Assembly (NCBI RefSeq): GCF_014697545.1
Contig: NZ_JACJSA010000019.1
Coordinates: forward strand, 1 to 64,000
Direction: 5' to 3'
DNA: 64,000 nucleotides
DNA from: Oscillatoria sp. FACHB-1407
GTDB taxonomy: Bacteria; Cyanobacteriota; Cyanobacteriia; Elainellales; Elainellaceae
Shown in pieces: positions 1-64,000 of the stretch. The position numbers and the translations under genes were made by a program. The notes beneath the pieces are model-generated. The model worked only from the letters and a program-made list of their open reading frames with translations. It did no database searches and was not told the DNA's origin. Position 1 is the stretch's first letter. The number at the start of each line of letters is the position of its first letter.

Positions 1-52
1 CTGCAATCAAAAAGTTGATGTAATCGTTCTCGTTGACTTTGGGTGGATTCAT
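1..52 (-). CDS. Transposase, N-terminal 17 residues only (partial)
   Basis: The ORF opens with ATG at 52 and runs off the left edge, giving MNPPKVNENDYINFLIA. This opening resembles cyanobacterial IS701/IS4-type transposases, which often begin MNPP followed by DYINFLIA. The ATG overlaps the TGA that ends the interrupted kinase frame (ATGA). The identification rests on 17 residues plus the disrupted gene beside it, so the IS family is not certain. Confidence 0.55.
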   Translation of the reverse strand, partial: MNPPKVNENDYINFLIA

Positions 53-103
53 TCTTTGGTTTTACTCCAACTCCCCCTTTTTCTCAACTGCGTAACTCCT
101 GTC
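1..103 (-). mobile_element. Left end of an insertion sequence (partial, runs off window)
   Basis: On the minus strand the histidine kinase reading frame loses its family resemblance just after its N box, at about position 100. The following bases carry a non-coding leader beginning near AGGAGTTACGCAGTTGAG, and a new ORF starts at 52. The TTACGCAGTTG-type terminus resembles ends of several cyanobacterial IS elements, which is recollection and not a search result. The exact boundary (about 95-103) is uncertain, and the other end and target duplication lie outside the window. Confidence 0.6.
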
Positions 104-1434
104 GTAATCTGTTCTTCAGGCGGCGTATATTTACAGGCATTGTTGAGCAGTTCTGAGAGGATACGGGTAAGGGCGTGGGGATCAGTCCACAGATCAGGCA
201 AGTCAGATGGGATGTTGAGATTAAGGGTTTGGTTACTCTCTGCAATTCTGGGGCGAAACGGTTCTACCAGGTTTGGAATCCAGGTGGATAGCTGGATCAA
301 CGATAATTCAAGGGAGTATGTCTCAGCCTGAATCCGTTGAATGTCGAGCAGGTCATTAATTAAACGAAGTTCCTGTTCGGTTTCCTGTTGCAGGATATGA
401 ATGTATCTGGAGATGGGTGTTGCCGTTAATCCGGTTGACTGAGCCAGGAGATCGAGTTGGTCGAGCACAATAGTCAACATGCGGGTTGCCATTTTGATAT
501 TAGACAACGGGGTGCGGAGTTCGTGAGAGACGGTACTCAAAAAATCATCTTTGAGCCGATTCAGGTTCTCCATCTCTTGCATTTGCAGTTCCAGTTGTTG
601 GGCACGAGCTACTGCCAGGTCGCGCTCATTGGCAATCCGCAATGTATAAGCGTCCCGAAAGACGATTATCCCTCCCGTTACAACTCCTTGCTGATCTCGA
701 AGAGGAGCGGCGCTATCGAAAATGGGAACTTCCTGCCCTGATTTTGTCATCAGGAGAGTATCCAGGGAAAGGTAGAACGGCTCTCCACGGATGATGGTCT
801 GGAGCAAGGTAGACAGCAGGGGCGATCGCTCTTTTTCGTTGATCACTTGAAACACAGTCTGGATTGGTTGATCCAGAACCTCTGCTTCCGTCCATCCCGT
901 CAGGGATTCTGCAACCGGGTTGATGAACCTGATCCGGGTTTCGGTGTCAAACACAATCACCCCATCCCCCATCCCGGTCAGAATATGAGTCAGCCATTCT
1001 TCCCGTTCATGCAGGGCACATTCTAGACGATGACGTTTTAGAGCCGTTTCGATCGCCACCCACAGGTCTTTTTCGCGAAAGGGTTTGAGCAAATAGCCAA
1101 AGGGATCGGTCTCCTTTGCCCGCTCTAGAATAGTCGTCGTAGCATGGGCAGTAAGATAAACGACCGGAACCCGAAACCGATCGCGGATCTCCTGAGCCGT
1201 TTCGATGCCATCGCGATCGCTGTCTTCTAACACAATATCCATCAAGATCAGATCAGGCTGCCAGGTTTCAACCAGGGCAATGGCTTCAGTGCTGGAACTG
1301 GCGATCGCTGGAACACAATAACCCAGATGCTCAAGGCTTTCTTTCAGATCTCTGGCAATGGCTCGTTCGTCTTCTACAATCAGGATCTTTGCTATTCCCG
1401 TTTTGAATGGGTTTTCTTTTAACGATGGGTTCAT
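49..1434 (-). pseudogene. Response regulator-PAS-histidine kinase, ATPase domain cut off by IS insertion
   Basis: A hybrid two-component protein in the order receiver (about 14-130, acidic pocket E21/D22, phospho-acceptor D66 in LILMD, K117), PAS (about 145-265), coiled linker, then HisKA with the phospho-acceptor histidine at 304 in VSHELRTPL. The HATPase domain begins near 415 and shows only its N box (ELLNNACKY). After residue 444 the sequence (TGVTQLRKRGSW...) no longer looks like an ATPase, and the frame stops at 461 without the D/G1/G2 boxes. ATP binding should therefore be lost. The cut coincides with an IS end. The start ATG overlaps the stop of the upstream kinase by 4 bp, so the two genes form a coupled operon. 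The receiver and PAS parts could still be made. Confidence 0.8.
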
Positions 1435-3629
1435 GATTTTAAATTAAACGTAATGCGAAACAGACACCCCTGACCTGATTCAACGGCGATCGCACCCCGC
1501 AACTGCTCAACAAAGTCTTGAACCAACGTTAGACCTAACGTTTTAATGCTAGATAGATCGAGCGATTGGGGCAGCCCGATCCCATTGTCCTGGACTGTCA
1601 TGGTAATCATGTTCTCGGATCGAGTACAGTCAGCCGTCACAACCACCGTCACCTGTCCTGACTTTTTCTCTGGGAAAGCGTATTTTAGCGCGTTTGTCAC
1701 CAGCTCATTCAAGATCAAGCCGCAGCAAATTGCTTTCTTCATTGGGGCAACGATGGATTCCACTTCAGTTTTAACCACTACGTTGGGAGCAATGAGGTGG
1801 TAAGACGTGGCAATATGCTGCACCAGGGCAGGAATATAGTCTCTTAAATTAATTTTTGCCAGGTTATCCGATTGATACAGAATTTCATGCACCAGGCTAA
1901 TGGTCATGATCCGGTTCCAACTATCCTGTAATGCCTGGATTGCCTCGGGGTTGTTCAGCCGTCGCTGCTGCATTTGCAGCATACTCTGGATCAGTTGCAG
2001 ATTGTTTTTAACCCGGTGATAGACCTCTTGCAGTAACACCTCTTTTTCTGCCAGAGCCGCCTGTAACTGAAGTTCTGCCTGTTTGCGATCGTCAATATCC
2101 CGTCCAACCGACTGAAGTTCTAGCAAATTGCCCTGATCGCCGTAGATGGCGCGATTCGTCCATTGCATCCAGCGCATCGTGCCATTGACACAGACGCGAT
2201 GCTGCACGCTGCCAACCGGATTCTCTGGTGATAGGGCTGCCAGACAGCGATCGATCGCGGCTTGATCCGCCGGATAGATCAGGGGTTGATAGTGATGCCC
2301 AATCATTTCGTCCCTGGAAACTCCGTAGTAGCGACAAAAGGCATCGTTAACAAACAATAGAGTGCCATCTGCCCGAAACCGGGTAATTAGTTCTGTTTGA
2401 TCTTCCAGAATTGCTAAATAGCGAGCTTCATTTTGTTGCACAACAAATTCAATGGCTTTGCGATCGCTAATATCTTCTGCAAAACCAATAAACCGCAACA
2501 GATTTCCGTCTTCATCTCGTACCAGATCAATTTGAGCGGAGATCCAGCGCACGGAACCATTGGGTAGGATAATTCGGTATTCTCTTTGAACCGATTTTCC
2601 AGTAAATTGATTTGCCAATGATTGATTGATCCGGGGGCGATCGTCGGGATGAATTGCCTCCAACCAGGAATCAGGGTTTTGATATAAACTTTCGCAACTG
2701 CGTCCCCAAATGCGTTCATAGGCAGGGCTGACATAGATAAATTCCCCTGTGATCGCCGAACGGACAAAGAACAGTTGACTGATTGTTTGGGCTATTTCCT
2801 GAAACCGCTGTTCGCTCTGCCGCACGGCTTCTTCTGCCTGCTTCAAGGGAGTAATGTTGCGTACACTCACCACCACTCCAGAGATCGTCTGATCGGCTTC
2901 TCGATAGGGGGAATAGGTAACACTCAAAAACTGCCGCCCCAATGCTGGAACCTCAAACCACTCGTTGTATTGCACCGTTTCCCCGGCAAGGCAGCGATCG
3001 AGACGGGGTTGAATAATCGTTTCAAACACCTCCTGCCCCAGCAGTTCACTGACCGAATGCCCAACAATATCGGTGTAGGACTTATTAAACCGATTCAGAT
3101 ATGCCTGGTTGACGATCTGGTAGCGGTACTGGCGATCGACTAGAGAAATGCCATCAGTCGTAGCGGAAACAATTCGCTCATATCGTCTAAAACGAGTTTC
3201 GCTGGCTTGCAGTGCAGCTTCTGCATGTTTGCGTTCGGTAACATCCAGAGCAAACGACAACATAGAGACTAAATTTCCCTGCTCATCCAGCAGAGTAGAG
3301 TTGTACCACTCACAGAACACCACCGAACCATCCTTGCGATAATTCCGGTTGTGGCAAACTGTATTGATGCCGCTAAATAGTTGAGCGATCGTCTGATTGA
3401 CCTGCTCTCGATCCGCTTCAAAAACAAACTGCCAATCAAGGGGAGTTTTGCCCATGACCTCTGCAGCCGTCCAGCCAAACATGCTTTCTGCCCGTTGAGA
3501 CCAGAAGGCAACCCGAAATTCTCGATCCCAACAAATTGTTGCCAGGGGGGAGTTTTCTAGATGGTGGGTAATTCCATGCAGTGCTTGCATCGGAGCAGTT
3601 TCTGCGAGTTTGCGATCGGTAATATCCAA
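1431..3629 (-). CDS. Multi-PAS sensor histidine kinase (HisKA_2 type), N-terminally truncated
   Basis: Four PAS/PAC units are visible (about 15-138, 140-268, 270-395, 397-520), each ending in a DITDRK-like signature. A HisKA_2 dimerisation/phospho-transfer segment follows with the EVYHRVKNNLQLIQSML motif (about 530-545), then a HATPase domain with N box ELVTNALKYAF and G box DNGIGLP. There are no membrane segments, so this is a cytosolic sensor with unknown ligand. The only start in frame is TTG at 3629, giving MDITDRKLAE. That is the tail of a further PAC motif and not a natural N-terminus, so the gene has probably lost an upstream domain. It is coupled by ATGA to the receiver-kinase gene downstream, its likely partner. 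Confidence 0.8.
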   Translation of the reverse strand: MDITDRKLAETAPMQALHGITHHLENSPLATICWDREFRVAFWSQRAESMFGWTAAEVMGKTPLDWQFVFEADREQVNQTIAQLFSGINTVCHNRNYRKDGSVVFCEWYNSTLLDEQGNLVSMLSFALDVTERKHAEAALQASETRFRRYERIVSATTDGISLVDRQYRYQIVNQAYLNRFNKSYTDIVGHSVSELLGQEVFETIIQPRLDRCLAGETVQYNEWFEVPALGRQFLSVTYSPYREADQTISGVVVSVRNITPLKQAEEAVRQSEQRFQEIAQTISQLFFVRSAITGEFIYVSPAYERIWGRSCESLYQNPDSWLEAIHPDDRPRINQSLANQFTGKSVQREYRIILPNGSVRWISAQIDLVRDEDGNLLRFIGFAEDISDRKAIEFVVQQNEARYLAILEDQTELITRFRADGTLLFVNDAFCRYYGVSRDEMIGHHYQPLIYPADQAAIDRCLAALSPENPVGSVQHRVCVNGTMRWMQWTNRAIYGDQGNLLELQSVGRDIDDRKQAELQLQAALAEKEVLLQEVYHRVKNNLQLIQSMLQMQQRRLNNPEAIQALQDSWNRIMTISLVHEILYQSDNLAKINLRDYIPALVQHIATSYHLIAPNVVVKTEVESIVAPMKKAICCGLILNELVTNALKYAFPEKKSGQVTVVVTADCTRSENMITMTVQDNGIGLPQSLDLSSIKTLGLTLVQDFVEQLRGAIAVESGQGCLFRITFNLKS

Positions 3630-3794
3630 GTATAGTGCCGAAGCAACTCATTTCTTGCTTTGGCAATAATTCAGGGTGCACAGTGGACGTAGCCGTAACT
3701 GCTTGCCGTTTCGCTCCAATACATATTCGCAGAAGTAGTCGAGCTGAGCACCATTTGCTGCTACAGAAGCCCCCTCAAACCCCCCAAGCTTCAT
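3630..3794 (-). pseudogene. Remnant of the kinase 5' end, separated by one in-frame TGA
   Basis: Reading upstream from the TTG start in the same frame gives VASALYLDITDRK, then a TGA at 3648-3650, then an open stretch back to an ATG at 3794 that includes CEYVLERNGKQLRLR. This resembles the charged strand of a PAS/PAC domain preceding DITDRK. Upstream of about 3760 the DNA is G-rich repeat-like sequence and not recognisable coding. I infer a decayed first PAS domain, with the pyrC leader adjoining the break. A sequencing error at the TGA would be an alternative. Confidence 0.4.
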
Positions 3795-3845
3795 CGATCG
3801 CCCCTATCCTGATGGGGTCTCATGTCGCCGTTTTATAATGAAAAG

Positions 3846-4874
3846 ATGCAAAAGCTTACCATCACCCGACCTGACGATTGGCATCTACATCTCCGCGACG
3901 GTGCAGCCCTGAAAGCGGTTTTGCCCTACACGGTGCGTCAGTTTGCCCGCGCCATCATCATGCCGAACTTGAAGCCTCCTGTCCGCTCAGTGACGGATGC
4001 AGCAGCCTATCGCGATCGCATCCTTGCCGCCATCCCAGAAGGCAAACAATTTGAGCCCCTGATGACGCTCTACCTCACCGACAACACCAGCCCCGACGAA
4101 ATTTTCCGGGCAAAAGAATCCCAATTTGTTAAAGCGGTTAAGTATTACCCAGCCGGAGCAACGACCAACTCAGATTTGGGTGTGACAGATATTCGCAAGT
4201 GCGATCGCGTTTTTGAAGCGATGCAGCAGGTGGACATGCCGTTATTACTGCATGGGGAAGTGACCGATACCGACGTTGATATGTTCGATCGCGAGAAGGT
4301 GTTTATTGAGCGACATTTAATCCCCCTCAAGCAGCGATTTCCCAACCTACGAGTGGTGCTTGAGCATATCACTACCTCTGATGCGGTGCAGTATGTCCTG
4401 TCTACCAACACCATTGCAGCAACGATTACGCCCCAGCATTTGTTGTTTAACCGCAATGCCCTGTTCAAAGGCGGACTTCGCCCCCATTTCTATTGCCTGC
4501 CCATTTTGAAGCGAGAGGAGCATCGTCAGGCTTTATTAAAAGCGGCAACATCGGGGAATCCGAAGTTTTTTCTGGGCACCGATAGTGCCCCCCATACCCG
4601 CACCAGCAAAGAAAGTTCCTGCGGTTGCGCGGGGTGTTTTTCGGCACTACATGCCCTTGAGTTGTATGCCGAAGCATTTGAGAGCATGGATGCCCTGGAT
4701 AAACTAGAGGCGTTCGCCAGCTTCTATGGCCCCGATTTTTATCAACTCCCACGCAATACCGAACAAATTACCCTGTCTAAAACAACCTGGCGCGTTCCTG
4801 ATGAAGTGCCATTTACAGAATCCGGGCTTGTCCCTTTGGGAGCAGGGCAGGAAATGACCTGGCAGATGGTGTGA
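3846..4874 (+). CDS. pyrC: Dihydroorotase (PyrC, class II)
   Basis: Catalyses reversible cyclisation of N-carbamoyl-aspartate to dihydroorotate in pyrimidine biosynthesis, in the cytosol. The protein is 342 residues, the usual length. It shows the metal-binding HxH near the N-terminus ([10 protein letters not shown]), the lysine to be carboxylated in [10 protein letters not shown], metal histidines in LLHGEV and LEHITT, and the aspartate in [12 protein letters not shown] at 3846 is chosen because [16 protein letters not shown] matches the family start; the 8-codon extension to 3822 is unnecessary. It is convergent with the DUF305-like gene, with only 65 bp between stops. It appears to be a single-gene unit. 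Confidence 0.96.
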
Positions 4875-4939
4875 CATCCGCGTTATGCATTAGCCGTTAT
4901 CGATTAGCTCAGCAATACCCACAACGAAAACCTGCTTAT

Positions 4940-5497
4940 TTACTGCACTGCTTCTCTAATCTGGCGCTCCATATCGGGAGTTATTGCAGTCGAGCGAGCG
5001 GGAAGCTGCGTCGTTCCCCGTTCTCCGTCCCGCGCAATGTCATCAAGGAGTAACTTCATCTCAGCTATTTCACGAACCTGCGACTCAATGATCTCATCCG
5101 CAAGTTTGCGAACACGCGGATCGCTGATGCTTGCCTTCCGCGCATTGTTAATCGCAATGGAGTGATGGGGAATCATCGACTTCATGAAGTTGACATCTCC
5201 GATTAGTGCCTGGGTTCTATTCACGGAAAGCAGAATCAAGCCAAGCGTGGTGGCTACGCTGAGAACTGCAATTTTGATTCCTACTCCTCGGTACATCGAC
5301 CACATAAAGGAAAGCATCACAACGGTCATCACGCATCCCATTACCAATGAGGCGACCAATCGGTTCACACTGAACAGTGCATGATCAAGGGAATACACAA
5401 GCTGATACATCAAGAAAAACATGATGAACGTTGAGGCTGCGATCATCGCCGCGAATCGGTTCCAGCCCATTCCTGGCATTTGTTTCTGTTGATCCAT
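4940..5497 (-). CDS. DUF305-like membrane protein
   Basis: A 185-residue protein with about four hydrophobic N-terminal segments (roughly 15-35, 45-70, 75-92, 95-115) and a C-terminal helical DUF305-type domain with the signature [12 protein letters not shown] followed by [11 protein letters not shown]305 proteins often sit near metal-resistance genes in proteobacteria, but their function is unknown. ATG at 5497 is chosen over the longer frame to 5611 because CGGAGAAG lies 6-7 bases upstream and the peptide [12 protein letters not shown] then starts cleanly before the first membrane segment. The gene has no HIP1 sites, and its product looks more proteobacterial than cyanobacterial, so transfer is possible. 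There is no operon partner. Confidence 0.75.
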
Positions 5498-5855
5498 ATT
5501 GCTTCTCCGTCGGAGCGCCACTATTTCAAAATAGTGCTTTGGCTCAACTCCCCGCATCACTCCTATGGCTAGCTCACGTAGTGAACGCAAGTCCAGCATA
5601 GGTTCCAGCAAGATTTAAGAACCTGCCGGATCTCAATATCGAACGCAGCCCAACGTTGCCCATGACCCGCCGCAGACAGTCTTGAACTCTCACCGATAAC
5701 CTCTGTACCGTCCGCACCAACGCAGTGTTAGGCATCTGTCATAGCAATGTACTTCTATTGCAGTCTATGTCCTCCCAAAGCAAGAATTAAGATTAACCGA
5801 TTGACCTTAATAAGCCTTCTGAATAAACTAAGATTAGTTTACTAATCTTATTCTC
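5498..5855. other. Divergent intergenic region with attC-like pair and a dyad at its right end
   Basis: This region lies between two divergently transcribed, foreign-looking genes. It contains GCCCAAC at 5648-5654 and GTTAGGC at 5727-5733, 86 bp overall, which matches the outer R''/R' consensus of an integron attC site (RYYYAAC...GTTRRRY). The internal arms pair poorly, so this is weak. The right part is AT-rich and carries TAAGATTA half-sites and the dyad annotated separately. Confidence 0.35.
5829..5850. promoter_or_regulatory. Perfect 22-bp dyad just upstream of the AAA ATPase start
   Basis: TAAGATTAGT, two bases, then ACTAATCTTA: perfect 10-bp arms ending 5 bp before the ATG at 5856. A further TAAGATTA half-site occurs at about 5788-5795. 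The dyad occupies the place where a ribosome-binding site would lie, and no Shine-Dalgarno sequence is visible. An operator for repression or autoregulation, or a hairpin controlling initiation, are both plausible. Confidence 0.55.
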
Positions 5856-7325
5856 ATGCTTGAAATCGCGAAGGAAGATATTATCTCCCGTCTTCAATTT
5901 GATAACCCTTGGTGGGAAACAGGTCGTCAAGGAAAGATTATTTATGAGGATGCTCCCCGGCGAAAGTATTTTGAGACTTTTTCTCAAAATATTTTAGATA
6001 CAAGTGTACGCCGAGCGATCGTTTTAATGGGACCGAGACGGGTTGGAAAAACTGTCATGGTTTATCACAGCATTCGTATGCTTTTAGATTCTGACATTCG
6101 TGCAGAAAACATTCTATATGTATCTCTCGAAACCCCCATTTACACTGGGCTTCCTTTAGAACGTATACTTGGCTATTTTCAAGAATTATTCAAGCACGAG
6201 CGGACTTCAAAACTATTTATTTTTTTTGATGAAATTCAATATCTACGCGAATGGGAAATACATCTGAAATCTCTTGTTGATTCATTTCCTAGCTACCGTT
6301 TTGTCGCTACTGGTTCTGCCGCAGCCGCACTACGATTGAAGAGTACTGAATCCGGAGCTGGTCGATTCAGTGATTATGTTTTACCACCTTTAACCTTCGC
6401 TGAGTACTTAATGTTCATTGGAAAGGAAAATGAATTAATATCATTTGAAGATCATGAATTTGAGGGTTATGAATATTCACCTCTAGATACAGAGGAATTA
6501 AATAAAGAGTTTGTCAATTATCTCAACTTCGGAGGGTATCCGGAGGCTGTTTTCTCTAAAACAATCCGCTTAGATCCTGGTCAATATATAAAAAGTGACA
6601 TTATTGACAAAGTTTTACTGCGAGACCTGCCAAGTCTTTACGGTATTAGTGACATTCAAGAACTTAATAGACTTTTCACTACCTTGGCATATAACTCTGG
6701 TAACGAGGTGAGTTTAGAGGGATTATCAAAATCATCTGGTGTAGCGAAGAATACTATAAAGCGCTATCTCGAATATCTTGAAGCAGCATTTTTAATTCGT
6801 CGTGTTGAGAGAATTGATCAAAATGTAAAGAGGTTTAAAAGAGCAGTGTGCTTCAAGGTTTATTTAACAAACCCATCAATGCGAGCAGCATTATTTGGGC
6901 AGCTTAAAATAGACTCTGGGGCAATGGGAGCTATGACTGAGACTGCAATTTTTAGTCAATGGCAACACAGTAAAATGATTGAGCTTTACTATGCACGTTG
7001 GAACTCAGGAGAAATTGATATTGTTCACCTAGACCAAGTACACCAATCTCCTTCTTGGATCGTTGAAGTTAAGTGGAGTGACCGGCCTCATAATTCCTGT
7101 TCTGAACTTGATAACTGCATAGAATTTGTGAAAAAAAATCCAGGTGTAGCCCAACCTATCAAGATCACTAGTCGTACAATCAGAGACAAGAACTTCTTAT
7201 ACAAAGGAGTACGATTTGAATTTGAGTTGGCTAGTCTATACGCTTACACCCTTGGTGCAAACATATTGCGGAGTATAGATGCCAAAGTTCAGCGACGGCG
7301 TACTCAATCCTTGTTTAACGAGTAG
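5856..7325 (+). CDS. AAA ATPase with DUF4143 C-terminal domain
   Basis: A 489-residue ATPase of the archaeal-type AAA/DUF4143 family. The Walker A motif GPRRVGKT is near residue 67, the Walker B motif LFIFFDEIQYL is near 120, and a sensor strand RFVATGSAAA follows. The middle holds a winged-helix-like segment (SLEGLSKSSGVAKNTIKRYLEYL). The C-terminal DUF4143 region carries a nuclease-like pattern, EIDIVHL then IVEVKW, resembling a PD-(D/E)XK core (E/D...ExK). That nuclease reading is inference. The biological role of this family is poorly known. The gene is AT-rich, has no HIP1 site and stands alone, which suggests horizontal acquisition. Confidence 0.85.
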   Translation: MLEIAKEDIISRLQFDNPWWETGRQGKIIYEDAPRRKYFETFSQNILDTSVRRAIVLMGPRRVGKTVMVYHSIRMLLDSDIRAENILYVSLETPIYTGLPLERILGYFQELFKHERTSKLFIFFDEIQYLREWEIHLKSLVDSFPSYRFVATGSAAAALRLKSTESGAGRFSDYVLPPLTFAEYLMFIGKENELISFEDHEFEGYEYSPLDTEELNKEFVNYLNFGGYPEAVFSKTIRLDPGQYIKSDIIDKVLLRDLPSLYGISDIQELNRLFTTLAYNSGNEVSLEGLSKSSGVAKNTIKRYLEYLEAAFLIRRVERIDQNVKRFKRAVCFKVYLTNPSMRAALFGQLKIDSGAMGAMTETAIFSQWQHSKMIELYYARWNSGEIDIVHLDQVHQSPSWIVEVKWSDRPHNSCSELDNCIEFVKKNPGVAQPIKITSRTIRDKNFLYKGVRFEFELASLYAYTLGANILRSIDAKVQRRRTQSLFNE

Positions 7326-7666
7326 AAATCTAGCAAAGGCTGTCTGAAAGGTATGATTAAAGATGCCTAACTATGTATTAGGCAGAAACTTTCAGCCTAA
7401 GATCCTATCTGGTGTAGATAGGCAGAATCATTCAGTACGACACCTCAAATTTAATGTTTAGGTGAACTATTTCTGCATAAACGCTTCTCAAGCTGGATAG
7501 GTTGATTTTTTCGTATGATTTCAGGCTTTCCACGAAAGATTCCCAGCAGTTTGACCTCAACAACTCTGTAAGATGTCGCTCTCCCCAAAATTGATCAAAA
7601 TGCGGGAGTGAATTGTAGCGGGTTAGAAAAATTACCCCAATTCACTCACAATTTGAGAAATGAACT
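7326..7666. other. Intergenic region with nested hairpins after the ATPase gene
   Basis: Nested inverted repeats lie just downstream of the ATPase stop. CTGAAAG (7344-7350) pairs with CTTTCAG (7389-7395) and encloses TGCCTAA (7364-7370) pairing with TTAGGCA (7378-7384). A second hairpin, CCTATCT/AGATAGG, spans 7404-7422. There is no clear T-tract, so these are not classic terminators. The remainder up to 7666 shows no gene that I can support. Confidence 0.5.
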
Positions 7667-8137
7667 ATGGGACAGAAAGCGATTTGGATCGGTTCAACGA
7701 TCGCCTTTACAGGAGTGGTTAGCCTGGGTTTGTGGCTGTTTAGCAATCTGTTTGTTGCAGGCGAATCAAGCGGCACAGAGGCGATCGCTGAGTTTCAACA
7801 CTTGACCGACACGCCTGCCGCAGCAACGTCTGCACTGTCAACATCCAACGCTCACTTTCTGGTGGTTGTTGCAGGTATTGACCCATCCTTCTTCTTCAAG
7901 TTTCAAACCAATCAGCATTTCATCGACGCTTTAGTGGCTCAGCATCAGTTAGAGTTAACGTCCACTGATGCTGAAGTTTGCCAGGATGTTATTACTCATG
8001 GACCCATACGACCCTGGTGGAATGCCTGGATGCACTCCTTTAACCAGTGTTACGTCGGCTATTCCAACGGCGACATTTACCACTTGTTGTTTGATTCCAA
8101 CAGCGGTGTCATGTTTTTGTATTTAGCGGACACTTAA
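7667..8137 (+). CDS. Hypothetical protein with N-terminal membrane anchor
   Basis: A 156-residue protein with a hydrophobic N-terminal helix (about 5-30) that could be a signal peptide or anchor. A small extracytoplasmic domain follows with aromatic patches (SFFFKFQTNQHF, PWWNAWMHSF) and two cysteines (in EVCQDV and NQCYVGY) that could form a disulfide in the periplasm. I do not recognise the family. It is convergent with the GNAT gene, only 4 bp apart. Confidence 0.6.
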   Translation: MGQKAIWIGSTIAFTGVVSLGLWLFSNLFVAGESSGTEAIAEFQHLTDTPAAATSALSTSNAHFLVVVAGIDPSFFFKFQTNQHFIDALVAQHQLELTSTDAEVCQDVITHGPIRPWWNAWMHSFNQCYVGYSNGDIYHLLFDSNSGVMFLYLADT

Positions 8138-8141
8138 GGAA

Positions 8142-8621
8142 TTACTGAGAGATCTCGGTGACGATGGGCAGGTGGTTCTGCGAGACGGGTTGGTTAAACA
8201 ACACCATGGTTGTAGTTTGGTTTTCCTCGAAGCCGATGCGCTCGTAAAACTTTTGCTGGTTGGTGGTCATCAGATAAACCCGCTCAACCCGATTGACATG
8301 GGGGTGCATCAACACCGTTTCCACCATCTTGCGTCCCAAGCCTGCTCCCTGATAGTCCGGGTGGATGACCACATCCCAAATCGTGGCACGAAACACTCCA
8401 TCTGAGGTGGCACGCGCAAAGCCGATCAGGCGATCGCCATCCCACACCGTGACAACAGGCTTACTATGGGCGATCGCGACTTCTAAATCTTCAATGCGAC
8501 GGTTACACGCCCAAAATGCAGCCGCTTTGAATAGATGTTGCAGTTGCTCCAGATCAATCGATCGATGATTTTGAGCTTGAGAAGCATCGTGGACACAAAA
8601 TTGAATGTGGCTGCAATCCAT
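8142..8621 (-). CDS. GNAT family N-acetyltransferase
   Basis: A 159-residue acetyltransferase that uses acetyl-CoA; the substrate is unknown. The acetyl-CoA pyrophosphate loop is the Q/RxxGxG/A motif QGAGLGRKM, preceded by the strand TIWDVVIHPDY. The C-terminal part FYERIGFEENQTTTMVL is the usual GNAT end. The string RATSDGVFRATIWDVV is closely similar to the second GNAT at 17353, and both resemble plastid-type GNATs of plants and red algae (ycf52-like). It is transcribed alone. Confidence 0.88.
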   Translation of the reverse strand: MDCSHIQFCVHDASQAQNHRSIDLEQLQHLFKAAAFWACNRRIEDLEVAIAHSKPVVTVWDGDRLIGFARATSDGVFRATIWDVVIHPDYQGAGLGRKMVETVLMHPHVNRVERVYLMTTNQQKFYERIGFEENQTTTMVLFNQPVSQNHLPIVTEISQ

Positions 8622-9001
8622 CGTCTCCAGTTCCTTATTTCGTGATTCAGACGTTAATCAAAGTTTGCTATCTAGAAAGCTCTGTAACTTCATCCTGAAG
8701 CGAAGAGCTGATTTGTGACTGTTACATCTAAAGCTCTAGAACCATGGCGATCGCTCTATCTCCCTTTGATCTCCACAGGGGAGCAATATTTTCAGAGATT
8801 CAGTCTCTTTTTCAATAAGGAGATTCCAGAAAAATCGAAACCTTTGTTTACAAATCCGCTCCAAATGTTTTTTATTCCATATCGAAATCTATCTTAGATA
8901 CAATAATTAACAATTCAATCCCCAAACAACTAGCATAAATCGATTTTTTTTATCCGGGTGTAGTTGAGACTCGTGTAGTCTGGAATTCATGACAATTCAG
9001 C
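8622..9001. other. Intergenic region, promoter side of two divergent genes
   Basis: 380 bp between the divergent GNAT and cytochrome genes. It is AT-rich in its right half (8830-8960) and should hold both promoters. I see no repeat, RNA gene or credible ORF; a 60-codon open frame from 8715 lacks a ribosome-binding site and protein-like composition. Confidence 0.4.
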
Positions 9002-9643
9002 ATGATGATTAAGAACGTGTCGCGTCAATCTCTCTTGCGTCGCCTTGCTCAACTGTTTAACCGCTCCTTTGCCCATCATCGCCAATCAAGATGGCGATCG
9101 TCTCTGATTCTGGCGATCTTGCTAATCGCCTGGTCTGCTCTCCTGGGGGTTGGGTTAGCGCAAGCTACTGAACCACGCTCTACCGGAATCATGGCAGAGC
9201 CTGACCAACGCATCTTGTTGGCGCAGGCTACTGGTTCTAGCGCAGTAGGCACGGTAGATGTCGTTCCCCCTGCCCAGCAATTGGGACAAGACTTGTACTT
9301 AGAGAACTGTGCCAGTTGCCACATTGGGTTACCGCCGCAGATTTTTCCAACGGATACCTGGCGCAATTTGCTGCAAGACGATTCTCACTACGGTGTGCAA
9401 ATTAACCCGTTCCGTCCTCCGACCTTGTTGGTCGTCTGGAATTATATCCGCACTTTTTCGCGCCCTGTTCTCCTCAACGAACAGGCTCCCTATCGCATCG
9501 AAGACTCCCGATACTTCAAAGCTCTCCACCCCAGAGTCGAATTTCGCGATCGCGTCCAGATTGATAGCTGCGCTCAATGTCATCCCAGTGCCCAGCAATT
9601 TAACTTCCGCCAGTTAACCCCAGAGTGGGAGAATGCTCCTTAG
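9002..9643 (+). CDS. Diheme cytochrome c-like protein, membrane anchored
   Basis: A 213-residue exported cytochrome. A basic N-terminus and hydrophobic helix (about 35-54) are followed by a lumenal or periplasmic domain with two heme-attachment motifs, CASCH (103-107) and CAQCH (190-194). The 80-residue spacing with conserved-looking tryptophans and prolines differs from a tandem cytochrome c fold. The axial ligands are probably histidines, but this cannot be read directly. The family is known in cyanobacteria as an uncharacterised diheme cytochrome, and an electron-transfer role is inference. An array of ACTCCCC-type and then RACCAYT heptamers follows immediately. Confidence 0.85.
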   Translation: MMIKNVSRQSLLRRLAQLFNRSFAHHRQSRWRSSLILAILLIAWSALLGVGLAQATEPRSTGIMAEPDQRILLAQATGSSAVGTVDVVPPAQQLGQDLYLENCASCHIGLPPQIFPTDTWRNLLQDDSHYGVQINPFRPPTLLVVWNYIRTFSRPVLLNEQAPYRIEDSRYFKALHPRVEFRDRVQIDSCAQCHPSAQQFNFRQLTPEWENAP

Positions 9644-9681
9644 GAGGAGAGTGGGGAGTGGGGAGTAGGGATGGCGGACTT

Positions 9682-9898
9682 GACCACTAACCACTGACCA
9701 TTGACCACTGACCATTGACCACTAACCACTAACCACTGACCATTGACCACTAACCACTAACTATTGACCACTAACCACTGACCATTGACCACTAACTATT
9801 GACCACTAACCACTGACCATTGACCACTAACCACTGACCATTGACCACTAACCACTGACCATTGACCACTAACCACTGACCACTGACCACTAACCATT
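9682..9898 (+). repeat. Heptanucleotide tandem array (31 units, consensus RACYAYT)
   Basis: Exactly 217 bp, or 31 contiguous 7-bp units, made only of GACCACT, AACCACT, GACCATT, AACCATT and AACTATT. It is a member of the short tandemly repeated repetitive (STRR) class known in cyanobacteria. It is preceded at 9650-9672 by a few GGGGAGT units of another heptamer family. Confidence 0.95.
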
Positions 9899-10083
9899 GC
9901 CCCAGGATTGAGAAAAAGCTACACAGGCAATAGCCTAAGTTTTATGATAGATAGGCAGTTAGTGCGATCGCTCTGCTGTCACATTCCCTACCTTTTGGGC
10001 GGAGATTACCACTCCCCCTGCTTTGTGGCTTTGTGTCACGCTAAATAAGATGGACTGTTCAGATTAATTCATTGCCTCTTGCC

Positions 10084-12909
10084 ATGCTAAAAACTCTGCT
10101 GGGTGACCCCAACGCACGCAAGCTTAAGAAATATAAACCTGATGTGGTTGAAATCAACCTGTTAGAGCCAGACATGGAGGCACTCTCAGATGAGGAGTTG
10201 CGGGGCAAAACAGGAGAATTTAAGCAACGCCTCGAAAAAGGTGAGACTCTAGACGACCTCCTGCCAGAGGCATTTGCCGTTGTTCGGGAAGCGGGCAAAC
10301 GAGTGTTAGGACTGCGCCACTTTGATGTGCAGTTGCTCGGTGGCATCGTGTTACACAACGGGCAAATTGCCGAGATGAAAACAGGGGAAGGAAAAACCCT
10401 GGTCGCAACCCTCCCTGCCTATCTCAATGCATTGACTGGAAAGGGCGTTCACGTCGTGACGGTGAACGATTACCTGGCACGTCGCGACGCTGAGTGGATG
10501 GGACAGATTCACCGCTTTTTAGGGCTAACGGTTGGGCTGATCCAACAGGGCATGAACCCTAGCGATCGCAAAAGAAGCTATGACTGCGACGTCACCTACG
10601 CCACCAACAGCGAATTAGGGTTTGACTATCTGCGCGACAACATGGCGACCTCTATGGAAGATGTGGTACAGCGTCCCTTTAACTACTGCGTCATTGACGA
10701 AGTAGACTCTGTTCTGATTGACGAAGCTCGGACTCCGCTAATCATCTCCGGTCAGGTCGAGCGTCCCAGTGAAAAGTACATGGGAGCCGCTGAGGTCGCC
10801 GCTGCGCTCACCCGCAAGGAAAACGAGGATGACCCCAACGGACACTACGAAGTCGATGAAAAAGCCCGAAATGTATTGCTTGCCGATGAGGGCTTCATTG
10901 AAGCAGAGCGGATTTTGGGTGTGACTGACTTGTTCGACCCCAAAGATCCCTGGGCGCACTACGTCTTCAACGCGATTAAAGCCAAAGAACTGTTTATCAA
11001 AGACGTCAACTACATCGTCCGCAATGGCGAAATCGTGATCGTAGACGAATTCACAGGGCGGGTCATGCCCGGTCGTCGCTGGAGTGATGGCCTGCATCAG
11101 GCGATCGAAGCCAAGGAACGGGTTGACATTCAACCTGAGACGCAAACTCTCGCCACGATTACCTACCAAAACCTCTTCCTGATCTATCCCAAACTGGGCG
11201 GTATGACAGGCACCGCCAAAACAGAAGAGGCAGAGTTTGAGAAGATTTACAACCTGGAAGTGACCATCATCCCCACGAACCGCCCAACGGGACGACGCGA
11301 CGTGTCCGATGTGGTCTACAAGAATGAAAACGCCAAGTGGCTAGCGGTGGCTCAGGAGTGTGCTGAGATGCACGAGCAAGGGCGACCTGTGCTGGTGGGA
11401 ACCACCAGTGTTGAAAAATCAGAGTTGCTCTCTCGGTTGTTGAGCGAGAAGAATATCCCCTACAACCTGCTTAACGCGAAACCAGAGAACGTGGAGCGGG
11501 AATCGGAAATCATCGCTCAAGCCGGACGCAAAGGAGCCGTCACCATCTCGACCAACATGGCGGGACGAGGCACTGACATCATCCTCGGTGGAAACGCCGA
11601 CTACATGGCGCGACTGAAGGTGCGGGAATATCTCATGCCCCGCATCGTCCAACCTGAAGATGAAGGCGAATTTGCGATCCCCGATGTCTCCTTCCGCGAT
11701 CGCCCCAGTGGTGGCGGCAAAGGGTTCGCGGCAACTGAAGGCAAAAAGGCTAAAACCTGGAAAGCCTCTCCTCAGATCTTCCCCACACCGCTATCCGCTG
11801 AGACGGAGCAGTTGATCAAGGAAGCGGTTGATTTCGCGGTGAAAGAATGGGGTGAGCGATCGCTCCCTGAACTGACCGCAGAAGACCGTCTCGCCACCGC
11901 TGCCGAAAAAGCTCCTACCTCCGATGCTGTCCTGCTCAAACTGCGGGAAGCCTACAATCGCATTCGCAAAGAGTACGAAGAGTTTACTCACGCCGAGCAT
12001 GAAGAAGTCGTGAGCCTGGGCGGCTTGCATGTGATCGGCACTGAGCGTCACGAGTCACGCCGGATTGACAACCAGTTGCGGGGGCGCGCCGGACGTCAGG
12101 GTGACCCTGGCTCCACCAAATTTTTCCTCAGCTTGCAAGACAACCTGCTGCGAATCTTTGGGGGCGATCGCGTCGCTGGCTTGATGAATGCCTTCCGCGT
12201 TGAGGAAGACATGCCGATCGAGTCGGGTATGCTGACGCGATCGCTTGAAGGCGCACAAAAGAAGGTTGAAACCTACTACTACGACATCCGAAAGCAGGTG
12301 TTTGAGTATGACGAGGTAATGAACAACCAGCGTCGGGCAATTTACGCCGAGCGTCGTCGGGTGCTGGAAGGGCAAGACCTGAAGGAACAGGTGATTAAAT
12401 ACGCCGAGCGCACGATGGATGACATCGTGGATGCATATGTGAACCCTGATTTGCCCTCTGAGGAGTGGGAACTGCCCAAGTTAGTCGGCAAGGTGAAGGA
12501 GTTCGTCTATCTGCTCCAGGATCTGGAACCCAGTCAATTAGAGGATCTGAGCATCACCGAAGTCAAAACCTTCTTGCATGAGCAGGTTCGCATTGCCTAC
12601 GACCTCAAGGAGGCCCAGGTCGATGCCATCCAACCGGGGTTGATGCGACAAGCCGAGCGGTTCTTCATCCTGCAACAGATCGACACCCTCTGGCGCGAAC
12701 ACCTGCAACAGATGGATGCTCTGCGGGAATCTGTCGGTCTGCGCGGTTATGGGCAAAAAGACCCGCTGATTGAGTACAAGAGCGAAGGCTATGAACTGTT
12801 CCTGGAGATGATGACCGAGATTCGTCGGAACGTCGTTTACTCCTTGTTCCAGTTCCAACCCCAACCGCCACAACAGCCCGTCCCTCAGCAATCCACTGAG
12901 GTGGTGTAA
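10084..12909 (+). CDS. secA: Protein translocase subunit SecA
   Basis: The ATP-driven motor that pushes preproteins through SecYEG at the plasma and thylakoid membranes. It is 941 residues from ATG 10084 ([19 protein letters not shown]), the usual cyanobacterial start; the 4-codon extension is unnecessary. Walker A GEGKT is at about 101-105 and Walker [15 protein letters not shown] at about 203-216. The NBD2 motif [11 protein letters not shown] and the helical scaffold region [17 protein letters not shown] are present. Between IPDVSF and the second half of NBD2 lies an insertion of roughly 80 residues, typical of cyanobacterial/plastid SecA. The C-terminus ends in a Q/P-rich tail without the zinc-binding cysteine motif of E. 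coli SecA. Confidence 0.98.
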
Positions 12910-12929
12910 ACTCTCTTCTCTTTTCCTCG

Positions 12930-12950
12930 TTGCTAGGCTCTGCCTAGCAA
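12930..12950. terminator. Perfect 9-bp hairpin after secA
   Basis: TTGCTAGGC-TCT-GCCTAGCAA, with perfect arms and a 3-base loop, lies 20 bp after the secA stop. No T-run follows, so termination may be inefficient. It also belongs to the GGC-NGA-GCC palindrome family in this gap (TCT is TGA-loop-like in the opposite strand). Confidence 0.5.
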
Positions 12951-12956
12951 TGCCTT

Positions 12957-13176
12957 TAGGAGGCGGAGCCTCCTACTTCTTAATTCCTGCTTCTAGCTGG
13001 GAACCTGAATCTAGAGGTATCTCCTACAGCCCCAGCTTTGGAGGCAGAGCCTCCGGTAAAGCGTGACAAGGCTGAGCCTTATCACGAGAGGAAGCCTGTC
13101 ACGAGAGGCAACTTAAAAACTTTACATGAGGCAGAGCCTCTCAGAGAACGTTCCCAGGCAGAGCCTGAGGAACGAG
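12957..13176. repeat. Cluster of GGC-NGA-GCC palindromes
   Basis: Short palindromes with a shared core lie close together: TAGGAGGC-GGA-GCCTCCTA (12957-12975), GGAGGC-AGA-GCCTCC (13040-13054), AAGGC-TGA-GCCTT (about 13069-13081), GAGGC-AGA-GCCTC (about 13128-13140) and CAGGC-AGA-GCCTG (about 13155-13167). They look like a family of interspersed repeat hairpins. The 13126-13176 unit is repeated at 14887. The gap to 13284 holds no gene that I accept. Confidence 0.8.
13126..13176 (+). repeat. 51-bp direct repeat, copy 1 (downstream of TIR-FGE gene)
   Basis: A 51-bp unit starting ATGAGGCAGAGCCTCTCAGA and ending GAGCCTGAGGAACGAG. It matches 14887-14937 at 49 of 51 positions in the same orientation. 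The two copies bracket the TIR-FGE gene. Confidence 0.9.
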
Positions 13177-13284
13177 GTGAGAGGAAAAAAATTGATCGCG
13201 CTTCGTGCGAAAAGGGAAAAGAAAAAAGAGTAGAGGGCAAAAGGGCTGGAGGGTAAAGGGCTTCGACAAGCTCCAGCCCAAGGG

Positions 13285-14655
13285 TTACAAAGTCCTCGGA
13301 GCACTACACACAACCCGAAAACCGATATAGGGGTTACAAAGGTCGGGCGAAAGAAAGACACGAGAGGCAGAGCGACAAGACCAAGGAAGGCTGAACCAAG
13401 AGCCACCGCGACGCACCCGAAGCTCAAAATTTCCACCTGTCACCCACGCACTGCCATCTATCGGCGCATTGGTGTAGTTATCGTGCCAATGATCCGCACA
13501 CCACTCCCAGACATTGCCGTGCATATCAAATAACCCAAAAGCATTGGCAGGAAAACTACCAACATCTGTCGTTCGTTGCCGATATCCACTCTTGGGCGCA
13601 TCACCATCAAGGCTACCAATACAGTTCAACCACTCAACCGTAACCGTTTCACCAAAATGAAAGGGCGTTGTGGTTCCGGCACGGCACGCATATTCCCATT
13701 CTGCCTCACTCGGTAAGCGATAGTTGCGCCCGGTTTCGCTGGATAACCGCTGACAAAACTCCACCGCATCAAACCAGGACATCTGCTCTACGGGTCGCTG
13801 ATCACCTTTGAAGCGGGATGGATTTAGCTCCAGGTCGTGTTCAACCGTGGGAAAGCCTGCTACCGTTTGCCACAATTTCTGGGTCACAGCATACTTACCC
13901 ATGAGAAAAGGTTGCACTGTCACTCGATGTTGGGGGCGTTCATTCTCCTCTGAAGACTCCTCTGAAGCAGGAGCACCCATGATGAAGCTTCCACCAGGGA
14001 TAGAAACCATTTCACAATAAACTCCATTCCCCAGGTCTTCGATATGTTGCTGAGCAGTCTTTTTCTGAGACTGGCGGTTCACCTGCTTGCCGCCGAATAA
14101 GCCTGCCTGGATCTGAAGCGTGACCACCTCAAACTCAAACGGCTGCAATGTCATTGGTGGTGCTGGTCTAAGTTCCGGAACTCGCTTTTCAATCAGATTG
14201 ATAATCTCGTCCATCCCTGCTTTAAACAGGTTTGTACTTCTCCTTGTAACCAGATCAATGGCGTTGCGCTCTGCCAATTTCTGAATCGTCTGGGGAAGTT
14301 CCCCTAGTCTGGGCATGTTCGTGCCATCTAATAAGACCGGAATCACGACAAGCCCTAGCTCTAAGGCTAATGCAATTTCCTGTCGCACCCAATCATCTGG
14401 ACTTTCTAAGCGTCGTCGTCCTTTTCCATCCTGCACACTCGACCAGGTAGACCCGATCACCACGAGCACCACTTTGCTGTCTTGCATAGCTTGCTTTAAG
14501 CGGTCTGGAAATGCAGCCTCGTAGTCGATCGAGTTGCGATCTAAAAAAACATGTTCTCGCCCAAAGTGGTCTGTCAGGTAATCATCAATCCGACCAACCA
14601 CATCTTGACTGTCACTTCTGCGGTAGGAGATGAAAATAGATTCTTTGCTAGTCAT
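13285..14655 (-). CDS. TIR domain fused to FGE-sulfatase/C-type-lectin-fold domain
   Basis: A 456-residue two-domain protein. An N-terminal TIR domain (about 1-140) starts SIFISYRRSDSQDV and has the conserved strand VVLVVIGSTW. A linker leads to an FGE-sulfatase/SUMF1 domain (about 215-456) with IPGGSFIMGA, AVTQKLW, RLPSEAEWEYACRAG and GNVWEWCADHW. The C-terminal RGGSW segment has one cysteine and lacks the two catalytic FGE cysteines, so the domain is probably a binding module. ATG 14655 is chosen because MTSKESIFISYRR starts just before the first TIR strand. Such TIR-CLec proteins are proposed conflict or signalling effectors, and some cyanobacterial FGE-type domains are DGR targets. No reverse transcriptase is in the window. 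Confidence 0.85.
   Translation of the reverse strand: MTSKESIFISYRRSDSQDVVGRIDDYLTDHFGREHVFLDRNSIDYEAAFPDRLKQAMQDSKVVLVVIGSTWSSVQDGKGRRRLESPDDWVRQEIALALELGLVVIPVLLDGTNMPRLGELPQTIQKLAERNAIDLVTRRSTNLFKAGMDEIINLIEKRVPELRPAPPMTLQPFEFEVVTLQIQAGLFGGKQVNRQSQKKTAQQHIEDLGNGVYCEMVSIPGGSFIMGAPASEESSEENERPQHRVTVQPFLMGKYAVTQKLWQTVAGFPTVEHDLELNPSRFKGDQRPVEQMSWFDAVEFCQRLSSETGRNYRLPSEAEWEYACRAGTTTPFHFGETVTVEWLNCIGSLDGDAPKSGYRQRTTDVGSFPANAFGLFDMHGNVWEWCADHWHDNYTNAPIDGSAWVTGGNFELRVRRGGSWFSLPWSCRSASRVFLSPDLCNPYIGFRVVCSAPRTL
13327..13410 (-). other. Candidate variable region of the C-type-lectin-fold domain
   Basis: After RGGSW the positions that are usually Asn/Tyr/Asp in this family read F, S, L, W, S, S, V, F, L, S, L and C, while the scaffold residues (P, CRSA, R, P, IGFRVVC) are intact. 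The codons (TTC, AGC, CTT, TGG, TCT, GTC, TTT) are what AAY codons could become by A-to-N change. This is compatible with DGR-type diversification, but no template repeat was found here. Confidence 0.3.
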
Positions 14656-15007
14656 CTTTGGGAGTCTAGGTAGGGTTAGCAACATTGAGCGAGCAGCGAT
14701 CGCCCAGTCCCAGCGCAACTGCCTTCAGTGTATACAAACCCTATGTGCCACTATTCAGAAAAGAATAAAACATGAAAAATAAAGGATAAGACAGAATTTC
14801 TTTTATCCTTTATCGTTTATCTTCCTCTCGTTTCAAGGCTCAGCTTTGGAATGGAACATACGGAGGCTTTACCTTCAAAACCTCATATGAGGCAGAGCCT
14901 CTCAGAGCACGTTCCCATGCAGAGCCTGAGGAACGAGATAAGAACTTACACCGACTCCCCACTCCCCACTCCCTATTCCCCACTCCCCACTCCCTACTCC
15001 CCACTCC
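14656..15007. other. Intergenic region upstream of the TIR-FGE gene
   Basis: It holds the presumed TIR-FGE promoter near 14740-14800, which is AT-rich. TTATCCTTTATCG-type heptamer-like sequence follows at 14800-14825, then the second 51-bp direct repeat and the ACTCCCY array. I see no gene. Confidence 0.5.
14887..14937 (+). repeat. 51-bp direct repeat, copy 2 (upstream of TIR-FGE gene)
   Basis: It differs from copy 1 at two positions only (AGAACG/AGCACG and CCCAGG/CCCATG). It contains the palindrome GAGGC-AGA-GCCTC and a degenerate second palindrome. Confidence 0.9.
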
Positions 15008-15009
15008 CT
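14954..15009 (+). repeat. Heptamer array ACTCCCY (8 units)
   Basis: Eight contiguous 7-bp units: ACTCCCC, ACTCCCT and one ATTCCCC. On the minus strand the stop codon TAG (15010-15008) of the TPR gene is formed within the array. Confidence 0.92.
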
Positions 15010-16162
15010 ACCCCTGCTGGAGTGCTTGAAGCTGATTCATCACCCACTCATATTGCTGCTGATCGCCCTGCTGCTTCAGCAGTTGGATAGCGATTTTAAG
15101 ATTGGCGATCGCCCCTTCTCGGTCGCCCAACCCCAACAGCACACTGCCCCGGTTGTAGTAAGCCCCTGCCAGATAGGGATCATGGGTGATCGTTTGAGTA
15201 AAGTCTTCCAGCGCAGCGGAAAGTTGCCGATCGTCAAAGTAGGCGCATCCCCGATTGTAGTAGGCATCAGCAAGGTGAGGATTCCGTTGAATCGCGTTCG
15301 TAAAATCGCTGATCGCCCCATCCAAATTACTCTGATTCAGGTAAATCGTGCCCCGCAGTTGGTAGGCATCGGCAATGCTCTCATCCTGCTGAATCGCCTC
15401 TGTAAAGGTGGCGATCGCCTGCGTAGTATTGCCTTGCTCCAACTGGTCTACCCCTTGACGAATCGTGTCTTTGGCAGGTGACTCAGAGGCACCAATTCCC
15501 TGACGATAGAGAGTCTGAATCTTGTGCAGGGTGCGATCGCAATACTCTTGCTCTCCCTGTTGCCGCCAATATTCCACTGCGTTTTGAAAGTCACTGAGAG
15601 CCGCCGTGGAGTTGCCCATCTCAAGCTGGAGGTTGCCCCGGCAATAGTAGGAGTTTGCCTGCTCTGGGTCAATCTGGACGCTGCGGTTCAGGTCATCCAA
15701 CGCCCCCTGGCGATCGCCCATTTCGTAGCGAGCCAGTGCCCGTCCACCATAGGCAACCGCATTGTTAGGGTTCATGCGAATTGCTTGCGTGTGATCTGCA
15801 ATCGCCCACTCATAGTCTTTCAGGTCAAACTGCATGGCTCCCCGCAGCGAATAGGCTAGAGGATGCCGGGGATTCATGTAAATCACACGGGTCACATCGG
15901 CGATCGCTTGCTGCTTTTCTCCCAGTCGATACAGAGCCGTACCCCGTCCCCAATAGGCATCTGTGGAATTGGGATCAAGGGCGATCGCCTCGGTGTAGTC
16001 TGCTACGGCTCCGGTGTAGTCCTGCGAGTCCCAGCGTGCATTACCCCGTAAGCAATAAACGTTTGCCGTGGGGTTGGTCGCAATCACCTGGTCAAACGCG
16101 GCGATCGCCCCTGCTAAATCGCCATCACGCAACTTCCCCAATCCCTGTTCCAGAGCATCCAT
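15008..16162 (-). CDS. Tetratricopeptide-repeat protein
   Basis: A 384-residue protein built almost wholly of 34-residue TPR units. About ten are visible (for example AYYNRGSVLLGLGDREGAIA; YSLRGAMQFDLKDYEWAIA), with the usual G8/A20/P32 pattern. It has no signal peptide or enzymatic domain, so it is probably a cytosolic scaffold for protein-protein contacts. It starts at ATG 16162, three bases after the stop of the ACT-like gene, so the two are probably co-transcribed. The stop lies inside a heptamer array, so its extreme C-terminus (LQALQQG) may have been set by array insertion. Confidence 0.9.
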   Translation of the reverse strand: MDALEQGLGKLRDGDLAGAIAAFDQVIATNPTANVYCLRGNARWDSQDYTGAVADYTEAIALDPNSTDAYWGRGTALYRLGEKQQAIADVTRVIYMNPRHPLAYSLRGAMQFDLKDYEWAIADHTQAIRMNPNNAVAYGGRALARYEMGDRQGALDDLNRSVQIDPEQANSYYCRGNLQLEMGNSTAALSDFQNAVEYWRQQGEQEYCDRTLHKIQTLYRQGIGASESPAKDTIRQGVDQLEQGNTTQAIATFTEAIQQDESIADAYQLRGTIYLNQSNLDGAISDFTNAIQRNPHLADAYYNRGCAYFDDRQLSAALEDFTQTITHDPYLAGAYYNRGSVLLGLGDREGAIANLKIAIQLLKQQGDQQQYEWVMNQLQALQQG

Positions 16163-16165
16163 TCG

Positions 16166-16891
16166 CTAAAACCGTCGTCCCAACAACCGCTGCTTCATCC
16201 CTTCTGCAATCTTTTGTCCCAGATATTCTGGAATCAAATTTTCATTTGGACCCAGCAAGTACAAAATCAAGCGCGTTCGCCCGCGCCACACCAGTAGATT
16301 AGCATTCACCACTAGCAAATCTTCCTGCCAAATGGCGTACATCACTTTGTAAAACAGCCCCGGTTGGTTATCCGCCTCAATCAACAGCGCAGGCAGATGA
16401 AACACGGGATCAACATAAAACTCAGTTTCGACCTGCTCTAACCCCGCATCCAGATTGAACTCAACCGCCAACATCTCCTCCACCTCAAACCGCCCTGCCA
16501 GAGCTTCACGCACCGCGCGGCAGACGTTTTCAGCCGTCTTATCGACCAGGGCTTTGCCACCACGCGACACCACCAGTTTGATAAACACCAGCATCGGCGG
16601 ATAAATTTGCCCATAGAGGCTGAGGCTGTGAATGGTAAGCCCATACGCCGCCAGCACTCCAAAAATATCGCTCAATAAAAAAGATTGGTTACGATAGGCG
16701 AAGTGCAAAGCACTTTTGTTCCCTTCAGGCTTCAGTTCAATGACGGCTTGTTTCGTTTTGTAAAGCTGATATGCCAATCTCAGGTTTTGCAACTGGATTT
16801 CACTGCTGACAAATTGCTCATAAAACTGGGGAAACGCCCGATTAAAGCGTTTTAGCAGTTCCAGTGTCGATGGTTTTAAACCCGTAGCCAT
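16166..16891 (-). CDS. ACT-domain-like regulatory protein
   Basis: A 241-residue protein with two regions resembling ACT/GlnD-type ligand-binding folds. The first is LLSDIFGVLAAYGLTIHSLS (about 72-91) and the second is ALLIEADNQPGLFYKVMYAI (about 167-186). It has no catalytic domain and is conserved among cyanobacteria to my knowledge, without an assigned function. ATG 16891 (MATGLKPSTLELL) is preferred to the TTG four codons upstream. Binding of a small molecule such as an amino acid is inference from the ACT resemblance. It lies directly upstream of the TPR gene, so the two may act together. Confidence 0.7.
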   Translation of the reverse strand: MATGLKPSTLELLKRFNRAFPQFYEQFVSSEIQLQNLRLAYQLYKTKQAVIELKPEGNKSALHFAYRNQSFLLSDIFGVLAAYGLTIHSLSLYGQIYPPMLVFIKLVVSRGGKALVDKTAENVCRAVREALAGRFEVEEMLAVEFNLDAGLEQVETEFYVDPVFHLPALLIEADNQPGLFYKVMYAIWQEDLLVVNANLLVWRGRTRLILYLLGPNENLIPEYLGQKIAEGMKQRLLGRRF

Positions 16892-17352
16892 ACTTTCAAA
16901 CAACGATTTACCCGACCAGGGCGAGGGTGGATGCGGTGAACGGGATGCCTCTTATTAGAGAACGGTAGTCGTAGCGTGTCAATTTAAGGGAGAAGGATTA
17001 GGACAAAAGGAGGATGGAAGCATTGCCCCCAGCTAAGGATTCCCTCGTTGCACCTCTTCCTGATCTGTAGACTACGGCTATAAATCAAGGTCAATCTCTA
17101 CAAATTACACGATTCAGCCCCGATCGCAGGGCTAATTTTCATCAACAGCCTACTCATGATTTATTTCGTAGATAAACGATGGGATAAGGATACGAGAGAT
17201 ATACTAACTATTACTGCTAAGTAAGTCGCCAGAAAAATCTTGGAGATAGTATTTTGCCGTCTGGCAATGTGCTATGACATTAAAGGCTAATTTCTAAATT
17301 CGGTTGGCTGACTTACTTATCTTATGTTTATTTATTGAAGTGTTACGCCTAC
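16892..17352. other. Intergenic region between divergent genes
   Basis: 461 bp holding the promoters of the ACT-like and GNAT genes. The right half (17150-17340) is AT-rich. A separated inverted repeat GCCAGA...TCTGGC lies at about 17230-17267. I see no credible gene or known RNA. Confidence 0.4.
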
Positions 17353-17874
17353 ATGGGTTTTTGGAAAAACTTATTTAGCACTTCTGATTCTGCTGCGGCA
17401 CCTAAGTCGGCTTCGGTAGATGTTAACGCTGCTCAGGGCATCGTGACAAATACGGGTTCGCGCATCTTTTTTAGTACCGATCGCGACATCGACTTGTATG
17501 AGTTAGAAGAACTGTGTGATGCGGTGGGTTGGTCGCGTCGTCCTTTGCGTAAGGTCAAGAAGGCGATCCAACATAGTTTTTTGGTGGTGTCTATGTGGGA
17601 ACAGCGAGGGGCGCAGAAGCGGCTAATTGGGTTCTCACGAGCAACCTCTGACCACGCCTTTAACGCCACGATTTGGGATGTGGTCGTGCATCCTGAGTTT
17701 CAGGGGAAAGGATTTGGCAAGGCATTGATGAAGCAGATGATTAAAAAGCTGCGGAGCGAAGACATTAGCAATATCACTCTATTTGCCGATCCTCATGTCG
17801 TTGACTTTTATCGGGGACTGGGGTTTATGTCAGACCCAGAGGGCATCAAAGGGATGTTTTGGTATCCCGATTGA
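17353..17874 (+). CDS. GNAT acetyltransferase, plastid GNAT2/NSI (SNAT)-like
   Basis: A 173-residue protein with a variable 35-residue N-terminus, then the conserved core [35 protein letters not shown], the acetyl-CoA loop QGKGFGKAL, and the C-terminal signature [24 protein letters not shown]. This C-terminus is shared with chloroplast GNAT2/NSI of plants, described as lysine and serotonin acetyltransferases, and with ycf52 of red algal plastids. The in vivo substrate is unknown. ATG 17353 (MGFWKNLFS) is preferred to the codon at 17335 by family pattern. It is a paralogue of the GNAT at 8142. Confidence 0.9.
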
Positions 17875-17941
17875 TGCAGGGCGAGGCATCCGGATAAAGC
17901 TCCTGGCACACCTGAACCATCATTGCCCGAATGCTTCGCCC

Positions 17942-18397
17942 TTACAAATGGGGTTCCAAGGCGACGAGCGATCGCGCCTGTTGAATCCACTGGGCTACTA
18001 CATCGAGCGTCGGGCACAAGTCCTGACGTTGCAGAGTAGCCACCTGAAGTTTGAGCAGTTGTTGATGCAGCCTCGGTAGGGGAGTTTGAGCTAATTGCGC
18101 GGGAGATACAATCCCCGCATGGAGCAGCAACCCGCAATATTGACAGCCCACCATCGGAACCCGCGCCAGATCAGCTAGAGCAACCCACTTATAGACATGT
18201 TGTGGATGGATCTGAAGACGGGCAGCCAGAGCCTGCTGTTGAGCTATCGATCGAGTTTGACGCAGCAACCCTAGTGTTGTGGTGATGCCCAGTTTCACCA
18301 GATGATCGCGATCGCTATCACTCAATCCGGGCAGTTGTCCGATTTCCCAGTCGCTCGACCTGAGAGAACGCCGACCCGATTGCTGAGAAGCTCCCAT
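17942..18397 (-). CDS. DUF4332 domain protein (helix-hairpin-helix-like)
   Basis: A 151-residue protein with two tandem helical HhH-like units. The first is about IGQLPGLSDSDRDHLVKLGI (residues 19-38). The second, about 75-110, has VPMVGCQYCGLLLHAGI with a CxxC pair. DUF4332 proteins are thought to bind nucleic acid through helix-hairpin-helix folds, but their cellular role is unknown. ATG 18397 is chosen instead of the TTG three codons upstream. It is convergent with the GNAT gene. Confidence 0.75.
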   Translation of the reverse strand: MGASQQSGRRSLRSSDWEIGQLPGLSDSDRDHLVKLGITTTLGLLRQTRSIAQQQALAARLQIHPQHVYKWVALADLARVPMVGCQYCGLLLHAGIVSPAQLAQTPLPRLHQQLLKLQVATLQRQDLCPTLDVVAQWIQQARSLVALEPHL

Positions 18398-18803
18398 AGT
18401 TGACAAAGTTGGAAGGGACTATCCTATCCTAAATAGTTCGTCTTTGAAAAGGGTCTTTTCAGACAGGTACATCACCTCTCAGCCCAAAAGGATATGCCAG
18501 GTCAGAATATCTCTCAAACCGTTATTCCAGAGGGACTGACACATCATTCAAATCCTAGGTACAACTCGTGATCAATAGGGGTAGGAATTCGGGGTGCAGG
18601 AAGTGAAGCCCCTGGCTGAGGCTGCACCCCCAAACCCTCTGGTTTTATTTCCGAACCTTATCTGTGAAAGCAATACTAAGGAATGGAGATTAGACGAGCA
18701 ATTATAGAAATCTTTCTAACCAAAGTCACAAAGCAAGCTATACTGTTGGATGGTCAGTGCTTTAACTTGAGGTCGTTAACGAACTCGGTAAGACACTTGG
18801 CAC
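18398..18803. other. Intergenic region containing a 122-bp dispersed repeat
   Basis: Between the DUF4332 gene and the tRNA. It holds the dispersed repeat at 18559-18680 and the tRNA promoter region (about 18700-18790). No coding gene is seen. Confidence 0.5.
18559..18680 (+). repeat. 122-bp dispersed repeat, copy A
   Basis: It begins GTACAACTCGT and ends GCAATACTAAG, with a G/C-rich centre GTGAAGCCCCTGGCTGAGG. It is about 80% identical over its length to 34940-35062, by eye alignment. It is non-coding and of transposable-repeat size, without a transposase. Confidence 0.8.
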
Positions 18804-18877
18804 CGGGATGTAGCGCAGCTTGGTAGCGCGCCTGCTTTGGGAGCAGGATGTCGCAGGTTCAAATCCTGTCATCCCGA
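18804..18877 (+). tRNA. tRNA-Pro (anticodon TGG)
   Basis: A 74-nt cloverleaf. The acceptor stem CGGGATG pairs with CATCCCG. The D arm is GCGCAGCTTGGTAGCGC, and the anticodon stem-loop is CCTGC-TTTGGGA-GCAGG with anticodon TGG. The T arm is CAGGTTCAAATCCTG, and the discriminator base is A. CCA is not encoded. Confidence 0.97.
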
Positions 18878-18889
18878 TCGCAACTTTAG

Positions 18890-18918
18890 ATCCCTGGCTT
18901 CTTGCAGAAGTCGGGGAT
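18890..18918 (+). terminator. Terminator hairpin after tRNA-Pro
   Basis: ATCCCTGGCTTCT pairs with AGAAGTCGGGGAT (two G-T wobbles) around a 3-base loop, followed by TTCGATTTG. It lies 12 bp after the tRNA. A similar AAGTCGGGGAT hairpin is a frequent cyanobacterial repeat, so it may be both. Confidence 0.65.
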
Positions 18919-19019
18919 TTCGATTTGAAGCCTTTACTGAAGCTTCATTAGCCTCCTCTGTGCAACTCTATACATCTCAGGGCAAGGTAGGGGCGTAACG
19001 CTTTTTGATTATCATTCCC

Positions 19020-19439
19020 ATGCGGAAAATTATTGCCCCACTCCTCATTGCCTCCTCCCTGCTAATTGGTAGCTTTCCTACTCTCGCTCAAGTTCCTAGC
19101 CGTCAACCCACCACTGGACAGGGATGCCAGTGCCCCTACGATATTGATGCAGCGGGTCGGCGTTGTGGTGGACGGTCTGCCTATTCCCGCCCAGGGGGTG
19201 CCTCTCCGATTTGCTACATGGATGAAGCTCCGGCAAACGCCCCTGTTCGAGTCTTTCCGGCGGTTGAATCTGCCTACGATCGCTACATGAGAATTGGCTA
19301 CGACGCCAGCCGCAACCGCGACTATCAAACCGCCCTGATCAACTTCCGCCGCGCCCTCAACGAACGAGTGGGCGATCGCGCTGCCACTCAAGCAATTACA
19401 AACATGGAAGCGGCGATCGCGGCTCAAAGGAGGCAGTAA
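19020..19439 (+). CDS. Small exported protein with cysteine motif
   Basis: A 139-residue protein with a clear signal peptide (MRKIIAPLLIASSLLIG...LAQ, about 1-24). The mature part has a cysteine cluster GCQCPYDIDAAGRRCGGRSA followed by PICYMDE, which probably forms disulfides. A C-terminal TPR-like helical hairpin follows (YDASRNRDYQTALINFRRAL). The start ATG 19020 puts the basic residues directly before the hydrophobic stretch. The function is unknown. The frame continues after its TAA into a YARHG domain, so this may be the front half of a broken longer gene. Confidence 0.7.
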   Translation: MRKIIAPLLIASSLLIGSFPTLAQVPSRQPTTGQGCQCPYDIDAAGRRCGGRSAYSRPGGASPICYMDEAPANAPVRVFPAVESAYDRYMRIGYDASRNRDYQTALINFRRALNERVGDRAATQAITNMEAAIAAQRRQ

Positions 19440-19682
19440 GGCTCATCGCCCTCTAACACGGCTGATTTGGAAGGCAAGAGTGATTTTGAGTTGGATGTCC
19501 TCAGAAACTCTGTCTTTGCCCGATACGGTAGACGGTTCGATCGCACTGATTTACAAGCTTACTTTGACAGTCAGACATGGTATGAACCACGCTATAGCCC
19601 CAGCCAATTTCCCAACAATCAACTGACCGATTTGGAGAAGAGTAACGCACAGTTCATCCTTGATTACCAGAAAAACCAATAG
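19440..19682 (+). pseudogene. YARHG domain in frame behind the previous stop
   Basis: Directly after the TAA at 19437-19439 the same frame stays open and encodes a complete YARHG domain (LEGKSDFELDVLRNSVFARYGRRF, here written in parts: DFELDVLRNSVFARYGRRF, then QAYFDSQTWYEP and YSPSQFPNNQLT). The only internal start is TTG at 19467, without a near Shine-Dalgarno. Either a single stop has split one exported protein with a C-terminal YARHG domain, or the domain is made by read-through or from the TTG. YARHG domains are extracellular, which favours the split-gene view. Confidence 0.55.
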
Positions 19683-19750
19683 GTAGGGTAATTTGAGTTG
19701 AATGATTGGCGAATCAATTCGCAGAGCAGTTTTATTTTTGTAAAAGTTAC

Positions 19751-19779
19751 AACTCCGGCGTCTGCGAGACGCCGGAGTT
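19751..19779. terminator. Strong bidirectional terminator
   Basis: AACTCCGGCGTCT-GCG-AGACGCCGGAGTT has perfect 13-bp arms, a 3-base loop and T/A-rich flanks on both sides. It lies between the convergent YARHG and binding-protein genes and can serve both. Confidence 0.85.
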
Positions 19780-19790
19780 TTAGTTAAGCT

Positions 19791-21104
19791 CTACTGAGCA
19801 CCACCAATGGTGATAGTGGATTGAATCTGGATGCTGCCATCATCGGCAACCGTCCAGACATCATAAGCTCCAGCCACATCTCCCGCATCGTTAAAGTCGA
19901 GGGTGCCGCTGGCTCCCTGAAAGTCGATGTCTTGCCCCTGCCGCACCAGTTCGAGTGCCTGACAAACATCTGTCACCTGTTCCCCTGGAGGATTTGCAAC
20001 AGTCGCGATCTGCTCCTTAACGGCTGCACCTGTGTTGGCTTTAGCTGCCTCTGCCGCTAAAACGAGGATTGCCGCTGCATCCCAGGAGTTGGGGTCATAG
20101 ACTTGGGGATCACGGTTGTACTTACCCGTGTAGATCTCCTTGAATTGGGCGATCGCCGGACCTCCTGCACTGGGAGCCGTACCAAGCACACCAGCAGCAA
20201 TGAACTGACCATCAGAGCCTTGACCAATGAGTTCTGCCAGATTTCCGGTTTTCATACCGTCTGTCATCAGGAATTTGGTGTTACCACCGAGCAAGCCCTG
20301 CTCATAGGCTGCTTTGACAATCAGACTTCCGGTTTCTGGATAGGCGATTAACAGAACCGCATCCGGCTCTCCTTCAAAAGCAGCACTCACTTCCGAATCG
20401 AATGTCGTGGCATCGGGGGCATAACGGGTGGGATCAGACTCATTCACCACCGTACCGCCTAAGGCTTTGAAAGCAGGCACAAAGGCTTGAATCAAGCCAT
20501 TGCCGTAGTCATTATTGATGGAGAGAATGGCAACCTCGGTAAAGCCCTGTTCCTGCGCCAGACGCGCCAGTGCTTCGCCCTGATAGGTGTCTGGTGGTGC
20601 CGTCCGGAACCAGAAGCCATTGAAGTCACCATTGTTAGCACGCTCTGTAAAGGTTGGGCTGGTGCTGGAGGGAGAAATCTGAATAACCTCGTTCCGAACA
20701 GCGATGTCAACTGCTGCGCTGGAAACCGAGCTAGCTGCCGCTCCAATCACTCCAGCCACCTGATCGACCTCTGCCAGTTTGGTCATGCCCGATGCCCCTG
20801 CCGCCGGATCGGTCTGATCATCTTCTGAGATCAGAGCAACGGGTTGTCCCAACGCTCCACCGCAAGCATTGACGGTTTCCACCAAAAAGCTAACACTGTC
20901 CTGCATCGGTGCCCCATACTGCGCCAGGTCACCTGTTAAGGGCAACAGCGTACCGAGTTTGAGCGCACCACCATCTGTAGCAGCGGGCGCAGTTTCTGCT
21001 GGAGACTCACCTGTCGCCTGAGGAGTTTCTGCGCCACACGCTGTTAGCAGCATCAAGAGAGCGACTGCCCCACTTGGTTTGCCAAGAGATTTGATAAAAG
21101 ACAT
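19791..21104 (-). CDS. Branched-chain amino acid-type ABC transporter substrate-binding lipoprotein
   Basis: A 437-residue periplasmic-binding protein of the LivK/Peripla_BP_6 type. The lipobox LLTAC near residue 24 predicts lipid attachment in the plasma membrane. The mature domain starts GALKLGTLLPLTGDLAQYG and contains GVIGAASSSVSSAA-like and ISINNDYG-type segments typical of type I binding proteins. No permease or ATPase gene lies beside it, so it must use a transporter encoded elsewhere. The ligand (amino acid, amide or urea) cannot be read from sequence. ATG 21104 (MSFIKSLGKPSG) gives a proper signal peptide; the extension to 21122 does not. Confidence 0.9.
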   Translation of the reverse strand: MSFIKSLGKPSGAVALLMLLTACGAETPQATGESPAETAPAATDGGALKLGTLLPLTGDLAQYGAPMQDSVSFLVETVNACGGALGQPVALISEDDQTDPAAGASGMTKLAEVDQVAGVIGAAASSVSSAAVDIAVRNEVIQISPSSTSPTFTERANNGDFNGFWFRTAPPDTYQGEALARLAQEQGFTEVAILSINNDYGNGLIQAFVPAFKALGGTVVNESDPTRYAPDATTFDSEVSAAFEGEPDAVLLIAYPETGSLIVKAAYEQGLLGGNTKFLMTDGMKTGNLAELIGQGSDGQFIAAGVLGTAPSAGGPAIAQFKEIYTGKYNRDPQVYDPNSWDAAAILVLAAEAAKANTGAAVKEQIATVANPPGEQVTDVCQALELVRQGQDIDFQGASGTLDFNDAGDVAGAYDVWTVADDGSIQIQSTITIGGAQ

Positions 21105-21767
21105 TTTGAAATAGCAATTCACAACAACTACTGTTCGTTGATTTTACTCAACGGAGTCCCCCAGCGATCGCTTTGTACAGTGAGTTTTACAGAGTTGTCT
21201 TCAGCAAACCTTAGATGAGAGCGGGACGTAGGGATCTCGTGGAACTAATTTGCGGCCTGCCAGTCATGATGGTTCATGGCGATCGCCCTACCTGTGATCC
21301 TCGCGCTAACCCAGGCGATGCGAAGCAGGCTTTGGGGTTATCGTAGTCTTGTTGCTCCTAAAAAATGGGTGAGAGATTCAGTGAAGTAACCGCTAAAACA
21401 AACTCGCAACCTGTCACTGCAACTCCAACCTGGAGCAGTTGTGCCAATTGATGAAACGGCACTAAAGCCCGACCCAAATTTTCCTGGTCGCAACAAGATA
21501 CTCATTACACCTGTGGTTCTTGCTACTTTCGTTATTGAACTTTTCCCTGATTCGCGAAATTCAAATTTGAATTACATATAGCAATCGAAGAGCTAACTAG
21601 AACGGGGTATCGGAGTGAAGCCCCTGATTGGGGCAACACCCTTGCCCCTCCTGATCCCAATCGTTCTAACGGTTGCTATCGATATAAGGATTAGAGGGAA
21701 CCAAGTGTAACGAAAGTTATACAATTCTTTGATGAACGTGATGCCAGTATCGTTACCCGGAGCATTT
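21105..21767. other. Intergenic region with a long imperfect hairpin element
   Basis: 663 bp between divergent genes. It contains an imperfect inverted-repeat element at 21577-21680 and promoter DNA near each gene. I see no coding gene. Confidence 0.45.
21577..21680. repeat. MITE-like imperfect hairpin
   Basis: The outer arms TATAGCAA and TTGCTATC, and inner TAGAACG and CGTTCTA, enclose a centre with GGAGTGAAGCCCCTG. That centre is shared with the 122-bp repeat at 18559, so this looks like a diverged relative. It is about 104 bp long and non-coding. Confidence 0.55.
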
Positions 21768-22562
21768 ATGAAATCATTCGTTCGCTGGAGTACAGCTCTC
21801 AGTCTTGCTGGGGGTGTTTTGTTGGGTTCATTATTTGTTGGCGGTGCGCGATCGCTGGCATTAACCGCTGAACAAGTGGCAGAACGCCTACGCCCCGTTC
21901 CTGTATTTACCCTGACCGATCGGGAAGGTTCGCCGCTGGTGGCAACTCAAGAGGGTCAAAACAGCACTCCTGTGGCTGGCGTGTTTATCAGCATGCAAGA
22001 TGCCCAAAATTTCCTCACCAGCCTCAGACAAAACAATCCTGATGTGGCGCAGGGTGTGCAGGTTACCCCCGTCTCTCTGGCAGAAGTGTATCAGCTAGAG
22101 ATTGCAGACGAGTCTAATGAATTAGAATTTGCCTTCATCCCCATGCAGCAAGAGGTGCAGGTTGCGGTTGAAGTCCTGCGGCAAAATGGTGAAAACGTCC
22201 AGGAGTTTGAAGGTGTGCCCCTGTTTATCGCGCGGTCAGGAGCACAAGAGAATGGCTATCTCACCATTCAGCAAGGTGATCAGCAAGTCATCCCCATCTT
22301 CTTTAAGCGAGATGATTTGCAAGCGATGCTGGAGCGGGTTAGACAACAGCAACCTGAACTGACCAACAACGTCAGCATTCAAGTGGTCAATCTAGAAGGT
22401 TTGATCAATACGTTGCAAAGCAGTGAAAACCAGGAACTCAACCGAATTCTGCTGGTGCCCCCACGTGAATCGATTGAGTTCATTCAATCCCTGCCACGCG
22501 AAGGACAAGCACCCGCACCCCAAGGTCAACCCCAACCGCGTCCTGCTGCTCCTCGCCAGTAG
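21768..22562 (+). CDS. Tic22-like protein
   Basis: A 264-residue exported protein of the Tic22 family. A signal peptide (MKSFVRWSTALSLAGG..., about 1-28) precedes a domain beginning LTAEQVAERLRPVPVFTL, with the paired Tic22 repeats GVFISMQDAQNFLTSLR and PIFFKRDDLQAMLERVRQQ. The C-terminus is Q/P-rich. In cyanobacteria Tic22 is periplasmic or thylakoid-associated and implicated in outer-membrane biogenesis; in plastids it takes part in protein import. ATG 21768 is chosen over 21729 because GGAG lies 5-6 bases upstream and the signal peptide starts there. Confidence 0.9.
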   Translation: MKSFVRWSTALSLAGGVLLGSLFVGGARSLALTAEQVAERLRPVPVFTLTDREGSPLVATQEGQNSTPVAGVFISMQDAQNFLTSLRQNNPDVAQGVQVTPVSLAEVYQLEIADESNELEFAFIPMQQEVQVAVEVLRQNGENVQEFEGVPLFIARSGAQENGYLTIQQGDQQVIPIFFKRDDLQAMLERVRQQQPELTNNVSIQVVNLEGLINTLQSSENQELNRILLVPPRESIEFIQSLPREGQAPAPQGQPQPRPAAPRQ

Positions 22563-22699
22563 AGATGGCAGAGTAAATGGGTAGATGGGTGGTCGAGTGG
22601 ATAGGTAAATGTAGGTCAGTTCGGTTACACTACCCATCTATCCCCTTCCCACCCATCCCCTCATCCTCTATTTCCGACTCTCCATTCTCTGTCTCTACC

Positions 22700-23602
22700 T
22701 TGTCTTCTCCTCACTCCATCTCTGGTTTAGATTTGTGGCAATGGCGCATCGAAGCACGTCAACAGGCGATCGCTGCCACAGTACCCATCACAGAACTCGA
22801 TTGGTTGCTAGAAGAAATCGCTGACCTGGATCGGCTGTCGCTGCGGTTAGAAACCTTTAAGGAGCGATCGCACATTCCTCTCAAGATCCCGTTTGCTGAC
22901 CTCCAGCAGCGATGGCAACAACGCTTACAGGAGCGAGTCCCCATTCAATACTTAGCCGGAGAGACGCCCTGGCGACACTTAACGCTCAGGGTTGCTCCAG
23001 GTGTATTGATCCCTCGTCCTGAAACCGAGGGGATCGTTGATCTGGTGCTGGCTGCAATGCGCGATCGCGATCCGTCTCTGGCTCAAGGTCATTGGGCTGA
23101 CCTGGGCACGGGCAGTGGGGCGATCGCGATTGGGTTAGCCGATGCTCTGCCCAATGCCACCATTCATGCCGTTGATTTCAGTGAGGATGCATTGGCGATC
23201 GCCCAACATAACGCTCAAACCCTCGGCTTTAGCCATAGAATTCGCTTTTATCAAGGTAGTTGGTTTGATCCCCTGAGTTACCTCAAAGGTCAACTCAGCG
23301 GCATGGTTTCAAACCCACCCTACATTCCCAGCCATCTGATCCCCACTCTGCAACCCGAAGTCCAGCATGAACCTCACCTGGCATTAGATGGCGGGACGGA
23401 CGGGTTAGATGCGATTCGTCATCTGGTCGCGATCGCCCCCCACTCTCTTAAACCAGGCGCAATCTGGGTCATTGAAATGATGGCAGGACAAGCCGATGCT
23501 GTCACCCAACTGCTACAGCAGAATGGTCATTATGACAGCATTCAGGTTCATCCTGACCTGGCTGGAATTGAGCGATTTGCCCTAGCCTATTTAAAGAAAT
23601 AG
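22700..23602 (+). CDS. prmC: Release factor glutamine methyltransferase PrmC (HemK)
   Basis: Methylates the glutamine of the GGQ motif in peptide release factors using S-adenosylmethionine. The N-terminal helical domain (LDLWQWRIEARQQA...) is followed by a Rossmann methyltransferase with motif I DLGTGSGAIAIGLA and the catalytic NPPY (VSNPPYIPSHL). PRPETE, the usual loop before motif I, is present. The start is uncertain. An ATG exists at 22577, but its first 40 residues look like translated intergenic repeat, so TTG 22700, giving about nine residues before LDLWQW as in relatives, is preferred. The tsaC gene follows on the same strand; prmC and tsaC/sua5 are neighbours in many bacteria. Confidence 0.92.
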   Translation: MSSPHSISGLDLWQWRIEARQQAIAATVPITELDWLLEEIADLDRLSLRLETFKERSHIPLKIPFADLQQRWQQRLQERVPIQYLAGETPWRHLTLRVAPGVLIPRPETEGIVDLVLAAMRDRDPSLAQGHWADLGTGSGAIAIGLADALPNATIHAVDFSEDALAIAQHNAQTLGFSHRIRFYQGSWFDPLSYLKGQLSGMVSNPPYIPSHLIPTLQPEVQHEPHLALDGGTDGLDAIRHLVAIAPHSLKPGAIWVIEMMAGQADAVTQLLQQNGHYDSIQVHPDLAGIERFALAYLKK

Positions 23603-23651
23603 GGAGAATCGGGGGAGACGCGATTAATCGCGTCTCCCCCGATTCTCCCTA
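23600..23651. repeat. Perfect 52-bp palindrome
   Basis: 26-bp arms with no spacer, starting at the T of the prmC stop codon (TAGGGAGAATCGGGGGAGAC...) and centred at CGATT|AATCG. The core GAGACGCGATTAATCGCGTC is a common cyanobacterial interspersed palindrome. It could act as a terminator between prmC and tsaC, but no T-run follows. Confidence 0.95.
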
Positions 23652-23677
23652 GCCCGTTTCCTATTGTCTATTTCCCT

Positions 23678-24304
23678 ATGCCTCAAGTCACTCTCACCAA
23701 TTTTGTCAAAGCGGCTCAAACAGGCGATCGCGTCCTCAGTTTTCCCACCGATACCGTTCCTGCTCTGGCGGCTCGTCCCGAACGTGCTGACCTGATTTTT
23801 GCTACCAAGCAACGCAGCCAAACGAAACCCCTGATCTTGATGGCAGCCGAGGCAACAGATTTGTGGCAATTTGTCACCGGCAGCGATGCAGAATGGCAGA
23901 TCTGGAAATCAGCCATGGAACAACATTGGCCTGGTGCGCTGACCCTGGTTTTACCGGCTAGCGATCGCCTGCCCCGTCAAGTTAACCCCCTTGACCCGAC
24001 CACTATTGGCATTCGAGTCCCCAATAGTGCGATCGCCCGTCACATCCTCCGCCAAACCGGACCCCTCGCCACCACCAGTGCCAACCTATCGGGTCAACCA
24101 CCCTTACAAACCCAGATCGAGATTGAAACCCACTTTCCAGAGGTGTTGACCCTACTTCCCTCTGATTTAGAAACTCTCGTTGCAGAAGGTATCAGCGATA
24201 TCCCCTCCCCATCAACCCCAACAGGGAACGGTACCCCTTCTACCGTCGCCCAATGGACTCAGGATGGCTGGAAGATCCTCCGCCAAGGCAACGTTACACT
24301 ATGA
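23678..24304 (+). CDS. tsaC: L-threonylcarbamoyladenylate synthase (TsaC/Sua5/YrdC)
   Basis: Makes threonylcarbamoyl-AMP from threonine, bicarbonate and ATP for the t6A37 tRNA modification. It is 208 residues, the short TsaC form without the Sua5 C-terminal domain. Motifs seen are FPTDTVPALA, KQRSQTKPLILM (nucleotide/KxR region), PGALTLVLPA, IGIRVPN and LATTSANLSGQP. It lies 75 bp after prmC, across the palindrome, so it may have its own promoter. Confidence 0.93.
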   Translation: MPQVTLTNFVKAAQTGDRVLSFPTDTVPALAARPERADLIFATKQRSQTKPLILMAAEATDLWQFVTGSDAEWQIWKSAMEQHWPGALTLVLPASDRLPRQVNPLDPTTIGIRVPNSAIARHILRQTGPLATTSANLSGQPPLQTQIEIETHFPEVLTLLPSDLETLVAEGISDIPSPSTPTGNGTPSTVAQWTQDGWKILRQGNVTL

Positions 24305-24427
24305 GATCACCCATAGAGATTTGGGTCAAGGGTTTTACATCTCACCTACTTCACTTTTCTATGAATAGTGAATTACCCTGCTTCTTACGGCTTCACTCCC
24401 CTGTTGGTGAGCTTGTCGAACCACTCC

Positions 24428-24871
24428 CTACTCCCCATTCCCTACTCCCTCTTCCTCCTTATGCAGCGTCGCCTCTAACATCAAGCAATTCTGCCCGTTA
24501 ATCTGCAAGCGATATTCCACCTTGTCCATCAGGCGGTTCAAAATCAACCATCCATATCCTCCCTCCTGGTGTTGCTCTGGGGCAGGTGGCAGATAGGTCG
24601 AGAGATCAAAGCCTTTACCGTGATCCCAGATCTCCAGATAAATATCCCGTTCCTTCAGCTCTAGCCGCATTAATACAGGTAAATTAGGCTGATCGCGATG
24701 AGCATGACGCACCACATTGGAATAGGCTTCAACTAACACCAACCGCAACCGATTTGCCTGACGAGGCCAATCTACATGATCCCCTAACTCAACCTCTAGA
24801 GAACCCAGTAACCAGTTCTCCACAATGTTTAAGAACTTCAAATCACTGGGTACATGTAGTTCAGTTCTCAT
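24428..24871 (-). CDS. Anti-sigma-factor-type serine kinase (RsbW-like, HATPase_c_2)
   Basis: A 147-residue GHKL ATPase. The N box is LVLVEAYSNVVRHAHR, the G1-like box IWDHGKGFD, and the G2-like box EGGYGWLILNRLMDKV. Such proteins phosphorylate STAS antagonists or bind sigma factors in partner switching. It lies two bases after the receiver-PP2C gene on the same strand, so the pair is coupled. The C-terminal residues EEEGVGNGE are encoded by an ACTCCCY-type heptamer stretch (24423-24450) that also supplies the stop codon. Confidence 0.87.
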   Translation of the reverse strand: MRTELHVPSDLKFLNIVENWLLGSLEVELGDHVDWPRQANRLRLVLVEAYSNVVRHAHRDQPNLPVLMRLELKERDIYLEIWDHGKGFDLSTYLPPAPEQHQEGGYGWLILNRLMDKVEYRLQINGQNCLMLEATLHKEEEGVGNGE

Positions 24872-24873
24872 CG

Positions 24874-26595
24874 CTACAACACCTCCAGAGACAGTATGGT
24901 CTGGTCATCCTCTTGAATTGGCGTATGAGCTTGAATATCTGCCAGAAGATGATCCAGATTGAGCGACTCCCCTTCCTGTAACAAGAGTTGCCATAACCCC
25001 TGTTGTCTCAACATTGACCCTTTTTCCTGATTATCTCCCGACCGATGAACAATTGTTGCCTCCGTAATGCCATCACTTGCCAGAAGTAATACTTCTCCCG
25101 ATTTCAGAGACATCTCCCCAGCAGGAGCCTGCCAGACTGGCAAAATTCCTAGAGGGACTCCGCGCACCTTTAAGTAAATCGGTTCTATACAGGATTGATC
25201 TGAGGAATTGAGTAACTGCGCTGCAATCAATTGACGTGACCACACTAATGGGTAGATGTGCCCTGCATTGGCGTAAACCAACTGACGAGTGGATGGATTA
25301 TAGCGAGCTAAAACCATCGTAATGAAACAGTTGTTACTCACCAGGTCTTCTGACAAGCTGCTGTTGAGATTTTGCATGATGATGTTTGGAGCAGGCGGCA
25401 TCTCTTGCGATAATTCTCGCCTCAACACCGAAATCGCGCTTGCCATAAACAACGCCGCAGGCACTCCTTTACCCGATACATCCCCAACAGCTAACCAGAT
25501 GTCACCTTGCGGATGGACATAAACCTCAAAAAAGTCGCCGCCAACCTCACGCGCAGGATAACAACATGCCTGCACCTTGACATGCTCCAAGGTGGGCAAC
25601 TGTTGACGCAACAAATTACTCTGAATCTGCCGAGCCACAGCTAATTCTGCCCGCATTTGCTCAGTTTGCTGCTGAATTTGTTGATAGAGCTTAGCCTGGG
25701 AGATGGCCAGGGCAGCCTGTTCTGCCACGCCTTCTAACAGGCGAATGTCCTCTTCTGACCAGGCAGAGAGGTTGGCATATTTGTAGAGCATCAGTACCGC
25801 CAACACATCCTGCTGATAGATCAGAGGGACGATGAGTTGGGTAATACTGTTTCCATTGCTGTCAGTACTTTGTTTGGTGTGAATCCTGTGAGCCTCGATC
25901 GCCGAGGTCAGCAATTCGGGTGAGAGAATAGGTTTACTTTCCGCTTTTATCGCAATGTCAGAGCACCGTTTAGACGTGTGGACAAACGACTCCGGCAAAA
26001 GCTGATACGAGTGAGAAGCTGACTTGATCGATAGTTCGAGCGGATGCAGGATACAACCATCGGCATTGAAGCTCTCGCACAATGTCTCAACGATGGTTTG
26101 CAGCATACTGTTGTAATCGAGCGACTCTCGAATCGCGGTTGTGATCGCATTAAAGAGCGATTCTCGCTTGAGGGCACGATTTAATTCGTTGGTGCGCTGC
26201 TTCAAAATTTGATAGGTTTCAGCAGCTTGTTGCACCAGAACCTTTAGTTCATCTGGATTCCAGGGTTTCGTGACATACTTAAACACCTTTCCGGTGTTGA
26301 TGGCTCCGACTAAATCTTCGACATCGGTGTAACCTGTCAACAGGATTCGGATCGTATCGGGAAATCGCTCGGCAGCCAGACTTAAGAACTCTGTGCCACT
26401 CATTCTGGGCATCCGCTGGTCAGAGATGATAATTGCCATCTCTTCTTCTTGATTGAGAATCTGCAATGCCTTGAGCGCACTTTCGGCCTTAAAGACATGA
26501 AACTCTCGCCGAAAGGTACGATATAACAAATCCAGGTTGTCAGATTCATCATCTACGACCATTAACCTGAGTTTGCTGTTATCTGCTGAAGTCAT
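24874..26595 (-). CDS. Response regulator with GAF and PP2C (SpoIIE/RsbU-type) phosphatase domains
   Basis: A 573-residue cytosolic signalling protein: a receiver (about 8-125; DD, SDQRMP phospho-acceptor, K in YVTKPW), a GAF domain (about 155-320), a coiled coil, and a PP2C-like phosphatase (about 340-570) with GGDFFEVY, VGDVSGKGVPAALFM, NAGH and LLASDGITEA. In RsbU-type systems the phosphatase removes phosphate from a STAS antagonist and so controls release of its partner from the RsbW-like kinase. The kinase is encoded immediately downstream and a STAS protein 400 bp upstream. ATG 26595 (MTSADNSKLRLMVVDDE) is preferred to the extension at 26628. Confidence 0.92.
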   Translation of the reverse strand: MTSADNSKLRLMVVDDESDNLDLLYRTFRREFHVFKAESALKALQILNQEEEMAIIISDQRMPRMSGTEFLSLAAERFPDTIRILLTGYTDVEDLVGAINTGKVFKYVTKPWNPDELKVLVQQAAETYQILKQRTNELNRALKRESLFNAITTAIRESLDYNSMLQTIVETLCESFNADGCILHPLELSIKSASHSYQLLPESFVHTSKRCSDIAIKAESKPILSPELLTSAIEAHRIHTKQSTDSNGNSITQLIVPLIYQQDVLAVLMLYKYANLSAWSEEDIRLLEGVAEQAALAISQAKLYQQIQQQTEQMRAELAVARQIQSNLLRQQLPTLEHVKVQACCYPAREVGGDFFEVYVHPQGDIWLAVGDVSGKGVPAALFMASAISVLRRELSQEMPPAPNIIMQNLNSSLSEDLVSNNCFITMVLARYNPSTRQLVYANAGHIYPLVWSRQLIAAQLLNSSDQSCIEPIYLKVRGVPLGILPVWQAPAGEMSLKSGEVLLLASDGITEATIVHRSGDNQEKGSMLRQQGLWQLLLQEGESLNLDHLLADIQAHTPIQEDDQTILSLEVL

Positions 26596-27005
26596 GCAAT
26601 AATTCCTTCCCAAGTTGCTGTGACACAACTGCCAATCAGTTGGGAAATGTAAGGGGGGACAGTTGTAATCATCAGGGTTATGGTTATCCCTGGTGTAGCC
26701 GTTGGTAGATGCTAGCGGTCATCTCTTTGAGATACCCGCAAGGTGTCGCGCTTTGTAGTGGAGGGCATTTGTTGTAGCCCAGTGAAGATGCACAAACACA
26801 AATGATGCACGGGGAAGTGATTCGGCTAGTGACTCAGTCGGTTTGCTTTTCACATGACCGGGTATTCCCAGATCAAAGTTACCCTAGATCAGGCTAAGAC
26901 TAACAACTCTTCTTACAGAGAACTAGGCGATCGCACAGGGTTAATTTTGAATCTTTGTTCACTATAAAATTTTTCTCTAAGAAATAGTCAACTTTTAGGC
27001 GATAT
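26596..27005. other. Intergenic region between STAS and phosphatase genes
   Basis: 410 bp that probably contain the promoter of the phosphatase/kinase operon. I see no repeat family or gene. An AT-rich segment lies at 26955-27000, next to the end of the STAS gene. Confidence 0.4.
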
Positions 27006-27545
27006 CTAGGCAATATCGTTGATGGGGTTAGCCGTATACCAGTTTGCAACGGTGTAGAGATCAGCAGGTAAGCTTGGGCTGGACGGGACGGGCTTAAGGA
27101 ATGGCTTGGCTACAGATTCAGATGGAGTGGGTGTTAGCTGGCGACGGTTGTGGAGGAAATGACAAAAACCCGGATGCAGTATCTCGGTGCGGTGCGGAGC
27201 AGTTTCCCCTTCAGGGTAATCGCTCAATTGGGTCTGTTGACGATTCTGCCCTTGTCCCAGGGCTGTATAGGTTGCGGAATCCGCTGCCCAGATCACCAGT
27301 TCCTTGCCTGTGGCGATCGCTACATCTAACGCCGCTTGTAATGCCTCAATACCCTGAGTGGTCATGGTGGTGACCTGAAGCAGATCGACGACAACTGTTT
27401 TAGTCGATTGCCGCAAAGCCTGTTCTAACGTGTGCTGAAATGTAGCGGAGGTTGTCTGGTCGAGATTGCCGCAAGGCTGCAACACGATCACTGACGTTGA
27501 GGCGGTGGCACAATCTGAATCAGACAAGACAGAGGATACGTTCAT
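27006..27545 (-). CDS. STAS-domain protein (anti-sigma factor antagonist-like)
   Basis: A 179-residue protein: a STAS domain (about 10-105) with VIVLQPCGNLDQTTS and VVVDLLQVTTMTTQGIEALQ, then an unstructured tail with Pro/Ser. In SpoIIAA-type antagonists a DSSG motif holds the phosphorylated serine. Here the corresponding positions read TTQG, so any phospho-acceptor would be threonine. ATG 27545 is supported by AGGAG six bases upstream. It is the likely third partner of the RsbW-like kinase and PP2C phosphatase downstream on the same strand. Confidence 0.8.
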   Translation of the reverse strand: MNVSSVLSDSDCATASTSVIVLQPCGNLDQTTSATFQHTLEQALRQSTKTVVVDLLQVTTMTTQGIEALQAALDVAIATGKELVIWAADSATYTALGQGQNRQQTQLSDYPEGETAPHRTEILHPGFCHFLHNRRQLTPTPSESVAKPFLKPVPSSPSLPADLYTVANWYTANPINDIA

Positions 27546-27994
27546 TGTGAACTCCTGGGGGGCGGAGGAGAATTTTTTTTGTGATAGAAGTGACAACACT
27601 TTCCTCTTATAGAATCCGGAAAAATTACGCTTGACGAGGTGGAGTTTGTCACGCTGGGTTTGTGTTTCTCGTCACAAGGGTCTAGGTCAAGTCAGCCGAG
27701 TTAGAGTGACTGGCGTGTGATCGGAGTCGTTTCTCATTGCAGCGATCGCCAAACCCCCTGGTTCTCAACTCCCGATTCCCCCCACCGCCAGTTTCAAAAT
27801 GAATCGATACCACACTCTTGACTCAGGTCTGTTAAGCTAGTCAGAATATTCAAACCAAAATATTTAACAAGGCTCCAACGCAGATGCCAACTCTGGCACT
27901 TAATGCAGAGCTTCTCCTTTCAAAATCTGGTGTACCAAATCTGCTTTCACAGTCGCATTTGTCTACCCATAACGACTGACATCAGGACCCATCC
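27546..27994. other. Intergenic region between STAS gene and guaA
   Basis: 449 bp between divergent genes, holding both promoters. I recognise no guanine riboswitch (no clear three-way junction) and no repeat family in it. Confidence 0.4.
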
Positions 27995-29602
27995 GTGACT
28001 CTTCAAGTTGAACATCTACCTCATTCGTCTCCTGTGGAGCAACTCAATCGCCAGATGATCATCATTCTGGATTTCGGCTCCCAATACTCCGAGCTAATCG
28101 CTCGCCGTATTCGCGAAACCCAGGTCTATTCCGAAGTCCTCTCTTACCGCACAACGGTTGAGCAGATTCGTCAACTCAGCCCCAAAGGGATTATTCTCTC
28201 AGGGGGTCCTAGCTCTGTATATGATACGGGTGCTCCTAAGTGTGACCCTGCTATCTGGGAGTTGGGCATTCCCATTTTGGGGGTGTGTTATGGTATGCAG
28301 CTCATGGTGCAACAACTGGGGGGCGGTGTAGAGCGCGCAGAGCGGGGTGAATACGGCAAAGCCTCTCTCTACATTGATGATCCGACTGATCTGCTGACCA
28401 ATGTCGAAGATGGCACCACGATGTGGATGAGCCATGGTGACTCGGTCACGAAAATGCCTGATGGGTTTGACCTGTTGGCACATACCGACAATACCCCTTG
28501 TGCGGCGATCGCCCATCACACCAACAAATTTTATGGAGTCCAGTTCCACCCAGAGGTGGTGCATTCTGAAGGCGGACTCGCTCTGATTCGCAATTTTGTC
28601 TATCACATCTGCGATTGTGAACCGACCTGGACAACCGCAGCCTTTGTCGAAGAATCGGTTCGTGAAATTCGCGCCAGAGTTGGCGACAAACGAGTACTCC
28701 TGGCTCTATCAGGCGGTGTTGACTCCTCCACGCTGGCGTTTTTGATGCATCGCGCCATTGGGGATCAGTTGACCTGCGTCTTCATCGATCAGGGCTTCAT
28801 GCGGAAGAATGAGCCGGAACGTCTGCTCAAGCTGTTTCGGGAGCAGTTCCACATTCCAGTGGAGTACGTCAATGCGGGCGATCGCTTCCTCAACAGTATT
28901 GCTGGTGTCACCGATCCCGAAGAAAAGCGCAAACGCATCGGGCACGAATTCATCCAGGTGTTTGAAGAGGAATCGAAACGCTTAGGACCCTTTGACTATC
29001 TGGCGCAGGGTACGTTGTATCCAGACGTGATTGAATCAGCAGATACAAACGTTGATCCCCAAACGGGCGAACGGGTCGCCGTTAAGATTAAGAGTCATCA
29101 TAATGTCGGTGGTTTGCCGAAAGACCTGCGCTTTAAGCTGGTCGAGCCACTGCGGAAGCTGTTTAAAGACGAAGTGCGGAAGGTGGGGCGATCAATCGGT
29201 TTACCCGAAGAGATCGTCAACCGCCATCCCTTCCCCGGTCCTGGATTAGCCATCCGGATTCTAGGGGAAGTCAGCGCTGACAAGTTAGAAATCCTACGGG
29301 ATGCCGATTTTATTGTTCGCCAAGAAATCAACCGACGTGGGGTTTATAGCGATTTCTGGCAAGCCTTTGCGGTGCTGTTGCCGATCCGTAGTGTAGGTGT
29401 CATGGGCGACCAACGTACTTATGCTTACCCTATTGTGCTCCGGCTTGTTTCCAGCGAAGATGGGATGACTGCGGATTGGTCGCGAGTGTCCTACGACCTG
29501 CTAGAGGTCATCTCCAACCGCATTGTGAACGAAGTCCGGGGTGTGAATCGGGTCGTCTACGACATTACATCTAAGCCACCTGGAACAATCGAGTGGGAGT
29601 AA
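27995..29602 (+). CDS. guaA: GMP synthase (glutamine-hydrolysing)
   Basis: Converts XMP to GMP with glutamine and ATP. It is 535 residues. The class I glutamine amidotransferase domain (about 20-215) has nucleophile Cys in GVCYGMQL and the His/Glu of FHPEV. The ATP pyrophosphatase domain has the P-loop LSGGVDSS, and the C-terminal dimerisation domain ends in the usual [13 protein letters not shown]. The start is GTG at 27995; about 20 residues precede [12 protein letters not shown], as in other cyanobacterial copies. It is monocistronic, with a box cluster 90 bp downstream. Confidence 0.97.
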
Positions 29603-29691
29603 CGCTTCCCTCTCTGATGTTTGTTTTTCAAGAGGCAACCGTTAGCTATTCTCCTAATTAGTTCGGGATATTGCAGTTTTCTAAAGGTTCT

Positions 29692-29760
29692 TGTGGAAAA
29701 CCCACGAATTCCTGTGGAAAACTGCTTTTTCCTGTGGAAAAGTGGGTTTCTTGTGGAAAA
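29692..29760 (-). other. Four exact TTTTCCACA boxes (DnaA-box-like) with about 20-bp spacing
   Basis: On the plus strand TGTGGAAAA occurs at 29692, 29713, 29733 and 29752 (spacing 21, 20 and 19 bp), each inside the 13-mer TTCYTGTGGAAAA. The reverse complement TTTTCCACA is the DnaA-box form reported for cyanobacterial oriC. All four have the same orientation and lie on about the same helical face. Box 3 also extends to the palindrome TTTTCC-TGT-GGAAAA. They lie in the guaA-DUF4112 convergent gap. Confidence 0.7.
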
Positions 29761-29882
29761 AGCGGCAATTTTTTGCGATCGCCTTAATTTTCCTACCTCA
29801 ATAATTCCCAGGAAACGAAAATTGCAGAAATTCGCGTCCACCTCCTGCAACCAGGTTGGCAATTTTGCTGGGTCAGCAATAC

Positions 29883-30386
29883 CTAAGCCCCAAGGAGTCC
29901 TTGCAACAGTCTCACTAACAGTACAACTACTGTAATAATCCCCAACCCCAGCAACAGAATCGCAATTACAACAGCCACGACAAACCAGCGATCGGCAGCC
30001 CGTTGCGGACGTGGATTTGCCAGATGCGCTTCCAACAACGCTAGATTACGGGCATTGGCTTTCCAGGTGACATCGAAAATGTCTCCTAAAATCGGCACCG
30101 AACCCACCACCGAATCCATCAACAGGTTGGTTCCCATACGGATGATTGTTTCCTTGGGCAGGCGAAATCGCAGTGCCTCCAGAACAATGTAAGCCGACAG
30201 CACAAACCCCACCGCATCTCCGCCTCCGGGCAACAAACCCAGCAACGGATCAATCCCAACACGGTAGGAAGTGCCTGGAATGGGCACTGCGTTATCCAAC
30301 AATTTTCCAACAACCCGAACCCGTTGGAGAGCTTGCTCATCGCGAGCATGAAGGCGACTGATCTGAGCGTTTGGATGCGGTTCCAT
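29883..30386 (-). CDS. DUF4112 membrane protein
   Basis: A 167-residue protein with the DUF4112 core: LDNAVPIPGTSYRVGIDPLLGLLPGGGDAV near the N-terminus (here in parts, IPGTSYRVGIDPLLGLLPG), a hydrophobic segment, and SVVGSVPILGDIFDVTWKAN. A C-terminal transmembrane helix pair follows (VVAVVIAILLLGLGIITVVV). The function is unknown. It is transcribed alone and convergent with guaA across the TTTTCCACA cluster. Confidence 0.88.
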   Translation of the reverse strand: MEPHPNAQISRLHARDEQALQRVRVVGKLLDNAVPIPGTSYRVGIDPLLGLLPGGGDAVGFVLSAYIVLEALRFRLPKETIIRMGTNLLMDSVVGSVPILGDIFDVTWKANARNLALLEAHLANPRPQRAADRWFVVAVVIAILLLGLGIITVVVLLVRLLQGLLGA

Positions 30387-30544
30387 TCCTGACCTGATAA
30401 GTGATGTTGCATCTCAGACTTTACCATCATTGCTGATGGCGATCGCCCCAACGGGGGAAGGGCTTTGCACTATCCAGATTGACTGCCCAGTTTTTTCCGT
30501 CGATTGCTCATTCTGCCAATGCAATCCGGTTACCTGGGCGATCG

Positions 30545-30739
30545 CTATGCAATCCTATGACCCGCTGCAACGATGAGTTCTTTAAACGTTTCCTCAGATG
30601 CTTTAGACTCAACTGTCACCGTTTTAGTAGCCGCATCCACTTCAACACGGGCGTTCGGTTCAGAGGTCAAGATGGTTTCCTTAAGGGACTGGGCAGCTTC
30701 AGGACTATCTAAAGTCGGAACGTTGAGTTTCAGTGCCAT
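30545..30739 (-). CDS. HMA-fold protein lacking the metal-binding cysteines
   Basis: A 64-residue protein whose pattern matches the beta-alpha-beta heavy-metal-associated fold: MALKLNVPTL, then a helix, ARVEVDAATKTVTVES, then SEETFKELIVAAGHRI. The MxCxxC loop of copper chaperones is replaced by TLDSPEAA, and the protein has no cysteine at all. It is probably not a copper carrier of the usual kind. Its promoter side carries an inverted repeat (TTGACAC at 30789, GTGTCAA at 30816). Confidence 0.7.
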   Translation of the reverse strand: MALKLNVPTLDSPEAAQSLKETILTSEPNARVEVDAATKTVTVESKASEETFKELIVAAGHRIA

Positions 30740-31267
30740 ATCACCATTTGCAAATACTTCAGCTTCATTGTCTGGTTTGGCAACTTGATTGACACGTCAC
30801 TGAAGATAGATTTCAGTGTCAATTAAACGTTGATGATTAATCGTTAATTATCCAGGGTTGATTGTTCACTACCAAGCAGCAACAACGATTGACGATTGAC
30901 ACCAATATTAAATTGAAAACGCGACATAACTCTGTAAGGTGGCAGTGCCAAACCCCTCCTAGATTTTGATTGCCTAAAATCCTGTTTAGATCGGTTTGAC
31001 CATCAACCATCAACCATCAACCATCAACCATTGACCATTGACTATCAACCATCAACTATTGACCATTGACCATCAACCATTGACCATCAACCATTGACCA
31101 TTGACCATTGACCATCGACCATTGACCATTGACCATCAACCATTGACCATCAACCATTGACCATTGACTCCTAGCGATCGCCCCCTCAGCCCACAGTTCC
31201 ATTTGTTACACTGTTCAAACATGCGGTTTTAGTCATCTCCCTATTTGCTAGTTAAGGATGTCCATTT
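30740..31267. other. Intergenic region with inverted repeat and heptamer array
   Basis: It includes the TTGACAC/GTGTCAA inverted repeat (30789-30822), then unassigned DNA, then the 24-unit heptamer array, then the tldD promoter region (31169-31267). No gene is seen. Confidence 0.5.
31001..31168 (+). repeat. Heptanucleotide tandem array (24 units, CATYRAC)
   Basis: 168 bp, exactly 24 units of CATCAAC, CATTGAC, CATCGAC, TATCAAC and TATTGAC. It is the same base family as the array at 9682, with a different phase and composition. It ends at TCCTAGCGATCGCC. Confidence 0.95.
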
Positions 31268-32737
31268 ATGCCGTCCACTCTTCTTCTTTCCAAAGAATTG
31301 CCCAGTCTCAAGTACGTCGCAACGGGCGATCGCTTTGACCAGACTTGGGAAGCCCCCCTCGCCACACTATTGGGATTAGGACGGGCAGCAGGAGCTGACT
31401 TTGTGGAATTTTTCCTGGAACGGGTCAACTACATCAGTTGTCTGGCTGAGGACGACGCCATTACCAGCATCTCTCCCAGTCTCTCCACTGGAGCGGGCGT
31501 TCGCGTCTTTCGGGGCAAAGCCGACTGTTATGTCAGCACCAACGACCTGTCGTTTAGCGGACTCAAAGCGGCTCTAGAAAAAGGTTTGTCTATTCTTGGC
31601 TTACACCTACCGGGTCCAAACGCCTTTGTGCCTGAAATCAACCTGGAACTGCTGAGAGATTACGCCAGCGTTCGGGGCAAAGAGAGTTGGTTATCTGACT
31701 GTAGCTCCATGCGTGAAATGGGCGAAATCTTGCTGAGCGCAACAACAGAACTCAACCACAAAGCAAAGCATGCCCAATCTCGCCGAGCGTCCTATTTCCG
31801 GGATTGGCAAGAAGTGTTAGTTGCCGCCAGCGATGGCACTTTTGCTCGCGATATTCGCCTCAACCAATCCGTTGGTTACAGCCTTTTGTGTGCCGATGGG
31901 GCGCATCGCTCCTCCATCAGCAAGCGAGTCGGCAGCACCAGCGACCCTGCCTTCTTGCGGGGGTGGGCTTATTCCACAGACGCCGATGAGGTTGCCGATT
32001 CCGCCGGAAAGATGCTCTACGCCGATTACGTCGAGTCGGGCACCTACCCCATCATCATGGCGAACCACTTTGGTGGTGTGATTTTCCACGAAGCCTGTGG
32101 ACACTTATTAGAAACAACACAGATTGAGCGAAAGACCACTCCATTTGCTGACAAAAAAGGCGAAAAGATTGCTCATGAAAGCCTAACCGCATGGGATGAG
32201 GGGCTTTCCTCCAACGAGTTTGGCACCATCGATATGGACGACGAGGGGATGCCCGCTCAACGAACCCTACTTATTGAGAATGGCATTTTGAAAAATTTCC
32301 TGTCCGATCGCGCAGGCTCAATGCGGACTGGACATCCTCGCACCGGAAGCGGTCGTCGTCAGGGCTACACGTTTGCCGCCGCAAGCCGGATGCGGAACAC
32401 CTACATTGCCCCCGGTGACTACTCGGTTGAGGATCTGTTTGCCTCCGTTGATAAAGGCATCTACTGCAAAAAGATGGGTGGTGGCAGCGTCGGTGCAACT
32501 GGAGAGTTTAACTTCGGCGTCGAAGAGGCCTACTTAATTGAGAACGGCAAAATCACCAAGCCTCTGAAGGGAGCGATCCTGATCGGGGAAGCCAAAGACA
32601 TCATGAATAAGATTTCTATGTGCTCCAACGATTTGGGTCTAGCTGCCGGATTCTGCGGTTCCATCAGTGGCAGTATCTACGTCACGGTTGGTCAACCCCA
32701 CATCAAAGTTGATTCCATCACAGTTGGAGGTCGTTAA
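31268..32737 (+). CDS. tldD: TldD metalloprotease
   Basis: A 489-residue TldD-family zinc metalloprotease, the catalytic half of the TldD/TldE heterodimer. The metal motif HEACGH (about 275-280, in [12 protein letters not shown]) is intact, and the N-terminal DNA-gyrase-modulator region and C-terminal [17 protein letters not shown] are typical. In E. coli the complex unfolds and cleaves peptides such as microcin B17 precursor. In cyanobacteria the substrate is unknown, possibly small peptides or RiPP precursors. The stop is 3 bp before the partner gene. Confidence 0.93.
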
Positions 32738-32740
32738 GCT

Positions 32741-34078
32741 ATGCCCAGTGTGAACGAAATTTCATCGAATGCAGCCGCGATCGCCCAACAGCTTGGCATC
32801 CAGAAGTACGACATCTACGGTTCCTCCGTTGATGAAACCAGCGTTCAGGTAGACTTTGGTGAACCAAAGCAGGTCAAAGCCTCAAACCGCTCCAGCGTTA
32901 TCGTGCGGGTGTGGAACGAGAACAACTCCTTAGGAGTCACATCCACCACAGATGTTGATGCCAAAGGGCTAGAACTGGCACTCAAAACCGCCTATGAAGC
33001 CAGCCATTTTGGAGCCAAGGAAAATGTTCCTGACTTCAGCCCCGAAGCCACAGTGCCGATTGAGGAAGTCAATGAACACTTTCCCCAAGCCCCGGTCGAT
33101 CGCCTGATTGAGACGCTGGTTCAGGCTGAAAAGCAGTTGTTAGAAGCACATCCGGCGATCGCTGGAGTTCCCTATAACGGGCTATCGCAACGCGATATCA
33201 GTAAGTTCTACGTCAACAGTGAAGGGGCAGTACGGCGTGAGGCAGGCTCCTATGCCTCCATCTACCTCTACAGCAAAACCGAGCAAGAGGGCAAAAAACC
33301 CCGTAGCGGTGGAGCTTACCGGATGAACCACAGCCTTGACCAGTTGGATATCGACGGCTGTTTCAAAGAGGCGGCAGACAAAACCATCAGCCACCTCAAC
33401 TACAACAAAGTCAAGTCGGGCAAATACCGCGTTGTCTTTTCCCCAGAAGCATTTCTGAGTTTGTTGGGCGCATTCTCCAACCTGTTTAACGCCCAGAGCA
33501 TTTTGGACAAGCAGAGTCTTTCCACACCAGAGTCATTGGGCACGCAAATCGCGTCTCCCCTCTTGTCGGTGTGTGATGACCCGTTGCATCCCGGCAACAT
33601 TGCCCAGGAACGCTTTGACGGAGAAGGCACACCAACCCGTCAGGTTCCCCTGATCACGAAAGGGGTTCTGACCAGCTTTTTGCACAGTTCGGGAACAGCA
33701 AAGCGGATGAATGCTCAACCGACTGGAAACGCTAACATTGGCGCAAAGGTCACAGTTAGCCCCCACTTCTACCACGTTTCAGCAGGCGAACCGGGAGAGC
33801 AGCATTTGAGTTTGGAAACCGCTGAAAACGTCATTTGGATTGACGATTTGCACGCGCTCCATGCCGGGGTCAACGCACTGCAAGGCTCGTTCTCGCTGCC
33901 GTTCGATGGTTGGCTTGTGAATAAGGGCGATCGCGTTAGTATCGACTCCGCCACGATCGCAGGCGATTTCCTCAGCCTGTTGAAATCCATTGTCTATGTG
34001 GAAGCCGAGGAAGAAGTAACTCCGGGAGGGATCTCACCCAAAATTTGGGTAGATGATATGTCGGTGACAGGCGAATAA
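32741..34078 (+). CDS. pmbA: TldE/PmbA, non-catalytic partner of TldD
   Basis: A 445-residue TldE-type subunit. It shares the fold with TldD but has no HExxxH motif. The conserved C-terminal part GNANIGAKVTVSPHFYHVSAG and GVNALQGSFSLPFDGWLVNKG (in parts) is present. It forms a heterodimer with TldD, encoded 3 bp upstream and certainly co-transcribed. It is followed by a bidirectional terminator. Confidence 0.92.
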   Translation: MPSVNEISSNAAAIAQQLGIQKYDIYGSSVDETSVQVDFGEPKQVKASNRSSVIVRVWNENNSLGVTSTTDVDAKGLELALKTAYEASHFGAKENVPDFSPEATVPIEEVNEHFPQAPVDRLIETLVQAEKQLLEAHPAIAGVPYNGLSQRDISKFYVNSEGAVRREAGSYASIYLYSKTEQEGKKPRSGGAYRMNHSLDQLDIDGCFKEAADKTISHLNYNKVKSGKYRVVFSPEAFLSLLGAFSNLFNAQSILDKQSLSTPESLGTQIASPLLSVCDDPLHPGNIAQERFDGEGTPTRQVPLITKGVLTSFLHSSGTAKRMNAQPTGNANIGAKVTVSPHFYHVSAGEPGEQHLSLETAENVIWIDDLHALHAGVNALQGSFSLPFDGWLVNKGDRVSIDSATIAGDFLSLLKSIVYVEAEEEVTPGGISPKIWVDDMSVTGE

Positions 34079-34106
34079 CTGCTCTGAGATAGCCTGAAAC
34101 TTCTAG

Positions 34107-34135
34107 ATCTCCGGATTCCCACAGAATCCGGAGAT
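34107..34135. terminator. Bidirectional terminator
   Basis: ATCTCCGGATTC-CCACA-GAATCCGGAGAT has perfect 12-bp arms and a 5-base loop. It lies between the convergent pmbA and response-regulator genes. The following bases TTATG give a weak T-run. Confidence 0.8.
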
Positions 34136-34141
34136 TTATGC

Positions 34142-34747
34142 TTACTTCAATTTCTGTTTCAAGACCAGGAGAATTTGGGAGACTTGTTTTTTCAACCCCA
34201 TTAATTCTGACTTCAGCTTGGCATTTTCATTTCTCAGTTCAAAAATCTCTGCTTTTAACCCTGCAAAACCATCGCGATCGCTCACCCCATTAGGAGACTC
34301 TGCTTCAACCCCATGAGATGTTGAATTCACCAGAGTTACAGGTCGCGTGTGTTGCAACTCCTGGTATCGCTGTTTCGCTTTAGTCGTCGCTGACTTAATT
34401 GCTTTTAACAACAGGTTCTGCTCAAACGGTTTGCTGACAAACTCAAAGTAGTCAAACAGTTCGGGCACTGCTTTTTCCACGTCTTCACGCCGACCCGACA
34501 TCATCACAATCGGGATCGTCTGCAACTTCGGAAAGGTTTGCACTTGTTGCACAACCTCCCAGCCATTCATACGCGGCATAAAAAAGTCCAATAGCACAAG
34601 GCTGGGGCGTTCCTGCTGAATCATCTCCAAGCCCTCTGCGCCGTCTTTTGCCTCTAGAATCTCAAAATTGCCTTTAGGCAACATATCTTTAATTTGCATC
34701 CGAATTGTTTTACTGTCATCAACAATTAAGATCTTTTGACTTTCCAT
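34142..34747 (-). CDS. Single-domain response regulator with coiled-coil tail
   Basis: A 201-residue protein. The receiver (about 1-125) has D10/D11 in LIVDDSK, phospho-acceptor D in VLLDFFMPRMNGWEVV and K in FVSKPFEQN. A variable linker then leads to a C-terminal coiled coil (EIFELRNENAKLKSELMGLK). There is no DNA-binding output domain, so it probably acts through protein contacts, as PatA/CheY-like regulators do. It is transcribed alone; the cognate kinase is not adjacent. Confidence 0.88.
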   Translation of the reverse strand: MESQKILIVDDSKTIRMQIKDMLPKGNFEILEAKDGAEGLEMIQQERPSLVLLDFFMPRMNGWEVVQQVQTFPKLQTIPIVMMSGRREDVEKAVPELFDYFEFVSKPFEQNLLLKAIKSATTKAKQRYQELQHTRPVTLVNSTSHGVEAESPNGVSDRDGFAGLKAEIFELRNENAKLKSELMGLKKQVSQILLVLKQKLK

Positions 34748-34939
34748 AATGCTGTGTGCCTAAAGGCGAACGTTTTTAGTATTTGATAGCTCCGCTTGAG
34801 ACATTCAAAGCAAGCGTAAAAATATAGCTTTGGTCAGAAAGCTCAAGGCAAAGGCTTAAACCCTGATGCTGGAAAAGCTTCCTGACCCGCCTCTGCCCAT
34901 CAAATGTGGCTACGGCTATATGTCTATAGCAATCACGAA

Positions 34940-35062
34940 GTACAACTCGTCGTAAATAAAGGTGGGAATTTGGGGTGCAGGGGTGGAACCCCTGGCTGGG
35001 AGCACAGCCCCCACACCCCGTGGTTTTATTTCCAAACCCTATCTGTGAATAGCAGTATTAAG
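34940..35062 (+). repeat. 122-bp dispersed repeat, copy B
   Basis: It begins GTACAACTCGT and ends GCAGTATTAAG, with shared blocks GGGGTGCAGG, CCCCTGGCTG and GGTTTTATTTCC. It has the same orientation as copy A at 18559. Confidence 0.8.
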
Positions 35063-35380
35063 ACAGATACGACTATGAGATCTATAGGCTTCACCTCTAG
35101 CAAGAGATAGGAACCTTTACACCCCGTTTTAACTGCTGTTTGACTGCTATCGAGTCATCCCAAATCGCTTGTGAGAACCTGCACCCTGACCCATCTCACC
35201 CCTACCTTGGGATTGCTATATCGGCGTAGACATTGCATCCTGAAAATTGTCCGTTTATCGTCTGATCTCTACACCAACGACCACCATCTACAGCAACAAC
35301 CATGCATTAGGACAGAGTGTTGGGATAGACTCCCAAGTGAGAAACCTCCACACTTTCTGCAATTTTGGTGTCCTACATAG

Positions 35381-35428
35381 GTGGCAACAGCCGTATGTGG
35401 CAACAGCCGTATGTGGCAACAGCCATAT
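35381..35428 (+). repeat. 16-bp tandem repeat, three units
   Basis: GTGGCAACAGCCGTAT is repeated three times; the third copy has CATAT in place of CGTAT. It is not a multiple of 7, unlike the other arrays here. Confidence 0.9.
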
Positions 35429-35523
35429 CTCTTTATTTCTTCATTAAGAGACCTGTTTCAGGGTCGTTAGCTAAAAGATTTACTAGACTTGCAACATTTC
35501 TATAATTCCCCACTACAAACGAA

Positions 35524-35557
35524 AAGCTCGATAGAAGAGTACATTTCTATCGAGCTT
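35524..35557. terminator. Strong orphan hairpin
   Basis: AAGCTCGATAGAA and TTCTATCGAGCTT are perfect 13-bp arms around an 8-base loop, followed by GTCTGTATAG. No annotated gene ends here, so it may terminate an unannotated transcript or be a repeat. Confidence 0.55.
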
Positions 35558-36239
35558 GTCTGTATAGCGATTGCTTATGTATTCGGGGGCGATCGCCCTT
35601 ATCCGGAAATCTGAAACCGCAAAGTCTAGCAGCGCATGGCATTTCAGCCACGGTTTCTATTCAACCTGACTCGTTTTGTAATCGCATTTAAGATAGCTGA
35701 AGCTGAGTATTTATACTATTTCCGCTCATGGTAACACTTCATTAAGTTACGTTTAATGTCACCCCCTTTGAGCCATCACTCAGCTTTGTTAGTCTACAAA
35801 CAGTGATGACAACTATCCATGTTCTAGAGAAATTTCAATCTCTGGGCTGTGAAGTCGCTATTGTTAGCAAAACGCTTAATTTAGAGGATTTCTGGGTTAA
35901 AGAATGGCAGTGCAACGAAGGTTTGGCAAAAGCAAAATCCTCTATCAAAGTGTTTAGAAATCATCCTTTGATAAGCATAATTACTCTCACAAATTCATAG
36001 CTGTTATTTAGCTATGAAGGCAGTTAAAAAGACAATATATAAAAGCTGAAATACTCCTCAATCAGGAGTTATAAGCCATGAGTAATTCATCGTCTTTCAA
36101 ACGGAGTCGTTCAAAAGATGAATGAGATCTGCTTTAAAAAATCACTAAAATTAAATCCTTAATTTCTTCTATAGCTAAACGGCTTAATCAAACAATCCCT
36201 AATAAACCTTTAACAACAGCCTCTACCTCATTCAAGATT

Positions 36240-36554
36240 ATGAACAAGTACTGTAAAGCCTGGATTCAAGAGTGGTGTCAGGAAAATGGCTGGACTGACC
36301 TATTTTTAGAACGTCGCGATTATTGGGCATTTCCACCGCATGCTGTTATGCCCATGCCTATTCCGACCGAAGCTCTGCAACTCATCAAAGCTGAAAAAGG
36401 CATGAGTCCTGAAGAACGGCTTTGGTGTGCCTCTGCCTGGTTTGCTGCTGTGACAGGGGCATTGCTAACTTACTGGTTGCAGTCCCCAATGCCCTTAGTT
36501 GCCGCATTTGCTTTCAGTGCGATCGCCGTTGCCAAATTTGAGGATGATGATTGA
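36240..36554 (+). CDS. Small membrane protein, conserved cyanobacterial type
   Basis: A 104-residue protein. The N-terminal part has many aromatics (CKAWIQEWCQENGWTDLFLE) and a Pro-rich PPHAVMPMPIP segment. Two hydrophobic helices follow (about 63-80, SAWFAAVTGALLTYWL; 83-97, PLVAAFAFSAIAVAKF), then an acidic end. I believe it is a conserved cyanobacterial hypothetical protein, but I have no function. It is convergent with the M50 protease, 13 bp apart. Confidence 0.65.
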   Translation: MNKYCKAWIQEWCQENGWTDLFLERRDYWAFPPHAVMPMPIPTEALQLIKAEKGMSPEERLWCASAWFAAVTGALLTYWLQSPMPLVAAFAFSAIAVAKFEDDD

Positions 36555-36567
36555 GCTCCAGATGAGG

Positions 36568-37182
36568 TTACATCAGAGGTAGCCCACTCAATCGGGCGAT
36601 CGCTACATCTGCAATCATTGCCAACCCTGCTCCAAATCCTGGCAGCAAAAACAAAACCATCATTGCAAAGAAGCCAAATGGGCTGTTTTGTAATGGCTTT
36701 AGTCCGGGGATGATCTCACTCAGGACATGAAAGCCGTCTAACGGGGGAATCGGCAACAGGTTAAACAAAAAGAGAATCAGATTAATTCGAGCGGCCAGGT
36801 AGAAGAATTCCAAGCTGAACAATTCCTGCGAAGAATCAGCCATGATTCGCATGAGTCCGATAAACAGCAACCCCAAGCTCAGGTTGAGGAATGGACCTGC
36901 CGCTGAAACCAGGATATTGCTGAGTTTGGGGATGCGGAAATTTGATGGGTTAACGGGCATCTGCCCCCAAGCAATGCCTGCGACACACAAAAAGATAATG
37001 GATTCCCAACCCATGTGAACCACTGGATTGAGGGTTAGGTGACCACTCTTTTCGGGTGTGTCATCCCCCTGAGTTACAGCTACAAATCCGTGAGCTAGTT
37101 CATGGAGCGTGACCGAGAGAATGACAATGATCACAACACGCAGGAAGAGGACGGGATCATCGAGTAGAACGCTGAAAAACAT
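36568..37182 (-). CDS. Site-2-protease family (M50) membrane metalloprotease
   Basis: A 204-residue polytopic intramembrane zinc protease. The HExxH motif is HELAHG in the first or second membrane helix (about 26-31), and the third ligand region is NLLPIPPLDGFHVL. It is a short form without PDZ domain, similar to the compact S2P-like proteins of cyanobacteria and plastids (EGY-related). Substrates are unknown. ATG 37182 (MFFSVLLDDPVLFL) is preferred over the TTG at 37218. It lies beside the WG-repeat kinase on the same strand, 140 bp downstream of that gene. Confidence 0.88.
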   Translation of the reverse strand: MFFSVLLDDPVLFLRVVIIVILSVTLHELAHGFVAVTQGDDTPEKSGHLTLNPVVHMGWESIIFLCVAGIAWGQMPVNPSNFRIPKLSNILVSAAGPFLNLSLGLLFIGLMRIMADSSQELFSLEFFYLAARINLILFLFNLLPIPPLDGFHVLSEIIPGLKPLQNSPFGFFAMMVLFLLPGFGAGLAMIADVAIARLSGLPLM

Positions 37183-37320
37183 ATTTTGAAATTCACCCCA
37201 GACAGAATTGGTTACCAACGAGCACTTGAGCGAACCGAGCTATTCTCTTTTACTAATCTCCTCTACTCAACTGATTTATGCCATTTCAGAAGGAAATTTA
37301 AGGCAAAAAGAGTTCTTTTT

Positions 37321-39147
37321 CTACCGTTTCACGCCTAAATAGCCCCACTGGTTGCCCAATTTAATCGCTGCGCGATCGCCATGAAAAGCTCGCACATCCT
37401 CAAATTGGGGTTCAATCACAAACTCTCCAGTTTTATTGATATATCCCCACTGACCTTCTACCCGCACAGCAGCTAACCCACAGGCAAAGGGGTAGGCATC
37501 CTCAAATTGCAAGGCAATGACGGTTTCACCAGATGGATTGATATAGCCATAGTGTTCCTCATTGCGGACGAGGGCTAACCCTTCTGTAAAGCTAAACGTG
37601 TCATCAAATTGAGGGTCGATGACAAGCTTGCCGGATTTATCGATGTAACCATAACGACCATCCATCCGAACACGAGCTAACCCCTCGTTGAAGGTATGGG
37701 CAACATCAAACTCTGCTGGAATGACCAGTTCTCCAGCCTTATTGATGAAGCCGTATTTATCGTTGAGCGTTACCCGCGCTAACCCTTCTCCGAAAGCATC
37801 AGCACTATCAAATTGAGGGGGAATCACAATTTTGCCGGATTTGTTGATGTATCCATATTTATGGTCAATCTCAACGCCTGCTAGCTCTTCATGAAATGCC
37901 TGAGCAGCACTCTCAAATTGAGGTTCAATGACCATTTCTCCGGTTGGATCGATGTAGCCGTAATACTGCTTTAGCTCCACCCGTGCTAAGCCATTGGCAA
38001 ATAACTCTGCTCCATCAAACCGGGGGTGAATCGCTAATTTTCCGGTACGGTCGATGTAGCCCCATTTGTAGGCGATCGGTAGTTGCGCCAAGCCACCTGA
38101 GAACTGATACACCCCTTCTCTAAAGCCGCTAGCTAAATCAAAGTCAAGCTCTGGTTGGATCACAAATTCCCCGTGGGCATCGATGTAGCCCAGATAATCT
38201 TCTACCACGACCGGAGCCAACCCCTCAGAAAAATCTTTGACCCAGGCAAATTTTGGGCTAATGACGATGTCATAGCTTGGGGGTTTGGGTTCTTCGGGCA
38301 ACTCCTCCTCAGGAATGGCGATCGCTCTCACAATGACAGGAGCGGGGAGTGCCTCTAGCACTTCAGTCGCCGATTGATAGCGATCTTGCGGATCAACGCG
38401 CACCATCTTATCCAGGATGGCGGTCAATTCAGGGGTAACCTGCGCCAAGTCGTGCCATTGCACCTCCTGCGTATCAGGATGACGGGGCAGTTGATTGGGC
38501 ATATAACCTGTGACGGCTTGAATGCCCATCATTCCCACCGCATAGATATCACTACAGCGTTTTGGTTGCCCTTCCATCTGCTCTTTGGCAATATAGCCCG
38601 GAGTGCCAATGGGTTGTGTGATGATTGGCTCCCCGTCAGGGGTGACCGTCAAACTCCGAATCGCTTTGATGCTGCTAAAGTCAATCAGCACAAGCTTTTT
38701 ATCCAGCCAGCGACGAATCAAATTTTGGGGTTTGACATCTTGATGGATGATGTTGTGTTGGTGAACGATTGCCAGAATTTCCAGCACTTCCCGCAGCAGG
38801 GAAACTAGATTTTTTTCATCCCAGCGATCGCCCAGGGTGAAGGCTTGCCGCAGATCATGCCCATCCACCAGTTCTTGCACTAAGAAAAAGTCGTTGCCCT
38901 GCTCCAGATGATCAAATAGTTTGGGAATTTGATCGTAATTGCCTAACTGGTGCAGTGCCTCAGCCTCGGCCTGAAACAACTCTCTTGCTTGTTGCAGAAC
39001 AGATGGTGTTTTGGATAACGGCTGAATTTTTTTAACAACACATTTAGGCCGTCCTCGACGGTAGGTATCTTCTGCTAAGTAGGTTTTACCGAATCCACCG
39101 CCTCGCCCTAATTCTCGAATCGTTTCGTAACGTCCGCCTACTAACAT
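37321..39147 (-). CDS. Serine/threonine protein kinase with nine WG repeats
   Basis: A 608-residue protein. The kinase domain (about 1-270) has G-loop GRGGGFGKTYLAED, the invariant Lys in CVVKKIQP, catalytic loop IIHQDVKPQN (HQD in place of HRD) and LIDFSSIK (DFS in place of DFG). These substitutions are common in cyanobacterial PKN-type kinases, and the catalytic aspartates are kept. After a linker (ALPAPVIVRA...) come nine WG/KWG repeats (YGYID/YGYIN/WGYIN cores), which form a beta-rich binding module. ATG 39147 is chosen because GAGGAAG precedes it and the TTG at 39165 does not have one. Confidence 0.92.
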   Translation of the reverse strand: MLVGGRYETIRELGRGGGFGKTYLAEDTYRRGRPKCVVKKIQPLSKTPSVLQQARELFQAEAEALHQLGNYDQIPKLFDHLEQGNDFFLVQELVDGHDLRQAFTLGDRWDEKNLVSLLREVLEILAIVHQHNIIHQDVKPQNLIRRWLDKKLVLIDFSSIKAIRSLTVTPDGEPIITQPIGTPGYIAKEQMEGQPKRCSDIYAVGMMGIQAVTGYMPNQLPRHPDTQEVQWHDLAQVTPELTAILDKMVRVDPQDRYQSATEVLEALPAPVIVRAIAIPEEELPEEPKPPSYDIVISPKFAWVKDFSEGLAPVVVEDYLGYIDAHGEFVIQPELDFDLASGFREGVYQFSGGLAQLPIAYKWGYIDRTGKLAIHPRFDGAELFANGLARVELKQYYGYIDPTGEMVIEPQFESAAQAFHEELAGVEIDHKYGYINKSGKIVIPPQFDSADAFGEGLARVTLNDKYGFINKAGELVIPAEFDVAHTFNEGLARVRMDGRYGYIDKSGKLVIDPQFDDTFSFTEGLALVRNEEHYGYINPSGETVIALQFEDAYPFACGLAAVRVEGQWGYINKTGEFVIEPQFEDVRAFHGDRAAIKLGNQWGYLGVKR

Positions 39148-39573
39148 TAACTTCCTCAATTCCAAAGGGGGACATTTGGTTCATCACGCAATTGCCCAAA
39201 CGAATTGGGCAGCAGCCAATCGCTCTAAAGCCACAATTCTGAAAAATCCCTGATGAATCGGTGTAAGCAGACGACATCTGTCTTAATCAGCACCACTAAC
39301 TGCCAAGCAAAATGAGGGTGTCTCATTAAAAATTCATCGTTTTACACACCTATCCGGGGTTTCATTTGAGGTTGTCAAAATTGCTTAACACCCCTCATCC
39401 AACTCACTTCTTTTAAGGCGATTACACCCTAGTTCAGTATGCCCACTTCAATCGCTGGAAATCGCCAAGATTCTGTGAGGGTTAGGCAAGCAGGAGCAAA
39501 GAAAAAGTGAAGTCAAATAAAAAAGTAGGAAGAGAAAAAAGAGATGAAAGATGGCGATGAAAGCTTGTACAAA
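39148..39573. other. Intergenic region upstream of the kinase gene
   Basis: 426 bp holding the kinase promoter and the 3' flank of the FAD oxidase. The segment 39495-39560 is purine-rich (GAAGAGAAAAAAGAGATGAAAG) with heptamer-like character. I see no gene. Confidence 0.4.
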
Positions 39574-40686
39574 TTAGGTTTTTGATTCCTCATTCATGAC
39601 CATGGCATCCATGATCATTTTGCAAACCGTTTGAGCCGTCGCAGGAGCTAACAAAACTCCGTTGCGATAATGCCCCGTTGCCAGAAGCACACGATTGTAG
39701 CCCACTAGAGGAGCGATGATTGGGGCAGGTTGGTTGTGGGGACGAGGGCGCAACCCCGACCAGGCTTGTAGTCGCTCTGCCGTCGCTAAAGCAGGACATA
39801 GGGCGATCGCTTTTTGCCATACCGCTTCTAACTGCGCCTGATCTGCCCTAACCTCTGCATCTGTGGGAAACTCGACGGTCGCCCCAACCCAATACTCCCG
39901 GTTACCTAAAGGGACGAGATGCACATCTTCCCCCGTGATCACAGGCTGGAAATGGCGATCGCCCAACATCTCAGAAACTTTGATGCGGATTGCCTGCCCC
40001 AAGACAGGACGAATCTCGACAGGAGTCGAAGCTACTTGAGTTAAAGGGGTTGTGCCTAAGCCTGCGGAGAGCACCACCCAATCCGCTTCTACGACTCCAG
40101 CAGACGTTGACAGGCGATGGATGGGTTCATCGGGTAAGGATTCTATCTTTTCAACTGGATTGTTGAATTCAAACGTCACTCCGTTTTGCCGTGCCGCCTC
40201 CACGAATGCCAGGGTCAACGCTGTCGGGTCAAGCTGGCGATCGCCCGGAGAGTGAATCGCCCCAATGAGGCGTGAATTTTGGATGTGAGGACAGCGTACT
40301 TGAAGTTCAGCCAAGTCCCAAAGGCCAAGTGAATAGCCCTGGTCATGACGAGTTTGGGCAAGGTGCTGCCAGGATTGTAGGTCATCTCCCTCAAAACAAA
40401 GCAACACGATCCCCTGTCGATTAAAGGGAATGGTGTTTCCTGTCTTTCCTTCTAACTCTGGGATCAGGGTTTCGTATCGCCGCATACTACGGCGACGCAG
40501 ATCCCAGGCATTGCCTTTAACTTTGTGGCTAATAATGCCCATGAGGACGCCCAAAGCCGCCCCAGTCGATGCCTGAGCCGGAGGTTGCCGATCGAATACC
40601 GTAACCTGTAGCTCAGGCACCTGACTCAACTCATAGGCGATCGCTGCCCCAACGACCCCACAACCAATGACGGCAACTCGGCTCAC
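39574..40686 (-). CDS. FAD-dependent glycine/D-amino acid oxidase-type protein (ThiO/DadA-like)
   Basis: A 370-residue flavoenzyme of the DAO family. The N-terminal Rossmann FAD motif is VAVIGCGVVGAAIAYELS, and the second FAD strand VEADWVVLSAGLGT. The C-terminal GLRPRPHNQPAPIIAP and LLATGHYRNGVLLAPATAQ match glycine oxidase/ThiO enzymes that make dehydroglycine for thiazole synthesis. Which amine it oxidises cannot be read. The start is GTG 40686, with GGAG six bases upstream inside the end of psbQ; a TTG lies one codon upstream. The gap to psbQ is only about 12 bp, so the two are probably co-transcribed. Confidence 0.86.
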   Translation of the reverse strand: MSRVAVIGCGVVGAAIAYELSQVPELQVTVFDRQPPAQASTGAALGVLMGIISHKVKGNAWDLRRRSMRRYETLIPELEGKTGNTIPFNRQGIVLLCFEGDDLQSWQHLAQTRHDQGYSLGLWDLAELQVRCPHIQNSRLIGAIHSPGDRQLDPTALTLAFVEAARQNGVTFEFNNPVEKIESLPDEPIHRLSTSAGVVEADWVVLSAGLGTTPLTQVASTPVEIRPVLGQAIRIKVSEMLGDRHFQPVITGEDVHLVPLGNREYWVGATVEFPTDAEVRADQAQLEAVWQKAIALCPALATAERLQAWSGLRPRPHNQPAPIIAPLVGYNRVLLATGHYRNGVLLAPATAQTVCKMIMDAMVMNEESKT

Positions 40687-40698
40687 CAATGGCTCCAG

Positions 40699-41151
40699 TT
40701 AAGCACTAGGCTGAGGTGCCAACGTTAGAAAGGCATCAATGTCTTTGAGTGCCTCATTGTAGTTCTTAAACGCCTTACGACTATCACGGGTTTGAGTCGC
40801 CTCATCAATCAAAATCAAATGCTCAAACACCTCTTGAGCCGCTGCTAACGCCTGTTTCTGAGTATTGGGTTCGAGGCTACGTGCCAGTTTACCCATCTTG
40901 AAGCGCAATTCTCCTAAAGGTCCATGAATAAAGCTCTGAACATCAACCCATCGCTCCTTTTGCACCAGGGGTGGGATCTCTAAGAGGCGATCGCGCAACT
41001 CCTGAACATCTGCCAGATAATCTTGAATCTGCTCCAGTTGTTGAGGGGTATAGGTCGGTGCTTTGGCTGTGGACGTGGGATTGCTGCAACTGACTAAAAA
41101 TACGGCGATCGCAGCCAGAATGACACTTAAAACAGACCGATATTTCATCAT
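40699..41151 (-). CDS. psbQ: Photosystem II lipoprotein PsbQ (CyanoQ)
   Basis: A 150-residue lumenal lipoprotein. The signal peptide ends in lipobox LVSC (about residue 22), then a four-helix bundle typical of PsbQ (YTPQQLEQIQDYLADVQELR; SFIHGPLGELRFKMGKLA; AFKNYNEALKDIDAFLTL). CyanoQ binds the lumenal face of photosystem II and helps stabilise the oxygen-evolving complex. It lies directly upstream of the FAD oxidase gene. A short heptamer stretch (GTCAATA type, 41318-41360) lies upstream. Confidence 0.93.
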   Translation of the reverse strand: MMKYRSVLSVILAAIAVFLVSCSNPTSTAKAPTYTPQQLEQIQDYLADVQELRDRLLEIPPLVQKERWVDVQSFIHGPLGELRFKMGKLARSLEPNTQKQALAAAQEVFEHLILIDEATQTRDSRKAFKNYNEALKDIDAFLTLAPQPSA

Positions 41152-41380
41152 GGAGTCTATCTCGCTAAATGCTGAGTCTCTATGGGTTTTGGGTTAGTAG
41201 CCAGGAAGATGATCTTCTTCGTAAAGAAATATATCGTATATCGACTGCGATCGCCTGTCGCTTTTGAGAGAAACTGAAGAAAAATGAAGAGAGAAAAAGG
41301 AAAGATGATTAGTCAATGGTCAGCGGCCAATAGTCAATAGTCAGTGGTCAATGATCAGCCGTTATTTTTCACCCCATTCC

Positions 41381-42022
41381 TTACTCCCTACCCTTCCTTC
41401 TCCGATACCAGGTAGTAAACCCCACAAGAATGCCTAACATTCCAGAGGCAAGCATCAAGGGCACAATGTCACCACGTGTCATGGCTCGTAATCCGGCTCC
41501 CAACATCACAAAGGGAAGAATTCCCGGTACGGTGCCCAGAGCAGTACCAATCAAATAATCTTGAAAGCGAATTGAGGTCAGCCCAGCCGTAAAGTTGACG
41601 AGTCCATAGGGGAGCAGTGGCAGTAACCGAACCGCAAACATATAAAACACGCCACCTTGACGAATTTCGGTGTCGAGGGTTTGCCAGCGTCCAGTAAACC
41701 GTTTCGCGATCGCCTCTCGTCCGAGGGTACGGGTAAAGGCAAAGGCAGCGATCGCAGCAATGATGGCAGCAATGCTCGTCCACAGAGTTCCCCACCAAAC
41801 ACCAAAGAGGGCACCGCCAGTAAGATTAAGGGGGGTCGAGGGCAGCATCAACAACGTCCCTAGAACGTAAAGCAGGACGTAACCAAGGGGTGCCCATACA
41901 CCTGCCTGCTTTAACCAAGCTTGAATTTGGGCTTGATCCAATCTTCCTAATTCATGAGCAGCAACAACAGTTACGGCAACGCAAACTGCCAAAAGTAATA
42001 GAATTCCAATTTTGGAGTTCAA
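41381..42022 (-). CDS. TVP38/TMEM64 (DedA-like) membrane protein
   Basis: A 213-residue polytopic protein of the SNARE-associated/VTT (TVP38/TMEM64) family. Five or six hydrophobic helices are visible, with the signatures GYVLLYVLGTLLMLPSTPLN, GGALFGVWWGTLW and RLLPLLPYGLVNFTAGLT. These are re-entrant-loop motifs of the family, proposed to act in lipid scrambling or transport. The C-terminus YRRRKGRE and the TAA stop lie in an ACTCCCT/ATTCCTT heptamer stretch. Confidence 0.9.
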   Translation of the reverse strand: MNSKIGILLLLAVCVAVTVVAAHELGRLDQAQIQAWLKQAGVWAPLGYVLLYVLGTLLMLPSTPLNLTGGALFGVWWGTLWTSIAAIIAAIAAFAFTRTLGREAIAKRFTGRWQTLDTEIRQGGVFYMFAVRLLPLLPYGLVNFTAGLTSIRFQDYLIGTALGTVPGILPFVMLGAGLRAMTRGDIVPLMLASGMLGILVGFTTWYRRRKGRE

Positions 42023-42707
42023 GAATAATACGCTCCTCTACTGCTTCACAGATCAAAACTCACCTTCATCATGAGCAGGAACTAATTCAAACAATTTACT
42101 CAGTTTTGCTCACAAAAACTCACATGCCCCACTATACGAAAGATGTTCTCATAGGATAAGAAGGAGAATTTTGCCTCCTGAGTATACACAGTGTATATGG
42201 GAGGATATTGAAATTAAGGCGATCGCTATCAAACCAATAGTTGATGATTTGAATAGTTCTTCATAGGGACAATAAATACAAGGGATTGCTAGTAAATTAA
42301 AAACAACTCATAAGCTGCGATTGATTACAACAGAAGCACCAAACAGTTGCATTCAAAATCGCATTAATAAAAAACTAAGGGTAAATAAATATCTTTTTCA
42401 AAAAATATTGAATCGGATTTATTTTTAATTCACTAATACTGCCTCAAGTTTGTGACAGAAATATCAATCTTTAAAGCTCCTTTAAAGACCAATTTTTCTT
42501 ATCGTAAGACCAGAAATCCTTAGTGATACAAAACTCATTAGCGAGGAAAACTTTTCATTCAGCTGCAAATCTAAAAAATGCTTAGCAGTAAAGCAGTTAT
42601 TACAAAATCTCTATAAGCATTTGAACTGGCTAACATAGTTCTTCAAAAATTGCTGAATAATTTTCATGAAAACTAAATAATACAAAGATGTAGAATCTAG
42701 GCAACGC
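42023..42707. other. AT-rich intergenic region
   Basis: 685 bp, strongly AT-rich from 42240 onward. The last HIP1 octamer before the glycosyltransferase island is at about 42219. No gene, tRNA or repeat family is recognised; short direct AT motifs only. Confidence 0.4.
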
Positions 42708-43697
42708 CTAAACACAAGTTGTTCTTTCACGGGAGGTTGTTTCATCGATCTCCTTAAATCCATATTTTTCCCGAACTAGATAAAGTGGACGCCCTTTTGA
42801 CTCCTCATAAACTCGTGCAAGATATTCCCCAATAATTCCAAGAGAAATGAGTTGAATTCCTCCTAGAAATAGCACTGTTACCATAACAGAGGCATACCCT
42901 GGTATATCTACACCATGTATTACCGTTTGCAGAATAAGTACTAGGGCATACAGAAAAGCTAAGAAAGATAAAATCAATCCAACATAACTCCAGATCTTTA
43001 GTGGTCTAACGCTAAACGATACAATTCCACCTACAGCAAAATTCCACAATTTCCAATAGTTCCATTTAGTTGAACCTTTATAACGGGGTGTTCTATCAAA
43101 CATTACAGAAGTTTGTTTAAAGCCTACCCAGGTAAACAAACCTTTCATGAAACGGGTTCTCTCAGGGACATGCTTTAATGCATCTACAACTCGTCGATCC
43201 AGTAAACGAAAATCTCCAGTATTCCGAGGCATTGGAATAGGAGTCGCAAAACTCATCACCCGATAAAACGCATTTGCAGTCAATCGCTTCACCCAGCTCT
43301 CTCCCTGCCGAGATTGTCGTGTAGCGTACACAACATCATACCCTTCACGCCATTTTTCAATGAGGTTTTTAATAAGTTCTGGTGGATCTTGCAAATCAGC
43401 ATCAATGGGAATGACAGCAGCACCATATGCATGGTCTAGCCCTGCGCTTAGCGCAATTTCTTTACCAAAATTTCGTGAGAGGTTAACAACTTTGATGGCA
43501 GGGTTTTGATGATGATGCTTAATTAAATGGTTTAACGTGTTATCTCTGCTGCCATCATTAACACAGACAATTTCATAACTTATTTCCAAACTATCTAAAA
43601 CAGTTAGCAGTCGCTCAAACAGGTAATCAATATTAGGCTCTTCATTGTAGAATGGGATAACAATTGAGATTTCGATGGGCGATGAATTGGTCATCAT
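42708..43697 (-). CDS. Family 2 glycosyltransferase (GtrB/DPM1-like)
   Basis: A 329-residue membrane-bound glycosyltransferase that transfers a sugar from a nucleotide donor to polyprenyl phosphate. The N-terminal GT2 catalytic domain has SIVIPFYNEE, CVNDGSRDNT and the DxD-type IDADLQDPPELI. The acceptor region has NTGDFRLLDRRV and a C-terminal pair of transmembrane helices (about 230-255, 268-292). This matches GtrB/ArnC proteins that make lipid-linked sugars for a GT-C glycosyltransferase in the membrane. The polytopic protein at 45033 is a plausible acceptor enzyme. Confidence 0.92.
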   Translation of the reverse strand: MMTNSSPIEISIVIPFYNEEPNIDYLFERLLTVLDSLEISYEIVCVNDGSRDNTLNHLIKHHHQNPAIKVVNLSRNFGKEIALSAGLDHAYGAAVIPIDADLQDPPELIKNLIEKWREGYDVVYATRQSRQGESWVKRLTANAFYRVMSFATPIPMPRNTGDFRLLDRRVVDALKHVPERTRFMKGLFTWVGFKQTSVMFDRTPRYKGSTKWNYWKLWNFAVGGIVSFSVRPLKIWSYVGLILSFLAFLYALVLILQTVIHGVDIPGYASVMVTVLFLGGIQLISLGIIGEYLARVYEESKGRPLYLVREKYGFKEIDETTSRERTTCV

Positions 43698-45032
43698 AGG
43701 TGAATTTAGTTCTCGTAATGAGAGAAGGTATGTTTACACTTTGAATTGAGAGTAAAACATCAAATCTTTAACATCAAAATCACTGGTAGCAGCTTAAATC
43801 GACTGAAAAAATGCTCTGTTATTTGTGCCTGATTAAGTGCGAATGACAAACGATGCTTTTCCTAGTCTTTACTCATTAATCAAATAGAATTGCTGTAACG
43901 CAGCTTTATTTCAGTACTTACCTATAATTAGTTAGCTATAGCTAAACGTTCAATCCCTGGGTTAAACTAACCCCTTTAAAGTTGATTTTTAATGAAGTTT
44001 TCTGTTCTTCCTTATCAAAAAGGAAGCTAGAGGATCAATTGATACTAAATGCTTTAAAACTTAAGATTGCCTTTGTAAAGAGCTTTATGCTGTAAAACCT
44101 TCAGAATTATTAAACTTGTTAGTTAATAAGAAGCAAACAGTCCAAAAAACTTACTACTCAGATGCACACAAATAATCTCATCTAACAATCGTCAAAATGC
44201 TTAATAGGTAAAACTTCTCAGGATCTATGCTTTACTCAAATTGATATAAAAGGTTTAACCTTAATTCAACTCATTGCACATATTCAAAATTCAAGTAAAT
44301 TGTCTACCTACTAAAATGACGATTATTTTTACAATCGAGTCAACTCAGAATATATCTTTCTTAATTAAAAAAAAATGATATGTCAACTGTGTAGAAGCAA
44401 AGTTTATACAATTCTCATCGAGAGAATCCATCTACTTTACTTAAATTTCTCCTGAGTAGGGGCAAAATACTATCCCAATCACTTGCTCAGTGCCGATTCT
44501 TTAATACTCTGCCGCTACCTTATCACCAGCGCAGCGCAATCGCGCAAGATGGAAAACAGCCTCACTCAAACTAGATTGGTTGTACTTCTAGCTTCCTCGA
44601 GTGAGACTTCAACTTGCAGAATCTTTGTTGCGTATGGTACGAAGCTGCCTATTAGCAATGCGGAATGCAGTGTTACTCCTCACTCTGAACTTAGATACAT
44701 AAGTTAAGCAAAACTGTAACTTGTAAATTTTTCCTGTAATAGAAAAAATTCTGAGTATATTAGGGTAGCTACCAGATTTACTTCGAGGTGCATGTGAAAA
44801 GCTACTGATCCTTATTTAGCAGTAGCTTTATAAAGCTCTGTGGTGTACACCTTGATTCAGTTTGAGTTTTTTAATACTTCTAACATTGAACTATTGATTT
44901 GCTTGAATCATCAATTCAATTTAGAAGAAACAACGGTTGGGGGAGAAGAACCTTCCGTATTTTCCAGAAAAATTATAAATTTTTCGTAGTCAAGTCAATC
45001 TCTGAAATTCAGTTCTCAAAGAGACAAGGGAA
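43698..45032. other. 1.3-kb AT-rich gap, no supported gene
   Basis: It lies between the divergent glycosyltransferase and GT-C-like genes. It is about two-thirds A/T with no HIP1 site. A 74-codon open frame at 44483 is slightly less AT-rich (44480-44700) but has no ribosome-binding site or recognisable pattern. It may be a decayed gene region. Confidence 0.4.
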
Positions 45033-46775
45033 ATGCCAGACCTTATTTTTTTTGCATACTCTAAAAAAGAAATAGCTTTTCTCTTCATATGGTTAATCAC
45101 TCTAATCATTCCCGTGATATATGGCATCACTAATGTATATAGAGGTTACAGAGACCTGAGTTTATCTATCCAAGAGATTGATATTGATAATGACAAACAA
45201 ACATCCTGGAAATATCGTGTCAAGGTTTATCTTTTACCTGTAGTTCTTTTCACTATATTCATTTTTTACACTTATTTGATTCTATATAATGCTGATTTTG
45301 CCGGAAATGATTATAGCCAAATTACACTCTATACGGTGAGAGATAAGCTTTACAGTATGCCAATCTGGGAGAGATCAGGGCGATTTTGGCCTCTGGGATT
45401 TCAAGAGTTTAACTTTGTTAGTCTCTTTGGGAAAGAGCCCATTATTTACTTCTCAGTATCTATCCTACAACTCTTAGTAGTATTAATCTGTTTATTTTTA
45501 ATCTCTTGGGATTTTAATCCAATTCAGAGCACTTTCATGGTGCTATTGCTGATAGCTACTCCAAGTTTTGTAAAGGTTTATTTTGATCTTATTTATCCTG
45601 AGAGAAATATTATTTTTTGGTTAGCAATTTTTGTGCTATCTATACAACGTTGGGAAAGATCTAAACCTCGTTTTACCCTTTGCGTGGCTTTGATAGCAGC
45701 TCAATTTTCCCTTTACTACAAAGAACCTGTATTCATTCTGATCAGTAGTTTTTCAATTTTACGTCTGGCTTTAGCACTTTTGCGTGAAAGACAGAATAGA
45801 AACCGCATAAATCTATATCACTTCATTCGTCGCCAGTGGATGGATTTTTCTCTATTAATATTGTCATTCATTTTTCTGCTACTATACTTAGTTTTTATTC
45901 TGCCAAGCGTTGAAACTAGTTACAATGCCGAAAGAAATGTCAACATAACAGAATTAGACGTTTTTGTAAGCTACATCAAAGCAGATCCTTTGCTATCAAT
46001 ATTGATTTCAGTTCTCTTTTTTAGAGTAATTATTCTAAGTATTAGAAAGAGGTCGATAAATACTTTTTGGGATCCTCTTGCAATCGGTGCCATTCTATAT
46101 TTTCTCGCTTATGTTAAGCTCCGACTGAATAGTTGGTATTATATGGCTCCTGTTGATTTCATCAGCATCCTGTATATTGGCTGGGTAGTCCATAAGATAA
46201 TCAAACATCAAAGAAAGAGATTAGCTCTATTAATAATAGGAGCCCTTGCTTGTGTGATATTTTTCAACAATCTTAGTTTCTCTTCAGCTTATATTCTAAA
46301 TCTAAAAAAAGAATGGGATGGTCGAGTTCAGCTTGCTAGTTTTCTCAGGAGTTATCAACCTGATGAAGTTGCCGATAACACCGAAATTTTCTTTCCATCT
46401 ACTCGCAGCTATCAGGTAAATGAAGTAGCTGTTTATCTTGATTATAAAGGGGTAGCCCTACTCCCCGAAAATTACCACAATTTGGTTATTTCAGAGCAGA
46501 CTAACATACCTTTGAAAATAATCACTCTCAAGGGAGAGACTTGCATAAAGCGTTACGGATGTTACGAAGCTGAGGAGTTAAAGTCTGGCAATTTGGTCGT
46601 GATTATGCCAGACCAAGGAAGAACGGTGAGGGATGTTTTGCAGAACTATGAAGTAGGATTCAATCTTCTATTTCACTATCAACCTGAGTTTTCAAGTATA
46701 GAAAGACTCTTATTATTTTTATCTAACCTTCGCGAGCTTTCAGATAAAGACATTTACGTCTTAGTGAAAAATTAG
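45033..46775 (+). CDS. Polytopic membrane protein, GT-C glycosyltransferase-like
   Basis: A 580-residue protein with about 10-12 membrane segments from residue 12 to about 420, and a soluble C-terminal domain (about 430-580). The first large loop holds NADFAGNDYSQ followed by WERSGRFWPLGFQE. An acidic residue pair in this loop and the Gly-Arg-Phe-Trp pattern recall GtrC/GT-C enzymes that use lipid-linked sugars. The pairing with a GtrB-like gene nearby supports this, but the family assignment is inference. The gene is very AT-rich and HIP1-free, suggesting transfer. The start is ATG 45033 with AAGGGAA just upstream. Confidence 0.65.
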   Translation: MPDLIFFAYSKKEIAFLFIWLITLIIPVIYGITNVYRGYRDLSLSIQEIDIDNDKQTSWKYRVKVYLLPVVLFTIFIFYTYLILYNADFAGNDYSQITLYTVRDKLYSMPIWERSGRFWPLGFQEFNFVSLFGKEPIIYFSVSILQLLVVLICLFLISWDFNPIQSTFMVLLLIATPSFVKVYFDLIYPERNIIFWLAIFVLSIQRWERSKPRFTLCVALIAAQFSLYYKEPVFILISSFSILRLALALLRERQNRNRINLYHFIRRQWMDFSLLILSFIFLLLYLVFILPSVETSYNAERNVNITELDVFVSYIKADPLLSILISVLFFRVIILSIRKRSINTFWDPLAIGAILYFLAYVKLRLNSWYYMAPVDFISILYIGWVVHKIIKHQRKRLALLIIGALACVIFFNNLSFSSAYILNLKKEWDGRVQLASFLRSYQPDEVADNTEIFFPSTRSYQVNEVAVYLDYKGVALLPENYHNLVISEQTNIPLKIITLKGETCIKRYGCYEAEELKSGNLVVIMPDQGRTVRDVLQNYEVGFNLLFHYQPEFSSIERLLLFLSNLRELSDKDIYVLVKN

Positions 46776-47179
46776 AATCTTAAACAATACAACAAATCAT
46801 TTTTCTGCTCTAGAGCCTCAAAAAGTTCATTCATAGCTGTCTTTAACTCAGATAACTATGCAGTTATGCTTGTGGTTCGCACAGGAGTATTTGACGACAA
46901 TACCCCGGCTAGATTCTACTGGTACTAGTTTGACTCAGCTTGCGATCGCAACCCTAATAAATGCAGTTTTTCGCAAATTAGAGATTTAAAGACGCATGAG
47001 TGAATTTAGTCCAGTCTGTAGCTAACTGATTGACAACGTAATCTTTATCGTCATGGCTCTAAATAAGAAATATCGTTAATTTTTGTAATGAGATCCATTT
47101 TGTAGTCTTTGCTACAGATTTTTTTGTTATATTAACTAAAGAACGAATTTTTCATATAGTTTTTCGGAGAACCCTCACT
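46776..47179. other. Intergenic region upstream of the small conserved protein
   Basis: 404 bp. The segment 47090-47165 is AT-rich with a possible -10 (TATATT at about 47137) upstream of the 67-residue gene and GGAGAA at 47166. A HIP1 site reappears at about 46941. No other gene is seen. Confidence 0.45.
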
Positions 47180-47383
47180 ATGTCTACTCAAGATCAAGCT
47201 CGTGCTTTAATGATGCGTCATCACCACATGATCAAAAATCGTCAGCAGTCCATGCTAAGTCGCGTTGCGGCTGAGGTTGGCATGGATGCAGCAGAAGCAT
47301 CTCACTATTGGAATCACATTCAAGGTAAACCCCATCCAACCTTTGCTAAAGATTACGATCGCAGCCATGTTTCTCTGAGCTAG
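47180..47383 (+). CDS. Small conserved cyanobacterial protein (unknown function)
   Basis: A 67-residue soluble protein: MSTQDQARALMMRHHHMIKN, then RQQSMLSRVAAEVGM, then a C-terminal SHYWNHIQGKPHPTF. It is His-rich (eight histidines) and mostly helical. A good Shine-Dalgarno (GGAGAA) precedes the ATG, and a GNRA-loop terminator follows, so it is a real independent gene. I recall similar small proteins in other cyanobacteria but no function. Confidence 0.75.
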   Translation: MSTQDQARALMMRHHHMIKNRQQSMLSRVAAEVGMDAAEASHYWNHIQGKPHPTFAKDYDRSHVSLS

Positions 47384-47450
47384 TCAACTGCACTAAGCTA
47401 TTGGATGCAGGTGGGTTCCCTTGACAAAAATTGAATGATTTTTAAATGTG

Positions 47451-47476
47451 GGGCGTTTTCCGAAAGGGGGACGCCC
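47451..47476 (+). terminator. Terminator with GAAA tetraloop
   Basis: GGGCGTTTTCC-GAAA-GGGGGACGCCC is an 11-bp stem with three G-T wobbles and a GNRA loop, followed by TTTAGG. It lies 67 bp after the small gene's stop. Confidence 0.75.
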
Positions 47477-47571
47477 TTTAGGCAAGTTAGGACTTACGGT
47501 AAGTTACAAAGCAGTGCTTTGCATAAAAGATTGACGTACACTAGGCTTCACGTTTGTGAGAAGGAGCAATC

Positions 47572-47991
47572 ATGACTCGAGCGATTATGGAAACCGAAAA
47601 AGGCACTATTCATCTCGATTTGTTTGATGAAGATGCTCCCAATACTGTTAAAAACTTTGTCAGCCTGGCTGAGAAGGGGTTTTATGACGGATTGACCTTC
47701 CACCGAGTGATCCCCAATTTTATGATTCAAGGGGGATGCCCTTACGGCACTGGTACAGGTGGCCCCGGTTACAAAATTAAATGCGAAATTAATCAAAACA
47801 AGCACGTAGCTGGAACGCTGTCGATGGCTCACGCAGGTAAGGACACAGGTGGCAGCCAGTTCTTTATTTGCCATTCCCCTCAACCTCATCTCGACGGAGT
47901 CCACACCACCTTTGGGCAAACCCAAGATATGGATGTTGTTAATGCAATTCGGAAGGGGGATAAAATTCTCTCTGTAAAGATCGAAGCGTAA
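47572..47991 (+). CDS. Peptidyl-prolyl cis-trans isomerase (cyclophilin type)
   Basis: A 139-residue cytosolic cyclophilin. The pattern [20 protein letters not shown], the catalytic Arg of [24 protein letters not shown] (in part) and [13 protein letters not shown] are all present. It is the compact bacterial PpiB-like form without signal peptide, a protein-folding helper. GAAGGAG precedes the ATG by six bases. argJ lies 85 bp downstream on the same strand. Confidence 0.95.
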
Positions 47992-48076
47992 GGGTTTCTG
48001 ATGGGAAACTATTCCCCTGATGGGGGAGTTGAACACCACCGTTACGTGTGAGTGAACGTGGGTTGAGAAATTGACA

Positions 48077-49318
48077 ATGGCAAATTGGCAGGAAGTGTCG
48101 GGTGGGGTGACGGCTCCTAAGGGATATCGAGCAGCAGGTATTGCTGCTGGCTTGAAACCTTCAGGGGCACCAGATTTAGCATTGATTGTGTCGGATGTAG
48201 AGGCGATCGCCGCTGGGGTTTTTACTACGAGCCAGGTCAAAGCCGCTTGTGTCGATTATTGTCGGCAGCGGTTACAAGCCAAGGGCAGTGCTCAAGCCAT
48301 TCTCTGCAATGCAGGGCAGGCAAATGCGGCAACAGGTGCTCAGGGATGGGCAGACGCGATCGAAAGTGCTCAAGTTTTAGCAGAGGCATTGGGCATCTCA
48401 GCGGATTCGGTTTTGGTTGCTTCCACCGGAGTGATCGGACAGCGGATCAAAATGGACGCTTTGAAAGCGGGCATCCCCAAGTTGGTTGCTGCGGCAAGTG
48501 ACCAGGGTTCTGACGAAGCAGCGAAAGCCATCATCACTACCGATTTAGTCACCAAAAGCATTGCGCTGGAGACCACAATGGATGGTCGCCCTGTGCGGAT
48601 CGGTGGGATCAGCAAAGGCTCTGGCATGATTCACCCGAACATGGCAACGATGTTGGCATTTGTCACTTGTGACGCGGCAATCTCACCCCACCTCTGGCAA
48701 GACATGGTGCGGCGAGCGGCGGACAAGAGCTTTAACCAAATCACGGTCGATGGTGATACCAGCACCAACGATACGCTGTTAGCTCTCGCCAATGGACAAT
48801 CGCGTACCCCAGCCATTACCGACGCTGGCGCAGATGCCGATAAATTAGAGGCAATGCTAACCGAGGTGTGTATGCACCTGGCAAAGGCGATCGCCCGCGA
48901 TGGAGAAGGTGCCACCTGTCTGATCGAAGTGCGAGTCTCTGGGGCAGCTGATGATGCCTCTGCTCGTCAGGTCGCTCGTACAATTGCCGGATCAGCCCTG
49001 TTTAAGTCAGCCGTGTTTGGGCGTGATCCCAATTGGGGCAGGATTGCTGCCGCTGCCGGTCGAGCAGGAGTACCCTTTGACCAGAACAACCTACGGGTAC
49101 AACTGGGTGATTTTGTGTTGATGGAACATGGTCAACCCTTAGCGTTCGATCGCCCTGCTGCCAGTGCTTATCTTAAACAAGCTTCCCAAGGCGAATATCT
49201 CAAAACTGACACTGTTTTAGTGTCCGTCAGTTTGGGACAAGGTCCCGGTTCAGGCATTGCCTGGGGCTGTGACCTCAGCTATGACTACGTCAAAATCAAC
49301 GCGGAATACACCACCTGA
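48077..49318 (+). CDS. argJ: Bifunctional ornithine acetyltransferase/N-acetylglutamate synthase
   Basis: Transfers acetyl between N-acetylornithine and glutamate in arginine biosynthesis and, in bifunctional forms, also makes N-acetylglutamate. It is 413 residues. The self-cleavage site is the Ala-Thr of HPNMATMLAF, with catalytic Thr at residue 191. FGRDPNWGRIAAAAGRAG and the C-terminal KINAEYTT are typical. ATG 48077 (MANWQEVSGG) is used; the TTG two codons upstream is not needed. Confidence 0.96.
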   Translation: MANWQEVSGGVTAPKGYRAAGIAAGLKPSGAPDLALIVSDVEAIAAGVFTTSQVKAACVDYCRQRLQAKGSAQAILCNAGQANAATGAQGWADAIESAQVLAEALGISADSVLVASTGVIGQRIKMDALKAGIPKLVAAASDQGSDEAAKAIITTDLVTKSIALETTMDGRPVRIGGISKGSGMIHPNMATMLAFVTCDAAISPHLWQDMVRRAADKSFNQITVDGDTSTNDTLLALANGQSRTPAITDAGADADKLEAMLTEVCMHLAKAIARDGEGATCLIEVRVSGAADDASARQVARTIAGSALFKSAVFGRDPNWGRIAAAAGRAGVPFDQNNLRVQLGDFVLMEHGQPLAFDRPAASAYLKQASQGEYLKTDTVLVSVSLGQGPGSGIAWGCDLSYDYVKINAEYTT

Positions 49319-49604
49319 TGGTCTACCCAGGAATAGCAAGCTTGGGTGATGTAGGAGAAGAATGAAGAGAGAAAAATAAAAGAATGAAGAGTGAAGCGTG
49401 GAGAGTGAAGAGCTAGTCAGCAGCGGTCATTCAGGCTGTTAAAACGTGTTTGTTACCCATTTCACTTGCTTGCGTATCCATGGCAAGCTAACCCACCAAA
49501 ATCACCGCAGTGAATCCATCTCTTCCAAACCCGCCTCTTTTCTTCTTTTCCCCTTCTTTTTTCCCTCTTCTCTCCTCCTTATCCTTCCGACTTCCCTTTC
49601 ACTT

Positions 49605-50471
49605 ATGAATCTTCAAACGATTGCTAAAGGACAAACCATCTACCCCATCAGCGCAATCCGCAACAACCGCGCCTTAATTCAATCAGTGCAAATGTCTCTC
49701 AATCAAATGGGTTTTACCGTCGGCAGGGCAGATGGAGTCTGGGGGCAAGGCACTGACACAGCATTTCAAGCCTTTGTGCAACGGTATGGCTTTAAACCTG
49801 GAGAGATTTCCCCACGGGTTGCCCGGTTCATTGTCGATTCGGTTGGGGTCACAGTGCCACCCACTCCGACCACGAATCCCGCGCCTCCTCGACCTAATCC
49901 AACCCCAACCCCTCAACCCCCTCGACCCAATCCAACCCCTCAACCCTCTGGCGATATCTTTGGGGAGGCACTCAAGTTTTCGTTGCGCTGGGAAGGGGGC
50001 TATGTGAACCATCCCAATGACATTGGGGGCGAAACCAACAAGGGCGTTACAGCATCCACCTATGCCAGTTATCGCCGCAGCAAAGGGCTTTCCAATCAAA
50101 GCGTTCGCTACATCACCGATGCAGAGGTCTATGAGATTTATCGGGATATGTATTGGCGACCTGCCAACTGTGACTTGAAGACACGAGCACTGGCGATCGT
50201 CCATTTTGATACAGCAGTTAATTTTGGAGTCGGGGGCTCTACTATATTCCTACAGGAAGTGTTGGGACTCAGAGCAGATGGAGGTTATGGCCCGATAACG
50301 CGGGAGGCTGTGAGCCGAGCTAACAACGCCGCAACGGCACGACGCTATTGTCAGGCAAGAATTGACTATCGCTATCAACGGGTCAAACAGAATCCCAGTC
50401 AGAATGACTTTCTACAGGGGTGGCTAAACCGAGACGAAGCGTTATTGCGATACATCTCAAACATGGCATGA
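49605..50471 (+). CDS. GH108 muramidase with peptidoglycan-binding domain, copy 1
   Basis: A 288-residue protein: an N-terminal PG_binding_1-like domain (about 20-75; LIQSVQMSLNQMGFTVGRAD) and a Pro-rich linker (PPTPTTNPAPPRPNPTPTPQ and more). A GH108/ZliS lysozyme domain (about 120-225) has catalytic Glu 130 in RWEGGYVNHPNDIGGETNKG, then a PG_binding_3-like end (FLQEVLGLRADGGYGPIT). This domain order is shared with phage endolysins and secreted muramidases. It has no signal peptide, so export or release is unexplained. ATG 49605 is chosen because the 53-codon extension reads as translated intergenic T-rich repeat. Confidence 0.88.
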   Translation: MNLQTIAKGQTIYPISAIRNNRALIQSVQMSLNQMGFTVGRADGVWGQGTDTAFQAFVQRYGFKPGEISPRVARFIVDSVGVTVPPTPTTNPAPPRPNPTPTPQPPRPNPTPQPSGDIFGEALKFSLRWEGGYVNHPNDIGGETNKGVTASTYASYRRSKGLSNQSVRYITDAEVYEIYRDMYWRPANCDLKTRALAIVHFDTAVNFGVGGSTIFLQEVLGLRADGGYGPITREAVSRANNAATARRYCQARIDYRYQRVKQNPSQNDFLQGWLNRDEALLRYISNMA

Positions 50472-50573
50472 TCTCGATGCGCCGCTATTGGCATCCTACA
50501 AACCCTTCGTTTCTACAAACCCCTCATTTATTGTTTCTTTCCTCATTCCCAGCTCTCTACTTCCCATTGAGTT

Positions 50574-51437
50574 ATGGATTTACAGACGATCGCCAAAGGA
50601 CAAACTGTTTATCCCATCAGTGCCATTCGTAATAACCGTGCGTTGATTCAATCGGTACAAATGGCATTGAACCAGATGGGCTTCACGGCTGGCAGAGCCG
50701 ATGGAGTGTGGAATCAAAGCACTGACACCGCCTTTCAAGCGTTTGTGCAGCGATATGGCTTTAGACCTGGAGAAATTTCTCCAAGAGTGGCTCGGTTCAT
50801 CATTAGTTCGGTTGGCGTGTCTACCCCTGTCCCGACTCCCAGTCCTGTCCCTCCTCGCCCTATCCCAACGCCCACTCCCCCTCGTCCGACTCCGACTCCC
50901 ACCCCTCAACCCTCCGGCAACATTTTTAATGAAGCCTTGCGGTTTTCGTTGCGGTGGGAAGGGGGCTATGTCAACCACCCCAATGATATCGGCGGTGAGA
51001 CGAATAAAGGAGTGACCGCCTCCACCTATGCCAGCTATCGCCGCAGGAAGGGACTCCCCAATCAAAGTGTTCGCTATATCACTGATGCTGAGGTGCATGA
51101 GATCTATTTGGATATGTATTGGCGACCAGCCAACTGTGATTTGAAAACGCGGGCATTGGCGATCGTCCACTTTGACACAGCGGTTAATTTTGGGGTCAGA
51201 GGCTCCACGATGTTTCTACAGGAGGTATTGGGACTCACCGTAGATGGTTCCTATGGTCCAATGACGCGGGATGCCTTGAGCCGAGCCAACAACTCGGCAA
51301 CCGCACGACGCTATTGCCAAGCCCGCATTGACTACCGCTATCGCCGAGTCAGCCAGGACAATAGCCAACGAGTCTTTTTGAACGGTTGGTTGAACCGGGA
51401 TAACGATTTGTTGCGCTATATCTCCAACATTTCCTAG
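50574..51437 (+). CDS. GH108 muramidase with peptidoglycan-binding domain, copy 2
   Basis: A 287-residue protein, about 80% identical to copy 1 over both domains. It has the same domain order, with catalytic Glu 129 and a Pro/Thr linker (PSPVPPRPIPTPTPPRPTP) that differs most between the copies. It starts at ATG 50574, 100 bp after copy 1. The leader regions of both copies contain TTCC/TTTC-rich sequence, so the duplication may include it. Tandem muramidases without signal peptides could be lysis or cell-wall remodelling enzymes. Confidence 0.88.
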   Translation: MDLQTIAKGQTVYPISAIRNNRALIQSVQMALNQMGFTAGRADGVWNQSTDTAFQAFVQRYGFRPGEISPRVARFIISSVGVSTPVPTPSPVPPRPIPTPTPPRPTPTPTPQPSGNIFNEALRFSLRWEGGYVNHPNDIGGETNKGVTASTYASYRRRKGLPNQSVRYITDAEVHEIYLDMYWRPANCDLKTRALAIVHFDTAVNFGVRGSTMFLQEVLGLTVDGSYGPMTRDALSRANNSATARRYCQARIDYRYRRVSQDNSQRVFLNGWLNRDNDLLRYISNIS

Positions 51438-51444
51438 TGGCGTT

Positions 51445-51843
51445 TTAGTGGGGGGTCGCTATCTGGATAGGGTTAGAGTTGAGTGGCTGACAGGCACTTA
51501 AGCCCAGCGTAGGATCAGCTTTGTAGGCTGCCTCTGGAACCCAGGTGGTGAGAGTGCGATCGCCCGAAATCACGTAGAGATATTGGGCATTGGGGTTGAA
51601 GTGGATACCTACTCTCAGGTTTGAGAAATCATCTTCGCAAATCTCAAAGCCAAATCGCACAATGATCTGAGCCACTAAGCACTCCGGCGTGTCGTCGGTC
51701 TCACCAGAGGTATCGCGCTCTTGCCAAAACTTCTCTAAAAATCGATTGAGGGTAGGCAATACTTTTTCGGGGCTACCATTGCGACTGGCATAGATAATGG
51801 CAGGATTCCCTTCGACGATGATGTGATAGGAGATGGCAGGCAT
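51445..51843 (-). CDS. Conserved cyanobacterial protein of unknown function
   Basis: A 132-residue protein starting MPAISYHIIVEGNPAIIYAS, with RVGIHFNPNAQYLYVIS near the middle and a C-terminus rich in Ser/Asn. It is a mostly beta pattern without membrane segment or catalytic motif. I believe it is widespread in cyanobacteria without assigned function. ATG 51843 is chosen because the 16-residue extension to 51891 has no family-like features. It is convergent with the muramidase gene, 7 bp apart, and follows larB on the same strand. Confidence 0.7.
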   Translation of the reverse strand: MPAISYHIIVEGNPAIIYASRNGSPEKVLPTLNRFLEKFWQERDTSGETDDTPECLVAQIIVRFGFEICEDDFSNLRVGIHFNPNAQYLYVISGDRTLTTWVPEAAYKADPTLGLSACQPLNSNPIQIATPH

Positions 51844-51905
51844 AGCAATTGAATGTGGCGATCGCCTAACTTTAGATGGATGTAAATCCAACGATCCTCA
51901 GCTTA

Positions 51906-52700
51906 TCAGGTTCCTTCAACCGGGATCTCAGATTGGAGCCGATTTGCCGTTCGTAAGATTTGTCCTGCCAGAACCGCTGCCCCAAAGCCATTGTCGATAT
52001 TGACAACACCAATCCCGGCAGCACAGGAGTTGAGCATCGTCAGCAGGGGTGCCAATCCACTAAAGTTTGCTCCATAACCCACACTGGTAGGAACGGCAAT
52101 CACCGGGCAATCTGCCAGTCCAGCAACCACACTGGGTAAGGCTCCCTCCATGCCTGCCACGACAATTAACACATCGGCTGTTTGGATCAAGTGTCGATTG
52201 TTGAGCAAGCGGTGAATCCCGGCTACACCAACATCCCACAGTCGTTTGACCTGAAAGCCAGATAACTCAGCCGTGACTGCGGCTTCTTCTGCGACCGCCA
52301 GATCAGCGGTGCCTGCGGAAAGCAGGGTAATCGTGCCAGGATGCTGGGGCGTGAGGGAATAGGGGGCGATCGCACAGATGCGTGCCATGTCGTAATAGCG
52401 CAGGTCGCGCACGCGTGGTTGAAGCTGGGCATAAACCTCTGGGGTAATCCGCGTTGCCATCACCACTGGGTTGCGTTCTCGCATCGCCCCCATGATTTGA
52501 ATGATTTGCTCAGGGGTTTTACCGGGACCCCAGATCACCTCTGGAAAGCCCGTTCTCAGCGATCGATGGTTGTCGATTTTTGCGAAGTCACCAACGGGTT
52601 CAAAGTCAAAGTGTTTGAGCTTTTCGAGAGCCGTGTCTGGGCTGACTTCACCCTGAGCCACAGCATTGAGTAAGTAACGGAGAGTATCGGGTTGAGTCAC
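51906..52700 (-). CDS. larB: Nickel-pincer cofactor biosynthesis protein LarB
   Basis: A 264-residue LarB-type NCAIR-mutase-like protein. In the lactate-racemase pathway LarB carboxylates and hydrolyses nicotinic acid adenine dinucleotide to start the nickel-pincer nucleotide. Motifs seen are TLLSAGTADLAVAEEAA, VVAGMEGALPSVVAGLADCP and VPTSVGYGANFSGLAPLLTM, the AIR-carboxylase-like core. The start is GTG 52700. larC, larE and larA are not in the window, so the rest of the pathway must be elsewhere if present. Confidence 0.93.
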   Translation of the reverse strand: MTQPDTLRYLLNAVAQGEVSPDTALEKLKHFDFEPVGDFAKIDNHRSLRTGFPEVIWGPGKTPEQIIQIMGAMRERNPVVMATRITPEVYAQLQPRVRDLRYYDMARICAIAPYSLTPQHPGTITLLSAGTADLAVAEEAAVTAELSGFQVKRLWDVGVAGIHRLLNNRHLIQTADVLIVVAGMEGALPSVVAGLADCPVIAVPTSVGYGANFSGLAPLLTMLNSCAAGIGVVNIDNGFGAAVLAGQILRTANRLQSEIPVEGT

Positions 52701-52801
52701 GGAGGAAAAAAAGGATAAACGATAAAGGGTGAAGGCTAAAGGATGAATGTGGAGATGGGTGGACGAATAGGATTTGAATTTTGATTGGTATTATTTTTTA
52801 T

Positions 52802-52829
52802 CCTTTAGCCTTCATCCTTTAGCCTTCAT
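52802..52829. repeat. CCTTTAG/CCTTCAT heptamers at the end of binding-protein gene 1
   Basis: Four 7-bp units (CCTTTAG, CCTTCAT, CCTTTAG, CCTTCAT). On the minus strand the stop TAA of the first peptide-binding protein (52821-52819) is formed within the units. Confidence 0.85.
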
Positions 52830-54606
52830 TCTCTACTCTAATCTCTTGAATGTTCCACAAGCCCCAGGTAGGCAAACCGGAGTATTTCAATCCCTGGACG
52901 CGATCGCGCACGGCAACTAGGGCAATCTCGTGAACCAGGTGAATCACGGGCAGTTGCTCCTGGGCAATGCGTTGGTAATCACCATAAATGTCGCGGCGTT
53001 TGGCTTCGTCCAGTTCGCGTGCCCCAGCCTTAAACAGTTGGTCGATCTGGCGTTCCCAGTCGGAGACGACCCAATCTGTGATCGGAGGTTGCCCCGGTTG
53101 CGGGCCGAGATTAAACAGATGAAATCCGCCGCCACTCGTCCACAAATTTGCTCCAGAGTGGGGTTCCACACCGCCGGTAAAACCGATGAGGGCACAATCC
53201 CAATCACGAGAATTGACCAGGCGACCAATCAAGGTTTGAAAAGCGATCGGGCTGAAGTCTACCTGGACGCCGATTTTGCTCAAGTCGGTTTTGATCTGCG
53301 CCCCGATCGCCTCTCGTAGCTCGTTGCCCGCATTAGTGTTGAGGGTAAAACGGACACGATTTCCCTCAGCATCCAACAATTCACCAGCGGCGTTGTATTG
53401 AAATCCCGCAGACAACAGCAATTGACGTGCCTTATCCAGATCATAATCGTAGGTTTTTAAGCCCTGTTCTGGGGAGAGGTAATAGGGGCTTTGCACCGAG
53501 ATCGGCGAGTCCTGGGGTTGGCTAATACCGCGATAGAGATTGGTGATCATGCGGGGGCGATCGATGGCGTGGGCGATCGCTTGCCGAAACTCCAGGGTAT
53601 TGAACCAGCGGGACTTGATCGGATCGACAAAGGGTTGCCCCTTATCGTTTTTAGCCTGATTCAGGTTGAAGCTGATGAACGTCGTGCCCGACCAGGGTCC
53701 ACCAATCAAAATCTGAAACTTACCCCGCTTCTCTTCCCGCTTGAGCAACGAGAAGTATTCAGGACGGAGGGGGCGCACATCCCCTACGACATCCAGATCG
53801 CCAGAACGAAACTGCAATAACTGGGTATCGGTTGACTCAGATAGTTGCCAGACAATGCGATCGACATAGGGAAGGGGTTGCCCATAGCTATCGCGTCGCC
53901 AGTAATGGGGGTTGCGCCGAAAGACAATGCGTTCACCAGGGCGATATTGTTCGACCTGATAGGGACCGTTCACCACAAGCTTTGTAGGGTCGGTATCGGT
54001 TCCCCAGGTGGAGTTAAACAGTGGATTGCCACTGGAATCGAGCGTTTTCACTGCATCTTGAAGCGCATGTTTGGGGAGAATACCAATGCCAGTGGCACCC
54101 GCCGCTGTTGCCCGAACAATGGGTGCAAAGGGTTCGGGCAGGACGAATTCAACCTGGCGATCGCTGAGTTGGCGCACCTCTGGCAACACTCCCGCTTCTC
54201 CAACGCGAAAACCGTCGCGATCGTCGATGGGAATCTTCTCGTTAAAGATCACATCCCGGTAGGTAAACACCACATCTTCAGCGGTGAGTGGCGTCCCATC
54301 CGACCATTTCAGCCCCGATCGCAGCGTAAACACCAAACGGCGATCGCCCAAAAACTCCCACGATTCCGCCAGTTCTGGAACAACCTCTCCCGTCTCTCCA
54401 CTCTCAGCGGTTAGCCCCCTCGTGGTGAACATGAACACATTTGGGAATTCCTGGTTCAACGCCGGATTAAAGGTTTTGGGATCTTGAAGTGTGGTCAAGA
54501 CCAACTGCGATCGAATGCCCTGACCACTCACGGTTGAGAGGCGACAGCTTACGAGAGCGATCGCCATCACCAGCATCAAACCGAGTAGTAGTAAGCGTTT
54601 TGCCAT
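52819..54606 (-). CDS. Oligopeptide/dipeptide-type ABC substrate-binding lipoprotein 1
   Basis: A 595-residue SBP_bac_5 family protein. The signal peptide with lipobox LVSC (about residue 21) anchors it outside the plasma membrane. The mature part has LVLTTLQDPKTFNPALNQEF, RSGLKWSDGTPLTAEDVVFT and FRQAIAHAIDRPRMI, hallmarks of DppA/OppA-type proteins. It is the third of three paralogues in tandem. No permease or ATPase is nearby. The ligand is unknown. Its last residues (RVENEG) and stop come from heptamer DNA. Confidence 0.92.
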   Translation of the reverse strand: MAKRLLLLGLMLVMAIALVSCRLSTVSGQGIRSQLVLTTLQDPKTFNPALNQEFPNVFMFTTRGLTAESGETGEVVPELAESWEFLGDRRLVFTLRSGLKWSDGTPLTAEDVVFTYRDVIFNEKIPIDDRDGFRVGEAGVLPEVRQLSDRQVEFVLPEPFAPIVRATAAGATGIGILPKHALQDAVKTLDSSGNPLFNSTWGTDTDPTKLVVNGPYQVEQYRPGERIVFRRNPHYWRRDSYGQPLPYVDRIVWQLSESTDTQLLQFRSGDLDVVGDVRPLRPEYFSLLKREEKRGKFQILIGGPWSGTTFISFNLNQAKNDKGQPFVDPIKSRWFNTLEFRQAIAHAIDRPRMITNLYRGISQPQDSPISVQSPYYLSPEQGLKTYDYDLDKARQLLLSAGFQYNAAGELLDAEGNRVRFTLNTNAGNELREAIGAQIKTDLSKIGVQVDFSPIAFQTLIGRLVNSRDWDCALIGFTGGVEPHSGANLWTSGGGFHLFNLGPQPGQPPITDWVVSDWERQIDQLFKAGARELDEAKRRDIYGDYQRIAQEQLPVIHLVHEIALVAVRDRVQGLKYSGLPTWGLWNIQEIRVENEG

Positions 54607-54615
54607 TAAGGAACA

Positions 54616-54831
54616 GTCAATAGTCAGTGGTCAATGGTCAATGGTCAATGGCTTCGCCGTGAGTGCTCAGCCGAACGGTCAATGGTCAATGGTCAATAGT
54701 TGATAGTTAATGGTCAATGGTCAGTGGTCAATAGTTGATAGTTAATGGTCAGTGGTGAGGGGTCAGGAGTCAATAGTCAGTGGTCAATGGTCAGTGGTCA
54801 ATGGTCAATAGTTGATAGTCAGTGGTTGATG
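54616..54831 (-). repeat. Heptamer array GTCARTR, interrupted by a 27-bp hairpin insert
   Basis: The first block has 5 units (54616-54650) and the second has 22 units (54678-54831), with units GTCAATG, GTCAGTG, GTCAATA, GTTGATA and GTTAATG. Between them lies 27 bp starting GCTTCGCCGTGAGTGCTCAG, which forms an imperfect hairpin (TGAG/CTCA, TTCG/CGAA). It is the minus-strand counterpart of the RACCAYT family. The gap to 55007 holds no gene. Confidence 0.92.
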
Positions 54832-54962
54832 GGACTGAGTTAGTAAGGAGATCGGAACATAGAAAAGAGCTACGTTAAATCATTCAACTCAACCCTTTGC
54901 TCATCTACGCCATTGATCAAACAACCCTCTTCTCTCTTCCCTTCTTCTCTCTTTCCTCTCAT

Positions 54963-55018
54963 CCTTTATCCTTCACCCTTCACCCTTCACCCTTCACCCT
55001 TCATCCTTCATCCTTCTA
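54963..55018 (+). repeat. CCTTCAC heptamer array (8 units)
   Basis: Eight units: CCTTTAT, four CCTTCAC, two CCTTCAT and CCTTCTA. It overlaps the end of the second peptide-binding protein, whose TGA stop is within it. Confidence 0.92.
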
Positions 55019-56786
55019 TCCTTTCCCCTTCTACCAGTTGCAGCTCGTACAGGTTCCAGATGGGCCCCCCCGCCGCTGAGTACTTGATGCCTTGAATCTT
55101 ATTGCGAACTGCGACAAGTGCCAGCGGATTCACCAGATAGATAAACGGCAGATTTTGCTGAGCAATTTTTTGAGCTTCGCCATAGAGTTCTTTGCGTTTT
55201 GCAGGGTCAAACTCTTGTCCCGCTTGCACATAAAGGCGGTAAATCTCTCGCTCCCAATCGGCAACCACTCGCCCCTCGATCGGCTCCTGTCCCTGTCCCG
55301 GAGACTGGTTGAACATATGCAGGCGTCCGTCAGGTGACCAGGTATTTTTGCCGCCATCCGGCTCAAAGGGCGCACCCCCAATTCCCAGAATCATCGCCTC
55401 CCAATCAAGTGTGTCATCGGCGCGACGAATCAGGGTATTAAAGGCGATCGGTTCAAAATCAACCTGCATTCCCAGTTCGCCTAAATCTCGTTTGATCTGT
55501 GCGCCCAGTGCCGCACGGGTTGGGTTCTCAGCGTTGGTGATCAGGGTAAACCGGACTCGATTCCCTTCAGCGTCTGTGAGTTGTCCGGCGGAGTTGCGCT
55601 TAAAGCCTGCGCTGGTGAGCAGTTCTCTCGCCTTATCGAGATTGTAGTCATACACAGGCAACCCCTCTTCGGGCGACAAATAGAAGGGGCTTTGCACATA
55701 CATCTGCGAGTTTTGAGGCTGCCCCAATCCTTGATAGATGTTGTTGATCATGGTTTGGCGATCGATCGCATGGGCAACTGCCTGCCGAAACTCCAGGGTA
55801 TTGAACCAACGGGACTTCACTGGATCAACCAGGGGTCTACCATTGCGGGTTGCCTGATTGAGGTTAAAAGTGATGAACGACGTAGTCAACGCCGGTCCCC
55901 CCTCGTAAATGGTGAAATTACCCCGTTCCTCCTCCCGCTTCAACAGACGGAAATAATCGGGGGTAATGCCCTCTACATCGAGCGAACCTGAGCGAAATTG
56001 AGTCAGCGATGCAGCATCTTCTTGAATGATCTGCATGACCACCTGCTGAATATAGGGCTGAGGATTGCCTGCTGCATCACGTCGCCAGTAATAGGGATTG
56101 CGTTCCAGGATAATTCGCTGGCTGGGCAAGTAGCTAACGATGCGGTAAGGGCCACTTACAACTACCTGATCGAGTGGGGTATCGGTTCCTAACACGGCTA
56201 GAAAACGAGGATTGCCCTCCGAGTCCGTGCTGGTAATCGTCTCTTGCAGCTTGTGTTTTGGCAAAATCTCAAGCCCACCCGCAAAGCGTAATAGTGGGGC
56301 AAAGGGTTCGGGCGATCGCACCTCTAATCGGCGATCGTCCAGCTTACGAACCTGGGGAAACGCTCCGGCTTCTCCAACCCGCATGATGTCCTGCACGCTA
56401 CTGGGAATTTTGGGATTGAAGACGACATCGTTAAAGCTAAACAGCACATCATCGATGGTTAGAGGCTCCCCATCAGACCACTGCAACCCTTCCCTCAAGG
56501 TAAACGTGATGGTGAGATCATCATCTGAAATTTCCCACGATTCCGCAATTCCCGGCTCCAGATCGCCCGTAACCCCGTTAGTGGTTAGCAACCCCTCGTA
56601 AATGTAAGCCAACACATCATTGGCACCTGCATTCGTTACAGGGTTAAAGGTCGAAGGGTCACTGAGCGAGCTAACAACAATGCGCGGCACTTGCGCGGCA
56701 CTTGTCCTAAATTGGTCGAGGCTGCACCCACTCAGGGCGATCGCCATCACCAGTAAACCGAGAATGAATCGTCGTAACAGAAACAT
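55008..56786 (-). CDS. Oligopeptide/dipeptide-type ABC substrate-binding lipoprotein 2
   Basis: A 592-residue paralogue with lipobox ALSGC (about residue 21). The same SBP_bac_5 motifs are present: IVVSSLSDPSTFNPVTNAGA, LREGLQWSDGEPLTIDDVLF and FRQAVAHAIDRQTMI. It lies 244 bp downstream of paralogue 3, separated by an AT/purine-rich heptamer-like stretch (56800-56900), so it may have its own promoter. The last codons are derived from CCTTCAC repeats. Confidence 0.92.
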   Translation of the reverse strand: MFLLRRFILGLLVMAIALSGCSLDQFRTSAAQVPRIVVSSLSDPSTFNPVTNAGANDVLAYIYEGLLTTNGVTGDLEPGIAESWEISDDDLTITFTLREGLQWSDGEPLTIDDVLFSFNDVVFNPKIPSSVQDIMRVGEAGAFPQVRKLDDRRLEVRSPEPFAPLLRFAGGLEILPKHKLQETITSTDSEGNPRFLAVLGTDTPLDQVVVSGPYRIVSYLPSQRIILERNPYYWRRDAAGNPQPYIQQVVMQIIQEDAASLTQFRSGSLDVEGITPDYFRLLKREEERGNFTIYEGGPALTTSFITFNLNQATRNGRPLVDPVKSRWFNTLEFRQAVAHAIDRQTMINNIYQGLGQPQNSQMYVQSPFYLSPEEGLPVYDYNLDKARELLTSAGFKRNSAGQLTDAEGNRVRFTLITNAENPTRAALGAQIKRDLGELGMQVDFEPIAFNTLIRRADDTLDWEAMILGIGGAPFEPDGGKNTWSPDGRLHMFNQSPGQGQEPIEGRVVADWEREIYRLYVQAGQEFDPAKRKELYGEAQKIAQQNLPFIYLVNPLALVAVRNKIQGIKYSAAGGPIWNLYELQLVEGERIEG

Positions 56787-57018
56787 AAGTAAAGAGGGAA
56801 GAAGGAAAAAAGAAGAAAGAAGAGGAAAAAAAGGATAAAACGAGGAGGAAAAAAGGATAAACGATGAAGGATAAAGGATAAAACGAAGCAGGATGAAGGG
56901 AGGAAGAGAAGTAAGAAGAAAGGACTGACTGATTTGCGATCGATAAAAATCATTCTACTGAGTTCTGCCTTCTACCTGCGTTTAACTCTGCTCACACCCA
57001 ATTTGCCTGCTTCTTTCG

Positions 57019-57039
57019 TTCTTCGTTCTTCATTCTTCC
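57019..57039 (+). repeat. TTCTTCN heptamers at the end of binding-protein gene 3
   Basis: TTCTTCG, TTCTTCA and TTCTTCC, three units. The TGA stop of the third peptide-binding protein (57032-57030) lies within them. Confidence 0.75.
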
Positions 57040-58799
57040 TCTAGCTCTAGCTCATGAATGTTCCAGAGTGGTCCATTGAGAGCCGAGAATTTGATAGGAC
57101 TGAGGCGATCGCGCACGGCAGCAAGTGACAGGGGATTCACCAGATAGATAAAGGGCAGGTTTTCCTGGGTGATGCGCTGGCTTTCGGCATAAATGGCTTT
57201 GCGCTGAGTTTCATCCAGGGTTTTAGCTCCTTGAATGTAGAGATCGGCAATACGCTGTTCCCAATCGGAGACGACACGTCCCTCAATTGGCGGTTGTCCG
57301 GGTTGGGCTGCCTGGTTAAAGCGGTGCGATCGCCCATTGGGGAGCCACACATTTGCCCCAGAGTTGGGTTCAATGCCTCCGGTAAAGCCCAGCAGATAAC
57401 ACTCCCAATCGACGGTATTGCCCAGTTTGTTCAGCAGGGTGTTGAAGGCGATCGGCTCAAAATCAACTTGAATGCCGATTTTTGCCAGGTCTTGTTTGAC
57501 CTGTGCTCCCATTGACTCCCGCACTTTGTTTCCAGCGTTGGTGATCAGGGTGAATCGAACCAGATTGCCATCGGCATCCAGCAGTTGCCCAACGGTGTTG
57601 TACTGAAATCCAGCAGAGACGAGGAGTTGGCGCGATCGCTCCGGGTCGTAGTCGTAGACGGGCAAGCCCTCTTCGGGTGGCAGGTAATAGGGACTTTGCA
57701 CCGATATCGGCGAGTTTTGCAGTTGAGCCAATCCCTGAAAGGTGTTGTTGACCATGCGTTGGCGATCGATGGCATGAGCCACTGCCTGCCGAAATTCCAA
57801 CGTGTTGAACCAGCGTGATTTGATCGGGTCAACCAGAGGTTTGCCATTACGACGACCCTGATTGAGATTAAAGGCGATGAAATTAGTGCCTGCGGCGGGC
57901 CCCCCTTCATAGAGGGTAAAGTTGCCCCGTTCCTCCTCTCGCTTTAACAGGGCAAACAGGTCGGGTGTGATGCTCAACACGTCCAGCCCACCGGAGCGAA
58001 ACTGCATTAGCGACGCATCGGTAGACTCGACAATTTGCCAAACCACCTGATCAATATAAGGTTGGGCATTGCCCTGGTTGTCGCTTCGCCAGTAATAAGG
58101 ATTTCGCTCGAAGACGACCCGCTGACTGGGTTGATAACTCGCTAAGACATAGGCACCGTTCCCGATGATTTCTCTGGGGTCAGTGCCCGTCGTCCAGGTG
58201 GAAATGAACAACGGATCACCCTGGCTGTCTTTGGTTTCCACCGACTCACGCAAGGCATGGGCAGGCAGAATCGCGAGTCCCAAATTGCGTAAGAGCGGAG
58301 CAAAGGGTTCGGGAACCGAGAACTCAACTTGACGATCGCCCACCTGTCGCACTTGCGGCAACGCACCCCCTTCTCCAATGCGCAGCACATCCCGAATCGA
58401 ACTGGGAATCGCCTCATTGAAGTAGAGATCGTTGTAGGTAAACACCACATCCTCGACGGTCAGCGGTTCCCCATCTGACCAGCGCAAATTGGGTTTGAGG
58501 GTGACAACAATCCGCTTGTTATCCGGCGAGATCTCCCACGACTCCGCCAGCGCAGGCTGAATTTCACCCGTCACCCCATCCTCCACGATCAAGCCCTCGT
58601 AGATGTAGCCAAACACGTTGGGCGATTCGGAGTTGAGCACATAGTTGAAGGTTTTGGGGTCGCTGACAACGCTCAAGAGCAAGCGGGGCACCTGAGCGGC
58701 TTCCGTTCTCAACAACAGTGGGTTACACCCAGTCAGGGCGATCGCCACTCCAATCAACAACGCCCCAATTACCCCAAACCACGTTGCCCGTCGTCTCAT
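57030..58799 (-). CDS. Oligopeptide/dipeptide-type ABC substrate-binding lipoprotein 3
   Basis: A 589-residue paralogue with lipobox ALTGC (about residue 25). Motifs LLLSVVSDPKTFNYVLNSES, LKPNLRWSDGEPLTVEDVVF and FRQAVAHAIDRQRMV are present. It is the first of the tandem trio, and its ATG overlaps the queF stop (ATGA), so translation is coupled to queF. The three proteins are clearly related to one another over the full length (about 50-60% by eye), a local triplication. Confidence 0.92.
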   Translation of the reverse strand: MRRRATWFGVIGALLIGVAIALTGCNPLLLRTEAAQVPRLLLSVVSDPKTFNYVLNSESPNVFGYIYEGLIVEDGVTGEIQPALAESWEISPDNKRIVVTLKPNLRWSDGEPLTVEDVVFTYNDLYFNEAIPSSIRDVLRIGEGGALPQVRQVGDRQVEFSVPEPFAPLLRNLGLAILPAHALRESVETKDSQGDPLFISTWTTGTDPREIIGNGAYVLASYQPSQRVVFERNPYYWRSDNQGNAQPYIDQVVWQIVESTDASLMQFRSGGLDVLSITPDLFALLKREEERGNFTLYEGGPAAGTNFIAFNLNQGRRNGKPLVDPIKSRWFNTLEFRQAVAHAIDRQRMVNNTFQGLAQLQNSPISVQSPYYLPPEEGLPVYDYDPERSRQLLVSAGFQYNTVGQLLDADGNLVRFTLITNAGNKVRESMGAQVKQDLAKIGIQVDFEPIAFNTLLNKLGNTVDWECYLLGFTGGIEPNSGANVWLPNGRSHRFNQAAQPGQPPIEGRVVSDWEQRIADLYIQGAKTLDETQRKAIYAESQRITQENLPFIYLVNPLSLAAVRDRLSPIKFSALNGPLWNIHELELEEE

Positions 58800-59233
58800 A
58801 CCTCATCCTTCCGGTGGTGAACTTCGATCACGGTATGCACGTTGCCACGGGGAGCAAAATCGCCCTTAATCGTCACTTCTAGCGGGTCGCACGCTGCCAC
58901 AAAGTCATCCAAAATCTGGTTGACCGACTCCTCATGGGAGATGTAGCGATCGCGATAGCTGTTGATGTAGAGCTTGATAGCTTTTAGCTCCACCACTTTT
59001 TCGTTGGGGACATAGCGGATGGCGATCGTGGCGAAGTCTGGATAACCGGAAAAAGGGCACTTACAGGTGAATTCGGGCAACGAAATATCGATGGTATAGC
59101 GTCGCCCAATGCGGGGATTGGGAAATGTGATTAACTGACCCTCGGCAATTTGGCGCTCACCATATTTCACTTCAGTAGATGATTCAAGGGATGGCTCAAC
59201 TGTCAAATTCTCAGATAAAAATGATTGACTCAT
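58796..59233 (-). CDS. queF: NADPH-dependent 7-cyano-7-deazaguanine reductase QueF
   Basis: Reduces preQ0 to preQ1 in queuosine biosynthesis. It is 145 residues, the short unimodular type. The catalytic Cys is in FTCKCPFSGYPDFA with Asp in YPDF, and LKLYINSYRD-like and HEESVNQILDD elements are present. A 40-residue N-terminal extension precedes ITFPNPRIG. Its stop overlaps the start of the first peptide-binding protein by 4 bp. Confidence 0.94.
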   Translation of the reverse strand: MSQSFLSENLTVEPSLESSTEVKYGERQIAEGQLITFPNPRIGRRYTIDISLPEFTCKCPFSGYPDFATIAIRYVPNEKVVELKAIKLYINSYRDRYISHEESVNQILDDFVAACDPLEVTIKGDFAPRGNVHTVIEVHHRKDEV

Positions 59234-59471
59234 GGAAGGAAATTAGATGACTTAAATGGACGGAGCAAATCAACAGACACTCCACTCTAGTTCAGTCTAA
59301 CGAGACTTCTGCTGTGGAAAAATCTTGAGTTTTGTGGCGATTTCTTTGACAAAAATGGGTTGCGATTTCATAATCTCAACTATTGTTGAGCATAGTATTA
59401 ATTCGTATTGCAGTCCTCATATCATTTCTGAAAGAGGCGGTTCATTCTTCACCGTTTTACCTTCGCAACAC

Positions 59472-60122
59472 ATGAAATCCAACTCTGATTCTGCGACCCG
59501 CAAGCCAAAGTCTGCCGCACCCGGAAACCCCGCTGGACAACCTGCTGGCAATGGTTATGCGCCTTCCGTGCCGATTACGGTTTACCGAGAACTGGCAGCT
59601 GAGCTTCAAGCGACCAAAGCCATGATGGAGTCGATGACCGTTCAAAATCAGCAACTCGTTCGCCAAAACCAACTGCTGAAGCAAGAAATTGAGCGATTGG
59701 TTCAGTCGGCGTTAACGCTGCAACACATCGCTGGCATCGCTCAACCCGCTGCAACAGTGAGCACTCCGTCTGCGCCCACCCACCCAGAGGCGATGCAAAG
59801 CACTTCCCCCCACGGGGCGATCGCCGATCTGGTGCGTCAGGCGACTCGTCCAGCCCAACCTCGTGTTGAGCGACCCGCTCCAACCCCAGAGCCAGTGACT
59901 CCTGTGATGCCCGTCATTGAGCCTACTCCTGCGGAGCCAGACGATTCCCTCAGCAACGACCTCTTCGCTGAGATTGTCGAAGAACCTCATCGCCATGAAA
60001 AGCGACCCCCCACAAGCAAAGACATGGGTGGCTTTTGGCTTACTGCCACGATCGCCGTGATTGTTGTAACCGCTTTTGGAGCAGGCTTTATGGTCGTGCG
60101 TCCATTGCTGCCAGGGCGGTAG
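59472..60122 (+). CDS. Coiled-coil protein with C-terminal membrane anchor
   Basis: A 216-residue protein. A disordered Ser/Pro/Ala N-terminus is followed by a coiled coil (about 40-85; AAELQATKAMMESMTVQNQQ) and a long Pro/Thr-rich region (PTPEPVTPVMPVIEPTPAEP). One C-terminal transmembrane helix ends it (about 188-212; WLTATIAVIVVTAFGAGFMV). It is a tail-anchored architecture, and the cytosolic part probably binds partners. I believe it is conserved in cyanobacteria without known function. ATG 59472 is chosen because 59325-59471 reads as AT-rich leader. Confidence 0.7.
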   Translation: MKSNSDSATRKPKSAAPGNPAGQPAGNGYAPSVPITVYRELAAELQATKAMMESMTVQNQQLVRQNQLLKQEIERLVQSALTLQHIAGIAQPAATVSTPSAPTHPEAMQSTSPHGAIADLVRQATRPAQPRVERPAPTPEPVTPVMPVIEPTPAEPDDSLSNDLFAEIVEEPHRHEKRPPTSKDMGGFWLTATIAVIVVTAFGAGFMVVRPLLPGR

Positions 60123-60202
60123 AGAAGAAGGGATAAACGATAAAGGCTAAAGGATAAGAGAGGAAATTAGAAGTCAACTTTTTATCCTTTATCCTTCATG
60201 TT

Positions 60203-60907
60203 TCATCCTTTCAAATGGCTTGCCCACTGCTTCACCGCCCCCAGTGAGCCATACCAGAGTTTGCCGGGTTGGGGGGAGTGCAGCACGTCATCAAGCACAA
60301 TGTTTTCCGCCCCATCGAGATGAGCGGCTGAAATGGGTGTAATGCCATCGCCCCAACATTCACCAACACCACAGGTGAGTTGATAGCTGCTGCGAACAAA
60401 CCAGTTTGACCAGCCTTTACCGCCGTAGATTGCCTTACCCGCGACACAAACGTAGCGCACGTTTGGGTAGAAGGCTCCAGGATAGTTGATCTTGACGAAA
60501 TCGAGGTTGCGTTTTGTCCAGCGTTCGCCGCTGATGTGGGGTGTTCCCAGAGTTATTAAAGTCGCCACTTGAGGATGCGCTTTCCAGAGGCAGGTCTTGC
60601 CGCGATCGCCCGGATGCACATCATAAGGCACTTCACCGATGTAGATGCGCGAGATCCAACCGCCCGCCGAATGCCCCACAAGATGGACGCGATCGCTGCC
60701 AAACTCCTGCATCGCCCGCTTCACCGTCTCATCTAACTGCTGCAAAATCGGCAACATCGACCGTCCCCCCACCGTCGGGAACCAATCACCCCGCTTTAGC
60801 GGCACCGTCATCGCCGACAAACCAAGCGATCGCAACCCTTCTTCCATTTCGCGATAGGGCAGAGCATCCGCAAAATAACCCGGTAAGATGACGACTGGCA
60901 GAGACAT
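60203..60907 (-). CDS. Lipase/esterase of the alpha/beta-hydrolase fold
   Basis: A 234-residue hydrolase. MSLPVVILPGYFADALPYRE opens with the oxyanion-hole strand, and the nucleophile Ser is in VHLVGHSAGGWISR. The later ATLITLGTPHIS is a lipase feature. The catalytic Asp is probably in WGDGITPIS and the His in LDGAENIVLDDVLH. It has no signal peptide with this start. ATG 60907 is preferred because the 23 residues from 60976 are translated heptamer repeat. The substrate is unknown. The C-terminal stop lies in CCTTTAT/CCTTCAT heptamers. Confidence 0.87.
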   Translation of the reverse strand: MSLPVVILPGYFADALPYREMEEGLRSLGLSAMTVPLKRGDWFPTVGGRSMLPILQQLDETVKRAMQEFGSDRVHLVGHSAGGWISRIYIGEVPYDVHPGDRGKTCLWKAHPQVATLITLGTPHISGERWTKRNLDFVKINYPGAFYPNVRYVCVAGKAIYGGKGWSNWFVRSSYQLTCGVGECWGDGITPISAAHLDGAENIVLDDVLHSPQPGKLWYGSLGAVKQWASHLKG

Positions 60908-61220
60908 AGGGAAAAGGATAAACGATGAAGGATGAAAGATAAAAATGAAAAAATAGAACGGTGAAAGGTGAATCAATCTGAGAGCAGCATTGGCGACTAA
61001 AGTCGCAGCTACAGGAGCAAAACCTGCCTCCGTAGGTTACAGAAAACCTTGATTGGCTTGAGTCCGCAACGACAGACTTTGTTCTTGTCGTCACGGTTTT
61101 AACCGCCGAAACCTTCTCAGATATCCTCTAAACGACTGACGATTAACAACTGACAATTGACGACTGACAATTGACGACTGATAACTGGCGATAGACCACT
61201 AGCTCCTTATCCTTTAGCCT
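60908..61220. other. Intergenic region with ACRAYTG heptamers
   Basis: 313 bp between two minus-strand hydrolase genes. It contains AAGGATGAAAG-like heptamers at 60910-60950, unassigned sequence, and an ACRAYTG array at 61132-61187. No gene is seen. Confidence 0.5.
61132..61187 (+). repeat. ACRAYTG heptamer array (8 units)
   Basis: Eight 7-bp units: ACGACTG, ACGATTA, ACAACTG, ACAATTG, ACGACTG, ACAATTG, ACGACTG and ATAACTG. Confidence 0.9.
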
Positions 61221-62162
61221 TTATCCTTCATCCTTATCTCCTCTCTCTGCCAACCACTCGACAATTAGCCGATTGACTAATTGCGGACACTCGTCGTGGG
61301 GGCAATGTCCGGCATTGGGAATCACTTTGAACTGCACTCGATCCGGCTCTTGGGTAGCGAGATCTTGATAAACTTTGGCTCCGGCGATCGGCGTCCAGGG
61401 GTCAGCATCACCCCACAAAACGAGCAGAGGTTGGTTAACTCGCGGCAACAACTCCGTCGGAGAGGGACCAGGAGGAGCCGTCAAAATGGAGGCAAACACC
61501 TTTTGAGCACCGGGGTCGCAGGAAGGTTCGTAGAGCATCTCCACCAACTCATCGGTGATGGCAGTGCGATCGCGATAGACCTGTTGCAATGTGCGCCGAA
61601 TCCGATGCTTTTGCCGCACTTGGTTAAAGATAAAAGGTCCCAATAGCTCAGAACCAACCAGTTTGGTGAAAGTGCCCATAATGACGCGCAGGGGCAAGTT
61701 CAACTCCTCTGGACGATGGTTCAGCCCACCTGCCGCATTCAACAACACACCCCCGGCACATAGCTCTGGGTAATCAGCCAACACCATCAAGCTCAGCAAT
61801 GCCCCAATCGAGTTACCCACAAACACCGCAGGCTGTTGCACATGCTCAGCACAAAAATCTTTGAGCAATTCCTGCCACAAATCTACGCTGTAGTCGAGGG
61901 GTGGCTTCTCAGAGCCACCAAACCCCAACAGATCAAGGGCAAACACCTGATAGCCTGCCGCTGCCAACGCCGGAATGTTTTGCCGCCAGTGCCCGATCGC
62001 CGCACCGAACCCGTGAATCAGGATGAGGGGATGTCCGCTACCTTTGACGGCATACCGGATGTTATAGCCACGCCACGTCCAGTTCTTAATCTCAAATGGA
62101 GGGGCGATCGCGACGGTTTCCGTTACGTCTTGTACATCAGGAGTGGTTAAATCGGTAGTCAC
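61221..62162 (-). CDS. Alpha/beta-fold hydrolase
   Basis: A 313-residue hydrolase. The fold signature is PLILIHGFGAAIGHWRQNIP, with the nucleophile Ser in VFVGNSIGALLSLM. The catalytic Asp is in LVLWGDADPWTPI and the His in VIPNAGHCPHDE. The pattern is close to plant/cyanobacterial pheophytinase-like hydrolases (GNSIGAL), but the substrate is not established. It starts at ATG 62162. The stop codon lies in CCTTTAG/CCTTTAT heptamers. Confidence 0.9.
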   Translation of the reverse strand: MTTDLTTPDVQDVTETVAIAPPFEIKNWTWRGYNIRYAVKGSGHPLILIHGFGAAIGHWRQNIPALAAAGYQVFALDLLGFGGSEKPPLDYSVDLWQELLKDFCAEHVQQPAVFVGNSIGALLSLMVLADYPELCAGGVLLNAAGGLNHRPEELNLPLRVIMGTFTKLVGSELLGPFIFNQVRQKHRIRRTLQQVYRDRTAITDELVEMLYEPSCDPGAQKVFASILTAPPGPSPTELLPRVNQPLLVLWGDADPWTPIAGAKVYQDLATQEPDRVQFKVIPNAGHCPHDECPQLVNRLIVEWLAERGDKDEG

Positions 62163-62290
62163 AGTTCTTCTTAAAACTTCTTAAACTAAGTTCATCATAT
62201 AGCAATCCCTCAAAGCTGGGATGGGCGGTTTTCAACCCGTTCAACCCGCTTGAATTTTGACTTTTGGATTTACGATTTTGGCTACAGGTC

Positions 62291-63193
62291 ATGGATTTAC
62301 CGCTGGTCTATCACCCCAACTACGTTGCACCACTCCCACCGGGTCATCGCTTTCCGATGCCAAAATTTCGCCTCCTGTATGAGCAGTTGTTAGCGGATGG
62401 GGTGGCTCACCCTGGTCAGTTTCACACGCCAGAACTGCCACCCTTGGAGTGGATTGAGTTGGTACATATGCCAGAGTATGTTCGTGACTACTGCGAGGGC
62501 ACGCTGGACGCCAGGGCACAGCGTCGAATTGGCTTACCGTGGAGTCCAGCTTTGGTGCAACGAACCTGTATCGCCGTTGGTGGAACCATCCTCACCGCAC
62601 AACTGGCACTGGAGCATGGGTTAGCCTGCAACACGGCTGGGGGAACCCATCACGCCTTCCCCACTTATGGTTCCGGGTTTTGCATCTTCAACGACCTGGC
62701 GATCGCTGCTCGTGTGATTCAAAAGCTGGGTTTAGCTCAGCAAATCTTGATCGTGGATCTGGACGTCCATCAAGGCGACGGCACCGCTTTCATCTTTCAA
62801 GATGACCCCAGCGTATTTACCTTCTCCATGCACTGTGAAATCAACTTTCCGGGGACAAAGCAAACCAGTGATCTGGACGTGCCGCTGCCTGAAGGCATGG
62901 AGGACGACGCCTATCTGCAAACCCTGGCAGCCTACCTCCCCGATTTGCTGTCTCAGGTTCATCCCGATCTGATTCTCTATGATGCTGGGGTGGATACCCA
63001 CTTGGGCGATCGCCTGGGCAAATTAGCACTCACCGACACCGGACTCTATCGCCGAGAGATGCAGGTTTTGAGTACATGCATTGCCGCTGGATATCCGGTT
63101 GCCTGTGTCATTGGCGGTGGCTACGCCGATGATTTGAATGCTCTGGTCTATCGCCATTCACTCTTACATCGAGCCGCCAGCAACGTCTATTGA
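62291..63193 (+). CDS. Histone deacetylase family protein (acetylpolyamine/lysine deacetylase-like)
   Basis: A 300-residue zinc hydrolase of the HDAC/acetoin-utilisation superfamily. The charge-relay region is GGTHHAFPTYGSGFCIFNDL, the zinc ligands are in VDLDVHQGDGTA and YDAGVDTHLGDRLG, and a C-terminal GGGYADD holds the tyrosine. It matches the class IV-like bacterial HDACs (HDAC11-related). The substrate (acetyl-lysine, acetylpolyamine or fatty-acyl-lysine) is unknown. ATG 62291 is chosen because MDLPLVYHPNY is the family-like start. It is divergent from the hydrolase. Confidence 0.92.
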   Translation: MDLPLVYHPNYVAPLPPGHRFPMPKFRLLYEQLLADGVAHPGQFHTPELPPLEWIELVHMPEYVRDYCEGTLDARAQRRIGLPWSPALVQRTCIAVGGTILTAQLALEHGLACNTAGGTHHAFPTYGSGFCIFNDLAIAARVIQKLGLAQQILIVDLDVHQGDGTAFIFQDDPSVFTFSMHCEINFPGTKQTSDLDVPLPEGMEDDAYLQTLAAYLPDLLSQVHPDLILYDAGVDTHLGDRLGKLALTDTGLYRREMQVLSTCIAAGYPVACVIGGGYADDLNALVYRHSLLHRAASNVY

Positions 63194-63465
63194 GGAAGGG
63201 GAGTAGGGAGTGGGACGTAGGGAGTGGGAGGACGAGAGAACAAGGCTTCTGGGTGTTGCTAAATGGAGGAATGATTGTCCTGAAATAGACATGAGCGAGA
63301 CGCTCACACTCCCTTCAGGCAGATTGTTTCAACTAGTGTGAGCATCCTGCTCGCGACGAGTGCTCACGACCCATTCATCCCCAAGCTCAGCAACACGGTT
63401 CCTATTTGCCCATTCACCCATCTACTCATCTACTCATCTACCCAGCCACCCGTCCCCCACTTCCC

Positions 63466-63999
63466 TCATCGCTGTGAGCTTACCATCTCAACAGTCTTAG
63501 TTGGTTTCCGCACGATCGCCCCACTAGAAGTACCACTCCGCGCGGTTCTAGGAGTTTTGGCAAGTTTTAGATCCATCACATCTTCGCCCAGTCCCAAGAC
63601 CCAACTCATCTCTTCGACCATCGTCTGGCGCGATCGATAGAAATCAAGCAATGCCAGTCCAATCCCGACTAACATCGCCCCTGTGCCCAACGCAAACAGC
63701 AGCAATGACCCGGTAATCAACCACTGCCAGTTCAGGAGCGATCGCAGCACGATCATAAAAGCACTGATTGACAGGAAAAGAACGGCACCATAGAGCGTCA
63801 GCAAGCTAAGGTAAATCGTTTGGTAGCGTTGGCGAAATTGTTGTAACTGGTTGCGAATTTGGTGGAGGCGATCGCCCCTTAACATCACCGCATGATTCAG
63901 CAACTCAAAATACTCTTGGTTTAAGCCCCGCAACCGATGGTGAATAGCAATATGTCGCACCGTGAGGACTCCCCATATCACCACACAGGTCGTCAGCAT
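63466..63999 (-). CDS. DUF2721 membrane protein, 5' end cut by the window edge
   Basis: At least 177 residues of a protein with three or four transmembrane helices. A segment near the N-terminus has LLNHAVMLRGDRLHQIRNQL, a cytosolic helix typical of DUF2721. Hydrophobic helices (about 67-85, 92-118) follow, then a C-terminal Arg/Thr-rich tail. The ATG at 63999 is one base from the edge. DUF2721 proteins usually begin with further hydrophobic residues, so the true start may lie outside. The function is unknown. Confidence 0.75.
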   Translation of the reverse strand: MLTTCVVIWGVLTVRHIAIHHRLRGLNQEYFELLNHAVMLRGDRLHQIRNQLQQFRQRYQTIYLSLLTLYGAVLFLSISAFMIVLRSLLNWQWLITGSLLLFALGTGAMLVGIGLALLDFYRSRQTMVEEMSWVLGLGEDVMDLKLAKTPRTARSGTSSGAIVRKPTKTVEMVSSQR

Positions 64000-64000
64000 C

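Follow-up and report, generated by a model that had tools for sequence, protein, structure and literature searches.

Heptamer arrays in an Oscillatoria genome lie at gene borders with their C-poor strand pointing outward

In the window, the 64,000-nt stretch of Oscillatoria sp. FACHB-1407 DNA analysed here, neighbouring genes for solute-binding proteins end inside arrays of tandem 7-bp units (Table 1), which raises the question of what places such arrays at the ends of genes. Arrays were called by a period-7 self-match score with cut-offs of 10, 12 or 14, in a genome sample of 1.264 Mb (C1:1-600000, C2:1-600000 and the window) taken from a draft in 66 contigs; genes came from a home-made caller, and start codons are therefore approximate. 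At score 10, the window holds 21 arrays, and five Markov-4 controls gave 0 or 1 apiece. At score 14, the genome sample holds 149 versus 0 in one Markov-4 control, and eleven other tested periods, none a multiple of 7, gave 0-14 arrays each. Among 160 arrays of the sample, 124 are wholly intergenic and 36 touch coding sequence, 12 of them being more than half coding. The main units, read on the C-poor strand, are GGGGAGT, AAGGATR and GTCARTR, with smaller families such as GAAGAGA and GATTTTG. They are simple repeats, probably grown by replication slippage, in dispensable DNA bordering genes.

Table 1. Heptamer arrays and adjoining genes in the window
Feature	Position	Strand	Remarks
GGGGAGT array, outward	9646..9671	+	2 bp after stop 9643
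TTGACCA array (GTCAGTG/GTTAGTG on minus), outward from start called 10084	9683..9896	-	faces 9646-9671
GGGGAGT array, holds stop of TPR gene (15008-16162)	14951..15014	-	
AGGGAGT array, holds stop of HATPase_c_2 gene (24428-24871)	24423..24450	-	
TTGACCA array, outward from start 31268	30999..31168	-	
GTCAATG array, inward direction	41328..41357	+	23 bp from stop 41381; exception to the rule
VTT-domain (TVP38) gene	41381..42022	-	degenerate GGGAGT at stop; no significant period-7 array
GAAGAGT-type array downstream of stop 49318, outward	49380..49412	+	
Facing AAGGATA-type tract, upstream of start of gene 51906-52700, outward	52715..52747	+	85% complementary over 33 nt to 52797-52829
AAGGCTA/AAGGATG array, holds stop 52819	52791..52826	-	score 11.5 at period 7; 17.5 at period 14
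SBP_bac_5 solute-binding protein SBP1, stop in array	52819..54606	-	Pfam PF00496
GTCAATG array, outward	54612..54651	+	5 bp outside SBP1 start
GTCAATG/GTTAATG array, outward from SBP1 start	54674..54819	+	
GAAGGGT/GAAGGAT array, holds SBP2 stop	54961..55016	-	
SBP_bac_5 solute-binding protein SBP2	55008..56786	-	
Two AAGGATA-type arrays, outward	56792-56823, 56852-56882	+	first 5 bp outside SBP2 start
GAACGAA array, holds stop of SBP3 (57030-58799)	57015..57038	-	
AAGGATA array after stop 60122, outward	60132..60157	+	score 11.5
Facing AAGGATA array, holds stop 60203	60181..60206	-	score 11.5
GTCAATT-type array, outward from stop 61221	61132..61187	-	
AAGGATA array, holds stop of alpha/beta hydrolase (61221-62162)	61207..61235	-	
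GGGAGTA array with indels after stop 63193, outward	63199..63230	+	

The preferential position at gene ends that the earlier note proposed holds after correction for coding overlap, the comparison that the note itself had named. When arrays were re-placed 150 times in non-coding DNA with a coding overlap of at most 20 bp allowed, a stop within 20 bp was found for a mean of 13.9 and a maximum of 27 arrays, against 53 of the 160 observed, while starts within 20 bp showed little excess (20 arrays versus 15.4 expected). Stop codons lie within 20 arrays versus 7.0 expected, and a start codon within 1 versus 7.5. Allowing an overlap of up to 30 bp makes the stop-containing class less extreme (mean 9.4, with a maximum of 20 that equals the observed 20); the 53 arrays near stops still exceed the maximum of 26.

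The individual stops claimed by the note fare unevenly. Seven of its eight minus-strand stops (15008, 24428, 52819, 55008, 57030, 60203 and 61221) fall inside an array at a score of at least 10; the exception, 41381, lies in a degenerate GGGTAGGGAGTAAGGAATGGGG tract outside any score-10 array. At score 12, four remain inside by period 7 (15008, 55008, 57030 and 61221) and two more by period 14 (24428 and 52819). Of the plus-strand stops said to be followed closely by heptamers, 9643 has an array after a gap of 2 bases, 60122 has one after a gap of 9 at score 10 only, and 63193 has one only when indels are allowed (Tandem Repeats Finder, 63199-63230). The further claim that the units stop any entering frame within about three copies is true of pure AAAGGAT, GAAGGAT and AGGGAGT, but several other families escape it: pure GGGGAGT, GTCAATG, GTCAGTG, GAAGAGA and GATTTTG carry no stop on the gene-adjoining strand, the TGA of GTCAATG sitting on the opposite one. 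Real arrays blend stop-less units with stop-carrying variants. Moreover, in 32 of 58 array-stop pairs (one array counting for two genes where it adjoins both) the array begins after the stop and thus does not end the gene. The stop codon is overlapped in the other 26, by at least 3 bp in 21; a stop falls inside where the 5' edge of the array reaches a few codons into the C-terminal tail. As to harmless trimming of C-termini, three proteins compared with orthologues give a mixed picture. The end of SBP1 agrees to within 3 residues with 8 of 10 orthologues, the other two running on for a further 11 and 26 residues. The hydrolase exceeds 16 of 17 orthologues by 1-6 residues and falls 5 short of the remaining one. 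TVP38, without a significant array at its own stop, falls 3-19 residues short of three orthologues. Tails therefore vary, being lengthened as well as cut, and annotators should be aware that C-termini in array-rich genomes can be repeat-derived.

A stronger feature than this placement at stop codons, and one that the note does not mention, is orientation: the C-poor strand of the arrays runs away from whichever ORF edge is nearest, be it a stop or a start. Among the 140 intergenic arrays retained of the 160 (9 lacked a clear strand, and 11 lay inside genes or lacked two neighbours), the nearer ORF is the one 5' of the array, read on the C-poor strand, for 123. Within 30 bp, 73 arrays obey the rule and one does not, with 51 stops and 22 starts on the 5' side versus 1 and 0 on the 3' side. 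Removal of the window leaves 46 and 19 versus 0 and 0, and orientation by G/C skew alone gives 54 and 19 versus 1 and 2. The same polarity sign is seen in same-strand, convergent and divergent gene pairs. It is also present in two further cyanobacteria, although weakly in the second: G303 (130 arrays, 5 and 26 dropped on the same two grounds) has 36 stops and 13 starts versus 4 and 3 within 30 bp, with the 5' side closer for 73 of 99, and G187 (60 arrays, 8 and 2 dropped) has 20 and 9 versus 7 and 2, with 35 of 50. Without overlapping arrays the figure for G187 is a weak 22 of 33 (p 0.08, the binomial p-values taking arrays as independent), and arrays between a 5'-side start and a 3'-side stop show weak polarity in both G303 (20/32) and G187 (8/15). 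In the three genomes pooled, no preference is seen where the distance to the 5' edge exceeds 60 bp (56 of 107 arrays closer), while 94 of the 152 arrays with a 5'-side stop, overlaps included, lie less than 10 bp from it. A general compositional bias of gene edges is disfavored as the source, both by array-free genes, whose G/C skew is at most 0.11 per 10-nt bin over the first 50, and by array-poor relatives, whose strongly skewed edges number only 3 versus 1 (of 177) and 1 versus 1 (of 213); 20-kb stretches of 20 relatives hold 2 arrays in all, too few for polarity.

Opposed adjacent arrays in one spacer likewise face each other (26:1, 23:2 and 8:0; 57:3 in sum), often with ordinary DNA left between them. 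Copying between the two is disfavored, shared 10-mers being not significantly above random pairs, as is pairing of the arrays at both ends of one gene, which match no better than random in 12, 14 and 4 genes. The gaps between stop and array are themselves C-poor (G 401, C 141 in 22 gaps), and thus the tract starts at the stop; gaps at start edges are skewed too, if less so (G 778, C 513).

We tentatively place first the reading that an array behaves as a polar front that is halted by an ORF. By gaining units, or through deletions anchored in it, the array would eat into the sequence 5' of it, as read on the C-poor strand, and leave the 3' flank intact, until selection on the ORF halts the front at the last needed codon, or at a start codon or promoter; stops inside arrays would then mark the resting place of the front rather than an insertion signal. 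Net of arrays, convergent spacers are short (126 versus 228 bp; 72 versus 555 in G303 and 124 versus 286 in G187). Growth at one array end finds no favor in purity, which shows no significant gradient along arrays (p 0.36, 0.74 and 0.07).

Also tentative, and ranked second, is orientation-dependent purifying selection on RNA, by which arrays would arise anywhere in both orientations and only the survivors look polar. C-poor sense arrays would be removed from leaders because of their Shine-Dalgarno-like runs and NTG codons (AAGGATG, GGGGAGTG), and C-rich RNA from the stretch after stops. Consistent with this, C-poor sense arrays upstream of starts are rare (8 below 40 bp), as are C-rich sense arrays after stops (8 below 20 bp; both in the three genomes pooled, overlaps included). 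In this genome, moreover, spacers from which the arrays are subtracted equal array-free ones in length in same-strand (199 versus 198) and divergent pairs (396 versus 392), which suggests that DNA was added rather than replaced, a reading tempered by the longer length-weighted expectations of 588 and 678. However, two unrelated rules must happen to yield one outward polarity, the pile-up of arrays directly after stops stays unexplained, and likely tRNA genes, which are untranslated, lean to the same side. The 3' ends of the latter have the array on the outward side in 5 cases versus 1, small numbers judged partly by eye from a search pattern that needs only 11 repeat bases. Across 338 genomes the outward pattern gave 6 loci in 5 genomes, tRNA-like by eye in G158, G017 and twice in G155 but not in G011 and G164, and the reverse pattern 4 loci in 4 genomes, of which the one in G143 is tRNA-like and the other three are not; the present genome gave no locus in either orientation. 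The fifth outward case is a tRNA-Asn of G303 with an array 7 bp past its 3' end (ARAGORN, 14 tRNAs); an outward array 179 bp from a tRNA-Thr of G187 (ARAGORN) is outside the tally, and no strand could be clearly assigned to an array lying between tRNA-Ala and tRNA-Ile.

Hairpins bear on both accounts. Strong hairpins occur at 6% of 48 array-bordered stops versus 41% of 200, a scarcity that is partly trivial because a C-poor tract cannot fold well. Displacement of terminators by arrays is disfavored: hairpins are not abundant in the 72 nt that follow the array (21% of 48), and they are also few at stops lying 3' of arrays (15% of 52), so that the two sides show no clear contrast. Since the contrast is partly compositional, and tails are lengthened as well as shortened, the odds of the polar front are slightly lowered and those of RNA selection slightly raised.

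Unlikely in our judgment are functional 3' elements, terminator substitutes or RNA stabilizers, kept by selection in their active orientation. The few hairpins at array-bordered stops would fit, with the compositional proviso just given, as would the greater number of transcript starts and stops at quadruplex-forming than at control repeats found by Rehm et al. (PMC4692102). Yet start edges share the polarity (22 to 0), several unrelated unit sequences are involved, the arrays at the two ends of a gene match no better than random, and 27 of 29 relatives' SBP1 loci carry no array.

Still less probable is the healing of broken DNA by telomere-like addition of repeats to its 3' end, which would leave the G-rich strand pointing away from the retained DNA. 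Telomere-type repeats follow the same strand rule, and the families of facing arrays in one spacer are no more alike than random; against it stand the ordinary DNA that often remains between such arrays and the search for enzymes, neither RVT_1 reverse transcriptase (at least one match in 15 of 18 genomes searched) nor Ku having a match in the 66-contig draft. Of RecBCD-type exonucleases, relevant to Chi-type protection, Exonuc_V_gamma was found in 0 of 14 genomes searched, and a RecC-type enzyme had no match in the draft. Equally improbable is the earlier note's own view, in which units that stop every frame make arrays tolerable at gene ends: it suits AAAGGAT, GAAGGAT and AGGGAGT, but GTCAATG-, GAAGAGA- and GATTTTG-type units (the last two families being few) and GGGGAGT keep the orientation without stopping frames, which disfavors stop codons as its cause; the arrays that begin after the stop also count against the view. 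A gene-calling artifact, by which frames merely continue until an array supplies a stop, could explain part of the 26 overlapping pairs but is scarcely credible, given that polarity persists at start edges and in arrays overlapping no ORF (5' side nearer for 94 of 114; 29 to 1 for stops within 30 bp).

More broadly, it is possible, if somewhat doubtful, that functional DNA acquires outward C-poor heptamers at its borders from a process acting on DNA irrespective of transcription, through polar growth or polar flank loss at purine-rich repeats during bacterial replication. Such a process would make no distinction between ORF ends, promoters and perhaps tRNA genes, over many unit sequences, and array orientation would mark the points from which DNA is under selection.

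Knowledge of heptamer arrays in cyanobacteria goes back to about 1990, when Mazel et al. reportedly described the short tandemly repeated repetitive (STRR) sequences. The arrays studied here are STRR-type repeats: like those, they are cyanobacterial, heptanucleotide, mostly intergenic and of several families per genome, an assignment based on 7-bp tandem units and intergenic location. To our knowledge, position and polarity are no part of the STRR definition. Calothrix heptanucleotides are mentioned by Rehm et al. (PMC4692102). According to Lin and Kussell (2012, as cited in PMC4692102), simple repeats of prokaryotes shun gene middles and gather near coding termini, most strongly near the N-terminus; here the enrichment is at stops and comes with a strand rule. 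The TAACTGA direct repeats of Beggiatoaceae (MacGregor 2015, PMC4679880) are also heptamers with a preferred orientation next to ORFs, have stops in all frames of one strand and overlap CDS ends by up to 18 nt. They differ in lying, in the Maribeggiatoa genome, mostly just upstream of starts in 2-6 copies, in being suggested translational regulator sites and in having a unit with equal G and C.

The closest precedent is the study by Rehm et al. (2015) of GGGNATC and GGGGA(C/T)T heptamers in Xanthomonas and Nostoc, chosen for G-runs able to form quadruplexes; these lie nearest the 5' neighboring ORF, mostly within 50 bp, sense after stops and antisense before starts, some overlapping stops, and no cause was found (PMC4692102). 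A search of the open-access literature by titles and abstracts found no later account of polarity beyond this and MacGregor 2015. The present arrays share the proximity to the 5'-side ORF and the strand rule but differ in that facing pairs are common, as against few paired inverted repeats in Nostoc, and in that divergent spacers of this genome are not depleted (12% versus 13-15%), as against depletion between divergent ORFs (both PMC4692102). Above all, most lack G-runs: among the 14 commonest consensus units of this genome, covering 102 of the 140 arrays, a run of three G occurs in 9 arrays and is absent from 93, and only GGGGAGT-type units qualify as quadruplex-capable. Since families without G-runs obey the strand rule, quadruplexes cannot be its general cause. 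Thus, the polarity reported for quadruplex-type heptamers (PMC4692102) extends here to units without G-runs. Should the rule prove general over units, lineages and both gene ends, explanations by quadruplexes, stop codons or the transcribed strand fall short, and a testable question follows: is bacterial repeat growth directional, or does selection act on the way repeats are oriented next to genes?

Arrays stand at gene ends beyond what intergenic length accounts for. With genes called by a simple Markov model, and with the 160 arrays compared with 150 re-placements in which coding overlap was capped at 20 bp, a stop codon lay within 20 bp of 53 of the 160 arrays, against a re-placement mean of 13.9 and a maximum of 27, whereas a start codon lay equally close to 20, against a mean of 15.4. 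The preference for gene ends proposed in the earlier note is thereby upheld. A whole stop codon is contained in 20 arrays (7.0 expected from the re-placements) and a whole start codon in one (7.5 expected). When 30 bp of overlap is allowed, the re-placements reach the observed 20 stop-containing arrays (mean 9.4, maximum 20), yet the 53 arrays with a stop within 20 bp still lie above the re-placement range (mean 15.6, maximum 26). The period itself is distinctive: at a period-7 self-match score of 14, 149 arrays are seen in a 1.264-Mb sample of this 8.13-Mb draft assembly of 66 contigs and none in one Markov-4 control, and no other tested period, multiples of 7 aside, gives more than 14. The claim that at least eight minus-strand stops of the window fall in 7-bp arrays holds for seven of the eight at a score of at least 10, the exception being 41381, whose tract is degenerate. 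Raising the threshold to 12 leaves four of the eight inside period-7 arrays, and period 14 adds two. The heptamers reported near plus-strand stops were recovered, although the array at 63193 has indels.

Features of the window
Feature	Position (strand)	Remark
SBP1, SBP_bac_5 solute-binding protein	52819-54606 (-)	
SBP2, SBP_bac_5 solute-binding protein	55008-56786 (-)	
SBP3, SBP_bac_5 solute-binding protein	57030-58799 (-)	
TVP38, VTT-domain gene	41381-42022 (-)	
Alpha/beta hydrolase	61221-62162 (-)	
Stop codon	9643 (+)	array 2 bp after
Stop codon	60122 (+)	array 9 bp after
Stop codon	63193 (+)	
Facing arrays of one spacer	52715-52747 and 52797-52829	33-nt inverted repeat, 85% complementary
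Same arrays, other register	52730-52747 and 52811-52828	18-nt perfect inverted repeat

The arrays are also polar, their C-poor strand running away from the nearest ORF edge. Among 58 array-stop pairs, defined as arrays overlapping a stop or beginning at most 30 bp after it, the family strand is the gene strand in 54; the exceptions are three pairs of the ATTTTGG family, whose strand label is arbitrary, and a GTCAATG array at 41328. With intergenic arrays oriented by family or by the purine-rich strand, the 5'-side ORF is the closer one for 123 of 140 in the sample, and within 30 bp 51 lie at a 5'-side stop, 22 at a 5'-side start, one at a 3'-side stop and none at a 3'-side start; G/C skew alone as the orientation gives 54, 19, one and two, respectively. 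The sign is identical for same-strand, convergent, and divergent gene pairs of this genome. Since 94 of 114 arrays obey the rule even when ORF-touching arrays are excluded, ORFs that read on into an array can account for at most part of it.

The rule recurs in 400-kb samples of two cyanobacteria of different families, G303 and, more weakly, G187, whose units are unlike those seen here (AGTTTTG, AGGTGGT, and AGGGATG; AATGGGT and AGTTGTC). The 5'-side ORF is closer for 73 of 99 arrays in G303 (49 versus 7 within 30 bp) and for 35 of 50 in G187 (29 versus 9); with overlapping arrays removed the figures are 59 of 83 and 22 of 33 (p 0.08 for G187). Counting ORF edges with at most two C versus at most two G among the first 40 outward bases gave 61 versus 4 at stops (n=614) and 45 versus 12 at starts (n=720) in this genome, 30 versus 0 (n=203) and 14 versus 5 (n=213) in G303, 21 versus 10 (n=225) and 21 versus 15 (n=251) in G187, and 3 versus 1 (n=177) and 1 versus 1 (n=213) in array-poor relatives. 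Across the class, AAGGRTR triplets occur in 53 and GTCARTR triplets in 32 of 338 genomes, the array-rich ones being scattered. TAACTGA-like repeats, the reversed control for GTCARTR, are abundant in some genomes (G267, G271, G116, G198, G139, and G144), with 269 matches on one strand of G267 and 244 on the other; thus the dominant heptamer family differs by lineage. Of 60 opposed adjacent array pairs sharing a spacer in the three genomes, 57 face each other, and 17 more adjacent pairs are same-oriented. Spacers whose facing arrays make up inverted repeats could form long RNA stems; across facing pairs, however, likeness between the two arrays is not significantly above random.

The suggestion that arrays trim C-termini harmlessly fits only in part, tails being lengthened as well as cut in the three proteins aligned with orthologues (10 loci for SBP1, 17 for the hydrolase, 3 for TVP38). 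By the detector's bounds, only about two to four C-terminal residues of SBP1 and of the hydrolase are array-encoded. The SBP1 C-terminus falls within three residues of that of 8 of its 10 orthologues and short of the other two by 11 and 26; the hydrolase exceeds 16 of 17 by one to six residues and is five shorter than one; TVP38, which lacks a significant array, is shorter than its three by 19, 12, and 3. From this comparison, arrays sit in a variable tail that they both extend and shorten. The closest SBP1 orthologue (in G016, 71% identity) carries a C-poor tract of its own at the corresponding stop. In L092, the closest relative, the stop of the SBP1 orthologue bears a degenerate GATGAAAGGG-like tract poor in C, with a GGCGAACGGCCGTTCGCC palindrome after the tract. 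The three related SBP_bac_5 genes stand in tandem, every stop with a heptamer array; SBP1 is 58% identical to SBP3 and 54% to SBP2, and five of five named records among binding-protein relatives are cyanobacterial.

Stop-to-array gaps are C-poor (G 401 and C 141 in 22 gaps here; G 141 and C 96 in 10 gaps of G303), and start-edge gaps are less skewed (G 778 and C 513 in 36), many of those of 60-160 bp resembling ordinary DNA by eye. Strong hairpins mark 6% of 48 array-bordered stops versus 41% of 200 array-free ones (in G303, 18% of 28 versus 37% of 99), a scarcity that is partly a consequence of base composition. The 72 nt past arrays show no hairpin richness (21% and 21%), and because stops on the arrays' 3' side are likewise hairpin-poor (15% of 52), hairpins fail to tell the models apart. 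Array-subtracted spacers equal array-free ones in length for same-strand and divergent pairs of this genome, and convergent ones are shorter in all three genomes; the length-weighted expectation is larger, so spacer length favors neither insertion nor replacement.

As the cause of polarity we favor a polar front on the C-poor strand's 5' side, which would keep advancing until selection on an ORF halts it. Almost level with it is orientation-dependent selection at the RNA level. That one outward rule covers both stops and starts disfavors causes tied to the transcribed strand; at six tRNA or tRNA-like loci, the AAGGAT array is outward of the 3' end at five and reversed at one, which leans toward a DNA-level cause, although only one of the six is a confirmed tRNA. 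Telomere-like, Chi-like, and end-joining models are weakened, as RVT_1 reverse transcriptase, RecC-type exonuclease, and Ku found no match in the 8.1-Mb draft; across 18 genomes, RVT_1 has at least one match in 15 and none in G002, G036, and the present one. Some units contain no stop codon, which speaks against frame-stopping as the cause, and some lack G-runs, which speaks against quadruplexes as the general cause.

Stop codons in every frame of one direction, with overlap of CDS ends, are described for TAACTGA repeats in the available text of MacGregor 2015 (PMC4679880). The same position and strand preference appears in the corresponding text of Rehm et al. 2015 (PMC4692102) for GGGAATC and GGGGA(C/T)T repeats of two Xanthomonas and one Nostoc, which lie nearer the 5' neighboring ORF irrespective of its direction, and for which that text offers no cause. 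We found no later treatment of the polarity in the open-access library searched, most subscription journals falling outside it. The repeats covered in that text of Rehm et al. are G-rich, whereas here the rule is also followed by families without G-runs, inside one genome and across three lineages, and it is in this that the present result goes further.
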